NCBI GenBank assembly: GCA_900318265.1
Contig: ONKA01000022.1
Span: forward strand, 1-62,355
Direction: 5' to 3'
Length of the DNA stretch: 62,355 nt
Origin: an uncultured Bacteroidales bacterium
GTDB taxonomy: Bacteria > Bacteroidota > Bacteroidia > Bacteroidales > F082
Part shown: piece after piece, positions 1 through 62,355 of the stretch
Numbering within the stretch: position 1 is the stretch's first letter
Layout of the letters: the number at the start of each line of letters is the position of its first letter
The notes under the pieces: model-generated
Seen by the model: the letters and a program-made list of their open reading frames with translations, nothing else
What the model was told of the DNA's origin: nothing
The model's database searches: none
Position numbers and translations under genes: made by a program

Positions 1-1506
1 CCTGACGGCAATTTCGTTTGGGGAGAACAAGGCTTGCAACTTTTTGGTGGCCTTGGCTTTTCGCGCACCGAATTGACTGCCGGCGATGATGGCGGTTTCT
101 GGGCCTTAGGCTTTGACTACCAAAACCTTTATCTGCAATACGTTGGCGCCGATGGCACTTTGGGACCCACCACCACCATCAGTGACAGCGGTGGATACAA
201 GTGCATGTTCGGCCAACTCACTTTGAGCCTCAACAACAATGTGCTGCTCACCTACGAAAAAGTGGGCTCCGGTTTTTATACCGACAAGGAGCTTTACGTC
301 GTCGCCGTCACGCCCAATGGAACCATCCTCAACCCCGAATCCCTTCTCATGTCTTCTCAGACTTTCCAATCCACCTATATCCATAAGGCTGTTGCTGATG
401 GCATGGGCGGCGGATATGCCTACATTTGGCATCCTGGCATCGGAGGAGCCTTCAACACCTACGTCTTCCATTTTAACGAGTTTGGCGTTTCCACCATCAG
501 TGACCTGAACGGTATCGCGGTGCATTCCACCGACCCGATGAACTACTACGGCTATGCATGCGGCACCATCGACCCAAACAGCTATGACCTCATCGTCACC
601 TACGAGCAAACCGACGCTTCCACGCAAAGCCAATCAAGGATCTATGTCAACCGCATCACTGCCGCGGGCGAAAAAGTGTGGGGAGAAGGCATCCTGTTGG
701 CCGATTATGTAGGCGTCTCATACGCCGACATCATGGTCGATGCATTTGAGGACGGCAGCGGCTTCAGTGTGATTTACACGAAAAGCAGCCCCAACAACTC
801 CTACTTCACTACCATCGAGGCCATGGGTTTTGACATGGACGGCAACCAACTATGGGCCAAGACATTGTGCTCGAATGCCTATAGAAGGACGGTATGCGAC
901 AACACCCCAGGTTTCGTCATGGGTCAAAACATTGTGACTTGGGTGAATTGCATTGACGGCGGCATTTATGGCCAAAACATCGGTCCCGACGGCACCATGG
1001 GACCCATCGAGCCCATTATCCCCGTGAATCCTTGCCTCGCCCCAGAGAACTTCGAGGGTGAATACGTCTATGACGACGAGACCCAGACCTTCGGCGCCCT
1101 GCTGACCTGGACCGCGCCCGAGACGCAGCCTTTGCACTACAACCTTTATCGCTACTACGACGTCAACAAGGATCTTGTCGTCATCGAAGTGCCTGGCGAC
1201 GCCACCTCCTATTTCGATGAAAACGGCATTGGGCAATACAAATACCAACTGACGGCAGTCTACGAAGATTGTGAATCCGAATTTGCCCTCACTCCCGACG
1301 GCGAAGACAACGTCTTTATTGAAATTACTGGAATTGAAGAGAGCATCGACAACAGCATTGTCACCGTGCTGAATGTCTACAATATGAACGGCCAACGCAT
1401 CTCGGTCAGCGACATGAGCGAACTGAACACGGGCGTCTACATCATCCAAGGCTTGACGGAAGACGGCCGCTTGGTCAACCAGAAAGTGATGATCGACAAG
1501 AAATAA
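1..1506 (+). CDS. T9SS-secreted protein, 5' truncated
   Basis: The reading frame is open from the first base, so the gene begins upstream of the window; 501 residues are visible. Most of it is a beta-rich region with no recognisable enzyme motif. Residues about 341-440 resemble a fibronectin type III module (starting near CLAPENFEG). The last 55 or so residues (VYNMNGQR, then LNTGVYII, ending in KVMIDKK) match the pattern of a type IX secretion C-terminal sorting domain. This implies export across the outer membrane and release or anchoring at the cell surface. The usual LYPNP opening of that domain is not obvious. The T9SS assignment is fairly firm; the role is unknown. Confidence 0.75.
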   Translation, partial: PDGNFVWGEQGLQLFGGLGFSRTELTAGDDGGFWALGFDYQNLYLQYVGADGTLGPTTTISDSGGYKCMFGQLTLSLNNNVLLTYEKVGSGFYTDKELYVVAVTPNGTILNPESLLMSSQTFQSTYIHKAVADGMGGGYAYIWHPGIGGAFNTYVFHFNEFGVSTISDLNGIAVHSTDPMNYYGYACGTIDPNSYDLIVTYEQTDASTQSQSRIYVNRITAAGEKVWGEGILLADYVGVSYADIMVDAFEDGSGFSVIYTKSSPNNSYFTTIEAMGFDMDGNQLWAKTLCSNAYRRTVCDNTPGFVMGQNIVTWVNCIDGGIYGQNIGPDGTMGPIEPIIPVNPCLAPENFEGEYVYDDETQTFGALLTWTAPETQPLHYNLYRYYDVNKDLVVIEVPGDATSYFDENGIGQYKYQLTAVYEDCESEFALTPDGEDNVFIEITGIEESIDNSIVTVLNVYNMNGQRISVSDMSELNTGVYIIQGLTEDGRLVNQKVMIDKK

Positions 1507-1523
1507 AACGCAAAACATACGCT

Positions 1524-2489
1524 ATGAGCAGGCTACGTGTCATCATCAGCCCGCAGTACGACCCCTTCCTCAACCGCGCCGTGGAACAATACCTCACCGA
1601 GTGCCAAGAGGAAGGTGTCGTCACTATGTACCTCTGGAAAAACGAGCGGACCGTCGTCATCGGCTACAACCAGAACCCCTATTCGGAATGCAATGTCAAG
1701 CTATTGCTTGACGAAGGCGGTCACCTCATGCGGCGTGGCACAGGTGGTGGCGCCGTATACCACGACTTGGGCAACATAAACTTCTCGTTCATTGCCGACA
1801 AGGCATTATATGACGTAAGGAAACAACTTTCGGTCATCCAAGACGCACTGCTTGCCTACGGCTTGAAAGCTGAGATATCGGGGCGCAACGACCTTACTTG
1901 CGAGGGACGTAAATTCAGCGGCAATGCCTTCGCCAAGGGAAAAAACAACAACCTGCACCACGGCACCATCCTCATCAAGACCGATGGCGCGATGATGCAG
2001 CGTTACCTTATCGTCGACAAGGCCAAGCTGATGAAAAACGGCGTGAAGAGCGTGGCCAGCCGAGTCGTCAACCTCAGCGAACTCGCCCCCGAACTGACTT
2101 CGGAAAACATCAAACAGCCTTTAATTGATGCATTTGAAAAGGTGTATGCAGGCAAGGTCGAAATGCTCGACTTCGACACCTCAATTAATAATAAAGAAGT
2201 GCAAACCATCCGAAAGGAAATCTCATCGCACGGCTTCCTCTTCGGCCGCTGGGAAGAGTTCAAGACCACAAAAAAGGCCCGTTTCGCATGGGGCGGCGTG
2301 GAGATTGCATTGCAAGTAGACGAGGCGAACGCCATCATCAAAGATGTTCAAATCGCAACAGATTGCCTTGAGCCAGAGACCATCCAACAGACCGAGCAAT
2401 TGCTAAAAGGCGCCAGCACCAAAGCTGCACCCATGTTCGATGCGGGTAATGAAATCCTACACGATATCATTGGTTTGATCTACGGCTGA
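1524..2489 (+). CDS. lplA: lipoate-protein ligase A
   Basis: A cytoplasmic enzyme that activates free lipoate with ATP and transfers it to the lipoyl domains of 2-oxoacid dehydrogenases or the glycine cleavage H protein. The 321 residues show the LplA signature RRGTGGGAVYHDLGN at about 70-84, then GRNDL and a KFSGNAFA stretch near 119-133 containing the expected lipoyl-AMP contact lysine, followed by HHGT. Length fits an LplA with its C-terminal accessory domain. It starts 18 bases after the T9SS gene and has no clear Shine-Dalgarno site, which is normal for this phylum. Lipoylation targets are not in this window. Confidence 0.93.
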   Translation: MSRLRVIISPQYDPFLNRAVEQYLTECQEEGVVTMYLWKNERTVVIGYNQNPYSECNVKLLLDEGGHLMRRGTGGGAVYHDLGNINFSFIADKALYDVRKQLSVIQDALLAYGLKAEISGRNDLTCEGRKFSGNAFAKGKNNNLHHGTILIKTDGAMMQRYLIVDKAKLMKNGVKSVASRVVNLSELAPELTSENIKQPLIDAFEKVYAGKVEMLDFDTSINNKEVQTIRKEISSHGFLFGRWEEFKTTKKARFAWGGVEIALQVDEANAIIKDVQIATDCLEPETIQQTEQLLKGASTKAAPMFDAGNEILHDIIGLIYG

Positions 2490-2500
2490 ACAAAAAAGCG

Positions 2501-2508
2501 TACCTTTG
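2501..2508 (+). promoter_or_regulatory. TAnnTTTG promoter box for miaB
   Basis: TACCTTTG matches the Bacteroidetes -7 element. Transcription would start near 2514, giving a leader of about 110 bases that carries a palindromic repeat and a heptad-repeat tract before miaB. Confidence 0.6.
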
Positions 2509-2529
2509 CAGCCCAATCGGATAGACCAA

Positions 2530-2553
2530 GGTCCCTGAGCCCGTCGAAGGGCC
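2530..2553. repeat. GPSTGSG-type palindromic element, copy 1 (5' leader of miaB)
   Basis: An imperfect palindrome with arms GGTCCCT and AGGGCC around a TGAGCCCGTCGA core. The same element recurs at 7033-7059, 28225-28252, 33456-33480 and 50731-50770. This copy is non-coding and lies in the predicted miaB leader. Confidence 0.8.
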
Positions 2554-2588
2554 GACTAATTATTTGACGGTGCTCAACGACCTGCTTT

Positions 2589-2623
2589 AACTGAACAACT
2601 GACAACTATCAACTGATAACTGG
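2589..2623 (+). repeat. AACTGAY heptad tract abutting the miaB start
   Basis: Five near-copies of a 7-8 base unit (AACTGAAC, AACTGAC, AACTATC, AACTGAT, AACTGG) run directly into the ATG of miaB. The same unit occurs before the flavin reductase, queC and a peptide transporter. It leaves no room for a Shine-Dalgarno site. Confidence 0.8.
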
Positions 2624-4006
2624 ATGAAATACTATCTTCTCCCCCTAGGCTGCCAAATGAACTTAAGCGACACGGAGCGCGTGCGCACAGTGCTTAACGG
2701 CATGGGCTTCGTCCAAACCGAAAACGAAGACGAGGCCACCATCCTCGGCATCATCGCCTGCTCGGTGCGCCAGAAAGGCATCGACAAGGTGTATGGCCGC
2801 ATCGAGAAATGGAACGCCATGAAGAACCGCCAGAACGTCATCACATTCGTGTCGGGCTGCATCCTGCCCGCCGACCGTCTGCGTTTCCTCAAGCTCTTCG
2901 ACCTGGTCTTCGCCATGAACGAATTGCCCAACTTCCCCGACATGATCCGTCAATATGGCATCGTCACGCCAGCATCACTCAAATACGGAGAAGAGATTGA
3001 ATACCAGCCTGTGGTCAAGCCCCTAGCTCCGCTGTTCCACAAAGATGACAAGATCAATCCGTCGGCCAACATGGATAAGTTCTGGGCCATCACACCGACA
3101 CAGACCTCCACTTTTGAGGCCTTCATCCCAATCCAGAACGGCTGCAACAAGTTCTGCACCTATTGCGCCGTTCCTTACACCCGTGGCCGCGAGGTGTCGC
3201 GCCCCTCGGAAGAGATTTTGGCCGAGCTGAAGGACTTGGTTGAGAAAGGTTACAAGAGCATCACCCTATTGGGTCAAAACGTCAACTCGTATGGACTAGA
3301 CAAAAAAGGTGAAGAGATTGACTTTGCAGAGTTGTTACGCCGCGTGGGTGAATACGGCAAAGCCTCGGGCAAAGAGTTTTGGGTGTATTACACCGCGCCG
3401 CATCCTCGTGACATGAAGGATGACGTCATCGAGGTGATGGCACAATATGACTGCCTCGGCAAGCAGATCCACATCCCCATCCAGTCGGGCGACGAGAACA
3501 TGCTGCAACGCATGAACCGCCACCACGACCTGGCCACTTATAGGCATATCATCGAGACCATCCGTGAGAAACTGCCCACCGCTACCATCTTCACCGACAT
3601 CATCGTGGGCTTCACCCATGAGACCGAAGAGGAGTTTGAGAATACGCGCAAGGCCATGGAGGAGTTCAAGTACAACATGGCGTTCATTGCACAATATAGT
3701 GTGCGCCCGGGAGCAGTGGCATCGGAATGGGACGATGACGTGCCAAAGGAGGTGAAACGCGAGCGTTACCACCGCCTCACTGAAGAACTGATGAAGCACA
3801 GCCTTGTCTACAACCAAGGCCTCATCGGGAAGACCGTCAAAATGCTGGTGGAGACGCAAGACCGCAAGAATGGCTACCTCACTGGCCATACTGAGGGCAA
3901 GATCGTCATTCGCTTCGCCTCGAGAGACACCAAACTTATTGGGCAGATTGTGAATGTAAAAGTGACTTCGGCTTCGCCGCTGTCGATTGAGGGAGTGTTA
4001 GTTTAG
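2624..4006 (+). CDS. miaB: tRNA-2-methylthio-N6-dimethylallyladenosine synthase
   Basis: A radical-SAM methylthiotransferase that converts i6A37 to ms2i6A37 in tRNAs reading UNN codons. The N-terminal UPF0004 domain supplies three cluster cysteines (C10 in GCQMN, C46 in ACSVRQ, C79 in SGC). The radical SAM cysteines are C174, C178 and C181 (CNKFCTYC), followed by RGREVSRP. A C-terminal TRAM-like segment ends the 460 residues, the usual family length. The paralogue mtaB follows after a 47-base gap made almost wholly of 7-base repeats, so the two are probably cotranscribed. Confidence 0.93.
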   Translation: MKYYLLPLGCQMNLSDTERVRTVLNGMGFVQTENEDEATILGIIACSVRQKGIDKVYGRIEKWNAMKNRQNVITFVSGCILPADRLRFLKLFDLVFAMNELPNFPDMIRQYGIVTPASLKYGEEIEYQPVVKPLAPLFHKDDKINPSANMDKFWAITPTQTSTFEAFIPIQNGCNKFCTYCAVPYTRGREVSRPSEEILAELKDLVEKGYKSITLLGQNVNSYGLDKKGEEIDFAELLRRVGEYGKASGKEFWVYYTAPHPRDMKDDVIEVMAQYDCLGKQIHIPIQSGDENMLQRMNRHHDLATYRHIIETIREKLPTATIFTDIIVGFTHETEEEFENTRKAMEEFKYNMAFIAQYSVRPGAVASEWDDDVPKEVKRERYHRLTEELMKHSLVYNQGLIGKTVKMLVETQDRKNGYLTGHTEGKIVIRFASRDTKLIGQIVNVKVTSASPLSIEGVLV

Positions 4007-4051
4007 AGTTTAGAGTTTAGAGTTTAGAGTTTAGAGTTTAGAGTTTAGAGT
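4001..4051 (+). repeat. seven tandem copies of GTTTAGA between miaB and mtaB
   Basis: Seven exact GTTTAGA units plus a trailing GT. The tract contains the miaB stop codon (TAG in the first unit) and ends two bases before the mtaB ATG. A perfect short tandem repeat at this position is prone to slippage, which would change the gap before mtaB. Confidence 0.97.
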
Positions 4052-4053
4052 CG

Positions 4054-5340
4054 ATGAAGAAAGTAGCGTTCAAGACTTTGGGATGTCGTGTCAACCTGTA
4101 TGAGACTGACGCTTTGGCGTCGCGCTTCAAGGCTGCGGGCTACGACATCGCCGACAGCGATGCCGATGCCGACGTCTTTGTCGTGAACACCTGCACCGTC
4201 ACCAACACCAGCGACCAGAAATGTCGCCAGGCCATCCACCAGATCCGACGCAAGCATCCCGAGGCATTGATTGCCGTCACCGGCTGCATGGTCAACCACA
4301 GAAAAGAGGAATTGCTGCAATCTGGCATCGCCGACTACGTCATCGACAACGAGCGAAAGTCTGCCTTGTTCGACATCATCGACGAGCATTTCAAGACGGG
4401 CCATAGCGACCCTGAAGGTTATGACCGCGACTTGTTCAGCTACCAACCTGCCTTCGACACCTTCCATACGCGCAGCCTCATCAAGATCCATGATGGCTGC
4501 AACAACTTCTGTTCCTACTGCATCATCCCCATGGTGAGAGGCAGGGCAACAAGCCGGCCCGCAGCCGACATTTATGACAATGTGCGTGAAGTCGTCGCCC
4601 ACGGCTTCAAGGAAATCGTATTGACAGGCGTCAACTTGGGGCGCTATCAACACGAGGGCACCGACTTTGAGCAACTTGTAGAAAACATCCTCAATATCGA
4701 CGGCGACTTTCGCGTCCGTGTTTCCTCCATCGAGCCCGACCAGTTCAGCGACCACTTCCTGGCACTGTTCCAACACGAAAAGCTGGCTCCACATATGCAC
4801 ATCTGTCTGCAAAGCGGTTCCGACGACACCTTAAAGCGTATGAACCGTCACTATACGGCCAACCAATTCCGTGAGATGTGCCAGCGCATCAAGGCCTCGC
4901 GTCCCGACTTCAACCTCACCACCGACATCATCGTGGGTTTCCCTGGCGAAACTGAAACAACCTTTAAGGAAAGCTGCGACTTTGCGAAAGAGATTGGCTT
5001 CAGCCACATCCACACCTTCAAATACTCGGTGCGTACCGGCACCAAGGCTGCTGTCATGCCCGACCAGGTTCCTGAAAAAGTGAAAACGGAACGCAGCGAG
5101 GTGATGCGTCAGATTTCGTTGGAAAACAAAACGAAATACTTCGAGATGATGCAAGGCAGAAGCCAATGCATGCTCATCGAACGCATCGACAGCAAAGGCG
5201 TCGCCCGTGGCTATGGCGAGAACTACATACCCATCATCGCAAAGGTGACAGGGATAGACAAAAACACCTTTATTAATATAAAACTCGGTGAAATCATCCA
5301 TCGAGAAAACGAGGATAAAATGGCTTTTAATACATTATAA
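4054..5340 (+). CDS. mtaB: tRNA (N6-threonylcarbamoyladenosine-2-methylthio) methyltransferase
   Basis: A second methylthiotransferase, which makes ms2t6A37 in tRNAs reading ANN codons. The domain plan is that of MiaB: cluster cysteines C11 (GCRVN), C47 (NTCTVTN) and C78 (TGCM), then radical SAM cysteines C149, C153 and C156 (CNNFCSYC). The NTCTVTN motif and IIVGFPGE favour MtaB over MiaB and RimO. It is 428 residues long. No Shine-Dalgarno site precedes the ATG, only the GTTTAGA array. Confidence 0.9.
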   Translation: MKKVAFKTLGCRVNLYETDALASRFKAAGYDIADSDADADVFVVNTCTVTNTSDQKCRQAIHQIRRKHPEALIAVTGCMVNHRKEELLQSGIADYVIDNERKSALFDIIDEHFKTGHSDPEGYDRDLFSYQPAFDTFHTRSLIKIHDGCNNFCSYCIIPMVRGRATSRPAADIYDNVREVVAHGFKEIVLTGVNLGRYQHEGTDFEQLVENILNIDGDFRVRVSSIEPDQFSDHFLALFQHEKLAPHMHICLQSGSDDTLKRMNRHYTANQFREMCQRIKASRPDFNLTTDIIVGFPGETETTFKESCDFAKEIGFSHIHTFKYSVRTGTKAAVMPDQVPEKVKTERSEVMRQISLENKTKYFEMMQGRSQCMLIERIDSKGVARGYGENYIPIIAKVTGIDKNTFINIKLGEIIHRENEDKMAFNTL

Positions 5341-5407
5341 ATCAACTTATTATACTATTTTAAAGAAAAAATTTCAAATAATTGGTTGGCATTTCGCAGA
5401 AAAGTTG

Positions 5408-5415
5408 TAATTTTG
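5408..5415 (+). promoter_or_regulatory. TAnnTTTG promoter box for rpsT
   Basis: TAATTTTG in an AT-rich gap, with a TTGG about 18 bases upstream as a possible -33 element. The leader to rpsT would be about 40 A-rich bases. Confidence 0.6.
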
Positions 5416-5458
5416 CAGCCCAAAATAAAAAGAACAATAGCAAAAAGGAATAAGAGAT

Positions 5459-5713
5459 ATGGCAAATCACAAAGATGCAATCAAGAGAATTCGTCAGACT
5501 GAGAAGAGACGCTTGCACAACCGTTACTACGCCAAGAACATGCGTAACGAAATCAAGAAATTCAGGGCTTTGACCAGCAAGTCGGAAGCTGAAGGACAAC
5601 TTTCGAAGTTGTACTCCGTTATCGACAAGGTCGCCAAGCGCGGTATCATCCACAAGAACAAAGCCGCCAACCTGAAGTCGAAGCTGACGAAGTTCACGGC
5701 AAAATTGGCATAA
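5459..5713 (+). CDS. rpsT: 30S ribosomal protein S20
   Basis: A small basic protein of 84 residues that binds 16S rRNA early in 30S assembly. MANHKDAIKRIRQTEKRR at the start and KGIIHKNKAA-type helices (here RGIIHKNKAANLKSKL) near the end are typical of S20. It has its own promoter and terminator, so it is probably monocistronic. The A/G-rich AAGGA about 13 bases before the ATG may aid initiation. Confidence 0.97.
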   Translation: MANHKDAIKRIRQTEKRRLHNRYYAKNMRNEIKKFRALTSKSEAEGQLSKLYSVIDKVAKRGIIHKNKAANLKSKLTKFTAKLA

Positions 5714-5740
5714 TTGGAAGTTTTATTCATACATGTTGGT

Positions 5741-5771
5741 GCCTCTTCTACTTTGTGGAAGAGGCTTTTTT
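5741..5771 (+). terminator. rpsT terminator
   Basis: GCCTCTTC and GAAGAGGC form a stem with a short loop, followed by a run of T. Confidence 0.85.
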
Positions 5772-5824
5772 GCTTGAGGTAAGCCAAAAAGCACTATCTT
5801 TACCGCTCCAAACCACTACCCACC

Positions 5825-6520
5825 ATGAGCAAAAAGAAATCCATCAAGGAATGGGCCAAGGACGACAGGCCTCGTGAGAAGATGGCCGAGAAGGGCAAGG
5901 CTGCCATGAGCGACTCGGAGCTTTTGGCTATCCTTTTGCGCACTGGCAAAGAGGGGCAGTCGGCCGTGGACCTTGCCCGCGAAATCTTGGGCAAAGCCAA
6001 CAACAACCTCATCAACCTATCCAATTTCACCCTAAAGGAACTAGAAGCCTTCAAAGGCGTCGGCAAAGCTAAGGCCATCACCATCATGGCCGCTCTAGAG
6101 CTCGGCAAGCGCCGCCGAGGGGCCGAAGCTAACCTGCCCGACGAGGTCAAGGACTCCACAACCTCGTTCGAACGTTTCCTTTCCCATATCGATGACATGA
6201 AACAGGAGCATTTCCTCGTTATGTACCTCGACCAAAGCTTCCACGAGCTTAAGCTGGAATGCATCAGCAACGGAGGGACGACCAACGTCATCGCCGACCC
6301 AAGGATTATCTTTAAGCACGCCTTAAACTACGGTGCCACTTGCATCATCTTGGGCCACAACCACCCTTCAGGCAACCCGCGTCCCAGCAAGGACGACCGC
6401 CAACTGACCCAGAAAATCGTGTCGGCCGGCCAACTCCTAGACATCGCAGTCATTGATCACATCGTCATCGGCAACGAACGCTATTACAGTTTCCGCGACC
6501 ATGGAGAAATGACTTTCTGA
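5825..6520 (+). CDS. radC: RadC family JAMM-domain protein
   Basis: A 231-residue RadC-type protein, historically called a DNA repair protein although its activity is not established. The N-terminal half has a helix-hairpin-helix-like GVGKAKA segment (near 78-84). The C-terminal MPN/JAB domain carries the zinc motif H178-x-H180-P-S-G then P-S-x-x-D191, as expected for an intact metalloprotease-like site. A weak promoter (TATCTTTA near 5795) lies 30 bases upstream. wecB follows after 14 bases and may be cotranscribed. Confidence 0.9.
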   Translation: MSKKKSIKEWAKDDRPREKMAEKGKAAMSDSELLAILLRTGKEGQSAVDLAREILGKANNNLINLSNFTLKELEAFKGVGKAKAITIMAALELGKRRRGAEANLPDEVKDSTTSFERFLSHIDDMKQEHFLVMYLDQSFHELKLECISNGGTTNVIADPRIIFKHALNYGATCIILGHNHPSGNPRPSKDDRQLTQKIVSAGQLLDIAVIDHIVIGNERYYSFRDHGEMTF

Positions 6521-6534
6521 AACACAAAACAACC

Positions 6535-7692
6535 ATGAAACTCGTCACCATCATAGGGGCACGTCCCCAAATCATCAAGGCAGCCGCATTGAGCCGCGCC
6601 ATCCGAAACCATTATTCCGACCAGATACAGGAGGTCATTGTCCACACAGGACAACACTACGACGACAACATGTCGCAAGTCTTCTTCGACGAACTACAAA
6701 TACCCCGCCCCGACTACAACCTCCATGTTGGCTCAGCATCGCACGGCGTGCAGACCGCCCGCATGACCGAAGGCATCGAGGCTTTATTAATAAAAGAGCA
6801 ACCCGATTTCATCGTACTCTATGGCGACACCAACTCAACCTTAGCCGGTGCTGTGGCTGCCGCCAAGATCCATGTGCCTATTGTCCACATCGAGGCGGGA
6901 CTGCGTTCATTCAACAAGAGCATGCCCGAGGAGATCAACCGCATCGTGTGCGACCACTGCTCCACCCTGCTCTTCACACCTACCAAGGCTGGGCTGGAGA
7001 ATCTGAAACGCGAAGGGTTTTCTATCGATGAAGGCGGCCCTTCGACAGGCTCAGGGACCTCTAAACCGACTATCGACAATCCGAAAGTCTACCATTGCGG
7101 CGACATCATGTACGACAACAGCCTGCATTTTGCTGACATCGTGGAAGAGAAGACCGACATCATACAACGTCTGGAACTAAAAAACAAGCCCTTCATCCTA
7201 GCCACCATCCATCGTGACAGCAATACGGACCATCCCGAACGCCTCGGCGCCATCTTTGACGCTTTAATCGAGCTCTCAAAAGAGAATCAAATCGTATTGC
7301 CGTTGCATCCTAGAACGGCCAAGTTGCTGAAGACCAATTTGTGCAACGAAAAGCAGACTTTGGTTTTCAGCAGCGCCAACATCAAGCTCATCCCGCCTGT
7401 CTCCTTCCTCGAGATGATTGCCTTGGAGCGTCATGCCCAACTCGTCATGACCGACTCGGGTGGCGTGCAGAAAGAAGCCTACTTCTTCAAGAAGCCTTGC
7501 ATCATCCTGCGCCCCGAAACAGAATGGGTAGAGATCGTGCAGACCGGTAACGCCATCCTTGCCGATGCTGACGGTAGCCGCATCATGAAGGCTTGGCAAC
7601 ACTTCAAGAATAACCCGCCCACCACTTTCCCCGAGATTTTCGGAGACGGCCATGCGGCAGAGTTCATGCTTGAGCAAATGTTGAAGGCGTAG
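6535..7692 (+). CDS. wecB: UDP-N-acetylglucosamine 2-epimerase (non-hydrolysing), with in-frame repeat insertion
   Basis: Interconverts UDP-GlcNAc and UDP-ManNAc in the cytoplasm, supplying ManNAc-type sugars for surface glycans. Family landmarks: TIIGARPQ at the N-terminus, HTGQHYD, GDTNST, HIEAGLRS, MPEEINR, and DSGGVQKEA near the C-terminus. At 385 residues it is slightly long. The excess is near residues 167-175, where GGPSTGSGT is encoded by a copy of the dispersed palindrome, between NLKREGF and the CGDIMYD motif. That position is a plausible surface loop, so activity is probably kept. No other glycan genes are nearby. Confidence 0.92.
   Translation: MKLVTIIGARPQIIKAAALSRAIRNHYSDQIQEVIVHTGQHYDDNMSQVFFDELQIPRPDYNLHVGSASHGVQTARMTEGIEALLIKEQPDFIVLYGDTNSTLAGAVAAAKIHVPIVHIEAGLRSFNKSMPEEINRIVCDHCSTLLFTPTKAGLENLKREGFSIDEGGPSTGSGTSKPTIDNPKVYHCGDIMYDNSLHFADIVEEKTDIIQRLELKNKPFILATIHRDSNTDHPERLGAIFDALIELSKENQIVLPLHPRTAKLLKTNLCNEKQTLVFSSANIKLIPPVSFLEMIALERHAQLVMTDSGGVQKEAYFFKKPCIILRPETEWVEIVQTGNAILADADGSRIMKAWQHFKNNPPTTFPEIFGDGHAAEFMLEQMLKA
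7033..7059. repeat. GPSTGSG-type palindromic element, copy 2 (in frame in wecB)
   Basis: GGCCCTTCGACAGGCTCAGG continuing GACC, a near-identical copy of the element in tilS. It is read on the coding strand as GG-P-S-T-G-S-G-T without disturbing the frame. Confidence 0.9.
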
Positions 7693-7738
7693 GCGAAATA
7701 TTTTTCTTGTAAAGTGTTGTAGATTAAGAAAAAAGTCG

Positions 7739-7746
7739 TACTTTTG
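7739..7746 (+). promoter_or_regulatory. TAnnTTTG promoter box for rpsF-rpsR-rplI
   Basis: TACTTTTG about 58 bases before rpsF. TTGT lies 19 bases upstream as a candidate -33 element. Confidence 0.6.
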
Positions 7747-7803
7747 CACCCGCTAAACAAGCAAACACTAATATCAATTTAATCATTTAACAATCAAACA
7801 GTT

Positions 7804-8157
7804 ATGAATCAGTACGAAACCGTTTTCATTTTAACTCCCGTTTTGTCTGACGAACAGATGAAGGAAGCGGTAAAGAAGTATGAAGATCAGCTGACCAACA
7901 ATGGTGCAGAGATCGTTCATGAAGAGAACTGGGGCATGCGCAAGCTTGCCTATCCTATCCAGAAGAAGTCCACGGGCTTTTACCAACTCATTGAGTACAA
8001 GGCCGAGGGTAATGTAATTGCCGATGTCGAAACCGAACTGAAGCGTGACGAGCGCGTCATGCGCTTCCTCACTGTGAAGCTCGACAAGCACGCTATTGCC
8101 TACAACGAGAAGAAACGCAAGAAAGCCGAAGCTGCCGCCGAGGAAGCCCAAGCCTAA
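7804..8157 (+). CDS. rpsF: 30S ribosomal protein S6
   Basis: A 117-residue protein that pairs with S18 on the 30S platform. [18 protein letters not shown] is a typical S6 opening, and the family core [18 protein letters not shown] follows. The C-terminal tail is rich in Lys, Ala and Glu, as in many S6 proteins. It is the first gene of the conserved rpsF-rpsR-rplI operon and sits 26 bases before rpsR. Confidence 0.97.
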
Positions 8158-8183
8158 TGTTGAACAATTAAAAAAGAAGAAAA

Positions 8184-8459
8184 ATGGCACAAGTGAATAA
8201 CAACAACGACATCAAATATCTGACTCCCATTGCAGTCGATACCAAGAGAAAGAAATACTGCCGCTTCAAGAAGAACCGCATCAAATACATCGACTACAAA
8301 GATGCCGACTTCTTGCTGAAGTTCGTCAACGAGCAGGGTAAGATTCTGCCCCGCCGCATCACTGGCACTTCAACGAAATACCAGCGCAAGGTCGCCCAGG
8401 CCGTCAAACGTGCCCGTCACCTCGCCCTGATGCCATTCGTAGCAGATTGTTTGAAATAA
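8184..8459 (+). CDS. rpsR: 30S ribosomal protein S18
   Basis: A 91-residue S18, the binding partner of S6 on 16S rRNA. It shows [18 protein letters not shown], the [22 protein letters not shown]-type core ([19 protein letters not shown] onward) and ends with LMPFVAD. It is the middle gene of the operon. The start is preceded only by an A-rich tract. Confidence 0.97.
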
Positions 8460-8463
8460 TTTG

Positions 8464-8470
8464 AAGGAGG
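8464..8470 (+). promoter_or_regulatory. strong Shine-Dalgarno site of rplI
   Basis: AAGGAGG with seven bases to the rplI ATG. This is unusual here, since almost every other gene in the window lacks such a site. Confidence 0.8.
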
Positions 8471-8477
8471 AAAAGAC

Positions 8478-8927
8478 ATGGATATCATTCTGAAACAAGA
8501 CGTCACCAACTTAGGATATAAGAACGACATCGTCACCGTGAAGGCTGGCTACGGCCGCAACTACCTCATCCCGCAGGGCATGGCCATTCTGGCCACCGAG
8601 CGCAACCGCAAGATCTTGGCCGAAGAGATGCGCCAGCAAGCTCACAAGGAGCAAAAGATCAAGGACGAAGCCACCGAGAAAGCCAAGGCTTTGGAAGGCC
8701 TGAAGCTGCAAATCCCCGCCAAGGCTGCCGCCACGGGTAAGATTTTCGGCTCGGTCAACAACATTATGATCGCCAACGCCATCAAGGAAGCCACTGGCAT
8801 CGAAGTGGACCGCAAGAACATCGTCCTCAACGAAGACGCCATCAAGGAAGTGGGCGACTACACCGCCAAGATTAGACTCCACAAGGAAGTGGCTGTTGAC
8901 ATCGACTTCAACGTTTTTGCTGAATAA
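8478..8927 (+). CDS. rplI: 50S ribosomal protein L9
   Basis: A 149-residue two-domain L9. The N-terminal domain contains GYKNDIVTVKAGYGRNYLIPQ with the invariant GYGRNYLIP, then a long helix rich in Lys, Glu and Ala links to the C-terminal rRNA-binding domain (GKIFGSV). It is the last gene of the rpsF operon, followed by a hairpin terminator. It has the only textbook Shine-Dalgarno sequence noticed in this window. Confidence 0.97.
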   Translation: MDIILKQDVTNLGYKNDIVTVKAGYGRNYLIPQGMAILATERNRKILAEEMRQQAHKEQKIKDEATEKAKALEGLKLQIPAKAAATGKIFGSVNNIMIANAIKEATGIEVDRKNIVLNEDAIKEVGDYTAKIRLHKEVAVDIDFNVFAE

Positions 8928-8951
8928 GATTGAACTTTTTCATAATTTTGT

Positions 8952-8983
8952 GGGGCTGTTCCATTATTGGGACAGCCTTTTTT
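8952..8983 (+). terminator. rplI operon terminator
   Basis: GGCTGTTCC pairs with GGGACAGCC, followed by a run of six T. The promoter of the next gene begins within about five bases. Confidence 0.8.
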
Positions 8984-8984
8984 G

Positions 8985-8992
8985 TATTTTTG
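8985..8992 (+). promoter_or_regulatory. TAnnTTTG box, near-leaderless promoter of the TrmH-like gene
   Basis: TATTTTTG ends only five bases before the ATG at 8998. Transcription should therefore start at or within a base or two of the start codon. Confidence 0.6.
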
Positions 8993-8997
8993 CCTAC

Positions 8998-9732
8998 ATG
9001 ATCACCAAGAACACCATAAAACAAATTGCCTCTCTCCGCCAACAGAAATTCCGCAAGGAACTTGGCTGCTTCGTTGTGGAAGGACGCAAGATGACAGAGG
9101 AACTGTTGAAATCCGATTTCGAGACCGTGGGATTATATGCCACCGAAGCCTTCCTCTCCGACTATCCGTCTTTTGCCGAGGCTGAAATCGTGAGCGAATT
9201 ACAAATGGAGCAAATGAGTGGACAAGACACACCGCCCGGCATCCTAGCAGTCGTGAAAACCCCGCAGCAAAGCGAAATCAAGACCACATCGCGACTTGTG
9301 CTCGCCTTGGACGGCATCGCCAACCCCGGCAACATGGGCACGCTCATCCGCACCGCAGAATGGTTTGGCATCCATGATGTGATTTGCAGCAATGATTCCG
9401 TAGAACTATGGAACCCAAAGACGGTTCAAGCCACCATGGGATCGCTGTTTAGGATGAAGGTATGGAAGGCTGATTTGCCCGATTATCTCGAACAAGCCAA
9501 GGACGCTAGCAAGGCCGTTTATGGTGCCCTATTGGAAGGCGAAGACCTGTTCCAGATGCAAGCCAAACCCGGAGGTATCCTCGTCATCGGTAGTGAGTCG
9601 CACGGCATCCGCAAAGAAGTGCTGCCTTGCATCACGCATCCCGTCACCATCCCACGCGCAAGAGGCAGCATGACCGAGTCGCTCAACGCCGCCGTAGCCG
9701 GAGCTATCCTGATGGCCGAAATGACGAGATGA
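8998..9732 (+). CDS. TrmH/SpoU family RNA 2'-O-methyltransferase
   Basis: A SAM-dependent enzyme of the SPOUT superfamily, probably methylating a 2'-OH in rRNA or tRNA. It has 244 residues from the chosen ATG; a longer open frame upstream would overlap rplI and cross its terminator and the promoter. The N-terminal substrate-binding part contains FVVEGRKM. The three SPOUT motifs follow: LDGIANPGNMGTLIRTA (motif 1, with the key Asn and Arg), VIGSESHGI (motif 2, usually GNEGxG) and IPRARGSMTESLNAAVAGAI (motif 3). The exact target cannot be assigned. Confidence 0.88.
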   Translation: MITKNTIKQIASLRQQKFRKELGCFVVEGRKMTEELLKSDFETVGLYATEAFLSDYPSFAEAEIVSELQMEQMSGQDTPPGILAVVKTPQQSEIKTTSRLVLALDGIANPGNMGTLIRTAEWFGIHDVICSNDSVELWNPKTVQATMGSLFRMKVWKADLPDYLEQAKDASKAVYGALLEGEDLFQMQAKPGGILVIGSESHGIRKEVLPCITHPVTIPRARGSMTESLNAAVAGAILMAEMTR

Positions 9733-9864
9733 GGGTATTGCTTCGCAAGAAATCATTCAAAAATCATTATTAAAATCTATATAATAGAAATATTGATTTT
9801 TGATTGATTTTAAAACAGATTTTGTTCAGATTTCTTGCCTTTAGGCAATCCGAAAACAACAAAA

Positions 9865-9892
9865 AAAACCGCCCCGAAAGGAGCGGTTTTTT
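9865..9892. terminator. bidirectional terminator between convergent genes
   Basis: A hairpin AACCGCCCC-GAAA-GGAGCGGTT flanked by A on the left and T on the right. It can serve the TrmH-like gene and the T9SS gene on the other strand. The 9733-9864 stretch is AT-rich and shows no gene. Confidence 0.8.
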
Positions 9893-9911
9893 CATTCAAT
9901 CGTAGGATTGA

Positions 9912-12371
9912 TTACTTCACGATGACAACACGCTGGACGCTGTTGCGGCCGTTGTTGTCGTACACGCTGAAGAAGTAGACACCAGATTCAACATTCATGT
10001 CGATGGTGTTGACCACGTTGTCAAGCTTCACCACGCGGACGAGCTGGCCAGCCACATTGTAGATAGCCACGCTGTTGAGGTTCTCGCCTTCGAGGGTGAC
10101 CATAGAAGTGGCGGGGTTAGGATAGATGCTGGCCAATTGGGCGACAGTCTCTTCCACGCCATCGGTGACATCCAGAACCACAGGGATAACAGCCTGAGGC
10201 AGGTTAGCATCGTTGGTGTTGATGATAAGATCAGCACTGTAGGACGAGCCCATGCTGAGGCCGATGGAGTTGATGCTGAGGGTGATGGTCTCACTCTGAC
10301 CGCCCATGATGGCACCTTCGGTCTTGTCGATGGTGGCCCAAGTGGCGGGAACAAGTTCACCTTCGCAGTTGACGGTGATCAACCAAGCACCACCGAAGCT
10401 GCCAGCGCTGTAGCAGTGGCTGAAGCTGTTGCCACTGGTGCTGAGCCAGTTACCATCTTGCTCTTCACCATATTCGCCACCGTCCATGCTCATAGGATAT
10501 TCACCAGCATTCTGTTCGAGAGAAACAGTAGCCCACATGGCTTGACCCGTCATGTAAACAGGCTCATCGAAGGTAGCAGTAATCCAAGTACCAGCAGCAG
10601 TGGAGTTGATGGTCTTTTCGGCGAGGAGTTCACCGGGTTGGTTGTGGAGGCCTTGACCATAGATACGGAAGGTGTAGTTGTGGTCGGCAGCTTGATATTG
10701 TGTACCAACGAGGTATTGAGCAGAAACGATTCTCATACCCATAGCAGCACCAGCATAAGCGGTAGCAGGCAGACGGATACCCATCTCACGGCTGTAAGCA
10801 GCATCGGAACCAATGCCTTGGCTTTCTTCACCATTGTGGTAGTAGAGGTCGGCGGTTTGTGAACCAGCGCCACCTTGACCAAAGTCGAGCCAGCCAGCCC
10901 AGTCACCGATGGAGTTACCGCTGTTATCAATGGTAACCTCAACGGTGGTCATGTCGTCTTCACCGAGTTCTTCAGTGACTTCAGCAGGAGTGATGGTGAG
11001 CTCAGGAGCGCTTTCGCCACCGATCTTCTTGAAGCTGAAGTTGTCGAGGTAGTACTCAGAGGTAGCGGCATTCTCAGGCGGATAGAAGTTCATGGCGGCG
11101 AGGGTACGGCCAACCGTGTTGTTGCCGAAGCTGTCCAAACTCCACTGCCATTCGCAGACGAGCACTTCGTCTTCACCAGGAGCGGTGTAGTAGTAGCGGG
11201 CAATGTCGGTGTCGGTGTCCACATTCAAGCGGAAGTGCATCCATTCGTCGTAGACAACATTAGTCAAAGTGGCAGTGCCGTTGCTACCAGCATGGATAGT
11301 ACCTTGGCCAGGAGCAGAGGTCGAGTTCTGACCATCATTGGTCAGGTGGAGGTAGCACTGCATGGCCCAGGTGCTGTTGGAGCCAGCAAAGTGGTGCAGG
11401 ATGTTGAAATAACCATTCTTGCCTTCCGGAACGAGGATGTCGAACTCGAGGTCGTAGTTACCATTCTCTTCGTCGCCGAGGAGGAGGACCTGGTCGTTGC
11501 CATAGGTGAGGTGACCGCACTGGGTGCCTTCGAAATCGGCAACCACACCGTCTTCGTTACCGCCGGGAGCGTTGCTCCAAGTGGTCCACCAGTCGTGACC
11601 GGCAGCAATAGCCTCAGCAGCGATCTTGTTACCGACAGTGTACTCTTCGAAAGGTTCGAGGAGCAGCACCTCGTCGTTGCTCTGCAGCGTGACTTCGAGG
11701 TTGTCGAGATAGTACTCAGAAGTAGCGGCATTCTCGGGCGGGAAGAAGTCCATGGCGCCGAGGACGCGGTCAGCTTGGTTCTCACCGAAGCTGTCCATGC
11801 TCCACTGCCATTCGGCATAGAGTTCTTCAGATTGACCAACCACATTGAAGTAAAGTTGGGCAACGTCGTTGTCGGCATCGACATGGACGCGGAAGTGCAT
11901 CCATTCGTCGTAGACGCAAGGCAGGTCGCAGGTGCCGTTGCTACCAGCGTGCACGGTGCCGTGACCAGGAGCTTGGGTCGAGTTCTGACCATCGTTGGTC
12001 ATGTGCATGTAAACCTGCATGGCCCAGGTGCTGTTGCTACCAGCAAAGTGGTGCAGCACATTGAAGTAACCGTTCTTGCCTTCCGGAACAAAAGCATCGA
12101 ACTCGAGGTCATAAACGCCCGTCGAGTGGTCACCAAGTTGGACAACTTGGTCGTTACCATAGGTGAAGTGAGCGGCCATGGTACCACCAGCCATACCGAA
12201 GACACCGTCTTCAGCACCGCCAGGAGCGTTGCTCCAAGTGGTCCAAGGATCACCAAGGGTTTGAGCGATTTTGGCGCCTTCCGGGCAATCATCAAAATCG
12301 AAATGCAACTGAGCGAAAGCATTGCCGCAAACAAAGGCAATCATCGCAATGAGTAAAGATACTTTTTTCAT
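9912..12371 (-). CDS. T9SS-secreted protein with a tandem internal duplication
   Basis: 819 residues with a signal peptide (MKKVSLLIAMIAFVCGNAFA). Two copies of a module of about 220 residues follow (about 21-240 and 241-460), both containing TWSNAPGG, TYGNDQV, PEGKNGYFN, HHFAGSNSTWAMQ and TNDGQNST. Residues about 470-740 are beta-rich with no firm family. The C-terminus, from YPNPATSMVTLEG to VVIVK, is a type A T9SS sorting domain. The module looks like a LamG/concanavalin-type jelly roll, but that is inference. It has its own promoter and shares the downstream terminator. Function unknown. Confidence 0.8.
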   Translation of the reverse strand: MKKVSLLIAMIAFVCGNAFAQLHFDFDDCPEGAKIAQTLGDPWTTWSNAPGGAEDGVFGMAGGTMAAHFTYGNDQVVQLGDHSTGVYDLEFDAFVPEGKNGYFNVLHHFAGSNSTWAMQVYMHMTNDGQNSTQAPGHGTVHAGSNGTCDLPCVYDEWMHFRVHVDADNDVAQLYFNVVGQSEELYAEWQWSMDSFGENQADRVLGAMDFFPPENAATSEYYLDNLEVTLQSNDEVLLLEPFEEYTVGNKIAAEAIAAGHDWWTTWSNAPGGNEDGVVADFEGTQCGHLTYGNDQVLLLGDEENGNYDLEFDILVPEGKNGYFNILHHFAGSNSTWAMQCYLHLTNDGQNSTSAPGQGTIHAGSNGTATLTNVVYDEWMHFRLNVDTDTDIARYYYTAPGEDEVLVCEWQWSLDSFGNNTVGRTLAAMNFYPPENAATSEYYLDNFSFKKIGGESAPELTITPAEVTEELGEDDMTTVEVTIDNSGNSIGDWAGWLDFGQGGAGSQTADLYYHNGEESQGIGSDAAYSREMGIRLPATAYAGAAMGMRIVSAQYLVGTQYQAADHNYTFRIYGQGLHNQPGELLAEKTINSTAAGTWITATFDEPVYMTGQAMWATVSLEQNAGEYPMSMDGGEYGEEQDGNWLSTSGNSFSHCYSAGSFGGAWLITVNCEGELVPATWATIDKTEGAIMGGQSETITLSINSIGLSMGSSYSADLIINTNDANLPQAVIPVVLDVTDGVEETVAQLASIYPNPATSMVTLEGENLNSVAIYNVAGQLVRVVKLDNVVNTIDMNVESGVYFFSVYDNNGRNSVQRVVIVK

Positions 12372-12436
12372 TTGATTTGAATTTAAGTTAGTATTAAGTG
12401 AATGAATTAATTCAATTTTGCGGAAAAACCACGCTG

Positions 12437-12444
12437 CAAATATA
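12437..12444 (-). promoter_or_regulatory. TAnnTTTG promoter box for the duplicated T9SS gene
   Basis: Reads TATATTTG on the minus strand, giving a leader of about 60 AT-rich bases. Confidence 0.55.
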
Positions 12445-12483
12445 ACTAAAAAAGATGAAGCGCAACCTTTCTTGGGATTTTTT

Positions 12484-13254
12484 TTAGTTTTCCTTTGCTT
12501 CCTTCCAATAGGCTATCATCTCCTCAATGCTGAGGTGTTGCACACCTTTGCCTTGTTCGCGAGCCTTCTGCTCCACGTACGCAAAACGTTTGCGAAACTT
12601 TTTGTTGGTCTTTTCGAGGGCGTCGTCAGAATTCACGCCAATGTAGTTGCCGTAAGCTGCCAAGGCAAAGAGCAAGTCGCCAAATTCTGCCTCGATGTTC
12701 GCAGTGTTGTTGGGCTTCTGGAGTTCTTCAAATAGTTCTTTCTTCTCCTCCTCCACTTTCTGCCATGCCTGCTCGGCATCTGGCCAGCGGAAACCCACAC
12801 CAGCAGTTTTCTGTGCCATGCGATAAGCCTTTAGCAACGAAGGCAAACCCTCTGGCACGCCACCCAACACGCTACGGTTGTGTTCGCGCTCCAATTTGAT
12901 CTTTTCCCAATTCTGCTCCACCTGCTCTGCATTCTCAACATGCTCATTGCCAAAGATATGCGGATGACGCACAATCATCTTGTCGCAAATTCCGTTAAGC
13001 ACATCGGCAATATCAAAGGCGCCTTGCTCCTGCCCTATCTTGGCATAAAAGACAAGATGGAGCATGAGGTCGCCGAGTTCCTTCTTCACCTCGTTGAGGT
13101 CGTCGTTGAGGATGGCTTGGCTAAGTTCGTATGTCTCCTCGATGGTGAGATGACGCAGGCTGTGGATGGTCTGGGTGCTATCCCAAGGGCAGCCAGCTCG
13201 CACGGCATCCATAATATCCAATAAACGCTTGAAAGCTTGTAGTCTTTCGTCCAT
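12484..13254 (-). CDS. mazG: nucleoside triphosphate pyrophosphohydrolase MazG
   Basis: Hydrolyses (d)NTPs to monophosphates plus pyrophosphate, a housecleaning function. The 256 residues hold two MazG domains. The first has the metal-binding EExxE helix (IEETYELSQAI) and KKELGDLMLHL, with CPWDSTQTIHSLR just before it. The second contains EAEFGDLLFAL. Length and order match E. coli-type MazG. It is transcribed divergently from the PagL-like gene with a 54-base gap that holds promoters for both. Confidence 0.92.
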   Translation of the reverse strand: MDERLQAFKRLLDIMDAVRAGCPWDSTQTIHSLRHLTIEETYELSQAILNDDLNEVKKELGDLMLHLVFYAKIGQEQGAFDIADVLNGICDKMIVRHPHIFGNEHVENAEQVEQNWEKIKLEREHNRSVLGGVPEGLPSLLKAYRMAQKTAGVGFRWPDAEQAWQKVEEEKKELFEELQKPNNTANIEAEFGDLLFALAAYGNYIGVNSDDALEKTNKKFRKRFAYVEQKAREQGKGVQHLSIEEMIAYWKEAKEN

Positions 13255-13274
13255 AGTAGGTTCTTTTGAGGGTG

Positions 13275-13282
13275 CAAATGTA
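13275..13282 (-). promoter_or_regulatory. TAnnTTTG promoter box for mazG
   Basis: Reads TACATTTG on the minus strand; the leader would be about 14 bases. Confidence 0.55.
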
Positions 13283-13292
13283 AGGAATTTTG

Positions 13293-13300
13293 TATTTTTG
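13293..13300 (+). promoter_or_regulatory. TAnnTTTG promoter box for the PagL-like gene
   Basis: TATTTTTG ends eight bases before the ATG, so the leader would be only a few bases long. Confidence 0.6.
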
Positions 13301-13308
13301 CAGGCTCA

Positions 13309-14505
13309 ATGGAACGACAAAAACGCCATATTCTTTTCGTGCTGCTTACCTTATTATTAATAGGGAAGACCGCAAGCGCCCAACTTAGCAACCGCAACTA
13401 TGAGATAGAAGCGCGGATGCATTATGGCTACATGTACTTCCAAAACGACGAATACCACTCTGCCTTAGGGCGTTACAGTCGACACACACCTAGCTACGAG
13501 TTCTCACTTCACCGCAACACATACGGCGAACGCCGTTGGGAAGTGTTGCACAACTACCCCTCCATAGGGCTCACTTTCTATTACTCGGGCTTCGGCAACG
13601 ACAGCATCTCGGCCGAGTTGGGCAGGGTGTTCGCCCTCTACCCTTTCATCAACTTCCCCATCACGCCTGGCACCAACAGCAGGCTGACATTCAAGTTGGG
13701 CGTGGGCGTAGGCTACCTCACCAATAAGTTCGACCCGAAAGAGAATTACCACAACTACGCCATCGGTTCGCACGTCAACGCAGCCATTAATCTGTCGTTC
13801 GAATACCGCCAACGCATCGTCGACCGCCTTCACTGGGTGACCTCAGCAGGATTGACCCATTTTTCGAACGGAGCCACCCGCTCCCCCAACATGGGCATCA
13901 ACATCCTCAGCGCCGCCACAGGCCTTTCGTGGTATTTGGCACCGCCCAAAACCCATATCGACAAACGCTTGCGTCCCAAAAACTACCTTTTTGAGTTTGA
14001 CGGCAAACGGCATTTCGTTACCGACTACCAGTACACCCTCGGCATCAAAGACATGAGCCAGGAGTACGGCACACACCAATATTTCTTCGTGCACGACCTG
14101 GCCGCCAATTTCATGTTCCAACTCTCCGAACGCGATCGTTTGGGCCTCGGCATTGAGTTGGTCTACGACAATTCCGACAAAATCACCAAGCCCGACTGGG
14201 ACTTGTATCTGAAGCCCGGCTTTCTGATTTCCTACGAGATGCTTCTTGACCGCGTCAGCTTCATGTTCAATGTCGGCTTACGCAACAACGTACCACTCAA
14301 CTCACCGACCTTCGGCATGTTGTTCTACCAAAAGGTTGCAGCTCGCTACTATTTCAACGAGAACCTCTTTGCCACGCTTGCTTTCACCACCTACGACATC
14401 AAGGCCGACTTCATCAGTTTCGGCATAGGCTACCACATACAGCACAAATACTACTTACCACGCTATGAAAAGAAACGTCATCGCAGTCCTGTTTTTCCTC
14501 GTTAG
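13309..14505 (+). CDS. acyloxyacyl hydrolase / PagL-like lipid A 3-O-deacylase
   Basis: A predicted outer-membrane beta-barrel enzyme that removes an ester-linked acyl chain from lipid A. It has 398 residues with a signal peptide (to about residue 24, ending TASAQ). The PagL signature is THFSNGATRSPNMGIN, with the expected catalytic His184 and Ser186. It is longer than Pseudomonas PagL (about 150-170 residues) because a second barrel-like half of about 190 residues follows. Its 3' end overlaps the next gene by 41 bases. Family assignment rests on the HxSN motif and fold; acyl specificity is unknown. Confidence 0.78.
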   Translation: MERQKRHILFVLLTLLLIGKTASAQLSNRNYEIEARMHYGYMYFQNDEYHSALGRYSRHTPSYEFSLHRNTYGERRWEVLHNYPSIGLTFYYSGFGNDSISAELGRVFALYPFINFPITPGTNSRLTFKLGVGVGYLTNKFDPKENYHNYAIGSHVNAAINLSFEYRQRIVDRLHWVTSAGLTHFSNGATRSPNMGINILSAATGLSWYLAPPKTHIDKRLRPKNYLFEFDGKRHFVTDYQYTLGIKDMSQEYGTHQYFFVHDLAANFMFQLSERDRLGLGIELVYDNSDKITKPDWDLYLKPGFLISYEMLLDRVSFMFNVGLRNNVPLNSPTFGMLFYQKVAARYYFNENLFATLAFTTYDIKADFISFGIGYHIQHKYYLPRYEKKRHRSPVFPR

Positions 14506-15253
14506 CCTGATGGCCGCTTCGTGCAGCAAGATGGATCAGCTCTTCAACAACGGGGAGCCTGTCACCGAACGCCGTGAAGTGGCGCATCGGTTCAGTGCGA
14601 TATCGATGTATAACAACGTGAATGTCAAGCTTATGCAAAGCAATTACCCGCATCTGGAACTCACCTGCCCCAAAAACCTCATTGAAAAAGTGACCACCGA
14701 AATCGAGGGCGATACCTTGGTCATCAAAAACGAGAACGAATACAACTGGCTGCGCAGTTTCGACTATAGCATTGACCTCACCGTGTATTACGACAGCCTG
14801 CGACAGATCAACTTCGCCTCGGTGGGCGACCTGCTCTGTACCGACTCCATCAAAGGTATTGCCGAGCAGACCATCGATTCGACTGGAGGCTTCATCGACA
14901 CCATCACGATTCACAACTTCAACCTTCACATCAACGAAGGCTGCGGCGACATCGACTTGACCTTCAACTGCAACGTGGTGAAAAACAACTTTGGCAACGG
15001 CACCTCAAAGGTAACTTTCCGAGGCAAAGCCGAATACACAGAGATCATCATGCGAAGCTATGGCGTTGTGCATGCCGAAAACCTCAACTCCAACTTTGTC
15101 AGGGTGCAGTCGCATTCCACCAATGATGCTTACGTGTGGGCCCGCAGCAAACTCACCGTGTGGCTCTATAGTATTGGAAACGTGTATTATAGAGGCAACC
15201 CTTGGGTCGTGAAGGAGTGCACAAGCGATGGTCAAGTCATCAAATTGGAATAA
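14465..15253 (+). CDS. DUF2807 (head GIN domain) lipoprotein
   Basis: 262 residues starting with a lipoprotein signal (LVSLMAASCSK; lipobox cysteine at about residue 19), so it is probably anchored in the outer or inner membrane. The body resembles DUF2807: RFSAISMYNNVNVKLMQS followed by alternating short strands of a beta-helix-like fold. It overlaps the PagL-like gene, which suggests translational coupling and a shared envelope role. No catalytic residues can be identified. Function unknown. Confidence 0.75.
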   Translation: MKRNVIAVLFFLVSLMAASCSKMDQLFNNGEPVTERREVAHRFSAISMYNNVNVKLMQSNYPHLELTCPKNLIEKVTTEIEGDTLVIKNENEYNWLRSFDYSIDLTVYYDSLRQINFASVGDLLCTDSIKGIAEQTIDSTGGFIDTITIHNFNLHINEGCGDIDLTFNCNVVKNNFGNGTSKVTFRGKAEYTEIIMRSYGVVHAENLNSNFVRVQSHSTNDAYVWARSKLTVWLYSIGNVYYRGNPWVVKECTSDGQVIKLE

Positions 15254-15355
15254 TTTACAAATTCAAATACAAAACTTCGATTTTGGTATGAAATTTGTAT
15301 GTTTTTAGGCGATTGGACCATACAAATTGACAAACAAACAAAAACACTCAATACA

Positions 15356-16723
15356 ATGAAAGCGTTAAGAATCATACCGATCATCGCCTTAATGGCCTTC
15401 GTCAGCTGCTCGGCCAACCGCCACACGGCCAAAGACGACACCTACTATTCGCCTTATGGCAATACGGGAGGACAAATGGCTACCAGCAACGGCTCCTACG
15501 TGAGCCCCAGCATCAGCAGCAACTCGGAATACGACTATCAAGCCTACTATTCCGACAGCAAGAATTACGTCAACAATGCCGATCCCGTCTACCAGACCAC
15601 TGAGACGGTGACCGACACCAACGGCGTAGTTTACACCACCACCGAGACATATTACGATGCCGACTTCGCCACGCGCATCAAGCGCTTCGGCACGCAAGCC
15701 TCCTCGACGAGAGGATATTATGACGACTACTACACGAGTGGTGGCGACACATACATCTACGTCAACAGCTACGACCCCTTCTATTGGGACTACTACCCGA
15801 GCATTTATGTCGGCTGGGGGTATCGTCCCTACTGGAGGACCTATTGGGGCTGGGATCCCTACTGGGGCTACTCCTGGTATCCATACTCCTACTGGGGCTA
15901 TTCATGGTACCACTACTCCTACTGGCACAGTCCTTATTGGGCCTACGACTGGGGCTGGCATCACCCCTATCATCACCACCATCACCACTGGGATGGTCAC
16001 CACGGCGGCCATCATCACGGCGGAATGGGCGGTGGCAGCAGCTTCGGCAGCTATGTGGCCAGCGTCAGACATGGCAACTCCAATGGCGGATCGATGAGCC
16101 GCGCCTTGCCCAACAACGGTCGTAGCAGCTTGACAAGCGGTGGCAGCATGTCGCGCCCACAATCTGCAGGAAGTTCCTCTTCGGCTCGCGTGGGTAGCAG
16201 CTCAAGCCGCGCCAACACCAGCCGTCCCACGGTGAGCAACAGACCTACAAGCGCCAGCCGCCCGACGGCAGGCACCAGCGGCCGCACCAACAACAGCGTC
16301 GCTCCGCAGCGTCCGGCCAACTCGAGTAGTGCCCGCACTGGCAACCAAAGCAGCGAACGCCAGAGCTACACCTCACCCAACAACAGCCGTCCGTCGCGCT
16401 CCAGCTCCGAATACGTACGCCCGCAGAGCTCTTCCTCATCCAGAAGCGCTTCCTCTTCGAACTCCAACAGCGGTAGCTACAACAGAAGCAGCTCGCCTTC
16501 GAGAAACTCCTCTTCGAGCGGTAGCTATAACAGAAGCAGCTCATCCTCTTCGAGAAGCTCATCTTCGGGCAGCTACAACAGAGGCAGCTCCTCATCAAGT
16601 TCAAGCCGCAGCTCAGGAAGCAGCTACAGTGGCGGAAGCCGCAGCTCAAGCTCAAGTAGCCACAGCTCATCCAGCCATAGCTCCGGCGGCGGAAGCCGTG
16701 GCGGTGGCGGCGGAAGAAGATAA
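15356..16723 (+). CDS. low-complexity lipoprotein with Tyr/Trp/His-rich and Ser/Arg-rich segments
   Basis: 455 residues from the ATG that gives a clean lipoprotein signal (MKALRIIPIIALMAFVSCS). Residues about 140-200 are extremely rich in Trp and Tyr (repeats such as YWGYSWYPYSYWGY). A cluster of His and Gly comes next (HHHHHHWDGHHGGHHHGG). The last 190 residues are almost only Ser, Arg, Asn, Gly and Thr, ending in GGGRGGGGGRR. Similar proteins in Bacteroidetes are sometimes labelled vitellogenin-like, which is not functional evidence. It may be a surface or cell-wall-associated structural protein; the His tract could bind metal. Confidence 0.7.
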   Translation: MKALRIIPIIALMAFVSCSANRHTAKDDTYYSPYGNTGGQMATSNGSYVSPSISSNSEYDYQAYYSDSKNYVNNADPVYQTTETVTDTNGVVYTTTETYYDADFATRIKRFGTQASSTRGYYDDYYTSGGDTYIYVNSYDPFYWDYYPSIYVGWGYRPYWRTYWGWDPYWGYSWYPYSYWGYSWYHYSYWHSPYWAYDWGWHHPYHHHHHHWDGHHGGHHHGGMGGGSSFGSYVASVRHGNSNGGSMSRALPNNGRSSLTSGGSMSRPQSAGSSSSARVGSSSSRANTSRPTVSNRPTSASRPTAGTSGRTNNSVAPQRPANSSSARTGNQSSERQSYTSPNNSRPSRSSSEYVRPQSSSSSRSASSSNSNSGSYNRSSSPSRNSSSSGSYNRSSSSSSRSSSSGSYNRGSSSSSSSRSSGSSYSGGSRSSSSSSHSSSSHSSGGGSRGGGGGRR

Positions 16724-16753
16724 TTTCCAATCCCTCCACGGACATTAAGAATA

Positions 16754-16796
16754 AAAGACTACCTTTGCAAGTTGAAATGCAAGGTAGTCTTTTTTT
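16754..16796 (+). terminator. terminator overlapping a promoter box
   Basis: AGACTACCTTTGCA and TGCAAGGTAGTCT form a stem followed by seven T. The left arm also contains TACCTTTG (16759-16766), a good -7 box for the next gene, so one sequence may end one transcript and start another. Confidence 0.7.
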
Positions 16797-16809
16797 ATCC
16801 TGTCAAACC

Positions 16810-18261
16810 ATGAAAAGAACACTCACCACAACTCTAATGCTCCTTTTCGTTGTCACCACATTAGCTCAAGGTGTCGACGATGCCTGTCTGTTCTCGCAGA
16901 CCTATTATCAAGGCACTGCCAAAGCCTTGGGCATGGGTAATGCCATGGGTGCGGTAGGTGGCGACATGGCCTCCGTCTGCATCAACCCAGCGGGCATGGG
17001 CATCTATCGCAGCACCGAGTTCACCACCACCCTCAGCCTGATGGACAACTACCTTTCCTCCACCTATTATGGAACCACCAACGGTGCCAACAGAATGCGC
17101 CTCTCCATACCCAACCTAGGTTATGTCGGCACAAAGCAAAGGAGCAACTACAAGCCTTTGCGTTACACCCAGTTTGGCATTGGGCTCACCCGCACCAACG
17201 ACTTCAACATGAATACCTTTAGCAAGGGCATCAACCCGACCAGTTCTAAGATTGACTCTTATTTGGCTCGAATGACCGACTACTCACCAGATGACCTGCA
17301 CGATGTTTTTCCATACGACATCTATCCTGCTTGGAGCACTTATCTCATTGATCTCTATGAGGATGATATGGAAGAATACTATGGGAGTCCAGTTCCCCAA
17401 GGCAACATCTGGCAAGGTCAGGAAAGCGAGTTTAAGGGGCGTTCGGAATCCTGGACCTTTGCGGGTAGTGCCAACTACTACGACAGGCTCTTCTTCGGCA
17501 TGAGTGTTGACTTGGCGCACATCAAACGTTGGGGCGTTAGAACCTTCCAAGAAAGTCGCGTTGAAGGTACCGACACCGAATTCAACCAATGGCACTATCG
17601 GGAAGACCTCAGCAGCACCGGATGGGGTGTCAACATGAAAGCAGGACTCATCTTCCATGCCACCCATTGGCTCCGCCTCGGAGCAGCCTTCCACTCGCCC
17701 ACGCTCTACAGCTTCGACGAGACCTGGCAAACCGAGACGGAATCGCAAATCCTAGGCATCACGAGGAAAAGCCTCAGCCCCGAATCAAGCTATGAATACA
17801 CCTTCATTAGTCCTTTGAAATGGGTGGGCAGCATGGCTTTTGTTTTGGGCGACCAAGGCATGATTAGCCTCGATGCAGAATACACCAACTATGGCGCGGC
17901 ACGGTTCAAGGCCAGCGACTATGACTACGGCGTTGTCAACGACGACATCCAAGACGCTTACGGAAAGACCTTCAATTTCCGATTGGGCAGTGAATGGCTG
18001 CTGGGAAGGTCCTATCTGAGATTAGGCGCAGCCTATTACGGCAGTCCCTTTGGTCTTGGCGAGCCTGGAGGTAGCGTCAAGAAAGCCTCCTGCGGCATCA
18101 GCATGCCCGTGTCAGACGACACCACCTTCGACTTCGCCTACGAGCTGACCTACGGCAAATCCTATCATTTCCTATACGATGCAGGAGATTTGGGCATCGA
18201 GCCCGTCACACAAAAACAGATCAAAAACCTTGTGACAGCCACGCTCAAGGTGCGCTTCTAA
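16810..18261 (+). CDS. OmpP1/FadL-like outer-membrane barrel protein
   Basis: 483 residues from the ATG that begins a signal peptide (MKRTLTTTLMLLFVVTTLAQ). The mature N-terminus shows the FadL/TodX pattern: GTAKALGMGNAMGAVGGD followed by CINPAGMGIYRSTEF. The rest is alternating strands ending in a terminal Phe (TLKVRF), as expected for barrel assembly. FadL relatives carry hydrophobic compounds across the outer membrane; the substrate here cannot be inferred. It is flanked by its own terminator and promoter. Confidence 0.8.
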   Translation: MKRTLTTTLMLLFVVTTLAQGVDDACLFSQTYYQGTAKALGMGNAMGAVGGDMASVCINPAGMGIYRSTEFTTTLSLMDNYLSSTYYGTTNGANRMRLSIPNLGYVGTKQRSNYKPLRYTQFGIGLTRTNDFNMNTFSKGINPTSSKIDSYLARMTDYSPDDLHDVFPYDIYPAWSTYLIDLYEDDMEEYYGSPVPQGNIWQGQESEFKGRSESWTFAGSANYYDRLFFGMSVDLAHIKRWGVRTFQESRVEGTDTEFNQWHYREDLSSTGWGVNMKAGLIFHATHWLRLGAAFHSPTLYSFDETWQTETESQILGITRKSLSPESSYEYTFISPLKWVGSMAFVLGDQGMISLDAEYTNYGAARFKASDYDYGVVNDDIQDAYGKTFNFRLGSEWLLGRSYLRLGAAYYGSPFGLGEPGGSVKKASCGISMPVSDDTTFDFAYELTYGKSYHFLYDAGDLGIEPVTQKQIKNLVTATLKVRF

Positions 18262-18264
18262 ACG

Positions 18265-18299
18265 AAAAAAGGCTGCTCGTATCGAGCAGCCTTTTGTTT
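18265..18299. terminator. bidirectional terminator
   Basis: AAAAGGCTGCTCG-TAT-CGAGCAGCCTTTT flanked by A and T runs, between a plus-strand barrel gene and a minus-strand zinc-ribbon gene. Confidence 0.85.
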
Positions 18300-18313
18300 T
18301 AGATTCACACAAC

Positions 18314-19327
18314 TTATGCGTTGTATTGTGCGATGATGCCCTTGTCAACAAGGATACGGCCGCAATACTCGCACACGATGATTTTCTTGTGCGTGCAGAT
18401 GTCCAACTGATGTTGGGGCGGGATACGGTTGAAGCAGCCACCACAAGCTTCATCGAAGATACCGACAACGGCAAGACCGTTACGGGCATTCTTACGGATG
18501 CGCTTATAAGCCACAAGCAGACGGTCTTCCACCAACTTCTCACAGTCGGCCGAACGTTGCAGGAGTTGTTCCTCTTCCTTCTCGGTGCCTTCCACCAGCG
18601 ACTGAAGTTCCTCTTTCTTCTCATCAAGTGAAGACTTCAGCTCGGTGAGACGCATCTGAGCCTCGGCAACCTTAGTGGCCACCTCGTTGTCCTTAGCGGT
18701 AATCTCTCTGATACGCTTCTCAGACAACTGGTTGTCAAGCTGTTGATACTCAATCTCCTTGGTCAGCGAATCATATTCGCGGTTGTTGCGCACATTGTTC
18801 TGTTGATCCTCATATTTCTTGATCAGAGCCTCGGTCTCTTTGATCTTGATCTTGTAGTCCGAGATATCTTTCTGATGCTTCTTGCTGTCTTCCTTGAAGT
18901 TGGCGATACGAGTCTCCAAGCCGGCGATTTCGTCTTCCAAATCCTGGATTTCAAGAGGCAGGTTGCCACGATAGGCACGAATCTCGTCGATCTTCGAGTC
19001 GACCTGTTGCAAGGTATAGAGCGCCACCAGCTTTTGCTCGACACTCACCTCCACAGGATCAACTTCAGTTTTGTGAGCTTCCTCTACCACGGCAGGAGCT
19101 TCTTCCTTCTCTACAGGAGCTTCTTCTTTCACCTCGGGTTTCGGTTCGGCATTGGTGGTTTTCTTCGTCGCCTTCTTGGCTTTCTTCTCCTCAACAACCT
19201 CTTCCTTCACTTCAGGTTCGGCAGTGGCTTTAGTAGTTTTTTTTGTAGCCTTCTTGGTTTCCTTAACTTCTTTAACCTCAGCGGCTTCGGCCACCTCGGC
19301 AACTTCTTTGATTTCTTTCTTAGCCAT
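18314..19327 (-). CDS. C4 zinc-ribbon coiled-coil protein (DUF164/COG1579 type)
   Basis: 337 residues. The first 105 or so are low-complexity Lys/Glu/Ala/Thr (TKKATKKTTKA-like repeats) and not typical of the family. Residues about 110-285 form a long coiled coil, and the C-terminus has a zinc ribbon with C294-x2-C297 and C319-x2-C322. COG1579 proteins often sit beside Nif3-like genes, as here, where the next gene upstream on the same strand is nif3-like with an 8-base gap. Proposed roles in nucleic-acid binding are unproven. The basic/acidic N-terminal extension is the odd feature. Confidence 0.8.
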   Translation of the reverse strand: MAKKEIKEVAEVAEAAEVKEVKETKKATKKTTKATAEPEVKEEVVEEKKAKKATKKTTNAEPKPEVKEEAPVEKEEAPAVVEEAHKTEVDPVEVSVEQKLVALYTLQQVDSKIDEIRAYRGNLPLEIQDLEDEIAGLETRIANFKEDSKKHQKDISDYKIKIKETEALIKKYEDQQNNVRNNREYDSLTKEIEYQQLDNQLSEKRIREITAKDNEVATKVAEAQMRLTELKSSLDEKKEELQSLVEGTEKEEEQLLQRSADCEKLVEDRLLVAYKRIRKNARNGLAVVGIFDEACGGCFNRIPPQHQLDICTHKKIIVCEYCGRILVDKGIIAQYNA

Positions 19328-19334
19328 ATTGTGA

Positions 19335-20132
19335 TTACTTATTTCTTACAAAATAATGGACCGAATTCGTCTTGGTTTCGGCGATTTCGGCTGCAAAGGT
19401 AGGAAATTTTTTCCTAATTAGTTCAACTATTAATTCTTTCGTAAATTGTTCGGTCTCAAAATGTCCGCCATCGACTAGGAGGATGTTGCCTTCAGGAACA
19501 AAAAAGTCGTGGTATTTGATATCGGCAGTAAGATAGGCATCGGCTTTTTGACGTATGGCATCGGTCATGAAAGGCGTACCCGAGCCACCGCATAATGCCA
19601 CTTTTTGGATTTGCCGCCCAATCAATGCGGAATGGCGAAGGCATGGGGAACCGATGGTTTCGGCAACAAGACCCAGGAAATCGGTTTCATCTATCGGATT
19701 GTCAAACGTGCCGATCATCCCGGAGCCACAAATTTCGGGCGCAGCCTCAGAAGGTTGAAGCAAGTGCAGGTCTTTCAGTCCAAGCCTTTCAGCCAGCACA
19801 CGACTCACACCCAAATAGCTGTTGTCCAGGTTGGTATGCATCGAAATCATAGCAATATCGTGCTTGACGGCCTTCATCACAGCACGCTCAATATAGGTTT
19901 CAGGTGTCAGATGTTTCAAACCTCTGAAAATCAAGGGATGGTGACTGATGATGAGGTTACAATGTTTGGCAATGGCCTCGTCCACGATTTCTTCAGTGAT
20001 ATCAAGGCATACCAAGGCTTTATGGGCTTTCGCATTAAGGTCGCCAACCTGCAAACCCGCATTGTCGTAACTCTCCTGCCATTGCAAAGGTGCAATCTCG
20101 GTGATGCAGTTCAAAATGTCTTTTACAAGCAT
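19335..20132 (-). CDS. Nif3-like dinuclear metal-centre protein
   Basis: 265 residues of the NIF3/YbgI/DUF34 family, which forms hexamers with two metal ions per subunit and is sometimes misnamed GTP cyclohydrolase I type 2. Metal ligands expected in ISHHP are present (H64, H65), with a C-terminal HxxxE-type motif in GGHFETEQF. The ATG chosen gives MLVKDILNCITEIAP, a standard Nif3 start, and lies just after a good promoter; a longer open frame upstream runs through the lpxK promoter. Biochemical role is uncertain in all bacteria. Confidence 0.87.
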   Translation of the reverse strand: MLVKDILNCITEIAPLQWQESYDNAGLQVGDLNAKAHKALVCLDITEEIVDEAIAKHCNLIISHHPLIFRGLKHLTPETYIERAVMKAVKHDIAMISMHTNLDNSYLGVSRVLAERLGLKDLHLLQPSEAAPEICGSGMIGTFDNPIDETDFLGLVAETIGSPCLRHSALIGRQIQKVALCGGSGTPFMTDAIRQKADAYLTADIKYHDFFVPEGNILLVDGGHFETEQFTKELIVELIRKKFPTFAAEIAETKTNSVHYFVRNK

Positions 20133-20150
20133 AAATTCAAAATTGAGGCT

Positions 20151-20158
20151 CAAAATTA
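20151..20158 (-). promoter_or_regulatory. TAnnTTTG box for the nif3-like operon
   Basis: Reads TAATTTTG on the minus strand, with a leader of about 14 bases. It lies 12 bases from the opposite-facing lpxK box. Confidence 0.55.
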
Positions 20159-20170
20159 GGAAAAAATGTC

Positions 20171-20178
20171 TAATTTTG
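20171..20178 (+). promoter_or_regulatory. TAnnTTTG box for lpxK
   Basis: TAATTTTG ends nine bases before the lpxK ATG, predicting a leader of a few bases at most. Confidence 0.55.
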
Positions 20179-20187
20179 ACCCCTACA

Positions 20188-21234
20188 ATGAGAATTTTAC
20201 TGCTACCCATATCGTTTCTGTACCATATTGTGCTGGCAATCAGACACAAGCTGTATGATTGGCACATCTTGAAAACCACACGGTTTGAAAAACCCGTGAT
20301 TTGCGTTGGCAACCTCAAACTCGGAGGAACGGGAAAAACGCCCCTTACGGAATACCTCATCCGTCTTTTGAAGAACGATTACCGAGTGGCCACCTTGAGC
20401 CGTGGCTATGGCAGGCGGACCAAAGGCTTCAAGTTGGCAGAATCTTCAAGCAAATACGAAGATTTGGGCGACGAGCCTTTGCTCTATTTCAAGAAATATC
20501 CAGGTATTCAAGTCGCGGTGGACGAAGATCGGGTGGATGGTGTGACACACCTGCTTGGGGAGCAAGATGTCGAAGTTGTCCTTTTGGACGACGCCTTCCA
20601 ACATCGAAGCATAAGTGCGGGATTGAACATCCTTCTGACGGAATACCAGCGTCTTTACATGGACGATTACCTCTTCCCTACTGGTACCTTACGCGATGTG
20701 AGGTCGGCTGCCAAACGCGCCGACATCATCGTAGTAAGCAAAGCGCCAAAAGAATTAAGCGAGGAAGAAAAGCGGCAGATAACCAACAGATTAAACACCT
20801 CCGATAGTCAAAAGGTGTATTTCTCCTACTTGGAACATGCGGCATTGCAACCTTTGAATGAAGCGGCAAAGGTGTTCCCCCTTGAAGAAGCAGATGGCGC
20901 TTTTGCATTTTGCGGCATCGGCAATCCCAAGCCTTTTGTCGAAGAACTGAAAAGACGCTATCATGCTGTTGATTTTCTGCCTTTTGGCGACCATCATGCC
21001 TACAAGGAAAACGACATGAAAGCCGTTCTCAATTGGTTTGAAAAACTCGAAGGAGAAAAGAAAATCATCGTCACCACCGAAAAAGATGCAGTGCGATTGA
21101 CAAATTCTCCTTATCTTTGTCAATTTGAAGATGTGCCGCTATACGAATTGCCCGTCGCGGTACGTTTCCATGAAGAAGAGAAGTTTAACGAAGAAATATT
21201 GAGTTATGTACGAAAGAATGCTCACCACGGTTGA
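20188..21234 (+). CDS. lpxK: tetraacyldisaccharide 4'-kinase
   Basis: Phosphorylates the 4' position of the lipid A disaccharide precursor at the inner membrane, a late step of the Raetz pathway. 348 residues from the ATG near the promoter. An N-terminal hydrophobic stretch (ILLLPISFLYHIVLAI) is followed by the P-loop GGTGKTP (46-52), LSRGYGRRTKG, GDEP and DDAFQHR, all LpxK hallmarks. It overlaps the purine nucleoside phosphorylase gene by 29 bases. lpxH is two genes downstream, so two lipid A genes share the operon. Confidence 0.94.
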   Translation: MRILLLPISFLYHIVLAIRHKLYDWHILKTTRFEKPVICVGNLKLGGTGKTPLTEYLIRLLKNDYRVATLSRGYGRRTKGFKLAESSSKYEDLGDEPLLYFKKYPGIQVAVDEDRVDGVTHLLGEQDVEVVLLDDAFQHRSISAGLNILLTEYQRLYMDDYLFPTGTLRDVRSAAKRADIIVVSKAPKELSEEEKRQITNRLNTSDSQKVYFSYLEHAALQPLNEAAKVFPLEEADGAFAFCGIGNPKPFVEELKRRYHAVDFLPFGDHHAYKENDMKAVLNWFEKLEGEKKIIVTTEKDAVRLTNSPYLCQFEDVPLYELPVAVRFHEEEKFNEEILSYVRKNAHHG

Positions 21235-22042
21235 TTTCATCAACAATAAAACCAACGGATTCAAGCCCGAGGTCGGTGTCGTGTTAGGCTCAGGCTTAGG
21301 CGGCTTAGCCAATGGCATCGATGTTGAATATGCCATCCCTTATTCTGAGATTCCAAATTTCCCCGTCTCAACGGTGAAAGGCCACCAGAGCCAGTTGCTG
21401 TTTGGCACCATCGCCGGACGCAAGGTCATCGCTATGCAGGGTCGTTTCCATTACTACGAGGGCTATCCGATGAGCGAGATTGTCTTCCCTATCCGCGTGA
21501 TGATGAAGCTGGGCATTCAATTCCTCATCCTCAGCAACGCGGCTGGCGGTTTGAACCCCGCATTCAAGGTGGGCGACATCATGATCATCAACGACCAAAT
21601 TCATGCCATGCCTAACCCACTTATCGGTCCGCATGACGACCGCTTCGGCGAGCGTTTCCCCGACATGAGCGAGCCTTACGATAAGCGTCTCATCAAGCTA
21701 GCCGATGAAATCGCTTTGGAGAAAGGCATCTGGGTGCAGCATGGTGTGTATTGTTCCACTTCAGGTCCAACCTATGAGACGCCTGCAGAGTGCCGTTATT
21801 TCCGCATCATCGGTGCCGACACCATCGGCATGTCGACTACACCCGAGGTCATCGTGGCACGGCAAGGCAAATTGCCAGTCTTTGGCTTGAGCATAGTCTC
21901 TGACATGGGCAACATCTATGGTGTGGACCATGTCAGCACCATCACACATGAGGAAGTCATCAAAGCCGTGAACGCCGTGGAGCCCAAGCTCATCACCCTC
22001 ATCACCGAACTCATCCGCCGCTCGTCCGAAATCCAATTCTGA
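21206..22042 (+). CDS. purine nucleoside phosphorylase
   Basis: A 278-residue cytoplasmic enzyme that splits purine nucleosides with phosphate into base and (deoxy)ribose-1-phosphate. Motifs fit the trimeric PNP family: VVLGSGLGGLA, the phosphate-binding QGRFHYYEGY, LSNAAGGLNP, and STSGPTYETPAE with the purine-site region. The start overlaps lpxK; a second ATG 12 bases later is possible. The stop shares one base with the lpxH start (TGATG), which suggests translational coupling. Confidence 0.92.
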   Translation: MYERMLTTVDFINNKTNGFKPEVGVVLGSGLGGLANGIDVEYAIPYSEIPNFPVSTVKGHQSQLLFGTIAGRKVIAMQGRFHYYEGYPMSEIVFPIRVMMKLGIQFLILSNAAGGLNPAFKVGDIMIINDQIHAMPNPLIGPHDDRFGERFPDMSEPYDKRLIKLADEIALEKGIWVQHGVYCSTSGPTYETPAECRYFRIIGADTIGMSTTPEVIVARQGKLPVFGLSIVSDMGNIYGVDHVSTITHEEVIKAVNAVEPKLITLITELIRRSSEIQF

Positions 22043-22806
22043 TGGCCGTCTATTTCGTCACCGATTTCCATTTGGGCATCCCTTCAATCGAGGACAGCCA
22101 AAAACGCGAGCGCAAGCTGTTGCGCTTCCTTGATGGCATCCGTCCCGACTGTGAGGAGCTCTACCTGATGGGCGACTTGTTCGACTTCTGGTTCGAGTAT
22201 AAAACCGTGATCCCCAGAGGTTTTGTCCGTCTGCAAGGCAAGTTGGCCGAGTTCACTGACGCGGGCATCCCCGTCCACATGTTCATCGGCAACCATGATT
22301 TGTGGAGTTTCGGTTATCTGCATGATGAATTGGGCATTGAGCTGCATCGTGAACCTGTCGTCAAGACCATCAAAGGCAAGAAGTTCTTTTTGGTCCACGG
22401 CGACGGCAGAGGGCCAGGCGACAAAGGCTACAAGTTCCTGAAGAAAGTGTTTGAATGCAAGTTTAACCAATGGTTGTTCAGGCATCTGCACCCTGATATC
22501 GGCATCGGTTTGGCCTTGCGATGGTCGCACAACCACCGTCTGAAAAAACTCAAGAACGAAGTGGAGCGCGGCTATTACGATGACATCCCCAACACCCGCC
22601 TCTACCAATACGCCCAAGAGCAGGCCGCACTCGACCCCAGCATCGACTTTTTCGTCTTCGGACATCAGCACAAGCCCATGCAATACAAGACTGGCGACCA
22701 TGCTTTGACCACCGTCGTTGGCAATTGGATTTACGATTTCACTTATGCCGTGTTTGACGGAGAGACGGTAGAATTGAAATATTTTGAGAAACAAAACAAC
22801 AACTAA
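22042..22806 (+). CDS. lpxH: UDP-2,3-diacylglucosamine diphosphatase
   Basis: A metallophosphoesterase making 2,3-diacylglucosamine-1-phosphate (lipid X) from its UDP precursor. 254 residues with the five conserved blocks: D8-x-H10, G44-D45 (MGDLFDFW), G83-N84-H85-D86, VHGD (H119) and G207-H208-Q-H210. Its operon with lpxK supports LpxH over other phosphoesterases. It follows the phosphorylase with a one-base overlap. Confidence 0.9.
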   Translation: MAVYFVTDFHLGIPSIEDSQKRERKLLRFLDGIRPDCEELYLMGDLFDFWFEYKTVIPRGFVRLQGKLAEFTDAGIPVHMFIGNHDLWSFGYLHDELGIELHREPVVKTIKGKKFFLVHGDGRGPGDKGYKFLKKVFECKFNQWLFRHLHPDIGIGLALRWSHNHRLKKLKNEVERGYYDDIPNTRLYQYAQEQAALDPSIDFFVFGHQHKPMQYKTGDHALTTVVGNWIYDFTYAVFDGETVELKYFEKQNNN

Positions 22807-22817
22807 AAACGCACAAT

Positions 22818-24194
22818 ATGCAAATCACAAAGAATTACATTGAAGCCAACAAGGAGCGTTTCCTTGAGGAACTTTTTGGCTTGATCAGAATCCCATCCAT
22901 CAGTTCAGAATCAGCTCACAAACCGGATATGATCCGCTGTGCAGAGTATTGGCGTGACGCCATCCTGGCCGCTGGCGCCGACAAGGCCGAGGTGATGCCC
23001 ACCGAAGGCAATCCCATCGTCTATGGCGAGAAGATCATCGACCCGAAACTGCCCACCGTCTTGGTTTACGGCCACTACGATGTGATGCCCGTCGACCCCA
23101 TCGACCTGTGGCACACCGACCCGTTTGAGCCCGTCATCAAGGACGGAAAGATCTGGGCCCGCGGCGGCGATGACGACAAAGGCCAGTCGTTCATGCACGC
23201 CAAGGCTTTTGAGACCATGGTGAAGACCAACACCCTCCCATGCAACGTGAAGTTCATGCTCGAAGGCGAAGAGGAAATCGGCTCGGGCAGCCTCTCAAAG
23301 TGGGTCGTAGATTACAAAGACCTCGTCAAGGCCGATGTCATCCTCGTGTCCGACACTTCCATGATTGGCCCCGATGTGCCGAGCATCACCACAGGTCTGC
23401 GTGGCCTCGCCTACTGGGAAATTGAAGTCACTGGCCCTAATGCCGACCTGCACTCAGGCTTATTTGGTGGCAGTGTGGCCAACCCGCTCAACACTCTCTG
23501 CGAGATGATTGCCAAGTGTATGGACGAGAACAGCCACATCACCATACCGCATTTCTATGACGACGTCATCGAATGCTCTCCCCGCGAACGCGAGCTGCTC
23601 AACATGGCTCCTTACAACGAAGAAAACTACAAGAGCAGCCTCGGTGTGAAAGCCCTGCGCGGCGAGGAAGGTTACACCAAGATCGAGCGCGTCGGCATCC
23701 GTCCCACTTTCGACCTCTGCGGCATGTGGGGTGGCTACACAGGCGAAGGTGCCAAGACCGTACTGCCTTCAAAGGCATACGCCAAGCTATCCTGCCGCCT
23801 CGTGCCCGACCAAAACAACGAAAAGATTGCCGTTTTGGTGAAGGACTATCTGGAGAAGAACGCTCCCGACTATGTCACCGTGAAGGTCACACCCCTGCAT
23901 GGCGGACAAGCCTACGGTTGCCCCGTCGACCTGCCGGCATACAAAGCCGCCGAAGCCGCCTACATGGACACTTATGGCAAGCAGCCCATCCCGATGCGTT
24001 CGGGCGGCTCGATTCCGATTATCGCCAGATTCGAGGAAGTGCTGGGCATCAAGTCCATCCTGATGGGCTTCGGCCTCGGTGAAGACGCCATCCACTCACC
24101 CAACGAGAACTACCGCCTCGACCACTTCTACAAAGGCATCGAGACCATCATCGCCTTCTATCAGCATTTCGCCAAGGGCGGAGAGATTGCCTAA
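22818..24194 (+). CDS. M20 family metallopeptidase (dipeptidase type)
   Basis: 458 residues, cytoplasmic (no signal peptide). Zinc-binding and catalytic landmarks of M20 enzymes are present: YGHYDVMPVD (H86, D88), ARGGDDDKGQ with the bridging Asp near 119-120, and LEGEEEIGS with the catalytic Glu. The dimerisation-domain motif DLHSGLFGG indicates the CNDP/PepV-like dipeptidase branch. It is the last gene of the lpxK operon (11 bases after lpxH) and ends at a bidirectional terminator. Substrate is inferred only. Confidence 0.88.
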   Translation: MQITKNYIEANKERFLEELFGLIRIPSISSESAHKPDMIRCAEYWRDAILAAGADKAEVMPTEGNPIVYGEKIIDPKLPTVLVYGHYDVMPVDPIDLWHTDPFEPVIKDGKIWARGGDDDKGQSFMHAKAFETMVKTNTLPCNVKFMLEGEEEIGSGSLSKWVVDYKDLVKADVILVSDTSMIGPDVPSITTGLRGLAYWEIEVTGPNADLHSGLFGGSVANPLNTLCEMIAKCMDENSHITIPHFYDDVIECSPRERELLNMAPYNEENYKSSLGVKALRGEEGYTKIERVGIRPTFDLCGMWGGYTGEGAKTVLPSKAYAKLSCRLVPDQNNEKIAVLVKDYLEKNAPDYVTVKVTPLHGGQAYGCPVDLPAYKAAEAAYMDTYGKQPIPMRSGGSIPIIARFEEVLGIKSILMGFGLGEDAIHSPNENYRLDHFYKGIETIIAFYQHFAKGGEIA

Positions 24195-24215
24195 AAGTTT
24201 GCAACACAACAAAAT

Positions 24216-24249
24216 GAAAAAGGAAGAGTCAGTTGGCTCTTCCTTTTGT
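24216..24249. terminator. bidirectional terminator
   Basis: AAAAGGAAGAGTC-AGTT-GGCTCTTCCTTTT with flanking A and T runs, between convergent genes. Confidence 0.8.
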
Positions 24250-24252
24250 TTT

Positions 24253-25473
24253 TCATTCAACTCCGAACTTGCTTTTGTATTGTTCCGTGATAAAGCCATC
24301 CACCCAATCGTAATAGACTTCCATCGTTTTTGGATCTTTGGCTTTCCGTAGTGCATCCACGGCTTCTTCGCCATGACTCATCACATCCTCTTCAACAAGC
24401 AATAATTGCTGCAGAATACCCGTCCCCTTTTTGTTAATCAATGGAGCAAGATTACCGTAAAAAGCCGTATTGTTACCCTTTTTCAAAGTGAAAACGCGCG
24501 ACTTAAGCTGCAAGCCCATCTCACAAAGACGAGAATGGCCAGTGCCGTCATTCGAAACAAGTGTTGGAAGTTTTCCTGAAGGCAATAATGCCAAAGGCAT
24601 TGCAATGGTGGTCAAAGGCCAACCCATGATCGTCCAACTGATGGTGTTCAGTGGCGACTCGTCAGGTCTGACACCTTGCACCAACACCACAGAAGCCGTA
24701 GAGTAACGTGCAATATAGTCATGGAACGAGACATAACAGGTATCCGTCTCTGTCTCAGGCATCATATCATACATGTCGAGCTGAGTCACACCGTGTTTCA
24801 AATAACGCGAGATGTGAGTGATCAAATAATCATGCTCAAGATGCCCTTCTTTGCATGCTTCTGCCATGAATGCAGTAATGGCTTGATAACGTTCCACACC
24901 TTGATCCAATTTGTGATTACCTGTTGTACCGAAATTGGTTCGCATCAGATAACCGTCAGGTGCCACAGCAGGGTCGTTCACATCAAATTTCACATACTTG
25001 TAGTTACCTGTCTCATAATAGGCGCATCCCCCTTTTGCATCAAGCACAGCAAAATTGGAATTGACATCACGAGGCTTTTTCACCGTGTCCATAAGACGTT
25101 CAAAATCCTCCAATGTAGCGCAAAGTTCCAAAGCCTTGCGGATAAGAATACCGTCGCCATCGGTATCGCCTCCATTGCCATTGAGGTTGTAAGCTGCCGT
25201 GTTGATGATGCCGAAACCAGCTTCATTATGGCCGCCCCAAACATCGACAGGAGTCGTATCTTCGGCATTCACCAAGCCAAGATAGCGGTAGCGCCGACCT
25301 TGCACCACGATCATCATATTGTGCACATTCCCCGAATCGCGATGTTTGAAGATCATCGGGCGGCCGTCCTTGGTGACACGACCAGAAACAATGACCGAGG
25401 TGCAAGCCAGCAAAGGCTGCACCTCGGTCATCATAACTGCCAACACCACAAGGGAGATCAATATCTTCTTCAT
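24253..25473 (-). CDS. exported Ntn-hydrolase, penicillin acylase / C45 peptidase type
   Basis: 406 residues with a signal peptide whose cleavage after Ala23 would expose Cys24 (LLA-CTSVIVSG). An N-terminal Cys followed by a TS..-type strand is the hallmark of cysteine Ntn-hydrolases such as linear amide hydrolases and acyl-CoA:6-APA acyltransferase relatives. Further support comes from FKHRDSGNV, GGHNEAGFGIINTA and NSNFAVLDAKGGCAYYE. It would cleave a linear amide in the periplasm; the substrate is unknown. It lies 13 bases downstream of dsbD and is probably cotranscribed with it. Confidence 0.78.
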   Translation of the reverse strand: MKKILISLVVLAVMMTEVQPLLACTSVIVSGRVTKDGRPMIFKHRDSGNVHNMMIVVQGRRYRYLGLVNAEDTTPVDVWGGHNEAGFGIINTAAYNLNGNGGDTDGDGILIRKALELCATLEDFERLMDTVKKPRDVNSNFAVLDAKGGCAYYETGNYKYVKFDVNDPAVAPDGYLMRTNFGTTGNHKLDQGVERYQAITAFMAEACKEGHLEHDYLITHISRYLKHGVTQLDMYDMMPETETDTCYVSFHDYIARYSTASVVLVQGVRPDESPLNTISWTIMGWPLTTIAMPLALLPSGKLPTLVSNDGTGHSRLCEMGLQLKSRVFTLKKGNNTAFYGNLAPLINKKGTGILQQLLLVEEDVMSHGEEAVDALRKAKDPKTMEVYYDWVDGFITEQYKSKFGVE

Positions 25474-25486
25474 GGCTGGCCTTTAT

Positions 25487-27535
25487 TTAATCAATGACAT
25501 GCTGATAGTATGTTCCTTCCTGGAAATTCTTGATACCATCCTTCAAGAAAGCCACAAAAGCATCCTTGTCGAGATCGTAGGCACGAGGCTTCATCAGCAG
25601 GTTACCATTGTGATCCATCAAGCAGTAGTAGGGTTGCGCGTTAGTGCCGAACTTGGAAATCTGGAAGTCGGCATACTTGCGGCCAATGGTCTTCTTCTCC
25701 TTGCCGTCATAAGTGGAAGTGTACCATTCGTTTTCAGGCAATGAAGTCTTGTCGTCGACATACAAGGCGCAGATGACGAAGTCGTTGCGCAGCATCTCCT
25801 TCACGCGCGGGTCGCTCCACACATTGGCTTCCATCTCACGACAATTGACGCAGCCGTGACCCGTGAAGTCGATGAAGATCGGCTTGTTGGTGGCTTTCGC
25901 GGCGGCCAAGGCCTGGTCGTAGTCGAAATAGCCTTTCAGGTTATGGGCCAGATGGAAGAGATCGGCATACTTCACCTCCTCATCGAAGGTCGCAACAGCT
26001 TGAGCCTCCCCTTGCGGAGCCACCGCCATGTTCGCCATCTTGGCATCGACGTAGTCGATTACCTTTTCACTATTTTCTTCGATGATTCTGTTGAGGTCGA
26101 AGTCGAGGGTCTGCTTGGGCGGAAGATAACCCGAGAGGGCCTTCAGAGGAGCGCCCCACATGCCGGGGATCATATATATGACGAAGACAAAGTCGATGAT
26201 GATGAGTACCAAACGGAACACACCCAATTCCTTGACTTCCTTCTCGCCCTTGAAGCGCAGCTTGCCAAGAAGGTAAAAACCTAACAAGGCGAAGCACACA
26301 ATCCAGATGCCGAGATAGACCTCACGGTCGAGCAGGTGCCAGTGGTAGGTCTGGTCGGCCACACTGAGGAACTTGAAGCCCAACGCGACTTCAATGAAGC
26401 CCAGCACCACCTTCACCGAGTTAAGCCAGCCACCACTCTTGGGCAGACGCTGCAACAGATTCGGGAAGAAGGCAAACAAGGCGAATGGAAGTGCAAAGGC
26501 CACGGCGAAGGCAAACATCGTCACAATGGGTGCCCAAAACTCGCCCGAGGTCGACTTGATGAGCACCGTACCCACGATGGGACCTGTGCAAGCGAATGAC
26601 ACCAAAACCAGCGTCAAGGCCATGAAGAAGATACCGCCAAGGTTCTTGGTGTTTTGCTTGCTGTCGCTCTTGTTCACCATATTGCTGCCCAGCGTGATTT
26701 CGAAGGCACCGAAGAACGAGGCCGCGAAGATCATGAACACCAGGAAGAAGATGATGTTGGGCAGCCAGTGCGTAGCCAGCCAGTTGAAGATGTCGGCCGT
26801 GACGCTGTTACCACCCACGAGCCAAGTCACCAGGATGATGATGGCGATAGGCAAGGTATAGAGAGCGACAATGAATACAAAGTACATAAAGGCTTTGAAA
26901 CGACCTTGTGCCTTGCTCTCGCCCTCGCCGTGCATGAAGAACGACACGGTCATGGGGATCATGGGGAACACACAAGGGGTGAGAAGTGCGGCAAAGCCCC
27001 AAAGGATGGCTTCGAGAATCATGCTCCAAATGTTGGATTTCGATCCCGTATTGGCTTCAGGCTCAGCGGCTTCAATCACTCCATATTGCAGGTCGACATC
27101 CTCCGTCAACGAGACGCATTGTCCGTCCTTGCAGGCTTGGTAGGTGATCTCACCCGTGATGGGGAAACCACCATCCTTTAGTTTGCGGAAAGTCTGGGCA
27201 AACTGCGCTGTGCCAGCAAACTGCTTGTACTCCACCTCAAAGATGTCGTCGTAATACATCGGAACCTCCGTAAGGTCGCGGGCCTCGCCCACCGCCTCGA
27301 AAAACTCCGAGGTCTTGATGTCGAACACCGTAGGAAGCGGTCCCAGAGCGGGCATCGTAGTGGAATAGATGTGATACTCGGGATCGATGGTGGCCGTAGC
27401 GACAAGGTCAAACTCAGTCTCGTTGAGGTCTTGGATAGCGATCGACCATTTGACAGGTTCGATAATCTGTGCACGCACCTGCATTGGCATAACCGCAATA
27501 AAGGCCAACAGCAGGCTAAAGAAAAGTCGTTTCAT
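25487..27535 (-). CDS. dsbD: thiol:disulfide interchange protein DsbD
   Basis: Carries reducing power from cytoplasmic thioredoxin to the periplasm. 682 residues from the ATG that begins a clean signal peptide (MKRLFFSLLLAFIAVMPMQVRA). Order: DsbD alpha-like domain with a Cys pair (ACKDGQC), a membrane domain of about eight segments with the redox cysteines in LTPCVFPMIP and FACTGPIVG, and a C-terminal thioredoxin domain with C562-V-N-C565. Several loops are longer than in E. coli DsbD. It follows tilS on the same strand with its own promoter. Confidence 0.9.
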   Translation of the reverse strand: MKRLFFSLLLAFIAVMPMQVRAQIIEPVKWSIAIQDLNETEFDLVATATIDPEYHIYSTTMPALGPLPTVFDIKTSEFFEAVGEARDLTEVPMYYDDIFEVEYKQFAGTAQFAQTFRKLKDGGFPITGEITYQACKDGQCVSLTEDVDLQYGVIEAAEPEANTGSKSNIWSMILEAILWGFAALLTPCVFPMIPMTVSFFMHGEGESKAQGRFKAFMYFVFIVALYTLPIAIIILVTWLVGGNSVTADIFNWLATHWLPNIIFFLVFMIFAASFFGAFEITLGSNMVNKSDSKQNTKNLGGIFFMALTLVLVSFACTGPIVGTVLIKSTSGEFWAPIVTMFAFAVAFALPFALFAFFPNLLQRLPKSGGWLNSVKVVLGFIEVALGFKFLSVADQTYHWHLLDREVYLGIWIVCFALLGFYLLGKLRFKGEKEVKELGVFRLVLIIIDFVFVIYMIPGMWGAPLKALSGYLPPKQTLDFDLNRIIEENSEKVIDYVDAKMANMAVAPQGEAQAVATFDEEVKYADLFHLAHNLKGYFDYDQALAAAKATNKPIFIDFTGHGCVNCREMEANVWSDPRVKEMLRNDFVICALYVDDKTSLPENEWYTSTYDGKEKKTIGRKYADFQISKFGTNAQPYYCLMDHNGNLLMKPRAYDLDKDAFVAFLKDGIKNFQEGTYYQHVID

Positions 27536-27585
27536 AAGTGATTTAGAATTTGTTTGCAAACAATGATACTTAGTATATTAAGGTG

Positions 27586-27593
27586 CAAAAATA
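27586..27593 (-). promoter_or_regulatory. TAnnTTTG promoter box for dsbD
   Basis: Reads TATTTTTG on the minus strand, with a leader of about 45 bases that contains the palindrome TGTTTGCAAACA. Confidence 0.55.
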
Positions 27594-27658
27594 ATAAGAT
27601 TTACAACATGATTGAGAAAAAATATCATTTTGCCGACAAAGATTAGAGACTACCGTTC

Positions 27659-29023
27659 TCACGGGCGGCAAAATCTACATTCAAAAACGGTCTTTGTGTC
27701 TTGGCCAATCTTGAATCGGTCATCCATGCGGTAACCAACTGCCCAGAGGATGTCACCATCAGCGGAAACCAAGAGCCAAACATTTTGTTTTTGGTATTCC
27801 GTAAACTTCTGGTCCACAAAGAAATCGCTCAACAGCTTGGAGCCTTTCATGCCCAAAGGGTGGAAACGGTCGGCATGTTGCCAATGGCGCAAAGTCAATG
27901 GAAACTTCAATTTGTCGAAATCCAATTGTGCTACATCGGACGACTTGTCGATGACGAAATCGGGAGTTTTCTCCAAATTGGAAAAACAAAGATGAATTGG
28001 AGAAAGAATCTCCTCCTCCCCTATTTGAATTAAGATTTCATCATCTGTTTTCTCCTTTATTTCAGAGAGTTGCAAGTCTTCTCTACCGATTACTACGCAA
28101 TGTGTAGGCGAACAGTATTGGTTTCCAATGCCCGTTCCGATGGCTTCGTGGATGAAATGGCACTGGTCGGTGTTGAAACCATATTGGCGTAGCCATTCAA
28201 AAAGCAATTGGAAAGTAAAATCCAAGGTCCCTGAGCCTGTCGAAGGGCCGCCAGCACTAGGTGAAAGTACAGAATAAGGCAACCGCTGAATCTCACCATC
28301 TCGTTCCACAATCTGCGCCAGCTTCTCTTTCAATAACGCCCTATAAAGCTCATTTTCAGCAGAAAGATGTTCCAAAGACTTATACAGACCTTGTCGTGCC
28401 TTTGGTTGCAGTTCGTCGAAAACGGGTAATAGTTGGTTGCGGATTCTGTTGCGCAGATATACCGACTCCACATTGGTATGGTCCTCCCGCCAAACGATAT
28501 GATTTTCAACAGCATACTTTCGGATTTGCTCTCGTGAAGCCCACAGCAATGGACGGATGATAACCCCGTTTTGTGGCTTCATGCCTTTCAGTCCGTTGAG
28601 GCCTGCACCGCGCAATAGGTTGATGAAAAAAGTCTCGGCTTGGTCGTCGGCATGGTGGGCTACAGCGATTTTGTCATAACCCAACTGCTGCCTCAACTGC
28701 TCAAACCAGCCATAGCGCAGATCTCGGGCAGCCATCTCAATGGAAATGCCATATTTTGCAGCATATTTCTCGGTTTCAAAATGCTTCACATAGCACTGTA
28801 TCCCACGCTTTTCCGCAAACTTGCGTACAAACCAATCGTCACCATCCGACTCATTGCCGCGCAAATGAAAATTGCAGTGTGCCGCGACAAATTCCACCTT
28901 CGATTTCAGCAACAAATCCGCCAAAACCATGGAATCAATGCCGCCACTGAGGGCGAGAATGAGCTTGTCGCCCTCGGCAATGAGGTTATACTTATTAATA
29001 TATTGCTGAAATTCCCGGACCAT
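27659..29023 (-). CDS. tilS: tRNA(Ile)-lysidine synthase, with in-frame repeat insertion
   Basis: Converts C34 of the tRNA(Ile) CAU anticodon to lysidine using ATP. 454 residues from an ATG two bases after the upstream stop. The PP-loop is LSGGIDSMV near residue 27, followed by HCNFHLRG and AHHADDQAETFF, all TilS marks, then TilS substrate-binding and C-terminal domains. Residues 258-266 are GGPSTGSGT, encoded by a copy of the dispersed palindrome inserted between PYSVLSPSA and LDFTFQLL. TilS is normally essential, so the enzyme must tolerate this linker. Confidence 0.93.
   Translation of the reverse strand: MVREFQQYINKYNLIAEGDKLILALSGGIDSMVLADLLLKSKVEFVAAHCNFHLRGNESDGDDWFVRKFAEKRGIQCYVKHFETEKYAAKYGISIEMAARDLRYGWFEQLRQQLGYDKIAVAHHADDQAETFFINLLRGAGLNGLKGMKPQNGVIIRPLLWASREQIRKYAVENHIVWREDHTNVESVYLRNRIRNQLLPVFDELQPKARQGLYKSLEHLSAENELYRALLKEKLAQIVERDGEIQRLPYSVLSPSAGGPSTGSGTLDFTFQLLFEWLRQYGFNTDQCHFIHEAIGTGIGNQYCSPTHCVVIGREDLQLSEIKEKTDDEILIQIGEEEILSPIHLCFSNLEKTPDFVIDKSSDVAQLDFDKLKFPLTLRHWQHADRFHPLGMKGSKLLSDFFVDQKFTEYQKQNVWLLVSADGDILWAVGYRMDDRFKIGQDTKTVFECRFCRP
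28225..28252. repeat. GPSTGSG-type palindromic element, copy 3 (in frame in tilS)
   Basis: Same sequence as the wecB copy when read on the tilS coding strand, in the same reading frame, again giving GGPSTGSGT. Confidence 0.9.
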
Positions 29024-29025
29024 AT

Positions 29026-30495
29026 TCAATGCCTTACCACAAATTTCTCGATGCTTTGACCGTCTACTTGAACGAAATACAACCCTACAGGATAATGACT
29101 TGTTTCAATCTTTACATGCTGGTTTTCGGCAATAAAACTATCCATCAATTGTCCCATGGCATTATAAACCCGAATCACACTTGAGCCTTCTACAAAAAGA
29201 CTTACAAAGGCATCAGCCGGATTGGGGGAAAGACTGACATTCTGCTCGTTAGATTCATCAACACCATCATAGCACAGATGTTCTTCAATTCCAATGGCTT
29301 CGTAAGCATCAATGACGGACTGTAAATCAGTAAAACTGAATTGATACTCGAACGGATAATCGCTATGGGTGTAAACTACGGAATGGTCAGGGGCTATAAG
29401 TAAAAACTCTGGGTAACCCATAATATGATACTGTGCGGCTATCTCCCTTCCCCCTCTATATCCACTAATAATTGGGAACTTCACATCAAACTCCTCACAC
29501 CATTGCATACACAAGCTAACACCGTCATTGGGATCCACACCAATATAAAAAATATCTTCCTCATTACAGCCGAAGCGATAATAGCTTTCTACAATATTCG
29601 GCTCTTGGATACGGCATCCACTACATGAGTAATAGAAAAAATCAATCAAAACGTATTGTCCTCGGTCAAGAATGTCAAAAAGATGGATTTCATCACCTTG
29701 GCAATCTATCCCAGTAAAGTCAAGCGCTGTAGGTGGCACACTCACTAAGTCGGAAGCACATTCCGAACCATCAATGCAATGTGAAACAACGAAATAGTCA
29801 CCGCCATAACGAGGAGAAAAGTCTATCAAGCAGGTTGTGTCATGAACATCCATTAGAAGATAATCTATGGTATCTGCAAGTGGCTCAAATCTCCGATTAT
29901 AAACATGATAATACAATGCTTCGTCGACATTTGTCCAAGACAGCCTTAGTTCAGTATCGCCTAAATCAGCTCTCAGATTAGTCGGTGCCTTACATTCACC
30001 AAAATTACAATCGGCGGGCATTATGCCAAGGCTATCAAAAACACCATACATATTAGTGTAAGTAATTGATTCCCTGTAGATCTCGTGATTAGGATTAATG
30101 AGAAGATAACGAGGTATTTCCATACAATCCCGATACAAGTTGAAAAACTGTTGGGCACCTCCGCTGCTAGTCACCAAAGGTGATTCCACACCTTGATCGA
30201 CGAGCCATGAAAGGCCGTATTCATCATCAATCGATGTCCAAACCAACATCACGAACATCTCGCGTCCATTACAGCCATAACGATGATAGACTTCCTTGAG
30301 TCGAGTGTCATCTATATAATAAGGTGCTTCACAAAACTCCACTAATACATACTGGCCTCCATCAAGCAATTCAAACAGATTGTATGCTACACCATAACAA
30401 TCGGTAAAAGTATAATCCTCAACTTCGGGCGGGCACTCGGCCTTCAATGACCAACCCAGCGCAAGAAACGCCAAAACAAACAATACTTTTTTCAT
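29026..30495 (-). CDS. T9SS-secreted protein with two thioredoxin-like domains
   Basis: 489 residues with a signal peptide (MKKVLFVLAFLALGWSLKA). Two TlpA/thioredoxin-like domains (about 21-160 and 255-400) flank a fibronectin III-like piece (about 168-250). The first domain has only one Cys at the active-site position (EFC55EAPYY). The second has an intact C291-S-G-C294. The C-terminus, from LSPNPADAFVSLFVEG to KFVVRH, is a T9SS sorting domain. The likely role is an exported disulfide-related or surface protein. It is followed directly by tilS. Confidence 0.8.
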   Translation of the reverse strand: MKKVLFVLAFLALGWSLKAECPPEVEDYTFTDCYGVAYNLFELLDGGQYVLVEFCEAPYYIDDTRLKEVYHRYGCNGREMFVMLVWTSIDDEYGLSWLVDQGVESPLVTSSGGAQQFFNLYRDCMEIPRYLLINPNHEIYRESITYTNMYGVFDSLGIMPADCNFGECKAPTNLRADLGDTELRLSWTNVDEALYYHVYNRRFEPLADTIDYLLMDVHDTTCLIDFSPRYGGDYFVVSHCIDGSECASDLVSVPPTALDFTGIDCQGDEIHLFDILDRGQYVLIDFFYYSCSGCRIQEPNIVESYYRFGCNEEDIFYIGVDPNDGVSLCMQWCEEFDVKFPIISGYRGGREIAAQYHIMGYPEFLLIAPDHSVVYTHSDYPFEYQFSFTDLQSVIDAYEAIGIEEHLCYDGVDESNEQNVSLSPNPADAFVSLFVEGSSVIRVYNAMGQLMDSFIAENQHVKIETSHYPVGLYFVQVDGQSIEKFVVRH

Positions 30496-30524
30496 GTTCA
30501 GATAGTTTATGGTTACGTTGACTG

Positions 30525-30532
30525 CAAAAGTA
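30525..30532 (-). promoter_or_regulatory. TAnnTTTG promoter box for the T9SS thioredoxin-like gene and tilS
   Basis: Reads TACTTTTG on the minus strand, about 30 bases before the ATG. Confidence 0.55.
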
Positions 30533-30559
30533 CAAAACTCTCACAATCTGCAAAATAAA

Positions 30560-31126
30560 TCATTTCTTTTTCTTCACCGAGAAACCGAAGCCCCCGATTT
30601 TCTCGCCGAGGCCGTAATACTTGCCGTGTGAATAGGCCAAAGGCTTGGCGTGGTTGAGTTGGAACGCACCTGTGCCCTTGTCGATGAGTTTTTCCTCCGC
30701 ATTGACGGCCACCACCTCGGCGATGAACATATCGTGCGACCCCAATTCCTTCACCTCCACCACCTTGCATTCAATGCTCAACGGCGACTCGGCAATCAAA
30801 GGGGCTTTCACGATTTGGGCAGGCTCGATGTGCAAGTGCATCTGTTTGAATTTGTTATAGTCGCGGCCTGAGCGCACGCCACACCAGTCCGTGGCAGCGG
30901 CCAAATCCTCCGTCGTCAGGTTGATGACAAACTCCTTGTTTTTCATGATGAGATCGTGTGAGTGGCGCTCCTTGCGGACTGAGATGTAGCACATGGGCGG
31001 GTCGGAGCAAATCGTTCCCGTCCAGCCGATGGTGATGATATTGTAGTTTTCCTCGCAGTCGCCGCAAGTGACCATCACGGCGGGCAAGGGGTAAATCATC
31101 GTTCCGGGTTTGAAGGGGATTTTCAT
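30560..31126 (-). CDS. flavin reductase family protein
   Basis: 188 residues of the FMN-binding split-barrel flavoprotein family (flavin reductase-like / DUF447-like). Features: ITIGWTGTICSDPPMCYISVRKERHSHDLI, the usual FMN-contact region after the first strand, and NLTTEDLAAATDWCG. The ATG chosen is the one preceded by the AACTGAY heptad tract; an upstream in-frame extension would read through that tract and the promoter. In anaerobes such proteins reduce flavins or other substrates; the partner is unknown. Confidence 0.82.
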   Translation of the reverse strand: MKIPFKPGTMIYPLPAVMVTCGDCEENYNIITIGWTGTICSDPPMCYISVRKERHSHDLIMKNKEFVINLTTEDLAAATDWCGVRSGRDYNKFKQMHLHIEPAQIVKAPLIAESPLSIECKVVEVKELGSHDMFIAEVVAVNAEEKLIDKGTGAFQLNHAKPLAYSHGKYYGLGEKIGGFGFSVKKKK

Positions 31127-31169
31127 TTCAGTTATCAGTTGGCAGTTGTTCAGTTGGCAGTTAGGAGTT
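31127..31169 (-). repeat. AACTGAY heptad tract abutting the flavin reductase start
   Basis: On the coding strand: AACTCCT, AACTGCC, AACTGAAC, AACTGCC, AACTGAT, AACTGAA, then ATG. The order of units closely parallels the tract before queC. Confidence 0.85.
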
Positions 31170-31198
31170 AAAACGCCGTTGTGCTTTCGATTTTGGTG

Positions 31199-31206
31199 CA
31201 AAAATA
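31199..31206 (-). promoter_or_regulatory. TAnnTTTG promoter box for the flavin reductase gene
   Basis: Reads TATTTTTG on the minus strand. The predicted leader consists mostly of the heptad tract. Confidence 0.55.
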
Positions 31207-31221
31207 ACGTTTTCCCCAACA

Positions 31222-31767
31222 CTATCCAAAAAACGCCCGATGCACATCATGTTCGGGGGCGATTCCCCAAAAGTCATCTTGAAAAGCCGCAAAATTATCC
31301 CAATTTTCTTTCTCCTTCTCAAACAAAGCAAGCATGGGAATGGTTATGCGAAAATTTGTATCATCTTTAACACTTATCAGAAAGTTTTGATATTTTGATC
31401 TTCCGTTCAGATGATAATGATTCATATCTTCCCATTTTATCAAGCGATAATCAGGATAAATATTTGATCCAGACAACCTTATCTGCTCTAAACCCTCATC
31501 CGTAATCTTAAGATTCACTTTCACTTCCGTAATTTTGCGCATAAGCCCCCATAATAGCGCAAAAACACTAAGATATAGAAGCAAAAACAGCCATAATCTA
31601 TCAGGAACAACATCCTTAATAAGATAAAGAATAAAAGGAGAAATCAACATACCGCCAAACAAAACGACAAAAGTCGTCCATCCCTCGGCATACTTCACAA
31701 TCGTGTAGCCTTCAGGTCTCGGGATGGTTTTTTCTTCGTCATTGGTTTTCTTCTCTTCTTCACTCAT
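31222..31767 (-). CDS. hypothetical membrane protein with two membrane segments
   Basis: 181 residues from the ATG giving MSEEEKKTNDEEK. A charged N-terminus precedes two hydrophobic segments (about 31-50 and 58-77), followed by a soluble C-terminal domain of about 100 residues with alternating strands (LKITDEGLEQIRL, WEDMNHYHL, FRITIPML) that resembles a PH-like fold. I do not recognise the family. A longer frame upstream exists but the next ATG lies before a poor leader, so this start is preferred. Confidence 0.65.
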   Translation of the reverse strand: MSEEEKKTNDEEKTIPRPEGYTIVKYAEGWTTFVVLFGGMLISPFILYLIKDVVPDRLWLFLLLYLSVFALLWGLMRKITEVKVNLKITDEGLEQIRLSGSNIYPDYRLIKWEDMNHYHLNGRSKYQNFLISVKDDTNFRITIPMLALFEKEKENWDNFAAFQDDFWGIAPEHDVHRAFFG

Positions 31768-31828
31768 GGCTGATTGTTTTACGAATGCAAAGATAATGAT
31801 TCTCCCATCATCTTGCGGAGAATACAAC

Positions 31829-31857
31829 AAAAACCCCGCCCAAACGAGCGGGATTTA
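31829..31857 (-). terminator. terminator downstream of the DUF4143 gene
   Basis: Hairpin CCCGC-CCAAACGA-GCGGG. A 22-base stretch (31835-31856) is identical to 33402-33423 on the other side of the DUF4143 gene. Confidence 0.75.
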
Positions 31858-31864
31858 CTTTAAT

Positions 31865-33220
31865 TCACACCAAATGCTGTTTTAATATAGCCTCCAACTG
31901 CCCAATATAATAAAACGGCACATTGATCAGTCGATAAGGCCGCTTTTCGGGTTCGGGCGTGAAGGTATCCTGAACGCTAAATTCGCCACTCCAAAAACGA
32001 ACCGCCGTAACATGTCGGTCGGCCGTATTGACAAAACTATGCAACGAGCGAAGATGCGAATGAAGCCCGGTCTTCACCTCAATGGGAATGATTTGGGCAT
32101 TTTGCTGCCAAATGAAGTCGATTTCCGCCGTGGTACCTTTCTTGTCGCGCACCCAATAGAATTGCTTCTCTTGAAATTTATTGTCCAACAAAACTCGAAG
32201 CTCCTGTGCCACAATCTGTTCGGCAGCACGACCTCGCCAAGTGTCAAGCAACTCCTTGTTTTGAAGGTATTCTATTTGTATGTCGGCCACAAAATTGGTG
32301 ATACCACTATCCACCATGATGAGTTTAGGGGCACGACGCAATGCTGGGATGGCAGGCGCAGAAGTCATGGTAATGGGATAGTCTAACGACAGGATATAAG
32401 CCCTTTCAAGACAATCCATTGCATCGTGAATCTGCTTGCTGGTATAACTGCTATTGCCAAAATTATTCATAGCAATGGCTTCGGCAGCCGAAAACCAAGC
32501 CGTTTCCAACAAATGGCGGATAACGCGCACCTGTTCTTCATTTTTGGCATATCGCTCCACATCCTCATTATAGCCCTTCAGCAAAGAATTGAAAATCGGA
32601 GAAAGCCGCTCAATGTCACGATATTGCACATAATTAGAAACCACTTCAGGCATTCCGCCAATGAGCGCGTATTGATTAAAATGGCCAATCAATTTTGGGT
32701 GCATCACCGCCGTCACATTTAATTGCCGAACCATCTCGCACCAAGCCTCGCCTTCAACTGCGTTGAGGTACTCCATGAACGAGAACGGGCGCAAGTTCAG
32801 GTATTCCACTCGCGCCACTGGAAACGAAACGCGCTGTTTGAGCAGACTTTGCAGCCGACTTCCCGCCGTAACGACATACAGCCAAGGCATCTTCTCATAG
32901 AAATAGCGCAACAAGGCCACGGCCTGCGGCACTTCCTGAATCTCATCGATGAAGAGCAACATACGCTTGTTCTTGTCGGAAACGACATGGTTACGCAGAC
33001 ACAAAAACTGCCAGATTTCAAGCACATCATCAGTACGAGTGAAGATTTCGGCATCCTCCGACAACTCAAGATTGACCTCAATGAAAATGTCGAATTCCTT
33101 GCCGAATTCCCTCACGAGTGTGCTCTTCCCCACCTGCCTTGCCCCTCGAATAACAAGAGGTTTGTGGGGACTTCTTTCGCTCCATTGGCGCAACTGTTTT
33201 ATGGCTATCCGATTAAACAT
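31865..33220 (-). CDS. AAA ATPase with DUF4143 domain
   Basis: 451 residues. The N-terminal AAA_14-type ATPase has Walker A GARQVGKST at about 26-34 and Walker B-like MLLFIDEIQEVP near 90. A DUF4143 domain with a restriction-endonuclease-like fold follows in the C-terminal half (WVRDKKGTTAEIDFIW, with the E/D residues of a PD-(D/E)xK-like core, and IPIEVKTG). These genes are common accessory genes in Bacteroidetes and archaea and their function is unsettled. It sits alone between two identical hairpins and is preceded by a 33-base-period repeat array. Confidence 0.85.
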   Translation of the reverse strand: MFNRIAIKQLRQWSERSPHKPLVIRGARQVGKSTLVREFGKEFDIFIEVNLELSEDAEIFTRTDDVLEIWQFLCLRNHVVSDKNKRMLLFIDEIQEVPQAVALLRYFYEKMPWLYVVTAGSRLQSLLKQRVSFPVARVEYLNLRPFSFMEYLNAVEGEAWCEMVRQLNVTAVMHPKLIGHFNQYALIGGMPEVVSNYVQYRDIERLSPIFNSLLKGYNEDVERYAKNEEQVRVIRHLLETAWFSAAEAIAMNNFGNSSYTSKQIHDAMDCLERAYILSLDYPITMTSAPAIPALRRAPKLIMVDSGITNFVADIQIEYLQNKELLDTWRGRAAEQIVAQELRVLLDNKFQEKQFYWVRDKKGTTAEIDFIWQQNAQIIPIEVKTGLHSHLRSLHSFVNTADRHVTAVRFWSGEFSVQDTFTPEPEKRPYRLINVPFYYIGQLEAILKQHLV

Positions 33221-33246
33221 TGTATATCTATTTGTTTTTCAGACTG

Positions 33247-33254
33247 CAAAGATA
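33247..33254 (-). promoter_or_regulatory. TAnnTTTG promoter box for the DUF4143 gene
   Basis: Reads TATCTTTG on the minus strand, 27 bases before the ATG. The repeat array begins 12 bases further upstream. Confidence 0.6.
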
Positions 33255-33265
33255 CAAATTTTCCT

Positions 33266-33380
33266 AATTCATAGGCAAGAATAAGCAAATTTTTTCCTAA
33301 TTCATAGGCAAGAAACACTAAAAACTTGCACAATTCATAGGCAAGAATTGGTCAAAATTTGCCAAATTCATAGGCAAGAA
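33266..33380. repeat. four-unit array with exact 33-base period upstream of the DUF4143 gene
   Basis: AATTCATAGGCAAGAA occurs at 33266, 33299, 33332 and 33365, each exactly 33 bases apart, with three different 17-base spacers that share a loose AAA-TTT-CC pattern. The array lies directly upstream of the gene's promoter. It is not a typical CRISPR: repeats are 16 bases, spacers 17, and no cas genes are present. Confidence 0.95.
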
Positions 33381-33394
33381 CCTTTTTTCAGACA

Positions 33395-33426
33395 AAAAAA
33401 TCCCGCCCAAACGAGCGGGATTTTTC
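33395..33426 (-). terminator. terminator downstream of korB (identical to the hairpin at 31835)
   Basis: Hairpin CCCGC-CCAAACGA-GCGGG with A and T runs on both sides. On the minus strand it ends the korAB transcript. Confidence 0.75.
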
Positions 33427-33455
33427 AGTTTTTAAGGTCGGCCCTTCTATCGGTC

Positions 33456-33480
33456 GGCCCTTCGACGGGCTCAGGGGCCT
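33456..33480. repeat. GPSTGSG-type palindromic element, copy 4 (3' of korB)
   Basis: GGCCCTTCGACGGGCTCAGG continuing GGCC, ending four bases from the korB stop codon. A truncated half copy (GGTCGGCCCTTCTATC) precedes it at 33437-33452. Confidence 0.85.
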
Positions 33481-33484
33481 TTGC

Positions 33485-34516
33485 TTACTCGATCGTCCAA
33501 GTGGAGCCGCTGTTCAGCAGGTCGTCCATGCAATGGATCTTCGAGTTGGCCTTCTCGTTTTCGATGACTTGGTCAAGGCTGTCGTTGAAGGTCGGAGCTT
33601 TCACATCGCGGATGACGCCGATGGCGACGGGGAAATGAGGCGGCATCATGTGTGCCAGCATCATGTGGATACCCGTGTCCTCGGTGGTCTTGTCGTGGAC
33701 GAGAATGTCCTTCTCGGTAATGCCGTTCTCGCCAATCTTCACCACTTCAAGTTGGTTACCATTGAGGCGGATACCCTTGTCGCGGTTCTTACCGAAGATG
33801 AGCGGTTGGCCGTGGACGCACTTCACCTGCATGTCATCGCGGACGTCCTTGCCGGTGATGTTTTCGTGCACGCCGTTGGAGAAGATCATGCAGTTTTGCA
33901 GGACCTCGGTCACGGCGATGCCATCGTGCTTGTACGACTCCCAGAAGATCTCGCTCAACTCCTTGGGGTTGATATCCACGCCACGAGCAAAGAAGGTAGC
34001 CTTGGCACCGATGGCGAGTTCGCCAGGATTGAACGGATCCTCGTAAGTACCTTGCGGCGAAGTCTTGGTCTTCGTGCCACGGAAGGTACAGGGCGAGAAC
34101 TGACCCTTGGTCATACCGTAGATACGGTTGTTGAACAGGATCAGGTTGATGTCGATGTTACGGCGGCAGGCGTGGATGAAGTGGTTGCCACCGATGGCGG
34201 TGCAGTCGCCGTCGCCGGTGATCATCCACACGCTGAGGTTCGGGTTGGCCAGCTTCACGCCAGTGGCGGCAGCGGCAGCACGACCGTGGATGCTATGGAA
34301 ACCATAGGTATTCATGTAGTAGGGGAAGCGCGAAGAGCAGCCGATGCCGGAAACGACAACAATGTCTTCCTTCTTCTTACCCAACTTCGGGAAAATGTCT
34401 TGAACGGCCTTCAAGATGGCGTGGTCACCACAACCAGGGCACCATTTCACCACCTGATCGCTTGCAAAATCCTCTTTGGTCAGCATGACCTCTTGTTCGA
34501 TATTCTGATTTTCCAT
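33485..34516 (-). CDS. korB: 2-oxoacid:ferredoxin oxidoreductase beta subunit
   Basis: The thiamine-diphosphate subunit of the 2-oxoglutarate-type ferredoxin oxidoreductase, which cleaves a 2-oxoacid with CoA and passes electrons to ferredoxin. 343 residues with an N-terminal CPGCGDH cluster-related motif and the ThDP motif GDGDCTAIGG...ILFNN (about 99-125). No complete four-Cys [4Fe-4S] ferredoxin domain is fused. It overlaps the 3' end of korA by 37 bases. Whether the main substrate is 2-oxoglutarate or another 2-oxoacid cannot be decided here. Confidence 0.9.
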   Translation of the reverse strand: MENQNIEQEVMLTKEDFASDQVVKWCPGCGDHAILKAVQDIFPKLGKKKEDIVVVSGIGCSSRFPYYMNTYGFHSIHGRAAAAATGVKLANPNLSVWMITGDGDCTAIGGNHFIHACRRNIDINLILFNNRIYGMTKGQFSPCTFRGTKTKTSPQGTYEDPFNPGELAIGAKATFFARGVDINPKELSEIFWESYKHDGIAVTEVLQNCMIFSNGVHENITGKDVRDDMQVKCVHGQPLIFGKNRDKGIRLNGNQLEVVKIGENGITEKDILVHDKTTEDTGIHMMLAHMMPPHFPVAIGVIRDVKAPTFNDSLDQVIENEKANSKIHCMDDLLNSGSTWTIE

Positions 34517-36348
34517 AGTCGTATTATTTTAAAAGCAAGCTCGCCGATGGTGAAGGGCAGGCCCATCACCTTATTGAATTGCTCGCACTTGTACTCGGGG
34601 AAGTTCATGCGCAGGTACTTGGCGAACTGGCCACGGTTGATTTCGCAGACCACGATCTTCTTGTGACCTTGCAGCACTTCCTCGGTGTTGCGCGGCAGCG
34701 GCATGATGTAGTCGAAGTGGGCGTGAGCGATGCTCTTGCCTTCTTCCATCAGGCCCTCGACGGCGGTGCGGACGGTACCGAAGGTGCCACCCCAGCTCAC
34801 CACGAGGAGGTCGGCGTTCTTGTCGCCGTAGATTTCCTGCAACGGGATGTCGTTGGCCACGCGGTTGATCTTCTCCTCACGGAGTTCGGTCATGATCTGG
34901 TGGTTCTCAGGATTGGTCGACAGGTTGCCCTTGCCGTTTTCCTTTTCCAGACCGCCGACGCGGTGACGCAGACCAGGCGTGCCCGGGATAGCCCATTCGC
35001 GGCGGAGCCATTTCTCGTCGCGGCGGTAAGGCATGTAGTTCGGGTCGTCGGCTTTTGCCAGCGGAGGCGTGATGCTCGGCAGGTCAGCCATCTTGGGGAT
35101 GCGGAACACCTCGGAGCCATTACCCAGTGAACCGTCGCTGAGCATGATGACAGGCGTCATGTGCTCCATGGCGATACGGGCGGCTTCGTAAGCGGTGTAG
35201 AAGCAACCGGCAGAGCTGCGGGCAGCGATGACCACGAGCGGAGCGTCGCCGTTACGGCCGTAGAGGGCCTGCATGAGGTCACTCTGTTCCATCTTGGTCG
35301 GCAGACCCGTTGAGGGACCGCCACGCTGCACGTCGATGATCACGAGCGGAAGCTCGGTCATCACGGCGAGACCCATGGCTTCGCTCTTCAGCGAGAGACC
35401 AGGACCCGAAGTCGTCGTCACGGCCATGCAACCCGTGTAGGCGGCGCCGATCGACGACATGATGCCAGCGATTTCGTCTTCAGCCTGGTAGGCCTTGACG
35501 TTGAGGTTCTTGTATTTCGTCAACTCGGCAAGGATGTCGGTGGCAGGAGTGATGGGGTACGAACCGAGGAAGAGCGGGCGGCCCGACTTCTCGGAGGCGG
35601 CCATCAAGCCCCAAGCAGCGGCGGTGTTGCCGGTGATGTTGCGGTACTTGCCTTTTTCGAGGTCAGCGGCTTCCACACGATAGGTGTTCGTGAAGAGTTC
35701 CCAAGTGTCGGCGTAGTGGTAACCGGCATCCAAAACGGTGCGGTTGGCCTTAATCACTTGGTCCTTGCCTTTGAACTTGGTCTCGAAATACTTGTAAACG
35801 GTGTCGAGTTCGCGGTTGAACAAGTACATCACGATACCAAGGGCGAACATGTTCTTCGATTTCAGCATCGACTTGTTGTCCATGCCGAAGTCCTTTAGGG
35901 CCTCTTTGGTGAGTTCCGAGATGGGGGCTTTGACCACCTGATAGTCGGCGAGGGTGCCGTCGACGGTCGGGTCATCGGCATAGCCGGCTTTCTCGAGGGC
36001 CTTTTCGGTCACCGAGTCGGAGTCGAAGATGATGATGGTTCCGGGACGGAGCCAGCGCATGTTAGCCTTGATGGAGGCGGGGTTCATAGCCACGAGGACG
36101 TCGCAGAGGTCGCCAGTGGTGTGTACGGGTTTGTGTCCAAAGTGCACTTGGAAGCCAGAGACGCCAGCCACGGTGCCTTGCGGTGGGCGGATTTCAGCCG
36201 GATAGTCCGGGAAGGTGGCGAAATCGTTTCCGGCAAATGCTGTTGAATCCGAAAATAGATTTCCGGTAAGTTGCATACCATCGCCCGAGTCGCCCGAAAA
36301 ACGGATAACGACATGTTCAAGGGCTACAACCTTACTTTTTGCTGTCAT
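34480..36348 (-). CDS. korA: 2-oxoacid:ferredoxin oxidoreductase, fused gamma-alpha subunit
   Basis: 622 residues. An N-terminal gamma-type domain (about 10-190; FSGDSGDGMQLTGNLF, FPDYPAEIRPPQG) is fused to the pyrimidine-binding alpha domain (from about 235; GSYPITPATDILAEL, AEDEIAGIMSSIGAAYTG, TTTSGPGLSL). This fusion is the usual KorA form in Bacteroidetes. The YPITP motif contacts the 2-oxoacid. Its native RGGPSTGLPT sequence is part of the family and not the inserted repeat. It is the first gene of the korA-korB operon. Confidence 0.92.
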   Translation of the reverse strand: MTAKSKVVALEHVVIRFSGDSGDGMQLTGNLFSDSTAFAGNDFATFPDYPAEIRPPQGTVAGVSGFQVHFGHKPVHTTGDLCDVLVAMNPASIKANMRWLRPGTIIIFDSDSVTEKALEKAGYADDPTVDGTLADYQVVKAPISELTKEALKDFGMDNKSMLKSKNMFALGIVMYLFNRELDTVYKYFETKFKGKDQVIKANRTVLDAGYHYADTWELFTNTYRVEAADLEKGKYRNITGNTAAAWGLMAASEKSGRPLFLGSYPITPATDILAELTKYKNLNVKAYQAEDEIAGIMSSIGAAYTGCMAVTTTSGPGLSLKSEAMGLAVMTELPLVIIDVQRGGPSTGLPTKMEQSDLMQALYGRNGDAPLVVIAARSSAGCFYTAYEAARIAMEHMTPVIMLSDGSLGNGSEVFRIPKMADLPSITPPLAKADDPNYMPYRRDEKWLRREWAIPGTPGLRHRVGGLEKENGKGNLSTNPENHQIMTELREEKINRVANDIPLQEIYGDKNADLLVVSWGGTFGTVRTAVEGLMEEGKSIAHAHFDYIMPLPRNTEEVLQGHKKIVVCEINRGQFAKYLRMNFPEYKCEQFNKVMGLPFTIGELAFKIIRLWKIRISNKRSC

Positions 36349-36399
36349 ATTTATTGATTTAAAGATTTAATATTCAAGATTTAAAGATTTCAAGATTAG

Positions 36400-36475
36400 C
36401 TTTCAACTATCAGCAATCAGCTTTCAGCCGGTCTAAACCGAGCTGATGGCTGACTGCTGAAGGCTGACAGCTTTT
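36400..36475 (-). repeat. heptad-repeat hairpin in the korA leader
   Basis: On the minus strand, four TCAGC-containing heptads are followed by CGGTTTAGACCGG and then by CTGA-containing heptads, so the two halves can pair over about 30 bases. This would sit in the 5' leader of the korA mRNA. Confidence 0.65.
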
Positions 36476-36485
36476 AAATTTGCTG

Positions 36486-36493
36486 CAAAGGTA
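36486..36493 (-). promoter_or_regulatory. TAnnTTTG promoter box for korAB
   Basis: Reads TACCTTTG on the minus strand, with TTTG about 21 bases upstream as a -33 element. The leader would be about 130 bases. Confidence 0.6.
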
Positions 36494-36647
36494 CGTAATA
36501 AATAGGTGCAAACCCAAATAAAACCGCTTTTTATTTTCCTTTTTAGAGGCATACTCACAGCTTGCTCAATATCAACGCTTTAAGCATTATCATTATTTAG
36601 ACTGAATAAAAATTTCGTTTTCGGACGCATTGGAATGAAAGTTGTAG

Positions 36648-36655
36648 TATTTTTG
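36648..36655 (+). promoter_or_regulatory. TAnnTTTG promoter box for the ferredoxin gene
   Basis: TATTTTTG about 49 bases before the ATG. Confidence 0.6.
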
Positions 36656-36691
36656 CGGCACGAAAAACGAAAACTCAAAACAAACCCTTAA

Positions 36692-36871
<180 letters not shown>

Positions 36872-36904
36872 TTGAATGAACATTAAACTGCATTAAAAGA
36901 GAAA

Positions 36905-36949
36905 AAGGCCTGCCTATTCCCCTGAAAAAGGGACAAAGGCAGGCTTTTT
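36905..36949 (+). terminator. ferredoxin terminator
   Basis: AAGGCCTGCCT and AGGCAGGCTT form a stem with an inner CCCCTGAAAAAGGG hairpin, followed by seven T. Confidence 0.8.
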
Positions 36950-36992
36950 TTGACTTTTTTGTCAGTTTTTCAAAGTTTGGCAAACTATTTGC

Positions 36993-37000
36993 TATCTTTG
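36993..37000 (+). promoter_or_regulatory. TAnnTTTG promoter box for the lipoprotein gene
   Basis: TATCTTTG about 62 bases before the ATG, in an AT-rich leader. Confidence 0.55.
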
Positions 37001-37062
37001 CAACGTTCTTTGAAACGAAAACACATTTAAATAACTCAAGTTTAACTAAACAAATCAAAAAA

Positions 37063-37866
37063 ATGAAGAAATTAGCATTTGCACTTGTGTGCGTCGCCAG
37101 CCTTGCTTTCTTTGCAAGCTGCGTCAAGGAAGGTCAACCCACCATCCAAGTCCTCAATCAAGAAGGTTATGTCCAGAACGGTGCAACCGTTGAAATGAAC
37201 GAACAAGTCGATTTCGGTTTTGTTGTTGCCTCCAGCGCTATCACCAACAAGGAACTGACTTCCCTCGTGGTTGATATCGACGGCGCCCAGTGGGCCAATG
37301 TGGACCTGACTGGCAAGACCGAGTACACCTACACTGACTATGTGACCTACGAGCCCGATAGAGAAATCATCGGCACTTCCGTCATCACTGCCATCGTGAC
37401 CGATGCCGCTGGCCAAACCGCCACCGCCACCATCACCCTGAACCTCAATGAAGAACAACCCCTCATCGGTTCGACCTTTGAATGGGTCCGCGATGGTTCC
37501 CATTTCATCAGCGAAGAGGACATGAGAGCTGTCGGCCTCACCTGGCCCAGCAACTCCAAAGCCGAAGCTTACGTCAACATTAAGCCTTTGACTGGTTGCT
37601 CCATGTACATTATTGAGGATGGTGATGAATTCGACGAAATCGCCACCCTTTCTGACAAAGAAGCTTTCTTTGCTGACTTGAGAGAAAATGGCACCACCGC
37701 CGATGTTTACAGAGGAATCAGTGCTTGGGATGATGAGACCGCTTACAACTCCATGCTGGCCGTTATCGACGCCGCTGGTGAAAAGCACCTCGTTCACTTC
37801 ACCTATGCAACCGTGAAGAACGGTAACTATGGTACCAAGATCACGATCTCTGGCGAACTGAAGTAA
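37063..37866 (+). CDS. hypothetical lipoprotein
   Basis: 267 residues with a lipoprotein signal (MKKLAFALVCVASLAFFASCVK; lipobox Cys at residue 20). After it come about 110 residues of Ig-like beta strands (IQVLNQEGYVQNG to ATATITLNL), then a C-terminal domain beginning IGSTFEWVRDGS with alternating strands and acidic loops. Bacteroidetes encode many such lipoproteins of unknown role. It stands alone between its own promoter and a bidirectional terminator. Confidence 0.7.
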   Translation: MKKLAFALVCVASLAFFASCVKEGQPTIQVLNQEGYVQNGATVEMNEQVDFGFVVASSAITNKELTSLVVDIDGAQWANVDLTGKTEYTYTDYVTYEPDREIIGTSVITAIVTDAAGQTATATITLNLNEEQPLIGSTFEWVRDGSHFISEEDMRAVGLTWPSNSKAEAYVNIKPLTGCSMYIIEDGDEFDEIATLSDKEAFFADLRENGTTADVYRGISAWDDETAYNSMLAVIDAAGEKHLVHFTYATVKNGNYGTKITISGELK

Positions 37867-37883
37867 TCCGTTTCCAGAACAAA

Positions 37884-37919
37884 CAAAAAAAGGTGCGTCG
37901 AAAGGCGCACCTTTTTTTA
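37884..37919. terminator. bidirectional terminator
   Basis: AAAAAAAGGTGCG-TCGAAAGG-CGCACCTTTTTTT between convergent genes. Confidence 0.85.
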
Positions 37920-37932
37920 TTCAGTCAGCTAT

Positions 37933-39741
37933 TCATTCAGCAAACGCGTGACTGATCTTCCTATTGATTTGCAGCAATCGTTTCTCATCTAGCTTAATGA
38001 CCGCCCTATCGTATGTCATCAATCCGTTGAGCTCAGTTTCACAATCGGTGGTTTGAGTATAGACCGCTGCAGAAAAACCTTGGAAAGCCATCTTGTACAA
38101 TTGATTGGCGTATTCCACGTACGTATCAGTCACTTTCTCTTCGGTATCAAACTCCACATAACCCCAGCCTTGGTCTTTTACCCAAGTGTGACCTTCCACT
38201 TTGCGTCCAATACCCCCATATTCGCCTAGCACCGTGGCACGCGTCGGATCATAAAGCACCATCTTCGGTTCAGGATAATGGTGCAGGTCGAGGATGTCGC
38301 CACACTGATAGAAATTACCTCCTGAAGCAGGATTGACTAAGCGTGTCGGGTCAAGTTTCTTGGTCATCTCGACAATCTCAGGGGTCTTAAACTGTCCCCA
38401 CGACTCATTGAAAGGCACCCAAACGCCAATGCAAGGCTGCGATTTCAGGCTGTTGATGATCTCCGTCCATTCCTTCTTATAACACTCTTCCGATTCAAGC
38501 GTACGCATGCTCTCAGGGCCTTGGTAATATTGTGTCGTCTGCCATTCTGGGCCACGACCACCACTAGGCATGTCCTGCCATACGATCATCCCAATCCGGT
38601 CGCAATGATAATACCAACGCGCAGGTTCCACTTTGACGTGCTTGCGGATCATGTTGAAGCCCAAGTCCTTGGTCTTCTGGATGTCGTAAGCCAATGCCTC
38701 GTCGGTGGGCGCTGTATAGAGGCCATCAGGCCACCAACCCTGGTCGAGTGGACCAAAATGGAAGATGGGGAGACCATTCAAAGTGAGGCGCACGATGCCG
38801 TTGTCGTCGCGTTGCGTGCCGAAGCTGCGCATAGCGAAATAACTGTCAACCTCATCAATCACCTTTCCCTTGCGCAACACCTTGACTTTCATGTCGTACA
38901 GGAAAGGATGATCGGGCGTCCAGCGCAGAAAATCCTCAGGCATGTTCACCTCGACAGGTTGTCCGTTGATTGACTTTGCCGAGGCCACGGGCTGACCTTC
39001 AAAAGTGACTTCCACCTGATACAAATCGTCCTTAGTCGGATTGGAGAAATCCACTTCCACATTGACCGTGGCCTTGTCGAAATCGGGGGTGGTGACCAGA
39101 TTCTGGATGTAATCTTCAGGCACGTACTCAAGCCACACCGTCTGCCAAATACCCGTCACCGAGGTGTAAAAGATGCCGCGTGGCTTGATCACTTGTTTGC
39201 CATGAGGAATATAACTGCTGTTGGTTGGGTCCCAAACCCGGACAACCATCGAATTCTGTTTGCCTTGCAGCGCTTGGGTAATGTCGAAGGTAAAAGGCGT
39301 ATATCCGCCTGTGTGTGAGCCCACTTTGATATCGTTCACCCAGACATCCGTCATCCAATCGACGGCGCCGAAATGCAACAAGACGCGACCGTTTTTCCAG
39401 CCACCAGGCACCGCGAAAGTCTTCTGGTACCACAAGGCATTGTCGGGTCCGACCTCTTTCTGAACGCCAGACAGCGACGACTCAATACAGAACGGCACGA
39501 GAATGTCGCCCTCATATTGTTGCGGGGCCTTCTCCCCTTTTGTCGTGATGGCGTATTGCCACAAACCATTGAGGTTCTTCCATTCGGGTCGCACCATCAT
39601 AGGACGTGGATATTCGGGAAGGGCATTTTCGGGCGAGACTTGAGCAGCCCACTTGGTCTTGATCTTGTCGCCCGCAGGGGCATACTGGGCAATGGCCATG
39701 TTTGCAAATAGCACGGATAGAAGCAAGAGTTTGATTTTCAT
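37933..39741 (-). CDS. exported glycoside hydrolase family 2 enzyme
   Basis: 602 residues with a signal peptide (MKIKLLLLSVLFANMAIA). GH2 order: sugar-binding jelly roll (about 50-205, with HFGAVDWMTDVWVNDIKVGSH-type residues), an Ig-like middle domain, and a TIM barrel. The acid/base Glu446 is in PFNESWG and the nucleophile Glu507 is in VLGEYGG, so both catalytic residues are present. The substrate (beta-galactoside, glucuronide or mannoside) is not clear. No SusC/SusD genes or regulators are nearby, so it is not in a polysaccharide-utilisation cluster within this window. Confidence 0.85.
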   Translation of the reverse strand: MKIKLLLLSVLFANMAIAQYAPAGDKIKTKWAAQVSPENALPEYPRPMMVRPEWKNLNGLWQYAITTKGEKAPQQYEGDILVPFCIESSLSGVQKEVGPDNALWYQKTFAVPGGWKNGRVLLHFGAVDWMTDVWVNDIKVGSHTGGYTPFTFDITQALQGKQNSMVVRVWDPTNSSYIPHGKQVIKPRGIFYTSVTGIWQTVWLEYVPEDYIQNLVTTPDFDKATVNVEVDFSNPTKDDLYQVEVTFEGQPVASAKSINGQPVEVNMPEDFLRWTPDHPFLYDMKVKVLRKGKVIDEVDSYFAMRSFGTQRDDNGIVRLTLNGLPIFHFGPLDQGWWPDGLYTAPTDEALAYDIQKTKDLGFNMIRKHVKVEPARWYYHCDRIGMIVWQDMPSGGRGPEWQTTQYYQGPESMRTLESEECYKKEWTEIINSLKSQPCIGVWVPFNESWGQFKTPEIVEMTKKLDPTRLVNPASGGNFYQCGDILDLHHYPEPKMVLYDPTRATVLGEYGGIGRKVEGHTWVKDQGWGYVEFDTEEKVTDTYVEYANQLYKMAFQGFSAAVYTQTTDCETELNGLMTYDRAVIKLDEKRLLQINRKISHAFAE

Positions 39742-39755
39742 AAGTTTATCTTTTA

Positions 39756-40166
39756 TTATTCGTTCATTTCCTTTGTGAAAGCCTCACAAGCAGAAAGAAG
39801 ACTCTGAATGGCACAATGCATAAGCGTATTCATGTCGGGCGTGGCATCAAGCACTTGCTCGTAACACATCCACACCGAAGCGCCTTTCTCCTTGCCATCC
39901 TCGTAGTCATATAGCACCGCCTTCACCACCTTGTAATTCCAATTGATGTTGTTGCAGGCCATGATGGCTTTGGCGAAAGACTCGTCCGTCACGTCATAAA
40001 GGCCAGGGAGCGTCAGGCGGAAAAACAAGGGGTCGTCGGCATCGTTCCAAAACAGGAAGTTCCAGCCTTCATAGATGAAATTTAGGCCCACTTCGTTTTT
40101 GGTCGCCACGATGCCGTGCGACTTCAAGTATTTCACCACCAAATTCTTGGCATTCATAACAATCAT
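39756..40166 (-). CDS. small YbjN-like protein coupled to the kinase-AAA gene
   Basis: 136 residues. An alpha-beta pattern (VVKYLKSHGI, then EGWNFLFWNDADDPLFFRLTLPG, then ITWNYK-like NINWNYKVVKAV) resembles YbjN/type III chaperone-like folds, but the match is weak. The ATG overlaps the stop of the kinase-AAA gene in an ATGA arrangement, which suggests translational coupling and a working partnership. An internal ATG nine bases later is possible. Function unknown. Confidence 0.6.
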   Translation of the reverse strand: MIVMNAKNLVVKYLKSHGIVATKNEVGLNFIYEGWNFLFWNDADDPLFFRLTLPGLYDVTDESFAKAIMACNNINWNYKVVKAVLYDYEDGKEKGASVWMCYEQVLDATPDMNTLMHCAIQSLLSACEAFTKEMNE

Positions 40167-41914
40167 TTTTTGTTGAAGCCAATACGCGTCTTGGTGGAAT
40201 AGGTTGGATTCTTGTACTTCAGCACGTCAACGAGGATTTTCTGCGAAATCGGCAAGTCATTATAAGCGGCGGTCATGGCGGCTTCGTTGACGGCCTCAGT
40301 GATGTCGCCAGCATTAAAATCGTCAGACAGCCTAGCCAATTCGTCAAAGTCAAGTTCCTCGCATGGACGGTCTTTCAAGTGGTCCATGAAGATATCCTTA
40401 CGTGCCTCGAAGTCGGGCTGCGGCACGAAGAACACGCGGTCGAAACACCCAACGCGCATGATGGCCTGGTCGATGAGGTCAGGGCGGTTGGTAGTGGCCA
40501 CCACGAGGATGCCCTTCTTCGAGCAGTTGTTCAACATGCCAAAGAAAGCCGAAATCTGAGGTGTGATATTGCCTTCCTCGCCATCGGCATTAGGGTTGGG
40601 AGCCACAAACTCAAGCTCGTCGAAGCAGAGCACAAAGGGGGCCTTGATTTCAGCGGCGTCAAACACACGTTGTAGGTTGTCGAGCACACCTTCTTGATAG
40701 ATATGACCCATCTCCACGCCTTTGATGACGGAATAGTTGAAGCCCAATTCCTCCGCAAAGCTTTGAAGGACAAGGCTCTTACCGCAGCCTGGAGGGCCAT
40801 AGAGCAGCACGCCATTGATGGCAGGCAGTTTGTATTCCTTTGCCTTTTCCGGGTTTTGCAAAGCAAAGAGCACCTCCTTACGGAGCTGTTCCTTCAGTTC
40901 GTCACGTCCCGTCACATTGTCGAAGCCGCTGCCCGAGCCCTTTTTGAAGGTGATGATTGGGCCTGCATTGACTTGACCTTGCTCTTCAGCCTGAGGGGCG
41001 TTCGTTTCGGCTTCTTCCATCCGCTTCGCCAGTTCTGGCATCACTTGTTCAATCAGGTCTTGCGCAAACTCACCTGCCGAACCGAAACGGTCTTCGGGCT
41101 TCTTTGCCAAGGCTTTCAGAAGGATGGCCTTCATATAATCGGGCAATTTCACCTCTTCGGTTTCCAAAACGAGCTCTTGCTTTCTCGCTTTCTTCACCGC
41201 ATCGGCAATCTTTTTCTTGTCACCGTTAAGCGTCCGCAAATCCATATCCTCCCATGGCGACTTGCCAAAGATGAGGAAATAAAGGAGTGCGCCCGTTGAG
41301 AAGATGTCGCTCTTGACCGTATAAACGGAGCGGAAGGTCTCAGGAGCACGGAAATAAGGCATCAAGTCCTCGTCGGCGAATGTCGGACGGCCTTTGACCA
41401 TATAGGAAATATGGCCCAAGTCAATGATGGTGGGCATCAACATGCCGTCTTCCAGCTCCTGAAGCATGATATTGGAAGGTCGTATATCATTGTGAATCAA
41501 CGCACAGGAATGGATAAACGACAACCCACTCAATACGCACAAGATAATCTGGACGGCATCTTCCAAATCGAATGGTCCATCTTGTTTGACAGCTTCATAA
41601 AGCAACATGCCGCGGTAGAACTCGGTGACCAGATAATGATAGACCGTATTGCCTTTTTTTACCTCACCATTGTCGACATATCGAACGACATTGACGTTTT
41701 CGTCGGTATTCAATTCCTTGCAGAGTTGGATCTCATAGACCTCCTTGCCTTCGAAGAGTTGCTCACGAGGGATGCTTTGGAGTTCGTAAATCTTCATGAA
41801 ATACATCATGTCGTCCGGCCCAAGCACCGAATACGACTCTGCTACCATACCTTTCTTTATAAACGAGTTGATGACATACTTGCCAATCTTCTCACCTTTT
41901 TTGAATGCTTCCAT
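40163..41914 (-). CDS. Ser/Thr protein kinase fused to an AAA ATPase
   Basis: 583 residues from the ATG giving MEAFKKGEKIGKY. Residues about 5-295 form a Hanks-type kinase: glycine-loop region near 11-30 (degenerate), K41 (FMKIYE), catalytic loop H141-N-D143-I-R-P-S-N148, metal-binding D165-L-G and APE at 190-192, so the catalytic residues are present. A Gly/Ser linker near 325-330 leads to an FtsH/p97-like AAA domain: Walker A GPPGCGKS (373-380), Walker B FVLCFDE (427-433), sensor ATTNR, and a C-terminal helical lid. The usual RPGRFDR is RVGCFDR, so one arginine-finger position is Cys490. No membrane segment. Substrates unknown. Confidence 0.85.
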   Translation of the reverse strand: MEAFKKGEKIGKYVINSFIKKGMVAESYSVLGPDDMMYFMKIYELQSIPREQLFEGKEVYEIQLCKELNTDENVNVVRYVDNGEVKKGNTVYHYLVTEFYRGMLLYEAVKQDGPFDLEDAVQIILCVLSGLSFIHSCALIHNDIRPSNIMLQELEDGMLMPTIIDLGHISYMVKGRPTFADEDLMPYFRAPETFRSVYTVKSDIFSTGALLYFLIFGKSPWEDMDLRTLNGDKKKIADAVKKARKQELVLETEEVKLPDYMKAILLKALAKKPEDRFGSAGEFAQDLIEQVMPELAKRMEEAETNAPQAEEQGQVNAGPIITFKKGSGSGFDNVTGRDELKEQLRKEVLFALQNPEKAKEYKLPAINGVLLYGPPGCGKSLVLQSFAEELGFNYSVIKGVEMGHIYQEGVLDNLQRVFDAAEIKAPFVLCFDELEFVAPNPNADGEEGNITPQISAFFGMLNNCSKKGILVVATTNRPDLIDQAIMRVGCFDRVFFVPQPDFEARKDIFMDHLKDRPCEELDFDELARLSDDFNAGDITEAVNEAAMTAAYNDLPISQKILVDVLKYKNPTYSTKTRIGFNKK

Positions 41915-41984
41915 AGATAATGATTTGTTGGGGGCAAAGTTCACGATAATATTTGAAATGTGCAAGAGCCAAAACGTTTTTTAC

Positions 41985-42008
41985 AAAAAAAGGCCGCTCT
42001 CGCGGCCT
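41985..42008 (-). terminator. gyrB terminator
   Basis: AAAGGCCGC-TCTC-GCGGCCTTT, with a run of T on the minus strand. Confidence 0.8.
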
Positions 42009-42033
42009 TTCAGTATTATCAAACGTCGAACGC

Positions 42034-44112
<2,079 letters not shown>

Positions 44113-44172
44113 CTACGAGGCTAAAAATAGGCAAATTTTGAAAACACCTTATTTTCTCGCGCACGCAGGTAA

Positions 44173-44205
44173 GAAAAAGCCCCTTCTTGATGAAGAGGCT
44201 TTTTG
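44173..44205 (-). terminator. terminator of the TPR-barrel operon
   Basis: AAAAGCCCCTTC-TTGAT-GAAGAGGCTTTT just downstream of the barrel gene. Confidence 0.75.
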
Positions 44206-44222
44206 AAGCGTTTAAGACATTT

Positions 44223-45965
44223 TCAGAATTTCAACTTCACACCAGCAAAAAACTGTATGCCCGTGACAGGATAGTTGTAAAACAGCTGGTACTTTCGATG
44301 TGCCACGTTGTCAAGAAGGGCAAAGGCCGTCACCTGGTCGTTGATCTTGTAGTCGGCACCGAGGCTGAGGTCGAAAACATCCTTAAGCTTTTCAGCGTAA
44401 TACCGAGGGGGATACTTCCAGTAAGGACCATCATCCCAGATCTTGGCATAACGTCCACCTTGATAGAGGAAAGTGGTATTGAAAGCCAGTCTTTCATTGA
44501 CGTCATAAGTCAGCTTCAGCTTACCTTCCGTCGTGGGACGATACCATGCGTAGTCTTCATGGGTTGGCTTGCAGTTGTTGTAGGCGAAGCCCATGTCAGC
44601 TGTCAGGCTGTTGCGCAACTTCATACGGACATTGGCCAGCACACTCACAGTCTGCGTCTCATCGTATATCAAATCATAGCTATTCCAAATCGGGATCTCA
44701 AAACCCTCGGGGATGGGGAAATACATGGAGACCGGCAACTGATTGTAAAGCGCGTCATTGTCGGTATGACGATAACGCACACCTAAGTGCAAGTCAACAA
44801 TTTCAGCGATGTTGGTGCGTACGCCGCCGTCGAAGCCGAGTTTCACGTTCTGTGTGCACAACGAAGGATTAATCTCAGGAGAGACAAAGGGATTGTCGTT
44901 GACAACGTCGCTGAAACGCAACATCTGTCGTCCACCGCTCAGCCCTGCATAGAACTCCAGTTTCTTGTCCAGGACGAAAAGGCTACCACTCAAATCGGGG
45001 CGGACGGCCAAGAAACTGTCTTCATCCGTGTACTTGGTGGTGCCGTCCAAACGCACTCCGAGGTGCAGACGATAGAACTCGTCGCTCATCTCGAAGAAAG
45101 GATTGGCCTTGAACCAAATACGGTCGACGACATAGAGATTGTCGACTTGACCCATGCAATAGTCGTATTGGAATCCAAGATCGAGACCCACCTTTTGCGG
45201 ATGGCTCTTGTCGCCCCAGAAGTTGTCAGCATAGCCGATGGTGTAGCCAAAGTCGATATTGTGTTCCCGGTTAAGCAGATAGAAATAGTCCAAATGGGCG
45301 TCATGGCTCAGCTCACCGACACGGGTCGTGGTGGAAGCCAGGCCGAGATGTGCGCCAACGGTGTTGTACATCTGGCGAGGACAGGCCTTTTCGATTTGAT
45401 CCTCCGTCAAGGTCTCGGGGAACTCGGCCAGATTCAAGCCATAGAAATGGTACATGTCGTTCTTGTAGTAGACGCCACCATCCATTTGAAAGCCGTCGAA
45501 CTTGCTCGTTGTGAGGTTGATGTCGAAGGCGTTGTTCATATAGCTCGAAGGCGCGTAGTCCTTGATATTGAGCCACGAAGAGTTATGTTTGATGCCCACG
45601 CCGAGGCCCAATGTCTTGGTCAGCATGGAGTTATGTTTGTAGAGAAACAGCGGCGAGAGCCTTGTTCCCATACCTGCCATGAGGAAGTTCTGGGTCGGAG
45701 TGACCAGTTTGTCATTCTTGGAGGCGAAAGCTGTCGGTGCAATCTTTTCCAAGTCGAGGGCAAACTTCTGCTTGGCTTCTTTGGGGTTGACTTCCGAGCT
45801 GGGAAAGTTATAGGAGGGTTGTGGCGTCTCAGGGGTGAGTTGGAGTTTGTTCACCTTATTCACTTTGGGACGGTATTTTCCTTCCACGGTGACTTGTTCG
45901 TCGTGTTGGCCGAAGGCGCTGACGGCCAGCAGGGCTAGGGCTGTTATTAGGATGTGTCTCTTCAT
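44223..45965 (-). CDS. outer-membrane beta-barrel protein (TonB-receptor-like)
   Basis: 580 residues with a signal peptide (MKRHILITALALLAVSAFGQ). The mature start EQVTVEGKYRPKVNKVNK resembles the beginning of a TonB-dependent receptor, but there is no recognisable plug domain. The remainder is regular amphipathic strands, ending VTGIQFFAGVKLKF with the terminal Phe needed for barrel assembly. It is the second gene of an operon with the large TPR protein. The pair probably acts in the outer membrane; substrate unknown. Confidence 0.75.
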   Translation of the reverse strand: MKRHILITALALLAVSAFGQHDEQVTVEGKYRPKVNKVNKLQLTPETPQPSYNFPSSEVNPKEAKQKFALDLEKIAPTAFASKNDKLVTPTQNFLMAGMGTRLSPLFLYKHNSMLTKTLGLGVGIKHNSSWLNIKDYAPSSYMNNAFDINLTTSKFDGFQMDGGVYYKNDMYHFYGLNLAEFPETLTEDQIEKACPRQMYNTVGAHLGLASTTTRVGELSHDAHLDYFYLLNREHNIDFGYTIGYADNFWGDKSHPQKVGLDLGFQYDYCMGQVDNLYVVDRIWFKANPFFEMSDEFYRLHLGVRLDGTTKYTDEDSFLAVRPDLSGSLFVLDKKLEFYAGLSGGRQMLRFSDVVNDNPFVSPEINPSLCTQNVKLGFDGGVRTNIAEIVDLHLGVRYRHTDNDALYNQLPVSMYFPIPEGFEIPIWNSYDLIYDETQTVSVLANVRMKLRNSLTADMGFAYNNCKPTHEDYAWYRPTTEGKLKLTYDVNERLAFNTTFLYQGGRYAKIWDDGPYWKYPPRYYAEKLKDVFDLSLGADYKINDQVTAFALLDNVAHRKYQLFYNYPVTGIQFFAGVKLKF

Positions 45966-45978
45966 ATATCTTGTATTA

Positions 45979-46025
45979 TGACCTGGGATTGTATCCCAGG
46001 GTGTGGTAGGGGCGTCCCTTCGGGA
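45979..46025. repeat. double hairpin between the TPR and barrel genes
   Basis: CCTGGGAT-TGT-ATCCCAGG (45981-45999) is followed by GTCCC-TTC-GGGAC (46013-46025), separated by GTGTGGTAGGGGC. The second hairpin touches the TPR stop codon. It looks like a dispersed intergenic palindrome. Confidence 0.75.
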
Positions 46026-49000
46026 CTATTCCATTTCTAAGGGTTCGATGCCGTTGCTGTTGCTCACTTTGGGTTCCTTGCGCTCCACCTCGGCGAGCTT
46101 GGTGCGGGCTTCCTGTTTCAAGTCGTTGCCTTTGTAGTTGTCGATGACGCTGCGGAGGGTTTCCTTGGCCTGGAAGTAGTTGTCCTTGGCCACATACACG
46201 TCGGCCAGCGCGATGAACGATTTGGCGACCCAGTAATCGTATTTCGAGAAATTGTCGGAGATGTCGAAGATCTTGTTTTCGGCCTCGTCGTATTGTCTCA
46301 GCTTGATGGAAGCCAAAGCCGAGTAGTAAGCGCTCTCCGCGCCATACACTGACTTGTCGTTGCGCGCGCTCTTGTCGAGACGTTCGATGGCGGTGCTATA
46401 GTTGCCCTTCTCGAAATACGACTTGCCCACGATGTGGTTGATTTGGTTGACTTGGTCGTTGGTTAGGTCGCGCGATTGGCGCAGGCTCTCACCCATCTCG
46501 ATGGCTTTGTCGTAATTGCCCATGAAGAAGTTGCTCTTCATGCTGCCTTCCAAGGCTTCCAAGCGTCGGAGCGGCTCCTCGGTGATGCGCGACAAACGTT
46601 CGTAGTATTCACCAGCCTTGCGATAATTGCTCTTCCCGTATTCGATGCGGGCCATCTTTAGCAAGGCATTATCGGTATAGTCGTTATCGGGTTGCGATAA
46701 TATATAATTAAGGTGAGTAATGACCTGATCTTCCGTTCCCACCTTCTCCGCACATTCGTAGGCGTAGTAATGGGCTTTCAGCAGATAGGCGCCACGTTTG
46801 AAGTTGTCGAAATAATATTGCAATGCCGTCTGTGCCTTTTGGTATTGCCCGTCAAGATAGAAACCCTCAACATTGGCAAAGGCCAAGGAGTCTTGCTGCG
46901 TAACCTTCACCTGACCGCCGTTGGCGTTGACATAGCCAAAATACTCATCCAGATTGTTTTGCTCCATGTAGATGCTTCGGATGATGTTCATGGCCTCGCG
47001 CGACTCGTCCGTGTTGGGATACGAGGATACCAGATTCTTCAGGTTTGCCAAGGCTTGGTCATATTGGTTGTTGTTGTAATAGATCATGCCGACTTTCATC
47101 ATCGCCTGACGCGTATAGCTCGAACGCGGACGATCCTTAATGAGGCGGTTGAAGTTGGCAATGGCCGATCGCTTGTCGCCATGAACGAGATAGGTGTTGC
47201 CGATTTCGAACAGTGCCTGCTCGTAATAAGGCGTGCTGGGATAGGTCTGAATCATGTCGTTCAGCATGTTGATCTTTTGGTTCACATTGCCTTTTGCTCC
47301 ATAGCAAAGACCTTGCTGATACAGTGCATAGTCGGCATTACGTTTCCCCACGCGGGTGGCAAGGTCGTAATAGTTGATGGCTTGGTCGTAGCTGCGATCC
47401 ATGAAGTAACAGTCACCGAGGCGGACGTAAGCATCGGTCTTGAGCTCACTCTGGGTCTCATCGGCAAGGCGAATGAAACTCTTGAAGCGCTCGGTGGCGG
47501 CACCATAATCAGGTTTTTGGTAGTAGATGTAACCCAAGTCGTAGTCGGCGAGGGCATATTCCGGCAGTCCCGTAGCAGCGCTCATGCCCTTGAATTGGGT
47601 GAGGTATTTGCCTGCTTTGTTGTAGTCGCCCATCTGATAAGCCGACTCACCCATCCAGAAGCAGGCCTCAGCCTTGTTGGTGACATTCTGTTTGCTGTTC
47701 ATGATCTTTGAGAAATACACCTGAGCCTTGTCATAGCTACCTTTCTGGAAGTTGTCGATGCCCGTGGCATAGAGCAGGTCGTTGTAAACCGCCTGCAGCT
47801 CCGTGCTTTTCTTCTTCATGGCCTCTAGGCGGCGGAGGGCTTCATCATTCTCTTTCGCGTTGAGCAACAGATAGATGGCCATCTCCTCGGCTTCGGCCTT
47901 TCGCTCCGACTTGGGATGGGATGCGATGAAGTCATCCAAAAGCCCGACAGCCTCATTGAACGGGTCGGCACCAGGGATGAGGCTCAATTTGGCATAGTCA
48001 AACAAGGCCTCTTCGCTGAGCTCCTTGTCGAAGCCTGCCGAATAGGCAGTGTAGAACGCCGTGCGGGCATACTTCAGCTCGTCGGTCTTGGCGTAGCTCG
48101 AAGCCAGATAATAGGAAGCGTATTGTGCAAGGATATCGTTACTGCCCGCCACCTTCTGCAAGTCGGCGATGGCACCCTTATAGTCGCCTTTCATCATCTT
48201 GCTGACACCCATCTGATAGTAGGCCTCACGCGAAACACCATGGGTCAGATTTTTCATGTAAATCTGGTAGTACTCTAGCACCTTGTCGTAGTTCTTCTGC
48301 TGGAAATAGGCATCGGCGACGATCTGTGCCATCTCCCCTTTGCGCTTCTTGTCTGCCTGACGGATGTACTCTGGACCGTCCTCAATCACCGACTGATAGT
48401 CGCCTTTCATGTAGTCGATCTGCATGATGTAGGAAGGCACTACCTTGGCGTAGTCCTTATGCGTACGCAATTGGCGGAAATTGCTCAAAGCCTCATCATA
48501 TCTCTCTTTAACATACTGTATATGAGCATAGTAATAACGAGCGGCATCCTTGTATTTCCCTTCATTCATCATCAAACCATGGAAATAAGGCATGGATTTG
48601 TCGAGCTCGTTCGACTGGAAATAGGCATAACCCATGTTGAACTGCATCTGTTGTGCTTCGTCGGTGGTAAGTGCCATGGCATCGGTCTTTTCATAAATGG
48701 CCAAGGCCTCCTTGTATTTCTTGTTTTGGAACAAATAGTTGGCGTACAAGAAGTTGGCATGCTTTGCCCAAGTGCTACTCGGGTTGTCGTTCACAAACTG
48801 GATGACCTTGGCGGGACCATCAGCCTGGCCGAGATAAAGCGAGCTGACAGCCTCGTAGTACTGCGCGTCGACGCAACGCTGCGCCTTGGCATCGGAGACT
48901 TGGGCGCGGTATTGCGTGAAGATGGAGAGTGCCGCACCATATTCCTGGTTTTGGAAGAGCAGCACACCTTCGTTGAAAAGCGCATCAGGATCGTAGTTTT

Positions 49001-49082
49001 CTATATGCTTTTGCGCTGATGAAGAGATTGTTACAGATAAAACAAGTCCTAACATCAAGCCCAATTTATGTCGTAATTTCAT
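46026..49082 (-). CDS. large tetratricopeptide-repeat protein, exported
   Basis: 1018 residues from the ATG that starts a signal peptide (MKLRHKLGLMLGLVLSVTISSSAQ). From about residue 30 to the end the protein is TPR-like helix pairs (for example ALFNEGVLLFQNQEYGAALSIF, YYQMGVSKMMKGDYKGAI, AYFQSNELDKSMPYF), more than twenty units, interrupted by less regular stretches. It lies upstream of the barrel gene with a 60-base gap that holds a double hairpin. It probably acts as a periplasmic scaffold for the envelope; specific partners are not known. Confidence 0.82.
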   Translation of the reverse strand: MKLRHKLGLMLGLVLSVTISSSAQKHIENYDPDALFNEGVLLFQNQEYGAALSIFTQYRAQVSDAKAQRCVDAQYYEAVSSLYLGQADGPAKVIQFVNDNPSSTWAKHANFLYANYLFQNKKYKEALAIYEKTDAMALTTDEAQQMQFNMGYAYFQSNELDKSMPYFHGLMMNEGKYKDAARYYYAHIQYVKERYDEALSNFRQLRTHKDYAKVVPSYIMQIDYMKGDYQSVIEDGPEYIRQADKKRKGEMAQIVADAYFQQKNYDKVLEYYQIYMKNLTHGVSREAYYQMGVSKMMKGDYKGAIADLQKVAGSNDILAQYASYYLASSYAKTDELKYARTAFYTAYSAGFDKELSEEALFDYAKLSLIPGADPFNEAVGLLDDFIASHPKSERKAEAEEMAIYLLLNAKENDEALRRLEAMKKKSTELQAVYNDLLYATGIDNFQKGSYDKAQVYFSKIMNSKQNVTNKAEACFWMGESAYQMGDYNKAGKYLTQFKGMSAATGLPEYALADYDLGYIYYQKPDYGAATERFKSFIRLADETQSELKTDAYVRLGDCYFMDRSYDQAINYYDLATRVGKRNADYALYQQGLCYGAKGNVNQKINMLNDMIQTYPSTPYYEQALFEIGNTYLVHGDKRSAIANFNRLIKDRPRSSYTRQAMMKVGMIYYNNNQYDQALANLKNLVSSYPNTDESREAMNIIRSIYMEQNNLDEYFGYVNANGGQVKVTQQDSLAFANVEGFYLDGQYQKAQTALQYYFDNFKRGAYLLKAHYYAYECAEKVGTEDQVITHLNYILSQPDNDYTDNALLKMARIEYGKSNYRKAGEYYERLSRITEEPLRRLEALEGSMKSNFFMGNYDKAIEMGESLRQSRDLTNDQVNQINHIVGKSYFEKGNYSTAIERLDKSARNDKSVYGAESAYYSALASIKLRQYDEAENKIFDISDNFSKYDYWVAKSFIALADVYVAKDNYFQAKETLRSVIDNYKGNDLKQEARTKLAEVERKEPKVSNSNGIEPLEME

Positions 49083-49223
49083 AGGCCAAAAATTTTGACG
49101 AAAATACATAATTCTCTCGTTGGTTCAGCAAAAAAGTTCAAAATTCATGCCGAACGATGCCTTGAAAACGGAATGCTGAGGGTTTTTATTATCGTTTTTG
49201 GCTGTCGAAACACAAAAAAGCAG

Positions 49224-49231
49224 TACTTTTG
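49224..49231 (+). promoter_or_regulatory. TAnnTTTG promoter box for the AspT-like gene
   Basis: TACTTTTG about 44 bases before the ATG. Confidence 0.55.
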
Positions 49232-49274
49232 CGCTTTCATTTTTCAGTGTATTAAACACAAAAAACGACCCATT

Positions 49275-50453
49275 ATGATGCATCTTTTCACTGGCTCGGG
49301 CGTAGGACCCACCGTATTATATCTTGCCTTATCCATTTTCATCGGCCTGCTTTTGGGCAAAATCAAGATTGCCAAAATCTCATTGGGCATCACGTGGGTG
49401 CTCTTTGTGGGCATCGCTTTCAGCGCTTGTGGTATCAGTCTCAATCCCGAAATGTTACACGTCATCAAGGAGTTCGGTCTGATTCTCTTCGTGGTGGCTG
49501 TCGGTCTGCAAGTGGGTCCGGGCTTCTTCCAATCGTTCAAAAAAGGCGGTTTGGCCATGAACCTGATGGCCTTGGTCAACGTGGCATTAGGCGTTTTGAT
49601 TACGGTCATCATCGCCAAAGTCGCAAAGCAGGATTTGGCCGACATGGCAGGTGTCTACACAGGCGCCATCACCAACACTCCAGGTCTCTCGGCTGCCCAA
49701 CAAGCCGTCACCGACTTGGGTATCGAAGGCGCTGCCGACCGTTTAGCGGCTGGCTATGCCGTGGCCTATCCCCTTGCCGTGGTGGGCATGATCTTAACCT
49801 GTATCCTGCTTCGTCCGCTCTGTCGCATCGATCTGGCGAAAGAGCCTGTCTCTTTGGAAACAAAGGCTGCGGAGACCGCTTCTGGCAAAAAAGGCAAAGG
49901 TGGTTTCCTACTCATCCCTGTGTTTGTCATCATCGCTTTAGGCATCATCATCGGTTCCATCCCGATCCCAGTGGGCATGAAGGCGCCCATCAAACTCGGT
50001 TTGGCAGGAGGCCCTTTGGTGGTGGCCATCATAGGCGGCTGGTTGGGTGTGAAGAAAGGCTGGTTCAGCACCGAGTTCACTGAAGGGCAAGGCGTTCATG
50101 CGCTGCGCGAAGTGGGCATCGCACTCTTCCTTGCTGGCGTGGGTCTGAGTGCCGGTGGCCAGTTTGTAGCCACCGTGCAAGAGCATTACATGTGGGTCGT
50201 CTATGGTGTCATCATCACCATGGTGCCGCCTATCTTGGTCACGCTCTTCGGTCGTTTGGTACTGAAAATGAACTATTACACGTTGATGGGCTTCATCGGC
50301 GGCAGCCACACCGACCCTCCCACCCTCGCCTTTGCCAACACCGTGGCGCCCGAGGGTTGCAAACTGCCCAACATGGGTTATGCCACCGTGTATCCATTGA
50401 CCATGTTTTTGAGGATTTTCAGTGCTCAGCTGTTGGTGTTGCTGGCGGTGTAA
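49275..50453 (+). CDS. AspT/YidE-type membrane transporter lacking RCK_C domains
   Basis: 392 residues and about ten or eleven hydrophobic segments. The two inverted-repeat halves of the AspT exchanger family are visible: GLILFVVAVGLQVGPGFF with GAITNTPGLSAAQQA in the first half, and GIALFLAGVGLSAGGQF with GGSHTDPPTLAFANT in the second. The two TrkA-C (RCK_C) domains usually found between the halves are replaced by a short Lys-rich linker. The ATG chosen follows the promoter; a second ATG is the next codon. Substrate unknown. Confidence 0.8.
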   Translation: MMHLFTGSGVGPTVLYLALSIFIGLLLGKIKIAKISLGITWVLFVGIAFSACGISLNPEMLHVIKEFGLILFVVAVGLQVGPGFFQSFKKGGLAMNLMALVNVALGVLITVIIAKVAKQDLADMAGVYTGAITNTPGLSAAQQAVTDLGIEGAADRLAAGYAVAYPLAVVGMILTCILLRPLCRIDLAKEPVSLETKAAETASGKKGKGGFLLIPVFVIIALGIIIGSIPIPVGMKAPIKLGLAGGPLVVAIIGGWLGVKKGWFSTEFTEGQGVHALREVGIALFLAGVGLSAGGQFVATVQEHYMWVVYGVIITMVPPILVTLFGRLVLKMNYYTLMGFIGGSHTDPPTLAFANTVAPEGCKLPNMGYATVYPLTMFLRIFSAQLLVLLAV

Positions 50454-50464
50454 TACAAAACAAA

Positions 50465-50490
50465 GAAGTCCCGCCGAAGCGGAACTTCCT
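50465..50490 (-). terminator. rnpB terminator
   Basis: GAAGTCCCGC-CGAA-GCGGAACTTC with a T-rich stretch on the minus strand. Confidence 0.7.
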
Positions 50491-50496
50491 GTTAAT

Positions 50497-50905
50497 TAAC
50501 GACCCAGACGAATAAGCGGGATTCTGTTCCCCTTGCGGGGCGACTGTCATTTCTCTAGACCTGCGGTCGCCCGCAGGCTCAAGCGCCCTACCCTGAGACA
50601 CGGACGAGCAGCCCTCTTGAAGCCCGAAAGCTTCGTTGTCTCTATACTTGGACTTGCAGCCCATAAGGTTTACCTCATCGGAATGTCGCCACCCGATGCG
50701 TGAGCTCTTACCTCGCGTTTTCACCCTTACCCTTCGACCCTTCGACCCTTCGACAAGCTCAGGGCTCAGGGCGTAGGGCGGTATGTTTCTGTGGCACTTG
50801 CTGTTGCCCTTGCGGGCACCTTCCTGTTAAGAAGTATGGTGCTCTGTGCTGTCCCGACTTTCCTCGCGCCGGCTTTCCCGGCCCGCGACAGTCTGCCTGA
50901 ATCGC
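50497..50905 (-). ncRNA. rnpB: RNase P RNA, class A
   Basis: The catalytic RNA that matures the 5' ends of tRNAs. On the minus strand the 5' part has GAGGAAAGTCGGGACAGCAC (the P4 5' strand; positions 50846-50865). The middle has AAACATACCGCC...GGTAAGGGTGAAA and GAGGTAAGAGCTCAC. The 3' part has ACAGAATCCCGCTTAT (the P4 partner, near 50510-50526). These match the conserved core in order. A promoter box lies just upstream and a hairpin terminator just downstream. The P9 region between ACCGCC and GGTAAGGG is enlarged by a copy of the dispersed palindrome with extra tandem units. End points are estimates. Confidence 0.93.
50731..50770. repeat. GPSTGSG-type palindromic element, copy 5 (inside RNase P RNA), expanded
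   Basis: The core CCCTTCGACAAGCTCAGGG is at 50746-50764. On one side CCCTTCGA is repeated in tandem (three copies in all); on the other CTCAGGG is duplicated. The whole can fold as one stem-loop in place of helix P9. Confidence 0.85.
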
Positions 50906-50909
50906 GCTG

Positions 50910-50917
50910 CAAAATTA
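50910..50917 (-). promoter_or_regulatory. TAnnTTTG promoter box for rnpB
   Basis: Reads TAATTTTG on the minus strand and fits an RNA start near 50905. Confidence 0.65.
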
Positions 50918-50979
50918 CTACTTTCCTAAATATGGGATTGTCCTACGGACAAGAAATCTTTCAAAAATCAAAACAAAAT

Positions 50980-51936
50980 CTATTTTATCCACATAAAGCG
51001 AGGCTTTTCGGCATAATCCAATATGATTTCCGAATCCGAGAATCCCATTTCACGGCAAAGCGAAAGCATCTCCTCCCCCATCCGTTCGTTGATTTCGAAC
51101 CAAACTTGGCCGCCAGGATTCAACTGCTTTTTGGCCAAAGCCAAAATCTGACGGTAAAACCGAAGCGGATCGTCGTCGGGGACAAACAAAGCTTTTTCAG
51201 GTTCCCAGTCGAGGACATTGGTTTCCATGGCGGCACGCTCACTATCACAGACATAGGGCGGGTTGCTCACTACCAAATCCACAGGCTGGGTGAAATAGTC
51301 AGAGGTTGGATTCAGGACATCGTCTTGCACGAAAGTCACTGAAGCACCATTGCTTTCGGCGTTCTCTTTGGCGATTTGCAGGGCTTCTTCCGAGACGTCG
51401 AAGGCGATGACTTCGGCATCGGGGAAGTGTTTGGCCAAGGCAATGGCTATGCAGCCCGAACCTGTGCCGATGTCCCAGATGCGGAACTTCTTTGTGACGC
51501 CTTCCATAGATTCCTCTTTGTGTTTCGCTGCCCATAGATTCCCTGCACCCACACTTGCCTCCGCAGGAATGACATGGGCAGCGGGGGAATGACATGGAAG
51601 GCTGCTGGCACAAATCTTCTGAACAAGCTCTTCCGTTTCAGGACGCGGAATGAGCACAGCGGGCGACACTTTTAATAATAGGTCGTTGAAACGGGCCATA
51701 CCCGTCACATACTGTACCGGCTCGCCTGCCAGTAGGCGCTTGACGGCTTCGCTCAACTGATAATGCTGATGCTCGTCGATGCGCATATCAGGGTTCATCA
51801 GCTGCCGGTTCCAATCGACACCAAAGAGGTCTTCCATGAGGATACGCATCAGTTGTTCCGCCTCGCGTTGTGGGAACTTTTCAGCCAACAGGGTGGTGAA
51901 ATGCCGTTTCGTTTTCTGCAAATTAAAACCTATCAT
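50980..51936 (-). CDS. prmC: release factor glutamine methyltransferase, with in-frame nested-repeat insertion
   Basis: Methylates the GGQ glutamine of release factors RF1 and RF2. 318 residues: an N-terminal helical domain (to about 85), PVQYVTG and IPRPETEELVQ, then the SAM-binding motif IWDIGTGSGCIAIAL and the catalytic VVSNPPYV. Typical PrmC passes from ETEELV almost directly to the SAM motif. Here about 34 residues (including HVIPAEASVG) are added, encoded by a 102-base nested inverted repeat. The start codon is almost at the predicted transcription start. Confidence 0.92.
   Translation of the reverse strand: MIGFNLQKTKRHFTTLLAEKFPQREAEQLMRILMEDLFGVDWNRQLMNPDMRIDEHQHYQLSEAVKRLLAGEPVQYVTGMARFNDLLLKVSPAVLIPRPETEELVQKICASSLPCHSPAAHVIPAEASVGAGNLWAAKHKEESMEGVTKKFRIWDIGTGSGCIAIALAKHFPDAEVIAFDVSEEALQIAKENAESNGASVTFVQDDVLNPTSDYFTQPVDLVVSNPPYVCDSERAAMETNVLDWEPEKALFVPDDDPLRFYRQILALAKKQLNPGGQVWFEINERMGEEMLSLCREMGFSDSEIILDYAEKPRFMWIK
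51500..51601. repeat. nested inverted repeat embedded in frame in prmC
   Basis: Outer arms CCTTCCAT (51500-51507) and ATGGAAGG (51594-51601). Inner arms CGCTGCCCAT (51526-51535) and ATGGGCAGCG (51574-51583). Each left arm is followed by AGATTCC and each right arm preceded by GGAATGAC. Total length is 102 bases, a multiple of three, and the frame is open throughout. Confidence 0.92.
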
Positions 51937-51940
51937 GGGG

Positions 51941-51948
51941 CAAAATTA
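51941..51948 (-). promoter_or_regulatory. TAnnTTTG box, leaderless promoter of prmC
   Basis: Reads TAATTTTG on the minus strand; the prmC ATG begins four to five bases downstream. Confidence 0.55.
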
Positions 51949-51960
51949 GTCAAAAATCCA

Positions 51961-51968
51961 TAATTTTG
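51961..51968 (+). promoter_or_regulatory. TAnnTTTG promoter box for the EamA gene
   Basis: TAATTTTG facing away from prmC; the leader would contain the 51982-52000 palindrome. Confidence 0.5.
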
Positions 51969-51981
51969 CCGCATTATTTTC

Positions 51982-52000
51982 GGACGCATGCGATGCGTCC
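51982..52000. repeat. GGACGCAT palindrome before the EamA gene
   Basis: A perfect inverted repeat GGACGCAT-GCG-ATGCGTCC. It lies at the 5' end of the EamA transporter gene and supplies an alternative upstream ATG within the repeat. Confidence 0.85.
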
Positions 52001-52005
52001 CTACC

Positions 52006-52869
52006 ATGATGGTTTATTTGATTCTTGCCATATTATGCTCCACGGGCGTCTTCGTGGCCATGCGGCTCTTCGAACGCTTCAACCTGGACAACCACCAGGC
52101 GCTGATGTGGAACTATGTCTTCGCCACCTGCACGGGGTTTCTCATGTGCAAGCAATTCGACACGCCCGCGCAGCTGGTCGGCGAGCCCTGGTTCGGTCTC
52201 TCGCTCATCACAGGTTTCTGGTTCATCTTCACCTATGTTCTGATGACGGCCTCAACCCAACGCTCGGGCGTGACGGTCACCTCACTGTCAAGCAAGCTCT
52301 CCGTGGTGCTACCCACTTTGGCGGGCGTGGTGCTGTTCAGCGAGAAGCTGAATCTCGTCGCAACGATGGGAATCGTGTTGGCTTTGGTGGCATTGGTGTT
52401 GGTAGTAGGTGGAAAAGGACGAACCGATAAACCAAACAAAACCAATTGGTTACTACCAATCCTCATCTTTTTCGGGACAGGCACAGGCGACATTTTGATG
52501 AAACTCACCGAGCAGAAAAACGACGCCCCTGACATGAGTTTCATGATTGCCTTCATCTACTTCATTGCCTTGCTGTTCGGCATCATTCTGGTGGCCTACG
52601 ACCTCATCAGAGGCAAGTCGAAATGGCAATGGAAAAGTGCTGTCGGCGGCATCGGCTTGGGTGTCATCAATTTCTTTTCCACCTTCTGTGTCTATCACGC
52701 TATGCGTTGCTTCGACAATGTGGTGCTCTTCCCCGTCTATAACATCGGCGTGGTCAGCCTCACCGCCCTCACGGGTTGGCTTCTCTTCAAGGAAAAACTC
52801 ACCTGGAAGAACTACCTCGGCCTGGCCATCGCCATCATCGCTGTCATCCTCATCACACTAAAGCCATGA
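52006..52869 (+). CDS. EamA/DMT-family transporter
   Basis: 287 residues with about ten hydrophobic segments and the internal duplication of the drug/metabolite transporter superfamily (ALMWNYVFATCTGF and SVVLPTLAGVVLFSEKL in the first half; VVLFPVYNIGVVSLTALTGWLLFKEKLTWKNYLG in the second). Two adjacent ATGs (52006 and 52009) are possible. A further one at 51988 would add residues encoded by the palindrome, so it was not chosen. It ends in an ATGA overlap with the next gene. Substrate unknown. Confidence 0.85.
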   Translation: MMVYLILAILCSTGVFVAMRLFERFNLDNHQALMWNYVFATCTGFLMCKQFDTPAQLVGEPWFGLSLITGFWFIFTYVLMTASTQRSGVTVTSLSSKLSVVLPTLAGVVLFSEKLNLVATMGIVLALVALVLVVGGKGRTDKPNKTNWLLPILIFFGTGTGDILMKLTEQKNDAPDMSFMIAFIYFIALLFGIILVAYDLIRGKSKWQWKSAVGGIGLGVINFFSTFCVYHAMRCFDNVVLFPVYNIGVVSLTALTGWLLFKEKLTWKNYLGLAIAIIAVILITLKP

Positions 52870-53477
52870 ACGACGACACCTATTATATGTTAGCTACCCG
52901 CGGCGAAGGCCTTTACAAGGAAAAAGGCAGCAAGTTCATCGCCGAGACCTTCATCGTGATGAATGAGGACGAAGCCAAAGCCGCTGTTGCCTCCGTCAAG
53001 AAAAACTATTTTGACGCGAGACATCACTGCTACGCCTATATGATTGGTCCCGACAAGAAGACCTTCCGTTCGAGCGACGACGGAGAGCCTTCGGGCACGG
53101 CCGGCAAACCCATCCTCAACCAGATCCTCTCTAAGGACGTCACCAACGTGTGCGTCGTCGTGACGAGATATTTCGGTGGCATCAAATTGGGTACCTCCGG
53201 ACTCATCAACGCCTACAAAACTGCTGCCCGCGACGCCCTTGACAACGCGCAAGTTGTGGAAAAAACCATAAATGAAATTTACAGTTTGGAATTTGAATAT
53301 CCGTTGATGAATGAGGTGATGCGCGTCATGAAAGAGGAGAATTTGGAGCAGCAAAATCAGCGCTTCGAATTGGATTGCTATTTGGAGTTTTCAACAAGAA
53401 AAAATTCCGCTTCAAGAATTTTCGACAAATTTGATAATTTATTTGGGGTAAAAATAACACATCTTAAAACAGTGTAA
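52866..53477 (+). CDS. YigZ/IMPACT family protein
   Basis: 203 residues. The N-terminal UPF0029 domain shows SKFIAETF, HHCYAYMIG, SSDDGEPSGTAGKPIL and VVVTRYFGGIKLGTSGLI, diagnostic of the IMPACT/YigZ family, followed by a DUF1949-like C-terminal domain. Eukaryotic IMPACT inhibits the Gcn2 pathway; the bacterial role is not settled. The start codon overlaps the stop of the EamA gene (ATGA), so the two are translationally coupled. Confidence 0.9.
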   Translation: MNDDTYYMLATRGEGLYKEKGSKFIAETFIVMNEDEAKAAVASVKKNYFDARHHCYAYMIGPDKKTFRSSDDGEPSGTAGKPILNQILSKDVTNVCVVVTRYFGGIKLGTSGLINAYKTAARDALDNAQVVEKTINEIYSLEFEYPLMNEVMRVMKEENLEQQNQRFELDCYLEFSTRKNSASRIFDKFDNLFGVKITHLKTV

Positions 53478-53589
53478 ATCTGATTGTTACATCAATTCTA
53501 TTTTCCGCAAAATCCAAAACCTCGTATTTTAGAAAAAAGAAAATTAAAAATCAATAGAAATTTAATTTTTTTATAAACAATTAATCCTA

Positions 53590-53597
53590 TATTTTTG
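53590..53597 (+). promoter_or_regulatory. TAnnTTTG promoter box for dnaA
   Basis: TATTTTTG about 96 bases before dnaA. The leader holds a short hairpin CTACTT-TTC-AAGTAG (53647-53661). Confidence 0.55.
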
Positions 53598-53692
53598 CAA
53601 GGTCAAAATGAGCCCATGTGCGGGCCAAAACACAACATCTTGATTCTACTTTTCAAGTAGTTTGAAAGACAATAAAATAGAGCATTATTACG

Positions 53693-55114
53693 ATGAATAA
53701 AGACCATGTGGAAATATGGAATAGCTGTCTGTCTGTGATTAAAGACAACGTCACAGAGCAGGGTTATAAGACCTGGTTTGAGCCCATCGTGCCGCTCTCG
53801 CTGACCGACAACGTGCTGACCTTGCAGGTGCCCACCCAGTTCTTCTACGAATACCTTGAGGTGCATTACATCGACCTGCTCAAGACGGTCATCAAGCGTT
53901 TTGTCGGCGCAAAAGGAAAGCTGGAGTACAGGATTCCGGTGGATAGCGCCAACACTTTTGGCTCCATCACCCTACCCAGCTCCAACCGCAACTTCCCTAA
54001 GAACCCCATCGGTCAGCCAGCACCCCAACGCCTATCGGAGGGTCCCATCAACCCCTTCGTCATCCCTGGGCTGAAGAAGTTGCAGATCGACTCGCAGCTG
54101 AACGAGAACTACACCTTCGAGAACTTCATCGAGGGCGAATGCAACCGCCTGGCCCGCTCGGCTGGCATGAAGATCGCCAAAGAGCCTGGCAAGACCGCCT
54201 TCAACCCCTTGGTCATCTACAGCGGCACCGGCTTGGGCAAGACCCACCTCTGTCATGCCATCGGTTTGGAAACCAAGCGTCTGCATCCCGAGAAGACCGT
54301 TCTCTACGTGCAAGCCGAGCAGCTCTCCACACAATATGTGACCGCCAACAAGAACAACAACCGCCCCGACTTCATCAACTTCTATCAGATGATCGACGTG
54401 CTCATCATCGACGACATCCAGTTCCTCGCGGGCAAGGCGGGCACACAGGACGTGTTCTTCCACATCTTTAACCATTTGCAGCAGAACAACAAGCAGATCG
54501 TCATCACCAGCGATAAGTTCCCGAGTGACCTGCAAGGCATGGAAGATCGGTTGCTGTCGCGCTTCAAGTGGGGTTTGACTGCAGACCTTCAGTCGCCCGA
54601 CCTCTCCACGCGCACCTCCATCATCCGTGAGAAGCTGCACGACAACGGCATCACCTTCCCCGACGAGGTGGTGCAATACATCGCCAGCAACGTGCGCAAC
54701 AACATCCGCGAGCTGGAAGGCGTGATGAACTCACTCATGGCACAGTCGCTGCTCAACAAGAAGTCCGTCACCATCGAGATGGCGCAACAAATCATCGACC
54801 GCTTTGTGCGCAACACCGTCAAGGAGGTCTCGGTGGAATACATTATTAATATAGTGTGCGAGTATTTCAAGATTACGCCCGAGCAAATGTCCCTCAACAC
54901 GCGCAAACACCAAGTAGTGCAGGCACGCCAGATCGCCATGTACCTCTCGAAGAAATACTCCAACGCCAGTTTGGTCTCCATCGGCCAGCAGTGCGGCAAG
55001 AAAGACCACGCCACGGTGCACCACGCCTGCAAGACCATCGCCGACCGCCTTGAGACCGACAAGCAGTTCAAGGTAATGTTTGCCGACATCGAGAAGAAAA
55101 TCGCCTTGTCATAA
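53693..55114 (+). CDS. dnaA: chromosomal replication initiator DnaA
   Basis: Binds DnaA boxes and opens the origin. 473 residues in four domains: an N-terminal DnaB/DiaA-interaction domain (VEIWNSCLSVIKDNV), a short linker, an AAA+ domain with Walker A SGTGLGKTHL (about 176-185) and Walker B VLIIDDIQFL, and the C-terminal helix-turn-helix with signature CGKKDHATVHHACK. The upstream 215 bases are AT-rich but show no cluster of DnaA boxes, so oriC is not evident here. Confidence 0.96.
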   Translation: MNKDHVEIWNSCLSVIKDNVTEQGYKTWFEPIVPLSLTDNVLTLQVPTQFFYEYLEVHYIDLLKTVIKRFVGAKGKLEYRIPVDSANTFGSITLPSSNRNFPKNPIGQPAPQRLSEGPINPFVIPGLKKLQIDSQLNENYTFENFIEGECNRLARSAGMKIAKEPGKTAFNPLVIYSGTGLGKTHLCHAIGLETKRLHPEKTVLYVQAEQLSTQYVTANKNNNRPDFINFYQMIDVLIIDDIQFLAGKAGTQDVFFHIFNHLQQNNKQIVITSDKFPSDLQGMEDRLLSRFKWGLTADLQSPDLSTRTSIIREKLHDNGITFPDEVVQYIASNVRNNIRELEGVMNSLMAQSLLNKKSVTIEMAQQIIDRFVRNTVKEVSVEYIINIVCEYFKITPEQMSLNTRKHQVVQARQIAMYLSKKYSNASLVSIGQQCGKKDHATVHHACKTIADRLETDKQFKVMFADIEKKIALS

Positions 55115-55128
55115 TCCCATTATCGCTT

Positions 55129-55875
55129 ATGACCAACAACTTCGGAAAACTCTATCTGGTGCCCAACCTACTTGGTGCCACCAAACCCGAACAAGTGCTA
55201 CCCGCAGGAACGCTCAACATCGTGAAACGGTTGAAGCATTTCGTCGTGGAGAACACCCGCACCTCGCGCCGTGTGCTGAGCCGCATCGGGATGGACAATG
55301 CCATCGACGACATCGAATTCATTGAGCTCGACAAGCACAACGCCCGCAACCTCGACCTCATGGAGCACCTCGGCGCCTGCCTGCAAGGAGAAGACATGGG
55401 ACTGATGTCGGAGGCCGGCACACCTTGTGTCGCCGATCCGGGCGCTTTGGTCGTTGACTTGGCGCATTCCGCAGGTATACAAGTAATTCCTTTGGTCGGA
55501 CCCAATGCGATGATTCTTGCCTTGATGGCCTCGGGCTTCAATGGACAAGCCTTCGCCTTCCACGGCTACCTGCCCATCAAGAGTCCCGAACGGCAAAACG
55601 CCATCAAGGACTTGGAGCGTCGGTCGATGGCCAACAACGAGACGGAGCTCTTCATTGAGACGCCCTTCCGCAACAACGCCATGTTGCAGGACTTGTGCAA
55701 GAACCTCCACCCTGCCACGCGCGTCTGTGTGGCCTGCAACCTCACCTGCGACGATGAGCTCATCATCAGCCAAAGCGTTGGGGAATGGAAGAGCTATAAG
55801 GGCGACTTAAACAAAAAGCCCGCCGTGTTTTTGGTTTACAGCGAGCCGAAAAGAAACTATAGACCTCACAAGTAA
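55129..55875 (+). CDS. SAM-dependent methyltransferase, RsmI/tetrapyrrole methylase type
   Basis: 248 residues of the TP-methylase fold. Shared with RsmI: LYLVPNLLG at the start, ENTRTSRRVL, and SEAGTPCVADPGALVV, then PLVGPNAMILALMASGF. RsmI adds a 2'-O-methyl group to C1402 of 16S rRNA. Bacteroidetes often carry a second, shorter homologue like this one, so the target is uncertain. It lies 14 bases after dnaA. Confidence 0.82.
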   Translation: MTNNFGKLYLVPNLLGATKPEQVLPAGTLNIVKRLKHFVVENTRTSRRVLSRIGMDNAIDDIEFIELDKHNARNLDLMEHLGACLQGEDMGLMSEAGTPCVADPGALVVDLAHSAGIQVIPLVGPNAMILALMASGFNGQAFAFHGYLPIKSPERQNAIKDLERRSMANNETELFIETPFRNNAMLQDLCKNLHPATRVCVACNLTCDDELIISQSVGEWKSYKGDLNKKPAVFLVYSEPKRNYRPHK

Positions 55876-55876
55876 T

Positions 55877-56467
55877 CTACGGGATATTCAACACCCTGTG
55901 GATTTGCAAGGAAAGCCGCCAATTCGGATAGGTTTTCACCGCCTCAACACAAGCCTGCATGTTGGCTTTACGTTGTTCCTCGTTTTCCTCATAGCAAGGT
56001 TGCAGAAAACGGTATCTGGCTTCAATGTCGTCATATTGCGCCAAATCCTGCCCCAGATACACCACTTTCAATTCGTCGCAACGTTTCAGTGCACAAGGCT
56101 CCGTGTCGCCACCATGGAAAGCTGATTTTGGCGACAACGTCACCCAATCGAGATTAGCTGGGATGGGGCGCGTTCCATTGGTCTCAATGGTGACTCGCTT
56201 GCCCGTCTTTTGTTTCAACTCCTCAACAAAAGCCTCGTTAATGAACAAGGAAGGCTCACCACCTGTCAACACGAGCAAGGGAGCATTGGAATATTTGTTA
56301 ACCTCATCCACAATCTCTTGGGAAGTCATTATTCTCCCGCTTTGATGCTGCGTGTCGCAAAAGACGCAACGCAGGTTGCAGCCACTGAAACGCACAAAGA
56401 CGGCAGGCGTTCCGCTATGGCAGCCTTCACCCTGAAGGGAATAGAATATTTCGTTTATTTTGTACAT
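55877..56467 (-). CDS. queE: 7-carboxy-7-deazaguanine synthase
   Basis: A radical-SAM enzyme that contracts 6-carboxytetrahydropterin to 7-carboxy-7-deazaguanine. 196 residues. N-terminal FYSLQGEGCHSG is typical, followed by the cluster cysteines C30-x3-C34-x2-C37 (CNLRCVFC) and LTGGEPS. It is the last gene of the que operon by transcription order and is separated from queD by a structured 135-base element rather than a short gap. Confidence 0.93.
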   Translation of the reverse strand: MYKINEIFYSLQGEGCHSGTPAVFVRFSGCNLRCVFCDTQHQSGRIMTSQEIVDEVNKYSNAPLLVLTGGEPSLFINEAFVEELKQKTGKRVTIETNGTRPIPANLDWVTLSPKSAFHGGDTEPCALKRCDELKVVYLGQDLAQYDDIEARYRFLQPCYEENEEQRKANMQACVEAVKTYPNWRLSLQIHRVLNIP

Positions 56468-56477
56468 GTTTTTTTCC

Positions 56478-56612
56478 TCACAAAACCTACAAAACTTGCA
56501 AAACCTTATTTAGGACATGGGAAAGCGGGCCGGTTGGCCGCTTTCCGGCGGCAACCCAGTTGGGTGCCGCCCTCAATAAAAGATAGTTTTGACGGTTTTG
56601 TAGGTTTTGTGA
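56478..56612. repeat. 135-base element with 18-base terminal inverted repeats between queD and queE
   Basis: Exact 18-base terminal arms (TCACAAAACCTACAAAAC at 56478-56495 and its complement at 56595-56612) enclose two hairpins: GGAAAGCG...CGCTTTCC and GGCGGCA-ACCC...GGGT-GCCGCC. The transcript could fold as a three-way junction. It looks like a miniature inverted-repeat element or a structured RNA. Confidence 0.85.
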
Positions 56613-56620
56613 CCATAAAA

Positions 56621-56974
56621 TCAATCAAAGTTTTGCGGGGCATCGTCCTTGATGTAGGAGGCCTTGTTGTCGCGCGACTCCCACACATCGGCGCGGTAGC
56701 AGTTCGGGACGGTGTCGACAATCCATTTTGCCAGATTCTCGGCTGTTGGATTAAAGTCCAGCACCTCATTGATGTTGGTATGGTCGATCTTGCCGTGTAT
56801 CAAGCGCTTGATCTCGGTGAAATCGCACACCATGCCGTTGCTGTCGAGCTTCTCGCTACGGCAATACACGTTGATCTTCCAGTTATGGCCATGCAAGTTC
56901 TCGCATTTGCTCTCATAGTCGAGATAAAGCTGATGGCAGGCGGATATCTCTAGGGTTTTTCTGACGTAATACAT
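56621..56974 (-). CDS. queD: 6-carboxy-5,6,7,8-tetrahydropterin synthase
   Basis: Converts dihydroneopterin triphosphate to 6-carboxytetrahydropterin, the first committed step of 7-deazaguanine synthesis. 117 residues from the ATG next to the AT heptad tract. Zinc ligands H14, H28 and H30 are in SACHQLY and LHGHNW, and the catalytic Cys24 in SKCENLHGH. Other motifs are GMVCDF and LDHTNIN-like IDHTNINEVL. An upstream in-frame extension overlapping queC is not a plausible start. Confidence 0.93.
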   Translation of the reverse strand: MYYVRKTLEISACHQLYLDYESKCENLHGHNWKINVYCRSEKLDSNGMVCDFTEIKRLIHGKIDHTNINEVLDFNPTAENLAKWIVDTVPNCYRADVWESRDNKASYIKDDAPQNFD

Positions 56975-57008
56975 ATTCAATTGAGAATTGATAATTAATA
57001 ATTGAGAA
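56975..57008 (-). repeat. AATT-type heptad tract filling the queC-queD gap
   Basis: On the coding strand, AATTCTC, AATTATT, AATTATC, AATTCTC, AATTGAAT runs from the queC stop codon to the queD ATG. It is a variant of the AACTGAY tracts. Confidence 0.75.
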
Positions 57009-57662
57009 TTACGATTCGTATTCGGTGTGGTCTTCGATGCCGGCGTCGAGCAGCGCTTGGCGGCGTTCGCGGCAGGTGCCGCATTTACCGCAATGCTTCT
57101 CGCCACCTTTATAGCAAGAATAGGTCTCGGTATAGTCCAAGCCTAAGGCCTTACCGTGCTCGGCGATTTCCTTCTTAGTCAAATAAGTGTAAGGCGCATA
57201 GACTTTGATGTTCTCATACGTTCCCGCCGACATGGCTTCCGACATCGCATTGACAAAGCCAGGGCGGCAGTCGGGATAGATGGAATGGTCGCCGGCATGG
57301 TTGGCAATCATCACGCGTTTCAGGTTGTTGCTCTCAGCGATGCCCGCAGCGATGGCCAACATGATGCCGTTGCGGAAAGGCACCACCGTCGACTTCATGT
57401 TCTCGTCATCGTAGTTGCCTTCGGGGATGTCGTCGGCCGTCATCAACAGAGCGCTCTTGAAATAACGGTGCATGAATTCCAGTGGAACAATGATGTGCTT
57501 GATACCCAATCGTTGACAATGCGTCACGGCACATACACGCTCGCGGCCATTTTGGGTCGAACCATAGTCAAAGGTGATGGCCAAGGCGATTTCGTCCTTG
57601 AACTCATAGAGCATCGTGGTCGAGTCCATGCCGCCGGAGATGATGATTACTGCGTCTTTCAT
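57009..57662 (-). CDS. queC: 7-cyano-7-deazaguanine synthase
   Basis: ATP-dependent conversion of 7-carboxy-7-deazaguanine to preQ0. 217 residues with the PP-loop ISGGMDSTTML (about 8-18), NGIMLAIAAGIAE, and four C-terminal zinc cysteines (CYKGGEKHCGKCGTC). It starts directly after an AACTGAY heptad tract that itself begins at the queF stop codon. Confidence 0.94.
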   Translation of the reverse strand: MKDAVIIISGGMDSTTMLYEFKDEIALAITFDYGSTQNGRERVCAVTHCQRLGIKHIIVPLEFMHRYFKSALLMTADDIPEGNYDDENMKSTVVPFRNGIMLAIAAGIAESNNLKRVMIANHAGDHSIYPDCRPGFVNAMSEAMSAGTYENIKVYAPYTYLTKKEIAEHGKALGLDYTETYSCYKGGEKHCGKCGTCRERRQALLDAGIEDHTEYES

Positions 57663-57708
57663 TTCAGTTTTTAGTTGTTCAGTTATTCAGTTGTTCAGTT
57701 AGGAGTTA
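57663..57708 (-). repeat. AACTGAY heptad tract filling the queF-queC gap
   Basis: On the coding strand, AACTCC-TAA (queF stop) is followed by CTGAAC, AACTGAAT, AACTGAAC, AACTAAA, AACTGAA, then the queC ATG. The order closely matches the tract before the flavin reductase. Confidence 0.85.
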
Positions 57709-58169
57709 TGGAAACTGGCAAGGAGGCGGGCACGTACCATGTCCTGATGCTCATCGTCACCATAGTTGGCGAAAGGCTTGATGGAGATGCCTCCGCGGGG
57801 ATTGAACAAGCCTATGACCTCCAGATACTTGGGATCCATCAGCTTGACCAAGTCCTTCATGATAATGTTCACACAGTCCTCGTGGAAGTCACCGTGGTTG
57901 CGGAAGCTGAAGAGATAGAGTTTCAGACTCTTGCTCTCCACCATCAGCGTGCGCGGGATGTAGTTGATGATCAGGTGACCAAAGTCGGGCTGGCCTGTCT
58001 TGGGACATAGCGAAGTGAACTCAGGACAATCCAAAGTCACAAGATACTCATTCTCAGGATGTTTGTTCTCAAATGTTTCCAACACTTCAGGCGTATAGTC
58101 GTAGTTGTATTGCGTGTTTTGGTTGCCCAGTAAGGTGACACCTTTCAGTTCTTGTTCGTTTCTTGACAT
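57699..58169 (-). CDS. queF: NADPH-dependent 7-cyano-7-deazaguanine reductase
   Basis: Reduces preQ0 to preQ1, the base inserted into tRNA for queuosine. 156 residues from the ATG following the promoter; the short unimodular QueF form. Active-site Cys55 and Asp62 are in [33 protein letters not shown] is the substrate- and NADPH-binding signature. It is the first gene of the operon, with the order queF-queC-queD-queE. Confidence 0.94.
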
Positions 58170-58186
58170 GCGGTTGAATTTTGCGG

Positions 58187-58194
58187 CAAAAATA
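58187..58194 (-). promoter_or_regulatory. TAnnTTTG promoter box for the que operon
   Basis: Reads TATTTTTG on the minus strand, with a leader of about 12 bases. That is too short for a preQ1 riboswitch. Confidence 0.55.
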
Positions 58195-58205
58195 ATAAAA
58201 ATTTG

Positions 58206-58234
58206 TAGGGCTGTCATAATATGGCAGCCCTACA
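58206..58234 (-). terminator. terminator of the peptide transporter gene
   Basis: GTAGGGCTG and CAGCCCTAC pair perfectly around an 11-base loop, with a T run on the minus strand. Confidence 0.75.
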
Positions 58235-58252
58235 GTCCTATTATTTTGATTA

Positions 58253-59935
58253 TCAGCAGCCCGACGTGGCCTTCTCCAGACGTTTCATAATCGAGAAGAT
58301 GAACACGGCGGAAAGCAGGCAGAGCGTGACAAGCACGCCCCAGACCATCCAGAGCGGCATACCGGTGCCCCAGATGCGCGCGATGACGCTGGTGAGGTAG
58401 TTGCCGATGGCGGTCACGCAGAACCACAGGCCCATCATCATGCCCTTATATTTGGGCGGGGCCACCTTCGTGACGAAGGAGATACCGATGGGACTCAGCA
58501 ACAACTCGGCGAAGGTCAGCACGAAATAGGTGCTGATGAGCCAGTTGGGTGAGACCAGCGTGCTACTCACACCACCTTGGGCCTTCAGCTCGGCAGGACT
58601 GGCCAATGGGAAGGAACAGACGACCAAGATGAGGAAACCGAGCGCGGCCACGATCATGCCCATGCCGATCTTACGAGGCGAGGAAGGCTCCTTGCCTTTC
58701 TTCGCCAAAGCACCAAAGACGGCCATCGAGACGGGCGTCAGGGCAACCACGAAGAACGGGTTGAACTGCTGGAACTGCTGCGGCAGGATGTTAATCGGAT
58801 CGGCCATGCCAAGATACAAGGCAATGGCACCTGCCCAAAGCAGCACCGTCACGATACCACATATCAGTTTGTTGCGTTTTGTCTCCGACTGGAAGATGCC
58901 AAACAGCGTGTACACCGAGATGGCAATCAATGTCAGCGACAAGATGTTGAAGCCTATACGGGTAAGACCTGTAGCGGTGTTTTGCGTGTAATCGCGGGCG
59001 AAATAGGTCAGGCAGAGGCCGGCTTGTTGGAATGACATCCAGAAGAAGATGACCACCACAAAGACCAACGCCAAAGCCGTGATACGCTCGCGGGTTTGTT
59101 CCTTGGAGAGTTCTGTCACATTCACAGTGGTGCTTTCCATGGCCTTGGCCTGCTTAGTGTTGACGTCGGCATGATTGAACCACTTGCGGCAACCCAGGTA
59201 GATGGCCATGGATAGAATCAGCGAGATGCACGCCACGCCGAAGCCATAGTTGTAGGCACCCGACAAGGAATCAATATAGTTGTTGGCAAAGCCCGCCAAG
59301 TCGTTGACATTGCCGCCTTGCTGCACCGCCAAAGCCTCAAAGGTAGACAAGGCATCGGCAGTAATCGTTCCATCCAGATACTGATGTGCCAGCGAAGGAA
59401 TCTGCGGCACATAGTTGAAGCCTGCCTTGCCGAGGAACAAATCCGTGACCTTGGTAGCTGCCATGGGAGCGAACATCGAGCCAATATTGATGGCCATATA
59501 GAATAGGCTAAAGCCATTATCGCGGAAGGCGCTGTATTTGGCCTCATCATAGAGGTTGCCCACCATCACCTGCAGGTTGCCCTTGAACAAGCCTGTGCCG
59601 ATGGCGATGAGCGCCAAGGCGGAGAACATGGTGACTTTGGCCGTAGTGGTTGCCATGGGCACTGCCAAGAGCAGGTAGCCGAGGAACATGACCACGATGC
59701 CAGTCTTCACCATCTTGCCGTAGCCGAAACGGTCGGCCAGCATGCCACCAATGAGCGGCATGAAATAGACGCATCCGAGGAAAATGCCGTAGATATTACC
59801 CGCTTGTGCTTCGTTGTAGCCGAACTTGGCCTGCAGGAAAAGCACGAAGATGGCCAACATGGTATAGTAGCCGAAGCGTTCTCCCGTGTTGGCTAATGCG
59901 AGGGCGTAAAGCCCTTTAGGATGACCCTTAAACAT
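58253..59935 (-). CDS. POT-family (proton-dependent) peptide transporter 1
   Basis: 560 residues and about 14 hydrophobic segments, an inner-membrane transporter of di- and tripeptides by fold. The family motif normally ExxERFxYY reads NTGERFGYY here, so the first Glu is Asn while ERF and YY are kept. Further POT features: GGMLADRFGYGKMV and GTGLFKGNLQVMVGNLY. It lies downstream of a second POT gene on the same strand, with an 86-base gap that holds an inverted repeat and an AACTGAY tract. Confidence 0.87.
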   Translation of the reverse strand: MFKGHPKGLYALALANTGERFGYYTMLAIFVLFLQAKFGYNEAQAGNIYGIFLGCVYFMPLIGGMLADRFGYGKMVKTGIVVMFLGYLLLAVPMATTTAKVTMFSALALIAIGTGLFKGNLQVMVGNLYDEAKYSAFRDNGFSLFYMAINIGSMFAPMAATKVTDLFLGKAGFNYVPQIPSLAHQYLDGTITADALSTFEALAVQQGGNVNDLAGFANNYIDSLSGAYNYGFGVACISLILSMAIYLGCRKWFNHADVNTKQAKAMESTTVNVTELSKEQTRERITALALVFVVVIFFWMSFQQAGLCLTYFARDYTQNTATGLTRIGFNILSLTLIAISVYTLFGIFQSETKRNKLICGIVTVLLWAGAIALYLGMADPINILPQQFQQFNPFFVVALTPVSMAVFGALAKKGKEPSSPRKIGMGMIVAALGFLILVVCSFPLASPAELKAQGGVSSTLVSPNWLISTYFVLTFAELLLSPIGISFVTKVAPPKYKGMMMGLWFCVTAIGNYLTSVIARIWGTGMPLWMVWGVLVTLCLLSAVFIFSIMKRLEKATSGC

Positions 59936-59970
59936 AGTTGTCAGTTATCAGTTGTCAGTTGTTCAGTTAT
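59936..59970 (-). repeat. AACTGAY heptad tract abutting the peptide transporter start
   Basis: On the coding strand: AACTGAAC, AACTGAC, AACTGAT, AACTGAC, AACT, then ATG. Confidence 0.85.
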
Positions 59971-60005
59971 ATGACAAAGGCTTGCTTGCGCAAGCCCTTG
60001 TCATA
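59970..60005. repeat. inverted repeat between the two peptide transporter genes
   Basis: ATGACAAAGGCTTG and CAAGCCCTTGTCAT pair over 14 bases with one mismatch. It may be a terminator or processing hairpin for the upstream gene. Confidence 0.7.
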
Positions 60006-60021
60006 CATTGATGTGTTTTAG

Positions 60022-61695
60022 TTATTTAGCCACTTTTTCAAGCCATTTCAGCATACCAAGCATGATGGACATTGAAACGAGGCAGATCAAGGCGAAGACG
60101 CCCCATGTCATCCACTGGTGCGGGAAAGAATTCAGCATTCTAACGCCGAGGAAAATCAAGAGGTTACCGATGGCGGTAGCTGACAGCCACAGGCCTTGGC
60201 ACATACCCACCATGTGGCGAGGAGCGATCTTGGAGACGAACGACAGTCCCAATGGCGAGATGAACAACTCGGCCACAGTGAGGAAGAAATAAGTCACAAT
60301 CATTACCCACGGGCCCGTCTTCATGCCCTCTTTCTCCACTTCGGACAGGGCCTTGAACTCGTTGCCAGAAGGATAATTGTGTACCACAGCGATGATAATT
60401 AAGAAGATGTAGGCGCAAGCGGCAATGAACATACCAAGCGCAATCTTCTTAGGTGTGGACACTTCCTTACCCTTGCGAGCCAGAGAAGCAAAAATCCACA
60501 TGATGATAGGTGTCAACACAATCACGAAGAAAGGATTGATGAATTGCAGAATCTCGGGCGGAAGTCCTCCCTTGGCCTGGTCAGTGATGACAAAGTCACG
60601 GGCGAAAATGGAGAGTGACTGGGCGTTTTGGTGGAAAGAGAGCCAGAAGAACACGGCGATACCGAGAACGGCATACAGAGCCATCATACGCTGCTTGATT
60701 TCCTTGGCATCAGCCTGGCGCTCAGCCTCAGTATATTCCTGCACGCTGGCTTTTTCCTTCTTCACCGGGTTCGGCAACTTGTTACGGACAGCAACAAAGA
60801 TAGCCAAAGAGATGAGCATGGCGACCACAGAAACGATGAAGGAATAGTGAACGCCAGTGTTGTACACATGCAAGTAGTTCTGGCAGAAATCTGCGAGGTT
60901 TTCGGTTGCGCCAGAGAAAGTTTGCGACAGCGCGTTGAGGTTGTCCATATCATTGCCTTCCATGTTGCCCATGATGAACTTGTGGCACAAACGCGGGAGG
61001 TCGGCATTGTAGACCAAGTCCTTAGTCTTCAGCCACCAGTCGCGGATGAGAGGTGCCACAAACGGGGCAATCACACCACCGATGTTGATGAACACATAGA
61101 AAATCTGGAAACCGCTATCGCGCTTCTCCTTGGCTGCGGCAAGAGCCTCGGGACCTTCCTTGGCAGCCTCGGCCTCAAAGTCGTCATACAACTGACCCAC
61201 GATAGCCTGCAGGTTGCCCTTGAAGAGACCATTACCACAAGCAATAAGCAACAAGGCCACCATGGCAAGGATAAACGGCCACGACATGGTGTTGCCTCCA
61301 TCACTGAATACTGGGATGGACAATAAGCCATAACCAAGGGCCATCACAATGATACCCGAAATAATGGTTTTCTTGTAGTTTTGCGTGCGGTCGGCGATGA
61401 TACCACCAGGAAGCGCAAGCACATAAATCAAGAAATAGAACACACCAAAAATGAGGCCCGACGTTCCGTCGGACAGACCGAACTTGGAGCAGATGAACAG
61501 CACCAAAACGGCGTTCATGATGTAGTAGCCGAAGCGCTCACCCATGTTACTCAAGGCGGCTGCAACCAAGCCTTTAGGATGTTCTTTCCTGGCCTTACTA
61601 AGATAGAAGATCAAGAAAGGGATGACAACAATCAGGACAATGAAGAATACCACCAAAGTCCTGTGTTCTTGCCAGAGAGTTGATAATGTACCCAT
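60022..61695 (-). CDS. POT-family (proton-dependent) peptide transporter 2
   Basis: 557 residues. An extra N-terminal membrane segment (residues about 12-31, VVFFIVLIVVIPFLIFYL) precedes the POT core. The motif reads NMGERFGYY, again with Asn in place of the first Glu. Also present are GGIIADRTQNYKK and GNGLFKGNLQAIVGQLYDD. It is clearly paralogous to transporter 1, which suggests an old duplication. It has its own promoter upstream, in the gap shared with valS. Confidence 0.87.
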   Translation of the reverse strand: MGTLSTLWQEHRTLVVFFIVLIVVIPFLIFYLSKARKEHPKGLVAAALSNMGERFGYYIMNAVLVLFICSKFGLSDGTSGLIFGVFYFLIYVLALPGGIIADRTQNYKKTIISGIIVMALGYGLLSIPVFSDGGNTMSWPFILAMVALLLIACGNGLFKGNLQAIVGQLYDDFEAEAAKEGPEALAAAKEKRDSGFQIFYVFINIGGVIAPFVAPLIRDWWLKTKDLVYNADLPRLCHKFIMGNMEGNDMDNLNALSQTFSGATENLADFCQNYLHVYNTGVHYSFIVSVVAMLISLAIFVAVRNKLPNPVKKEKASVQEYTEAERQADAKEIKQRMMALYAVLGIAVFFWLSFHQNAQSLSIFARDFVITDQAKGGLPPEILQFINPFFVIVLTPIIMWIFASLARKGKEVSTPKKIALGMFIAACAYIFLIIIAVVHNYPSGNEFKALSEVEKEGMKTGPWVMIVTYFFLTVAELFISPLGLSFVSKIAPRHMVGMCQGLWLSATAIGNLLIFLGVRMLNSFPHQWMTWGVFALICLVSMSIMLGMLKWLEKVAK

Positions 61696-61755
61696 AATTG
61701 TGATTTTTAATGATTATTGATTTTTAAATAGATTTCTCGTTTTCCAATTAACGGA

Positions 61756-61763
61756 CAAAAATA
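61756..61763 (-). promoter_or_regulatory. TAnnTTTG promoter box for peptide transporter 2
   Basis: Reads TATTTTTG on the minus strand, about 60 bases before the ATG. Confidence 0.55.
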
Positions 61764-61825
61764 GGAAAATAATCAATGCCGTCGCAAAATTGGCGAAAAA
61801 AGTCCGAGCATAGCCGAAAAAACAC

Positions 61826-61833
61826 TACTTTTG
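61826..61833 (+). promoter_or_regulatory. TAnnTTTG promoter box for valS
   Basis: TACTTTTG about 19 bases before the ATG. Confidence 0.6.
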
Positions 61834-61851
61834 CACTTCATTTTTACGACT

Positions 61852-62355
61852 ATGGAAATCAGCAGCAAATACAGCCCTCAGGAAGTTGAAGGCAAATGGT
61901 ACGAACACTGGATGGACAAGAACTACTTCCACTCCACTCCCGACGAACGCGAACCCTATACCATTGTAATCCCGCCGCCGAATGTGACAGGTGTGCTTCA
62001 CATGGGCCACATGATGAACAACACGATTCAGGATATCCTGATTCGCCGCGCCCGCATGCAGGGCAAGAACGCCTGCTGGGTGCCCGGCACCGACCACGCC
62101 TCCATCGCCACCGAAGCCAAGGTGGTGAACAAGCTGGCGCAACAAGGCATCAAGAAGACCGACATCGGCCGCGAGGAGTTCCTCAAGCACGCTTGGGACT
62201 GGACCCACGAACATGGTGGCATCATCCTCAAGCAGTTGCGCCGCCTCGGTTGCTCTTGCGACTGGGAACGCACCTCGTTCACCATGGACGACATCCGCTC
62301 GAAGAGCGTCATCCGTGCCTTCGTCGACCTGTATAACAAAGGCCTGATTTACCGT
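61852..62355 (+). CDS. valS: valyl-tRNA synthetase, 3' truncated
   Basis: Charges tRNA(Val). Only the first 168 residues are in the window and the frame runs off the end. The start [20 protein letters not shown] and the class I signature [16 protein letters not shown] (HIGH motif as HMGH) are typical of ValRS, followed by [12 protein letters not shown]. Other class I synthetases (IleS, LeuS) lack PPPNVTG in this form. Confidence 0.95.

Follow-up and report, generated by a model that had tools for sequence, protein, structure and literature searches.

A short hairpin repeat of about 24-25 bp, present in high copy in the genome of this uncultured Bacteroidales bacterium, is probably a REP-like, non-autonomous element of the mobile type, whose intragenic copies appear to have been filtered by purifying selection toward polar peptides in permissive loops. 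The window, by which I mean the whole 62,355-nt stretch of DNA that was analysed (contig 9 of a 2.98 Mb genome in 50 contigs that is 89% complete), contains the full pattern five times when up to 3 mismatches are allowed, compared to none in 100 dinucleotide shuffles. Two of these matches lie inside conserved protein genes: wecB for a non-hydrolysing UDP-GlcNAc 2-epimerase (6535-7692, + strand; TIGR00236, 291.6 bits with a cut-off of 210.15) and tilS for the tRNA(Ile)-lysidine synthetase (27659-29029, - strand; TIGR02432 and TIGR02433, both above cut-off). The copy in wecB (7033-7059, + strand, with the 24-nt unit at 7036-7059) and the copy in tilS (28225-28252, - strand, where relatives carry an opposite-strand element or none) are identical over 7035-7059 and 28226-28250, both reading CGGCCCTTCGACAGGCTCAGGGACC, and each adds the peptide GGPSTGSGT, at residue 167 of WecB and residue 260 of TilS. 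The initial annotation had picked out these two insertions, and they are indeed present as it described; the window holds three further copies that it did not list, namely an intergenic pattern match with the loop TTCGACGGGCTCA (2530-2554, - strand), a second intergenic copy that occurs in different versions in three syntenic relatives (33455-33479, + strand), and a nested element (50735-50775, + strand, with its core match at 50743-50767) inside the gene for the class A RNase P RNA (50496-50904, - strand; RF00010, 245.1 bits).

Across the genome, CCCTTCGACARGCTCAGGG is matched 130 times with no more than 2 mismatches (60 times on the forward strand and 70 on the reverse), and the reversed-pattern control gave 0. 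For a closer description of the anatomy, copies of the loop TTCGACRRGCTCA were read from three data sets: 149 from fetched stretches of this genome (rather than from the entire genome), 135 from the relative G033 and 111 from other loci whose GC content does not exceed 60%, giving 395 copies of which 391 are distinct, since the last two sets have one genome in common and hence four duplicates, none of them intragenic. The unit can be written as GG-NNN-TTCGACRRGCTCA-N'N'N'-A-CC, and among the 393 of the 395 rows with sufficient flank (the 4 duplicates included) the three inner stem pairs -1/+1, -2/+2 and -3/+3 are formed in 384, 380 and 381 copies, where shuffles reached at most 345, 284 and 317. 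Whole pairs are swapped in this stem, with G-C replacing C-G at the second pair in 61 copies, and the outer pair -4/+5, formed in 359 copies (shuffle maximum 338), spans a bulged A on the 3' side, so that the palindromic arms first proposed survive as a covarying stem and not as a perfect palindrome. The flank consensus over the 393 copies is C-GG ahead of the inner stem and ACC-T behind it, and the constancy of the loop is partly by construction because the loop was the search key. Single units of 24-25 nt fold no better than their shuffles (z of 0.13, -0.45 and 0.46), and the argument for a hairpin is for this reason one of covariation. The element is found singly, as inverted pairs and within the loop of another copy; 77 of the 149 copies in this genome belong to close pairs, and 33 of the 39 pairs of neighbours less than 100 bp apart are in opposite orientation.

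The mobile-type character is seen on comparing filled and empty sites between relatives, and such differences were found at the WecB site, in the RNase P RNA and for a 24-bp nest. Matches to WecB were obtained in 48 of 60 genomes, and in the 30 loci that were fetched, this genome's included, the site carries an insert in 11 and none in 19. The inserts themselves vary, encoding GGPSTGSGT, GGPSTPSTGSGTEGSGT, GVSTLRQAQGSTT, GVSTSSTTPSSGT and others, and in L131 a version at this same site has the stem CGT/ACG instead of CCC/GGG. For TilS, again across 30 loci with this one included and three from outside the genus, PSTGSG occurs in two (L151, which is the locus analysed here, and L152), PEPVEG or a decayed form of it on the opposite strand in seven (L153-155, L157, L158, L161 and L162), and element-like sequence in both orientations, one of them decayed, in L177; in L168 the reading frame stops shortly past the insertion site, and the remaining loci have no such element there. 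Other sequence sits at this position in L165, L166, L169, L171 and L172, which I take to resemble other interspersed repeats, and the TilS linker looks as if several repeat families had taken one permissive site. It had been proposed to see whether close relatives lack exactly this segment, and many same-genus orthologues of both proteins do lack it, others carrying different versions; unrelated sequence of equal length, the contrary expectation, was not found in relatives at the WecB and TilS sites. In addition, 21 gene sites are represented by two or more genomes or loci, and five of them include a pair without a common outer frame, TilS being a further case: some permissive sites are refilled or replaced.

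A copy outside protein-coding sequence adds to this comparison. In the relative G021, the only one with an RNase P RNA found among the 10 stretches searched, this RNA (L480:12741-13110) is 370 nt long compared to 409 nt here and is otherwise closely similar, with a short hairpin at the position that holds the element in the window, a variable hairpin that is presumably P12. Folded together with the insert, this region of the window forms an extended stem (-28.9 kcal/mol, z -3.1), and the shorter G021 region gives -11.8 kcal/mol.

Nesting provides filled and empty sites on a smaller scale. One nest is a net addition of 24 bp, bounded by TTCGAC and RRGCTCA, when set against relatives with 80-82% identical flanks (L297 compared with L299 and L310, and L298 compared with L302 and the window), and in wecB the same 24-bp nest is carried by L124 and lacking in L123, the bases on either side being in agreement. 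Half-elements around a core were counted in 33 cases, in which the added length is +15 bp in 22, +24 in 4, +18 in 2 and other lengths in 5, some of these last possibly being neighbours instead of nests. Lengths divisible by three make up all 13 of the cases called genic and 18 of the 20 others; as most belong to the single +15 type, they do not count as independent events, and since multiples of three prevail also where no gene was called, the pattern suggests that selection on the reading frame is not the sole source of the lengths and that frame-compatible nest lengths may be intrinsic to the element.

Besides wecB and tilS, the insert-bearing genes whose identity passes curated NCBIfam cut-offs are murB, murD, rfbB and pyrC, and Pfam matches add a gyrB/parE-type protein, an oligopeptide-type ABC ATPase, a prolyl oligopeptidase and a mevalonate diphosphate decarboxylase; a plasmid search with wecB gave no match. 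The WecB insert falls inside an 18-residue gap ahead of a conserved strand in the three PDB alignments shown, and in TilS the insert (residue 260) is located past the N-terminal part that can be aligned to solved structures. In L066, the one copy tested in this way, the element is at residue 481 and a Por_Secre_tail sorting domain begins at 490. A PSTGSG element precedes a YPNP-like C-terminal motif in L041, L065, L066, L071, L220, L258 and L413.

How the copies are read inside genes depends on a coding frame call, for which a home-made hexamer score on both flanks was used, a score that leaves the tilS copy below threshold and hence uncounted, and that may let in natural sequence, as the PFDRLR case at L067 looks to be by eye. 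By this score, 51 of 149 copies in this genome, 38 of 135 in G033 and 27 of 111 at the other loci lie in an open coding frame. Random positions, drawn from the window together with 16 syntenic stretches from relatives, were flagged by the same test in 923 of 1560 cases (59%), with 143-174 in each of the six frames, and the intragenic share of copies in this genome is below that random level. The sequence of the element leaves five of the six frames open, three of them polar: in the 24-nt unit, phase 0 gives PSTGSG (its other strand a stop), phase 2 gives LRQAQG and PEPVEG, and phase 1 gives PFDRLR and LSLSKG. An initial tally of the frames that run through the individual cores (20 PSTGSG, 15 PEPVEG, 14 LRQAQG and 2 PFDRLR, n=51) proved misleading because a +15 nest shifts the frame of the inner copy, and outer elements were counted instead; apparent frame differences at some site pairs, such as L012/L407, L027/L395 and L096/L386, turned out to be nests of one outer element. 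The outer frames PSTGSG, PEPVEG, LRQAQG, LSLSKG and PFDRLR then number 25, 13, 10, 2 and 1 in this genome (n=51), 21, 9, 6, 2 and 0 in G033, and 9, 11, 6, 0 and 1 at the other loci, where PEPVEG exceeds PSTGSG.

To allow for shared descent, the 116 intragenic copies of the three data sets were clustered by flank similarity, which may miss some of it, into 57 gene sites, 40 of them with a single outer frame. These 40 divide into 21 PSTGSG, 8 PEPVEG, 6 LRQAQG, 3 LSLSKG and 2 PFDRLR (chi-square p=7e-6), and the 21 are in excess both of one fifth (p=5e-6) and of one third of the three common frames (p=0.001); when one member was drawn per site, the largest p in 200 draws was 2e-5. The excess of PSTGSG is real, yet it is not the sole frame in use, since the others account for about half of the cases. 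The notion that GPSTGSG is the one tolerated frame thus holds as an excess in the table of intragenic copies and fails as an exclusive rule, for PEPVEG and LRQAQG are common and the rarer frames occur as well. Counting composites once, the frames read in this genome are 17 PSTGSG, 11 PEPVEG, 9 LRQAQG, and 2 and 0 for the two rarer ones (n=39), with no significant excess of PSTGSG over the other two common frames (p=0.075). With such proportions roughly a third of random pairs of intragenic copies would agree in frame, so the agreement of wecB and tilS, from which the initial annotation argued, alone means little. At loci above 60% GC, which lie outside the set of other loci and on which the coding model was untrained, 4 of 19 full-length copies are called intragenic and all 4 are PSTGSG.

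What, then, would produce such a bias? According to the reading that I favor, an enzyme supplied in trans would move the element as a single-stranded hairpin, and insertions that land in genes would then be filtered by purifying selection, the survivors being those that keep the frame free of stops and whose polar peptide, rich in Gly, Ser, Pro and Glu, comes to lie in a linker or a loop at the surface. PSTGSG would survive best, followed by PEPVEG and LRQAQG, with PFDRLR, LSLSKG and the stop frame mostly lost; survival only at permissive loops and linkers would also lead to some sites holding different versions in different relatives, and no host benefit need be assumed. However, LSLSKG and PFDRLR are still found at 5 of the 40 single-frame sites, which speaks against selection, and the insertion mechanism is the main rival to it as the cause of the frame bias. 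A mechanistic origin, in which a target that is itself phased in genes would direct most insertions to codon phases 0 and 2, is unlikely but deserves attention: both depleted frames belong to one phase, read on opposite strands, so that a codon-phase preference would give a similar pattern, the two phase-2 frames are similar in count (8 and 6 of 40) though their peptides differ, and there are weak flank preferences for T at +7 (256 of 393) and G at -8 (187 of 393). Against this, random genic positions have no phase bias, the TilS site uses phase 0 (PSTGSG) and phase 2 (PEPVEG) in different relatives, and base composition alone would, in my judgement, give a far weaker phase preference.

The excess of PSTGSG, together with the L066 copy just ahead of its sorting domain, could also be taken to mean that the inserts are adaptive linkers whose Gly/Ser peptide improves the proteins, but this is improbable when one and the same site has such varied content (PSTGSG, an LRQAQG-containing version, STSSTTPSSG or PEPVEG), many relatives have no insert at all, and the copy in the RNase P RNA codes for no peptide. 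Chance low-complexity sequence, or Gly/Ser loops that evolved independently, would account for the similarity of the peptides at face value only, and it can practically be dismissed as the source given the 130 matches against 0 in the reversed control, the 5 in the window against 0 in shuffles, and the covarying stem. Filtering by selection, the reading preferred here, can be extended, though I consider this rather doubtful, to a mobile hairpin that is frame-safe by its own design, its unit length (24 bp, with nests mostly of 15 or 24 bp) and open polar frames making genic insertion survivable; if this were true, spreading into coding DNA and into genes for structured RNAs would be a strategy specific to the lineage, and old copies would serve as landing pads for new ones.

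The element fits the general description of a REP, a hairpin of 20-40 bp in high copy, by virtue of its 130 copies and covarying stem. In the passages of Di Nocera et al. (2013; PMC3733652) considered here, REPs fall into the GTAG and CGTC super-families and share with this element the hairpin size and high copy number, inverted dimers, compensating stem changes, presence in several phyla and some intragenic copies. The consensus of the 393 copies has no unpaired GTAG at either end, and as C-GG-CCC...GGG-A-CC-T it also lacks the features given there for CGTC REPs, which are a CGTC tag, a stem whose first two positions are A or T, and a CCA tail. The long loop, the bulged A and nesting in the loop are features of the element described here, as is the intragenic frame bias, which is undescribed for REPs in those same passages of PMC3733652.

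Rickettsial palindromic elements (RPEs), to which the initial annotation had likened the repeat, are 105-146 bp long as summarised in the parts of Delihas (2007; PMC2229807) drawn on here, and are reported there to have inserted into the RNase P RNA and the tmRNA of rickettsiae as well. The likeness is one of function, with in-frame copies in conserved protein genes (wecB, tilS, murB, murD, rfbB, pyrC and others) and a copy in RNase P RNA, and it does not extend to size, a unit of about 25 bp in another phylum being set apart by that description of RPEs. The core DNA strings and the peptides FDRLRANG and PEPVEGR are absent from the main texts of the open-access papers searched, and a topical search on Bacteroidales gave nothing relevant among the matches listed; the element family and its strong frame preference are apparently undescribed, although the kind (a REP, or an RPE in frame) is known. 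In-frame mobile palindromes are familiar from Rickettsia and from scattered REP examples in the portions of these two sources used here (PMC2229807, PMC3733652). Now a Bacteroidales-type genus provides dozens of in-frame cases, many relatives in which the site is filled, empty or filled differently, and a frame bias that can be measured, so that the question of neutral passengers filtered by selection becomes directly testable. Where predicted proteins contain peptides such as GPSTGSGT, PEPVEG or LRQAQG, these may be a sign of mobile DNA and not of protein design.

REPINs are paired inverted repeats associated with RAYT transposases. The inverted orientation of most close pairs recalls them, yet only about half of the copies are in close pairs at all, and none of the RAYT-like genes examined is immediately flanked by the element. 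This genome has four Y1 transposase genes, and at least one is present in 34 of the 48 genomes of the genus; in the 47 Y1/HUH loci scanned, which are part of the Y1 matches listed and in 45 of which (L417 and L368 excepted) the Y1 frame was properly identified, the element is immediately beside the gene in none and the nearest TTCGAC core (at most 1 mismatch) is 204 bp away, an element-flanked RAYT possibly having been missed since the genomes are incomplete and only part of the Y1 matches is covered. Hairpins of other sequence lie beside many of the Y1/HUH genes scanned. Alongside the RAYT-like genes of L416, L418-L423, L425-L429 and L119, these are other hairpin families, for instance CAATCTGCGAGACGCAGATTG and GGCCTGCAATCGGCCCGATTGCAGG.

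Copies occur in 37 of 80 genomes (this one and its relatives) and in 5 of 33 genera, ranging within the genus from 0 to 148, and across the Bacteroidota in 54 of 395 genomes and 38 of 171 genera. G450, a genome of the same class, has inverted pairs of the loop TTCGACRRGCTCA, 30 of 31 distinct pairs being 67-70 bp apart; of the 72 copies scanned in it, 0 lie within genes, and it offers no independent test of the frame bias for this reason. The loop and the CCC/GGG inner stem of the G450 pairs are as here; they differ in having GTGACAG-type sequence beside the stem instead of ACC, and outer arms that are largely complementary. In the 15 viewed of the G450 loci (L430-L459 and L469-L479), these outer arms vary between copies while remaining largely complementary within a copy, and the inner ends are of the GGGTGACAG/CTGTCACCC type. 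Furthermore, the exact 25-mer is found, among the matches listed, in Fibrobacter, Treponema, a Lachnospiraceae MAG and Actinobacteria such as Microbacterium and Plantibacter. In L208, L223 and L248 (Planctomonas, Plantibacter and Microbacterium), the same loop and stem are arranged in tandem arrays with a spacing of 32-35 bp.
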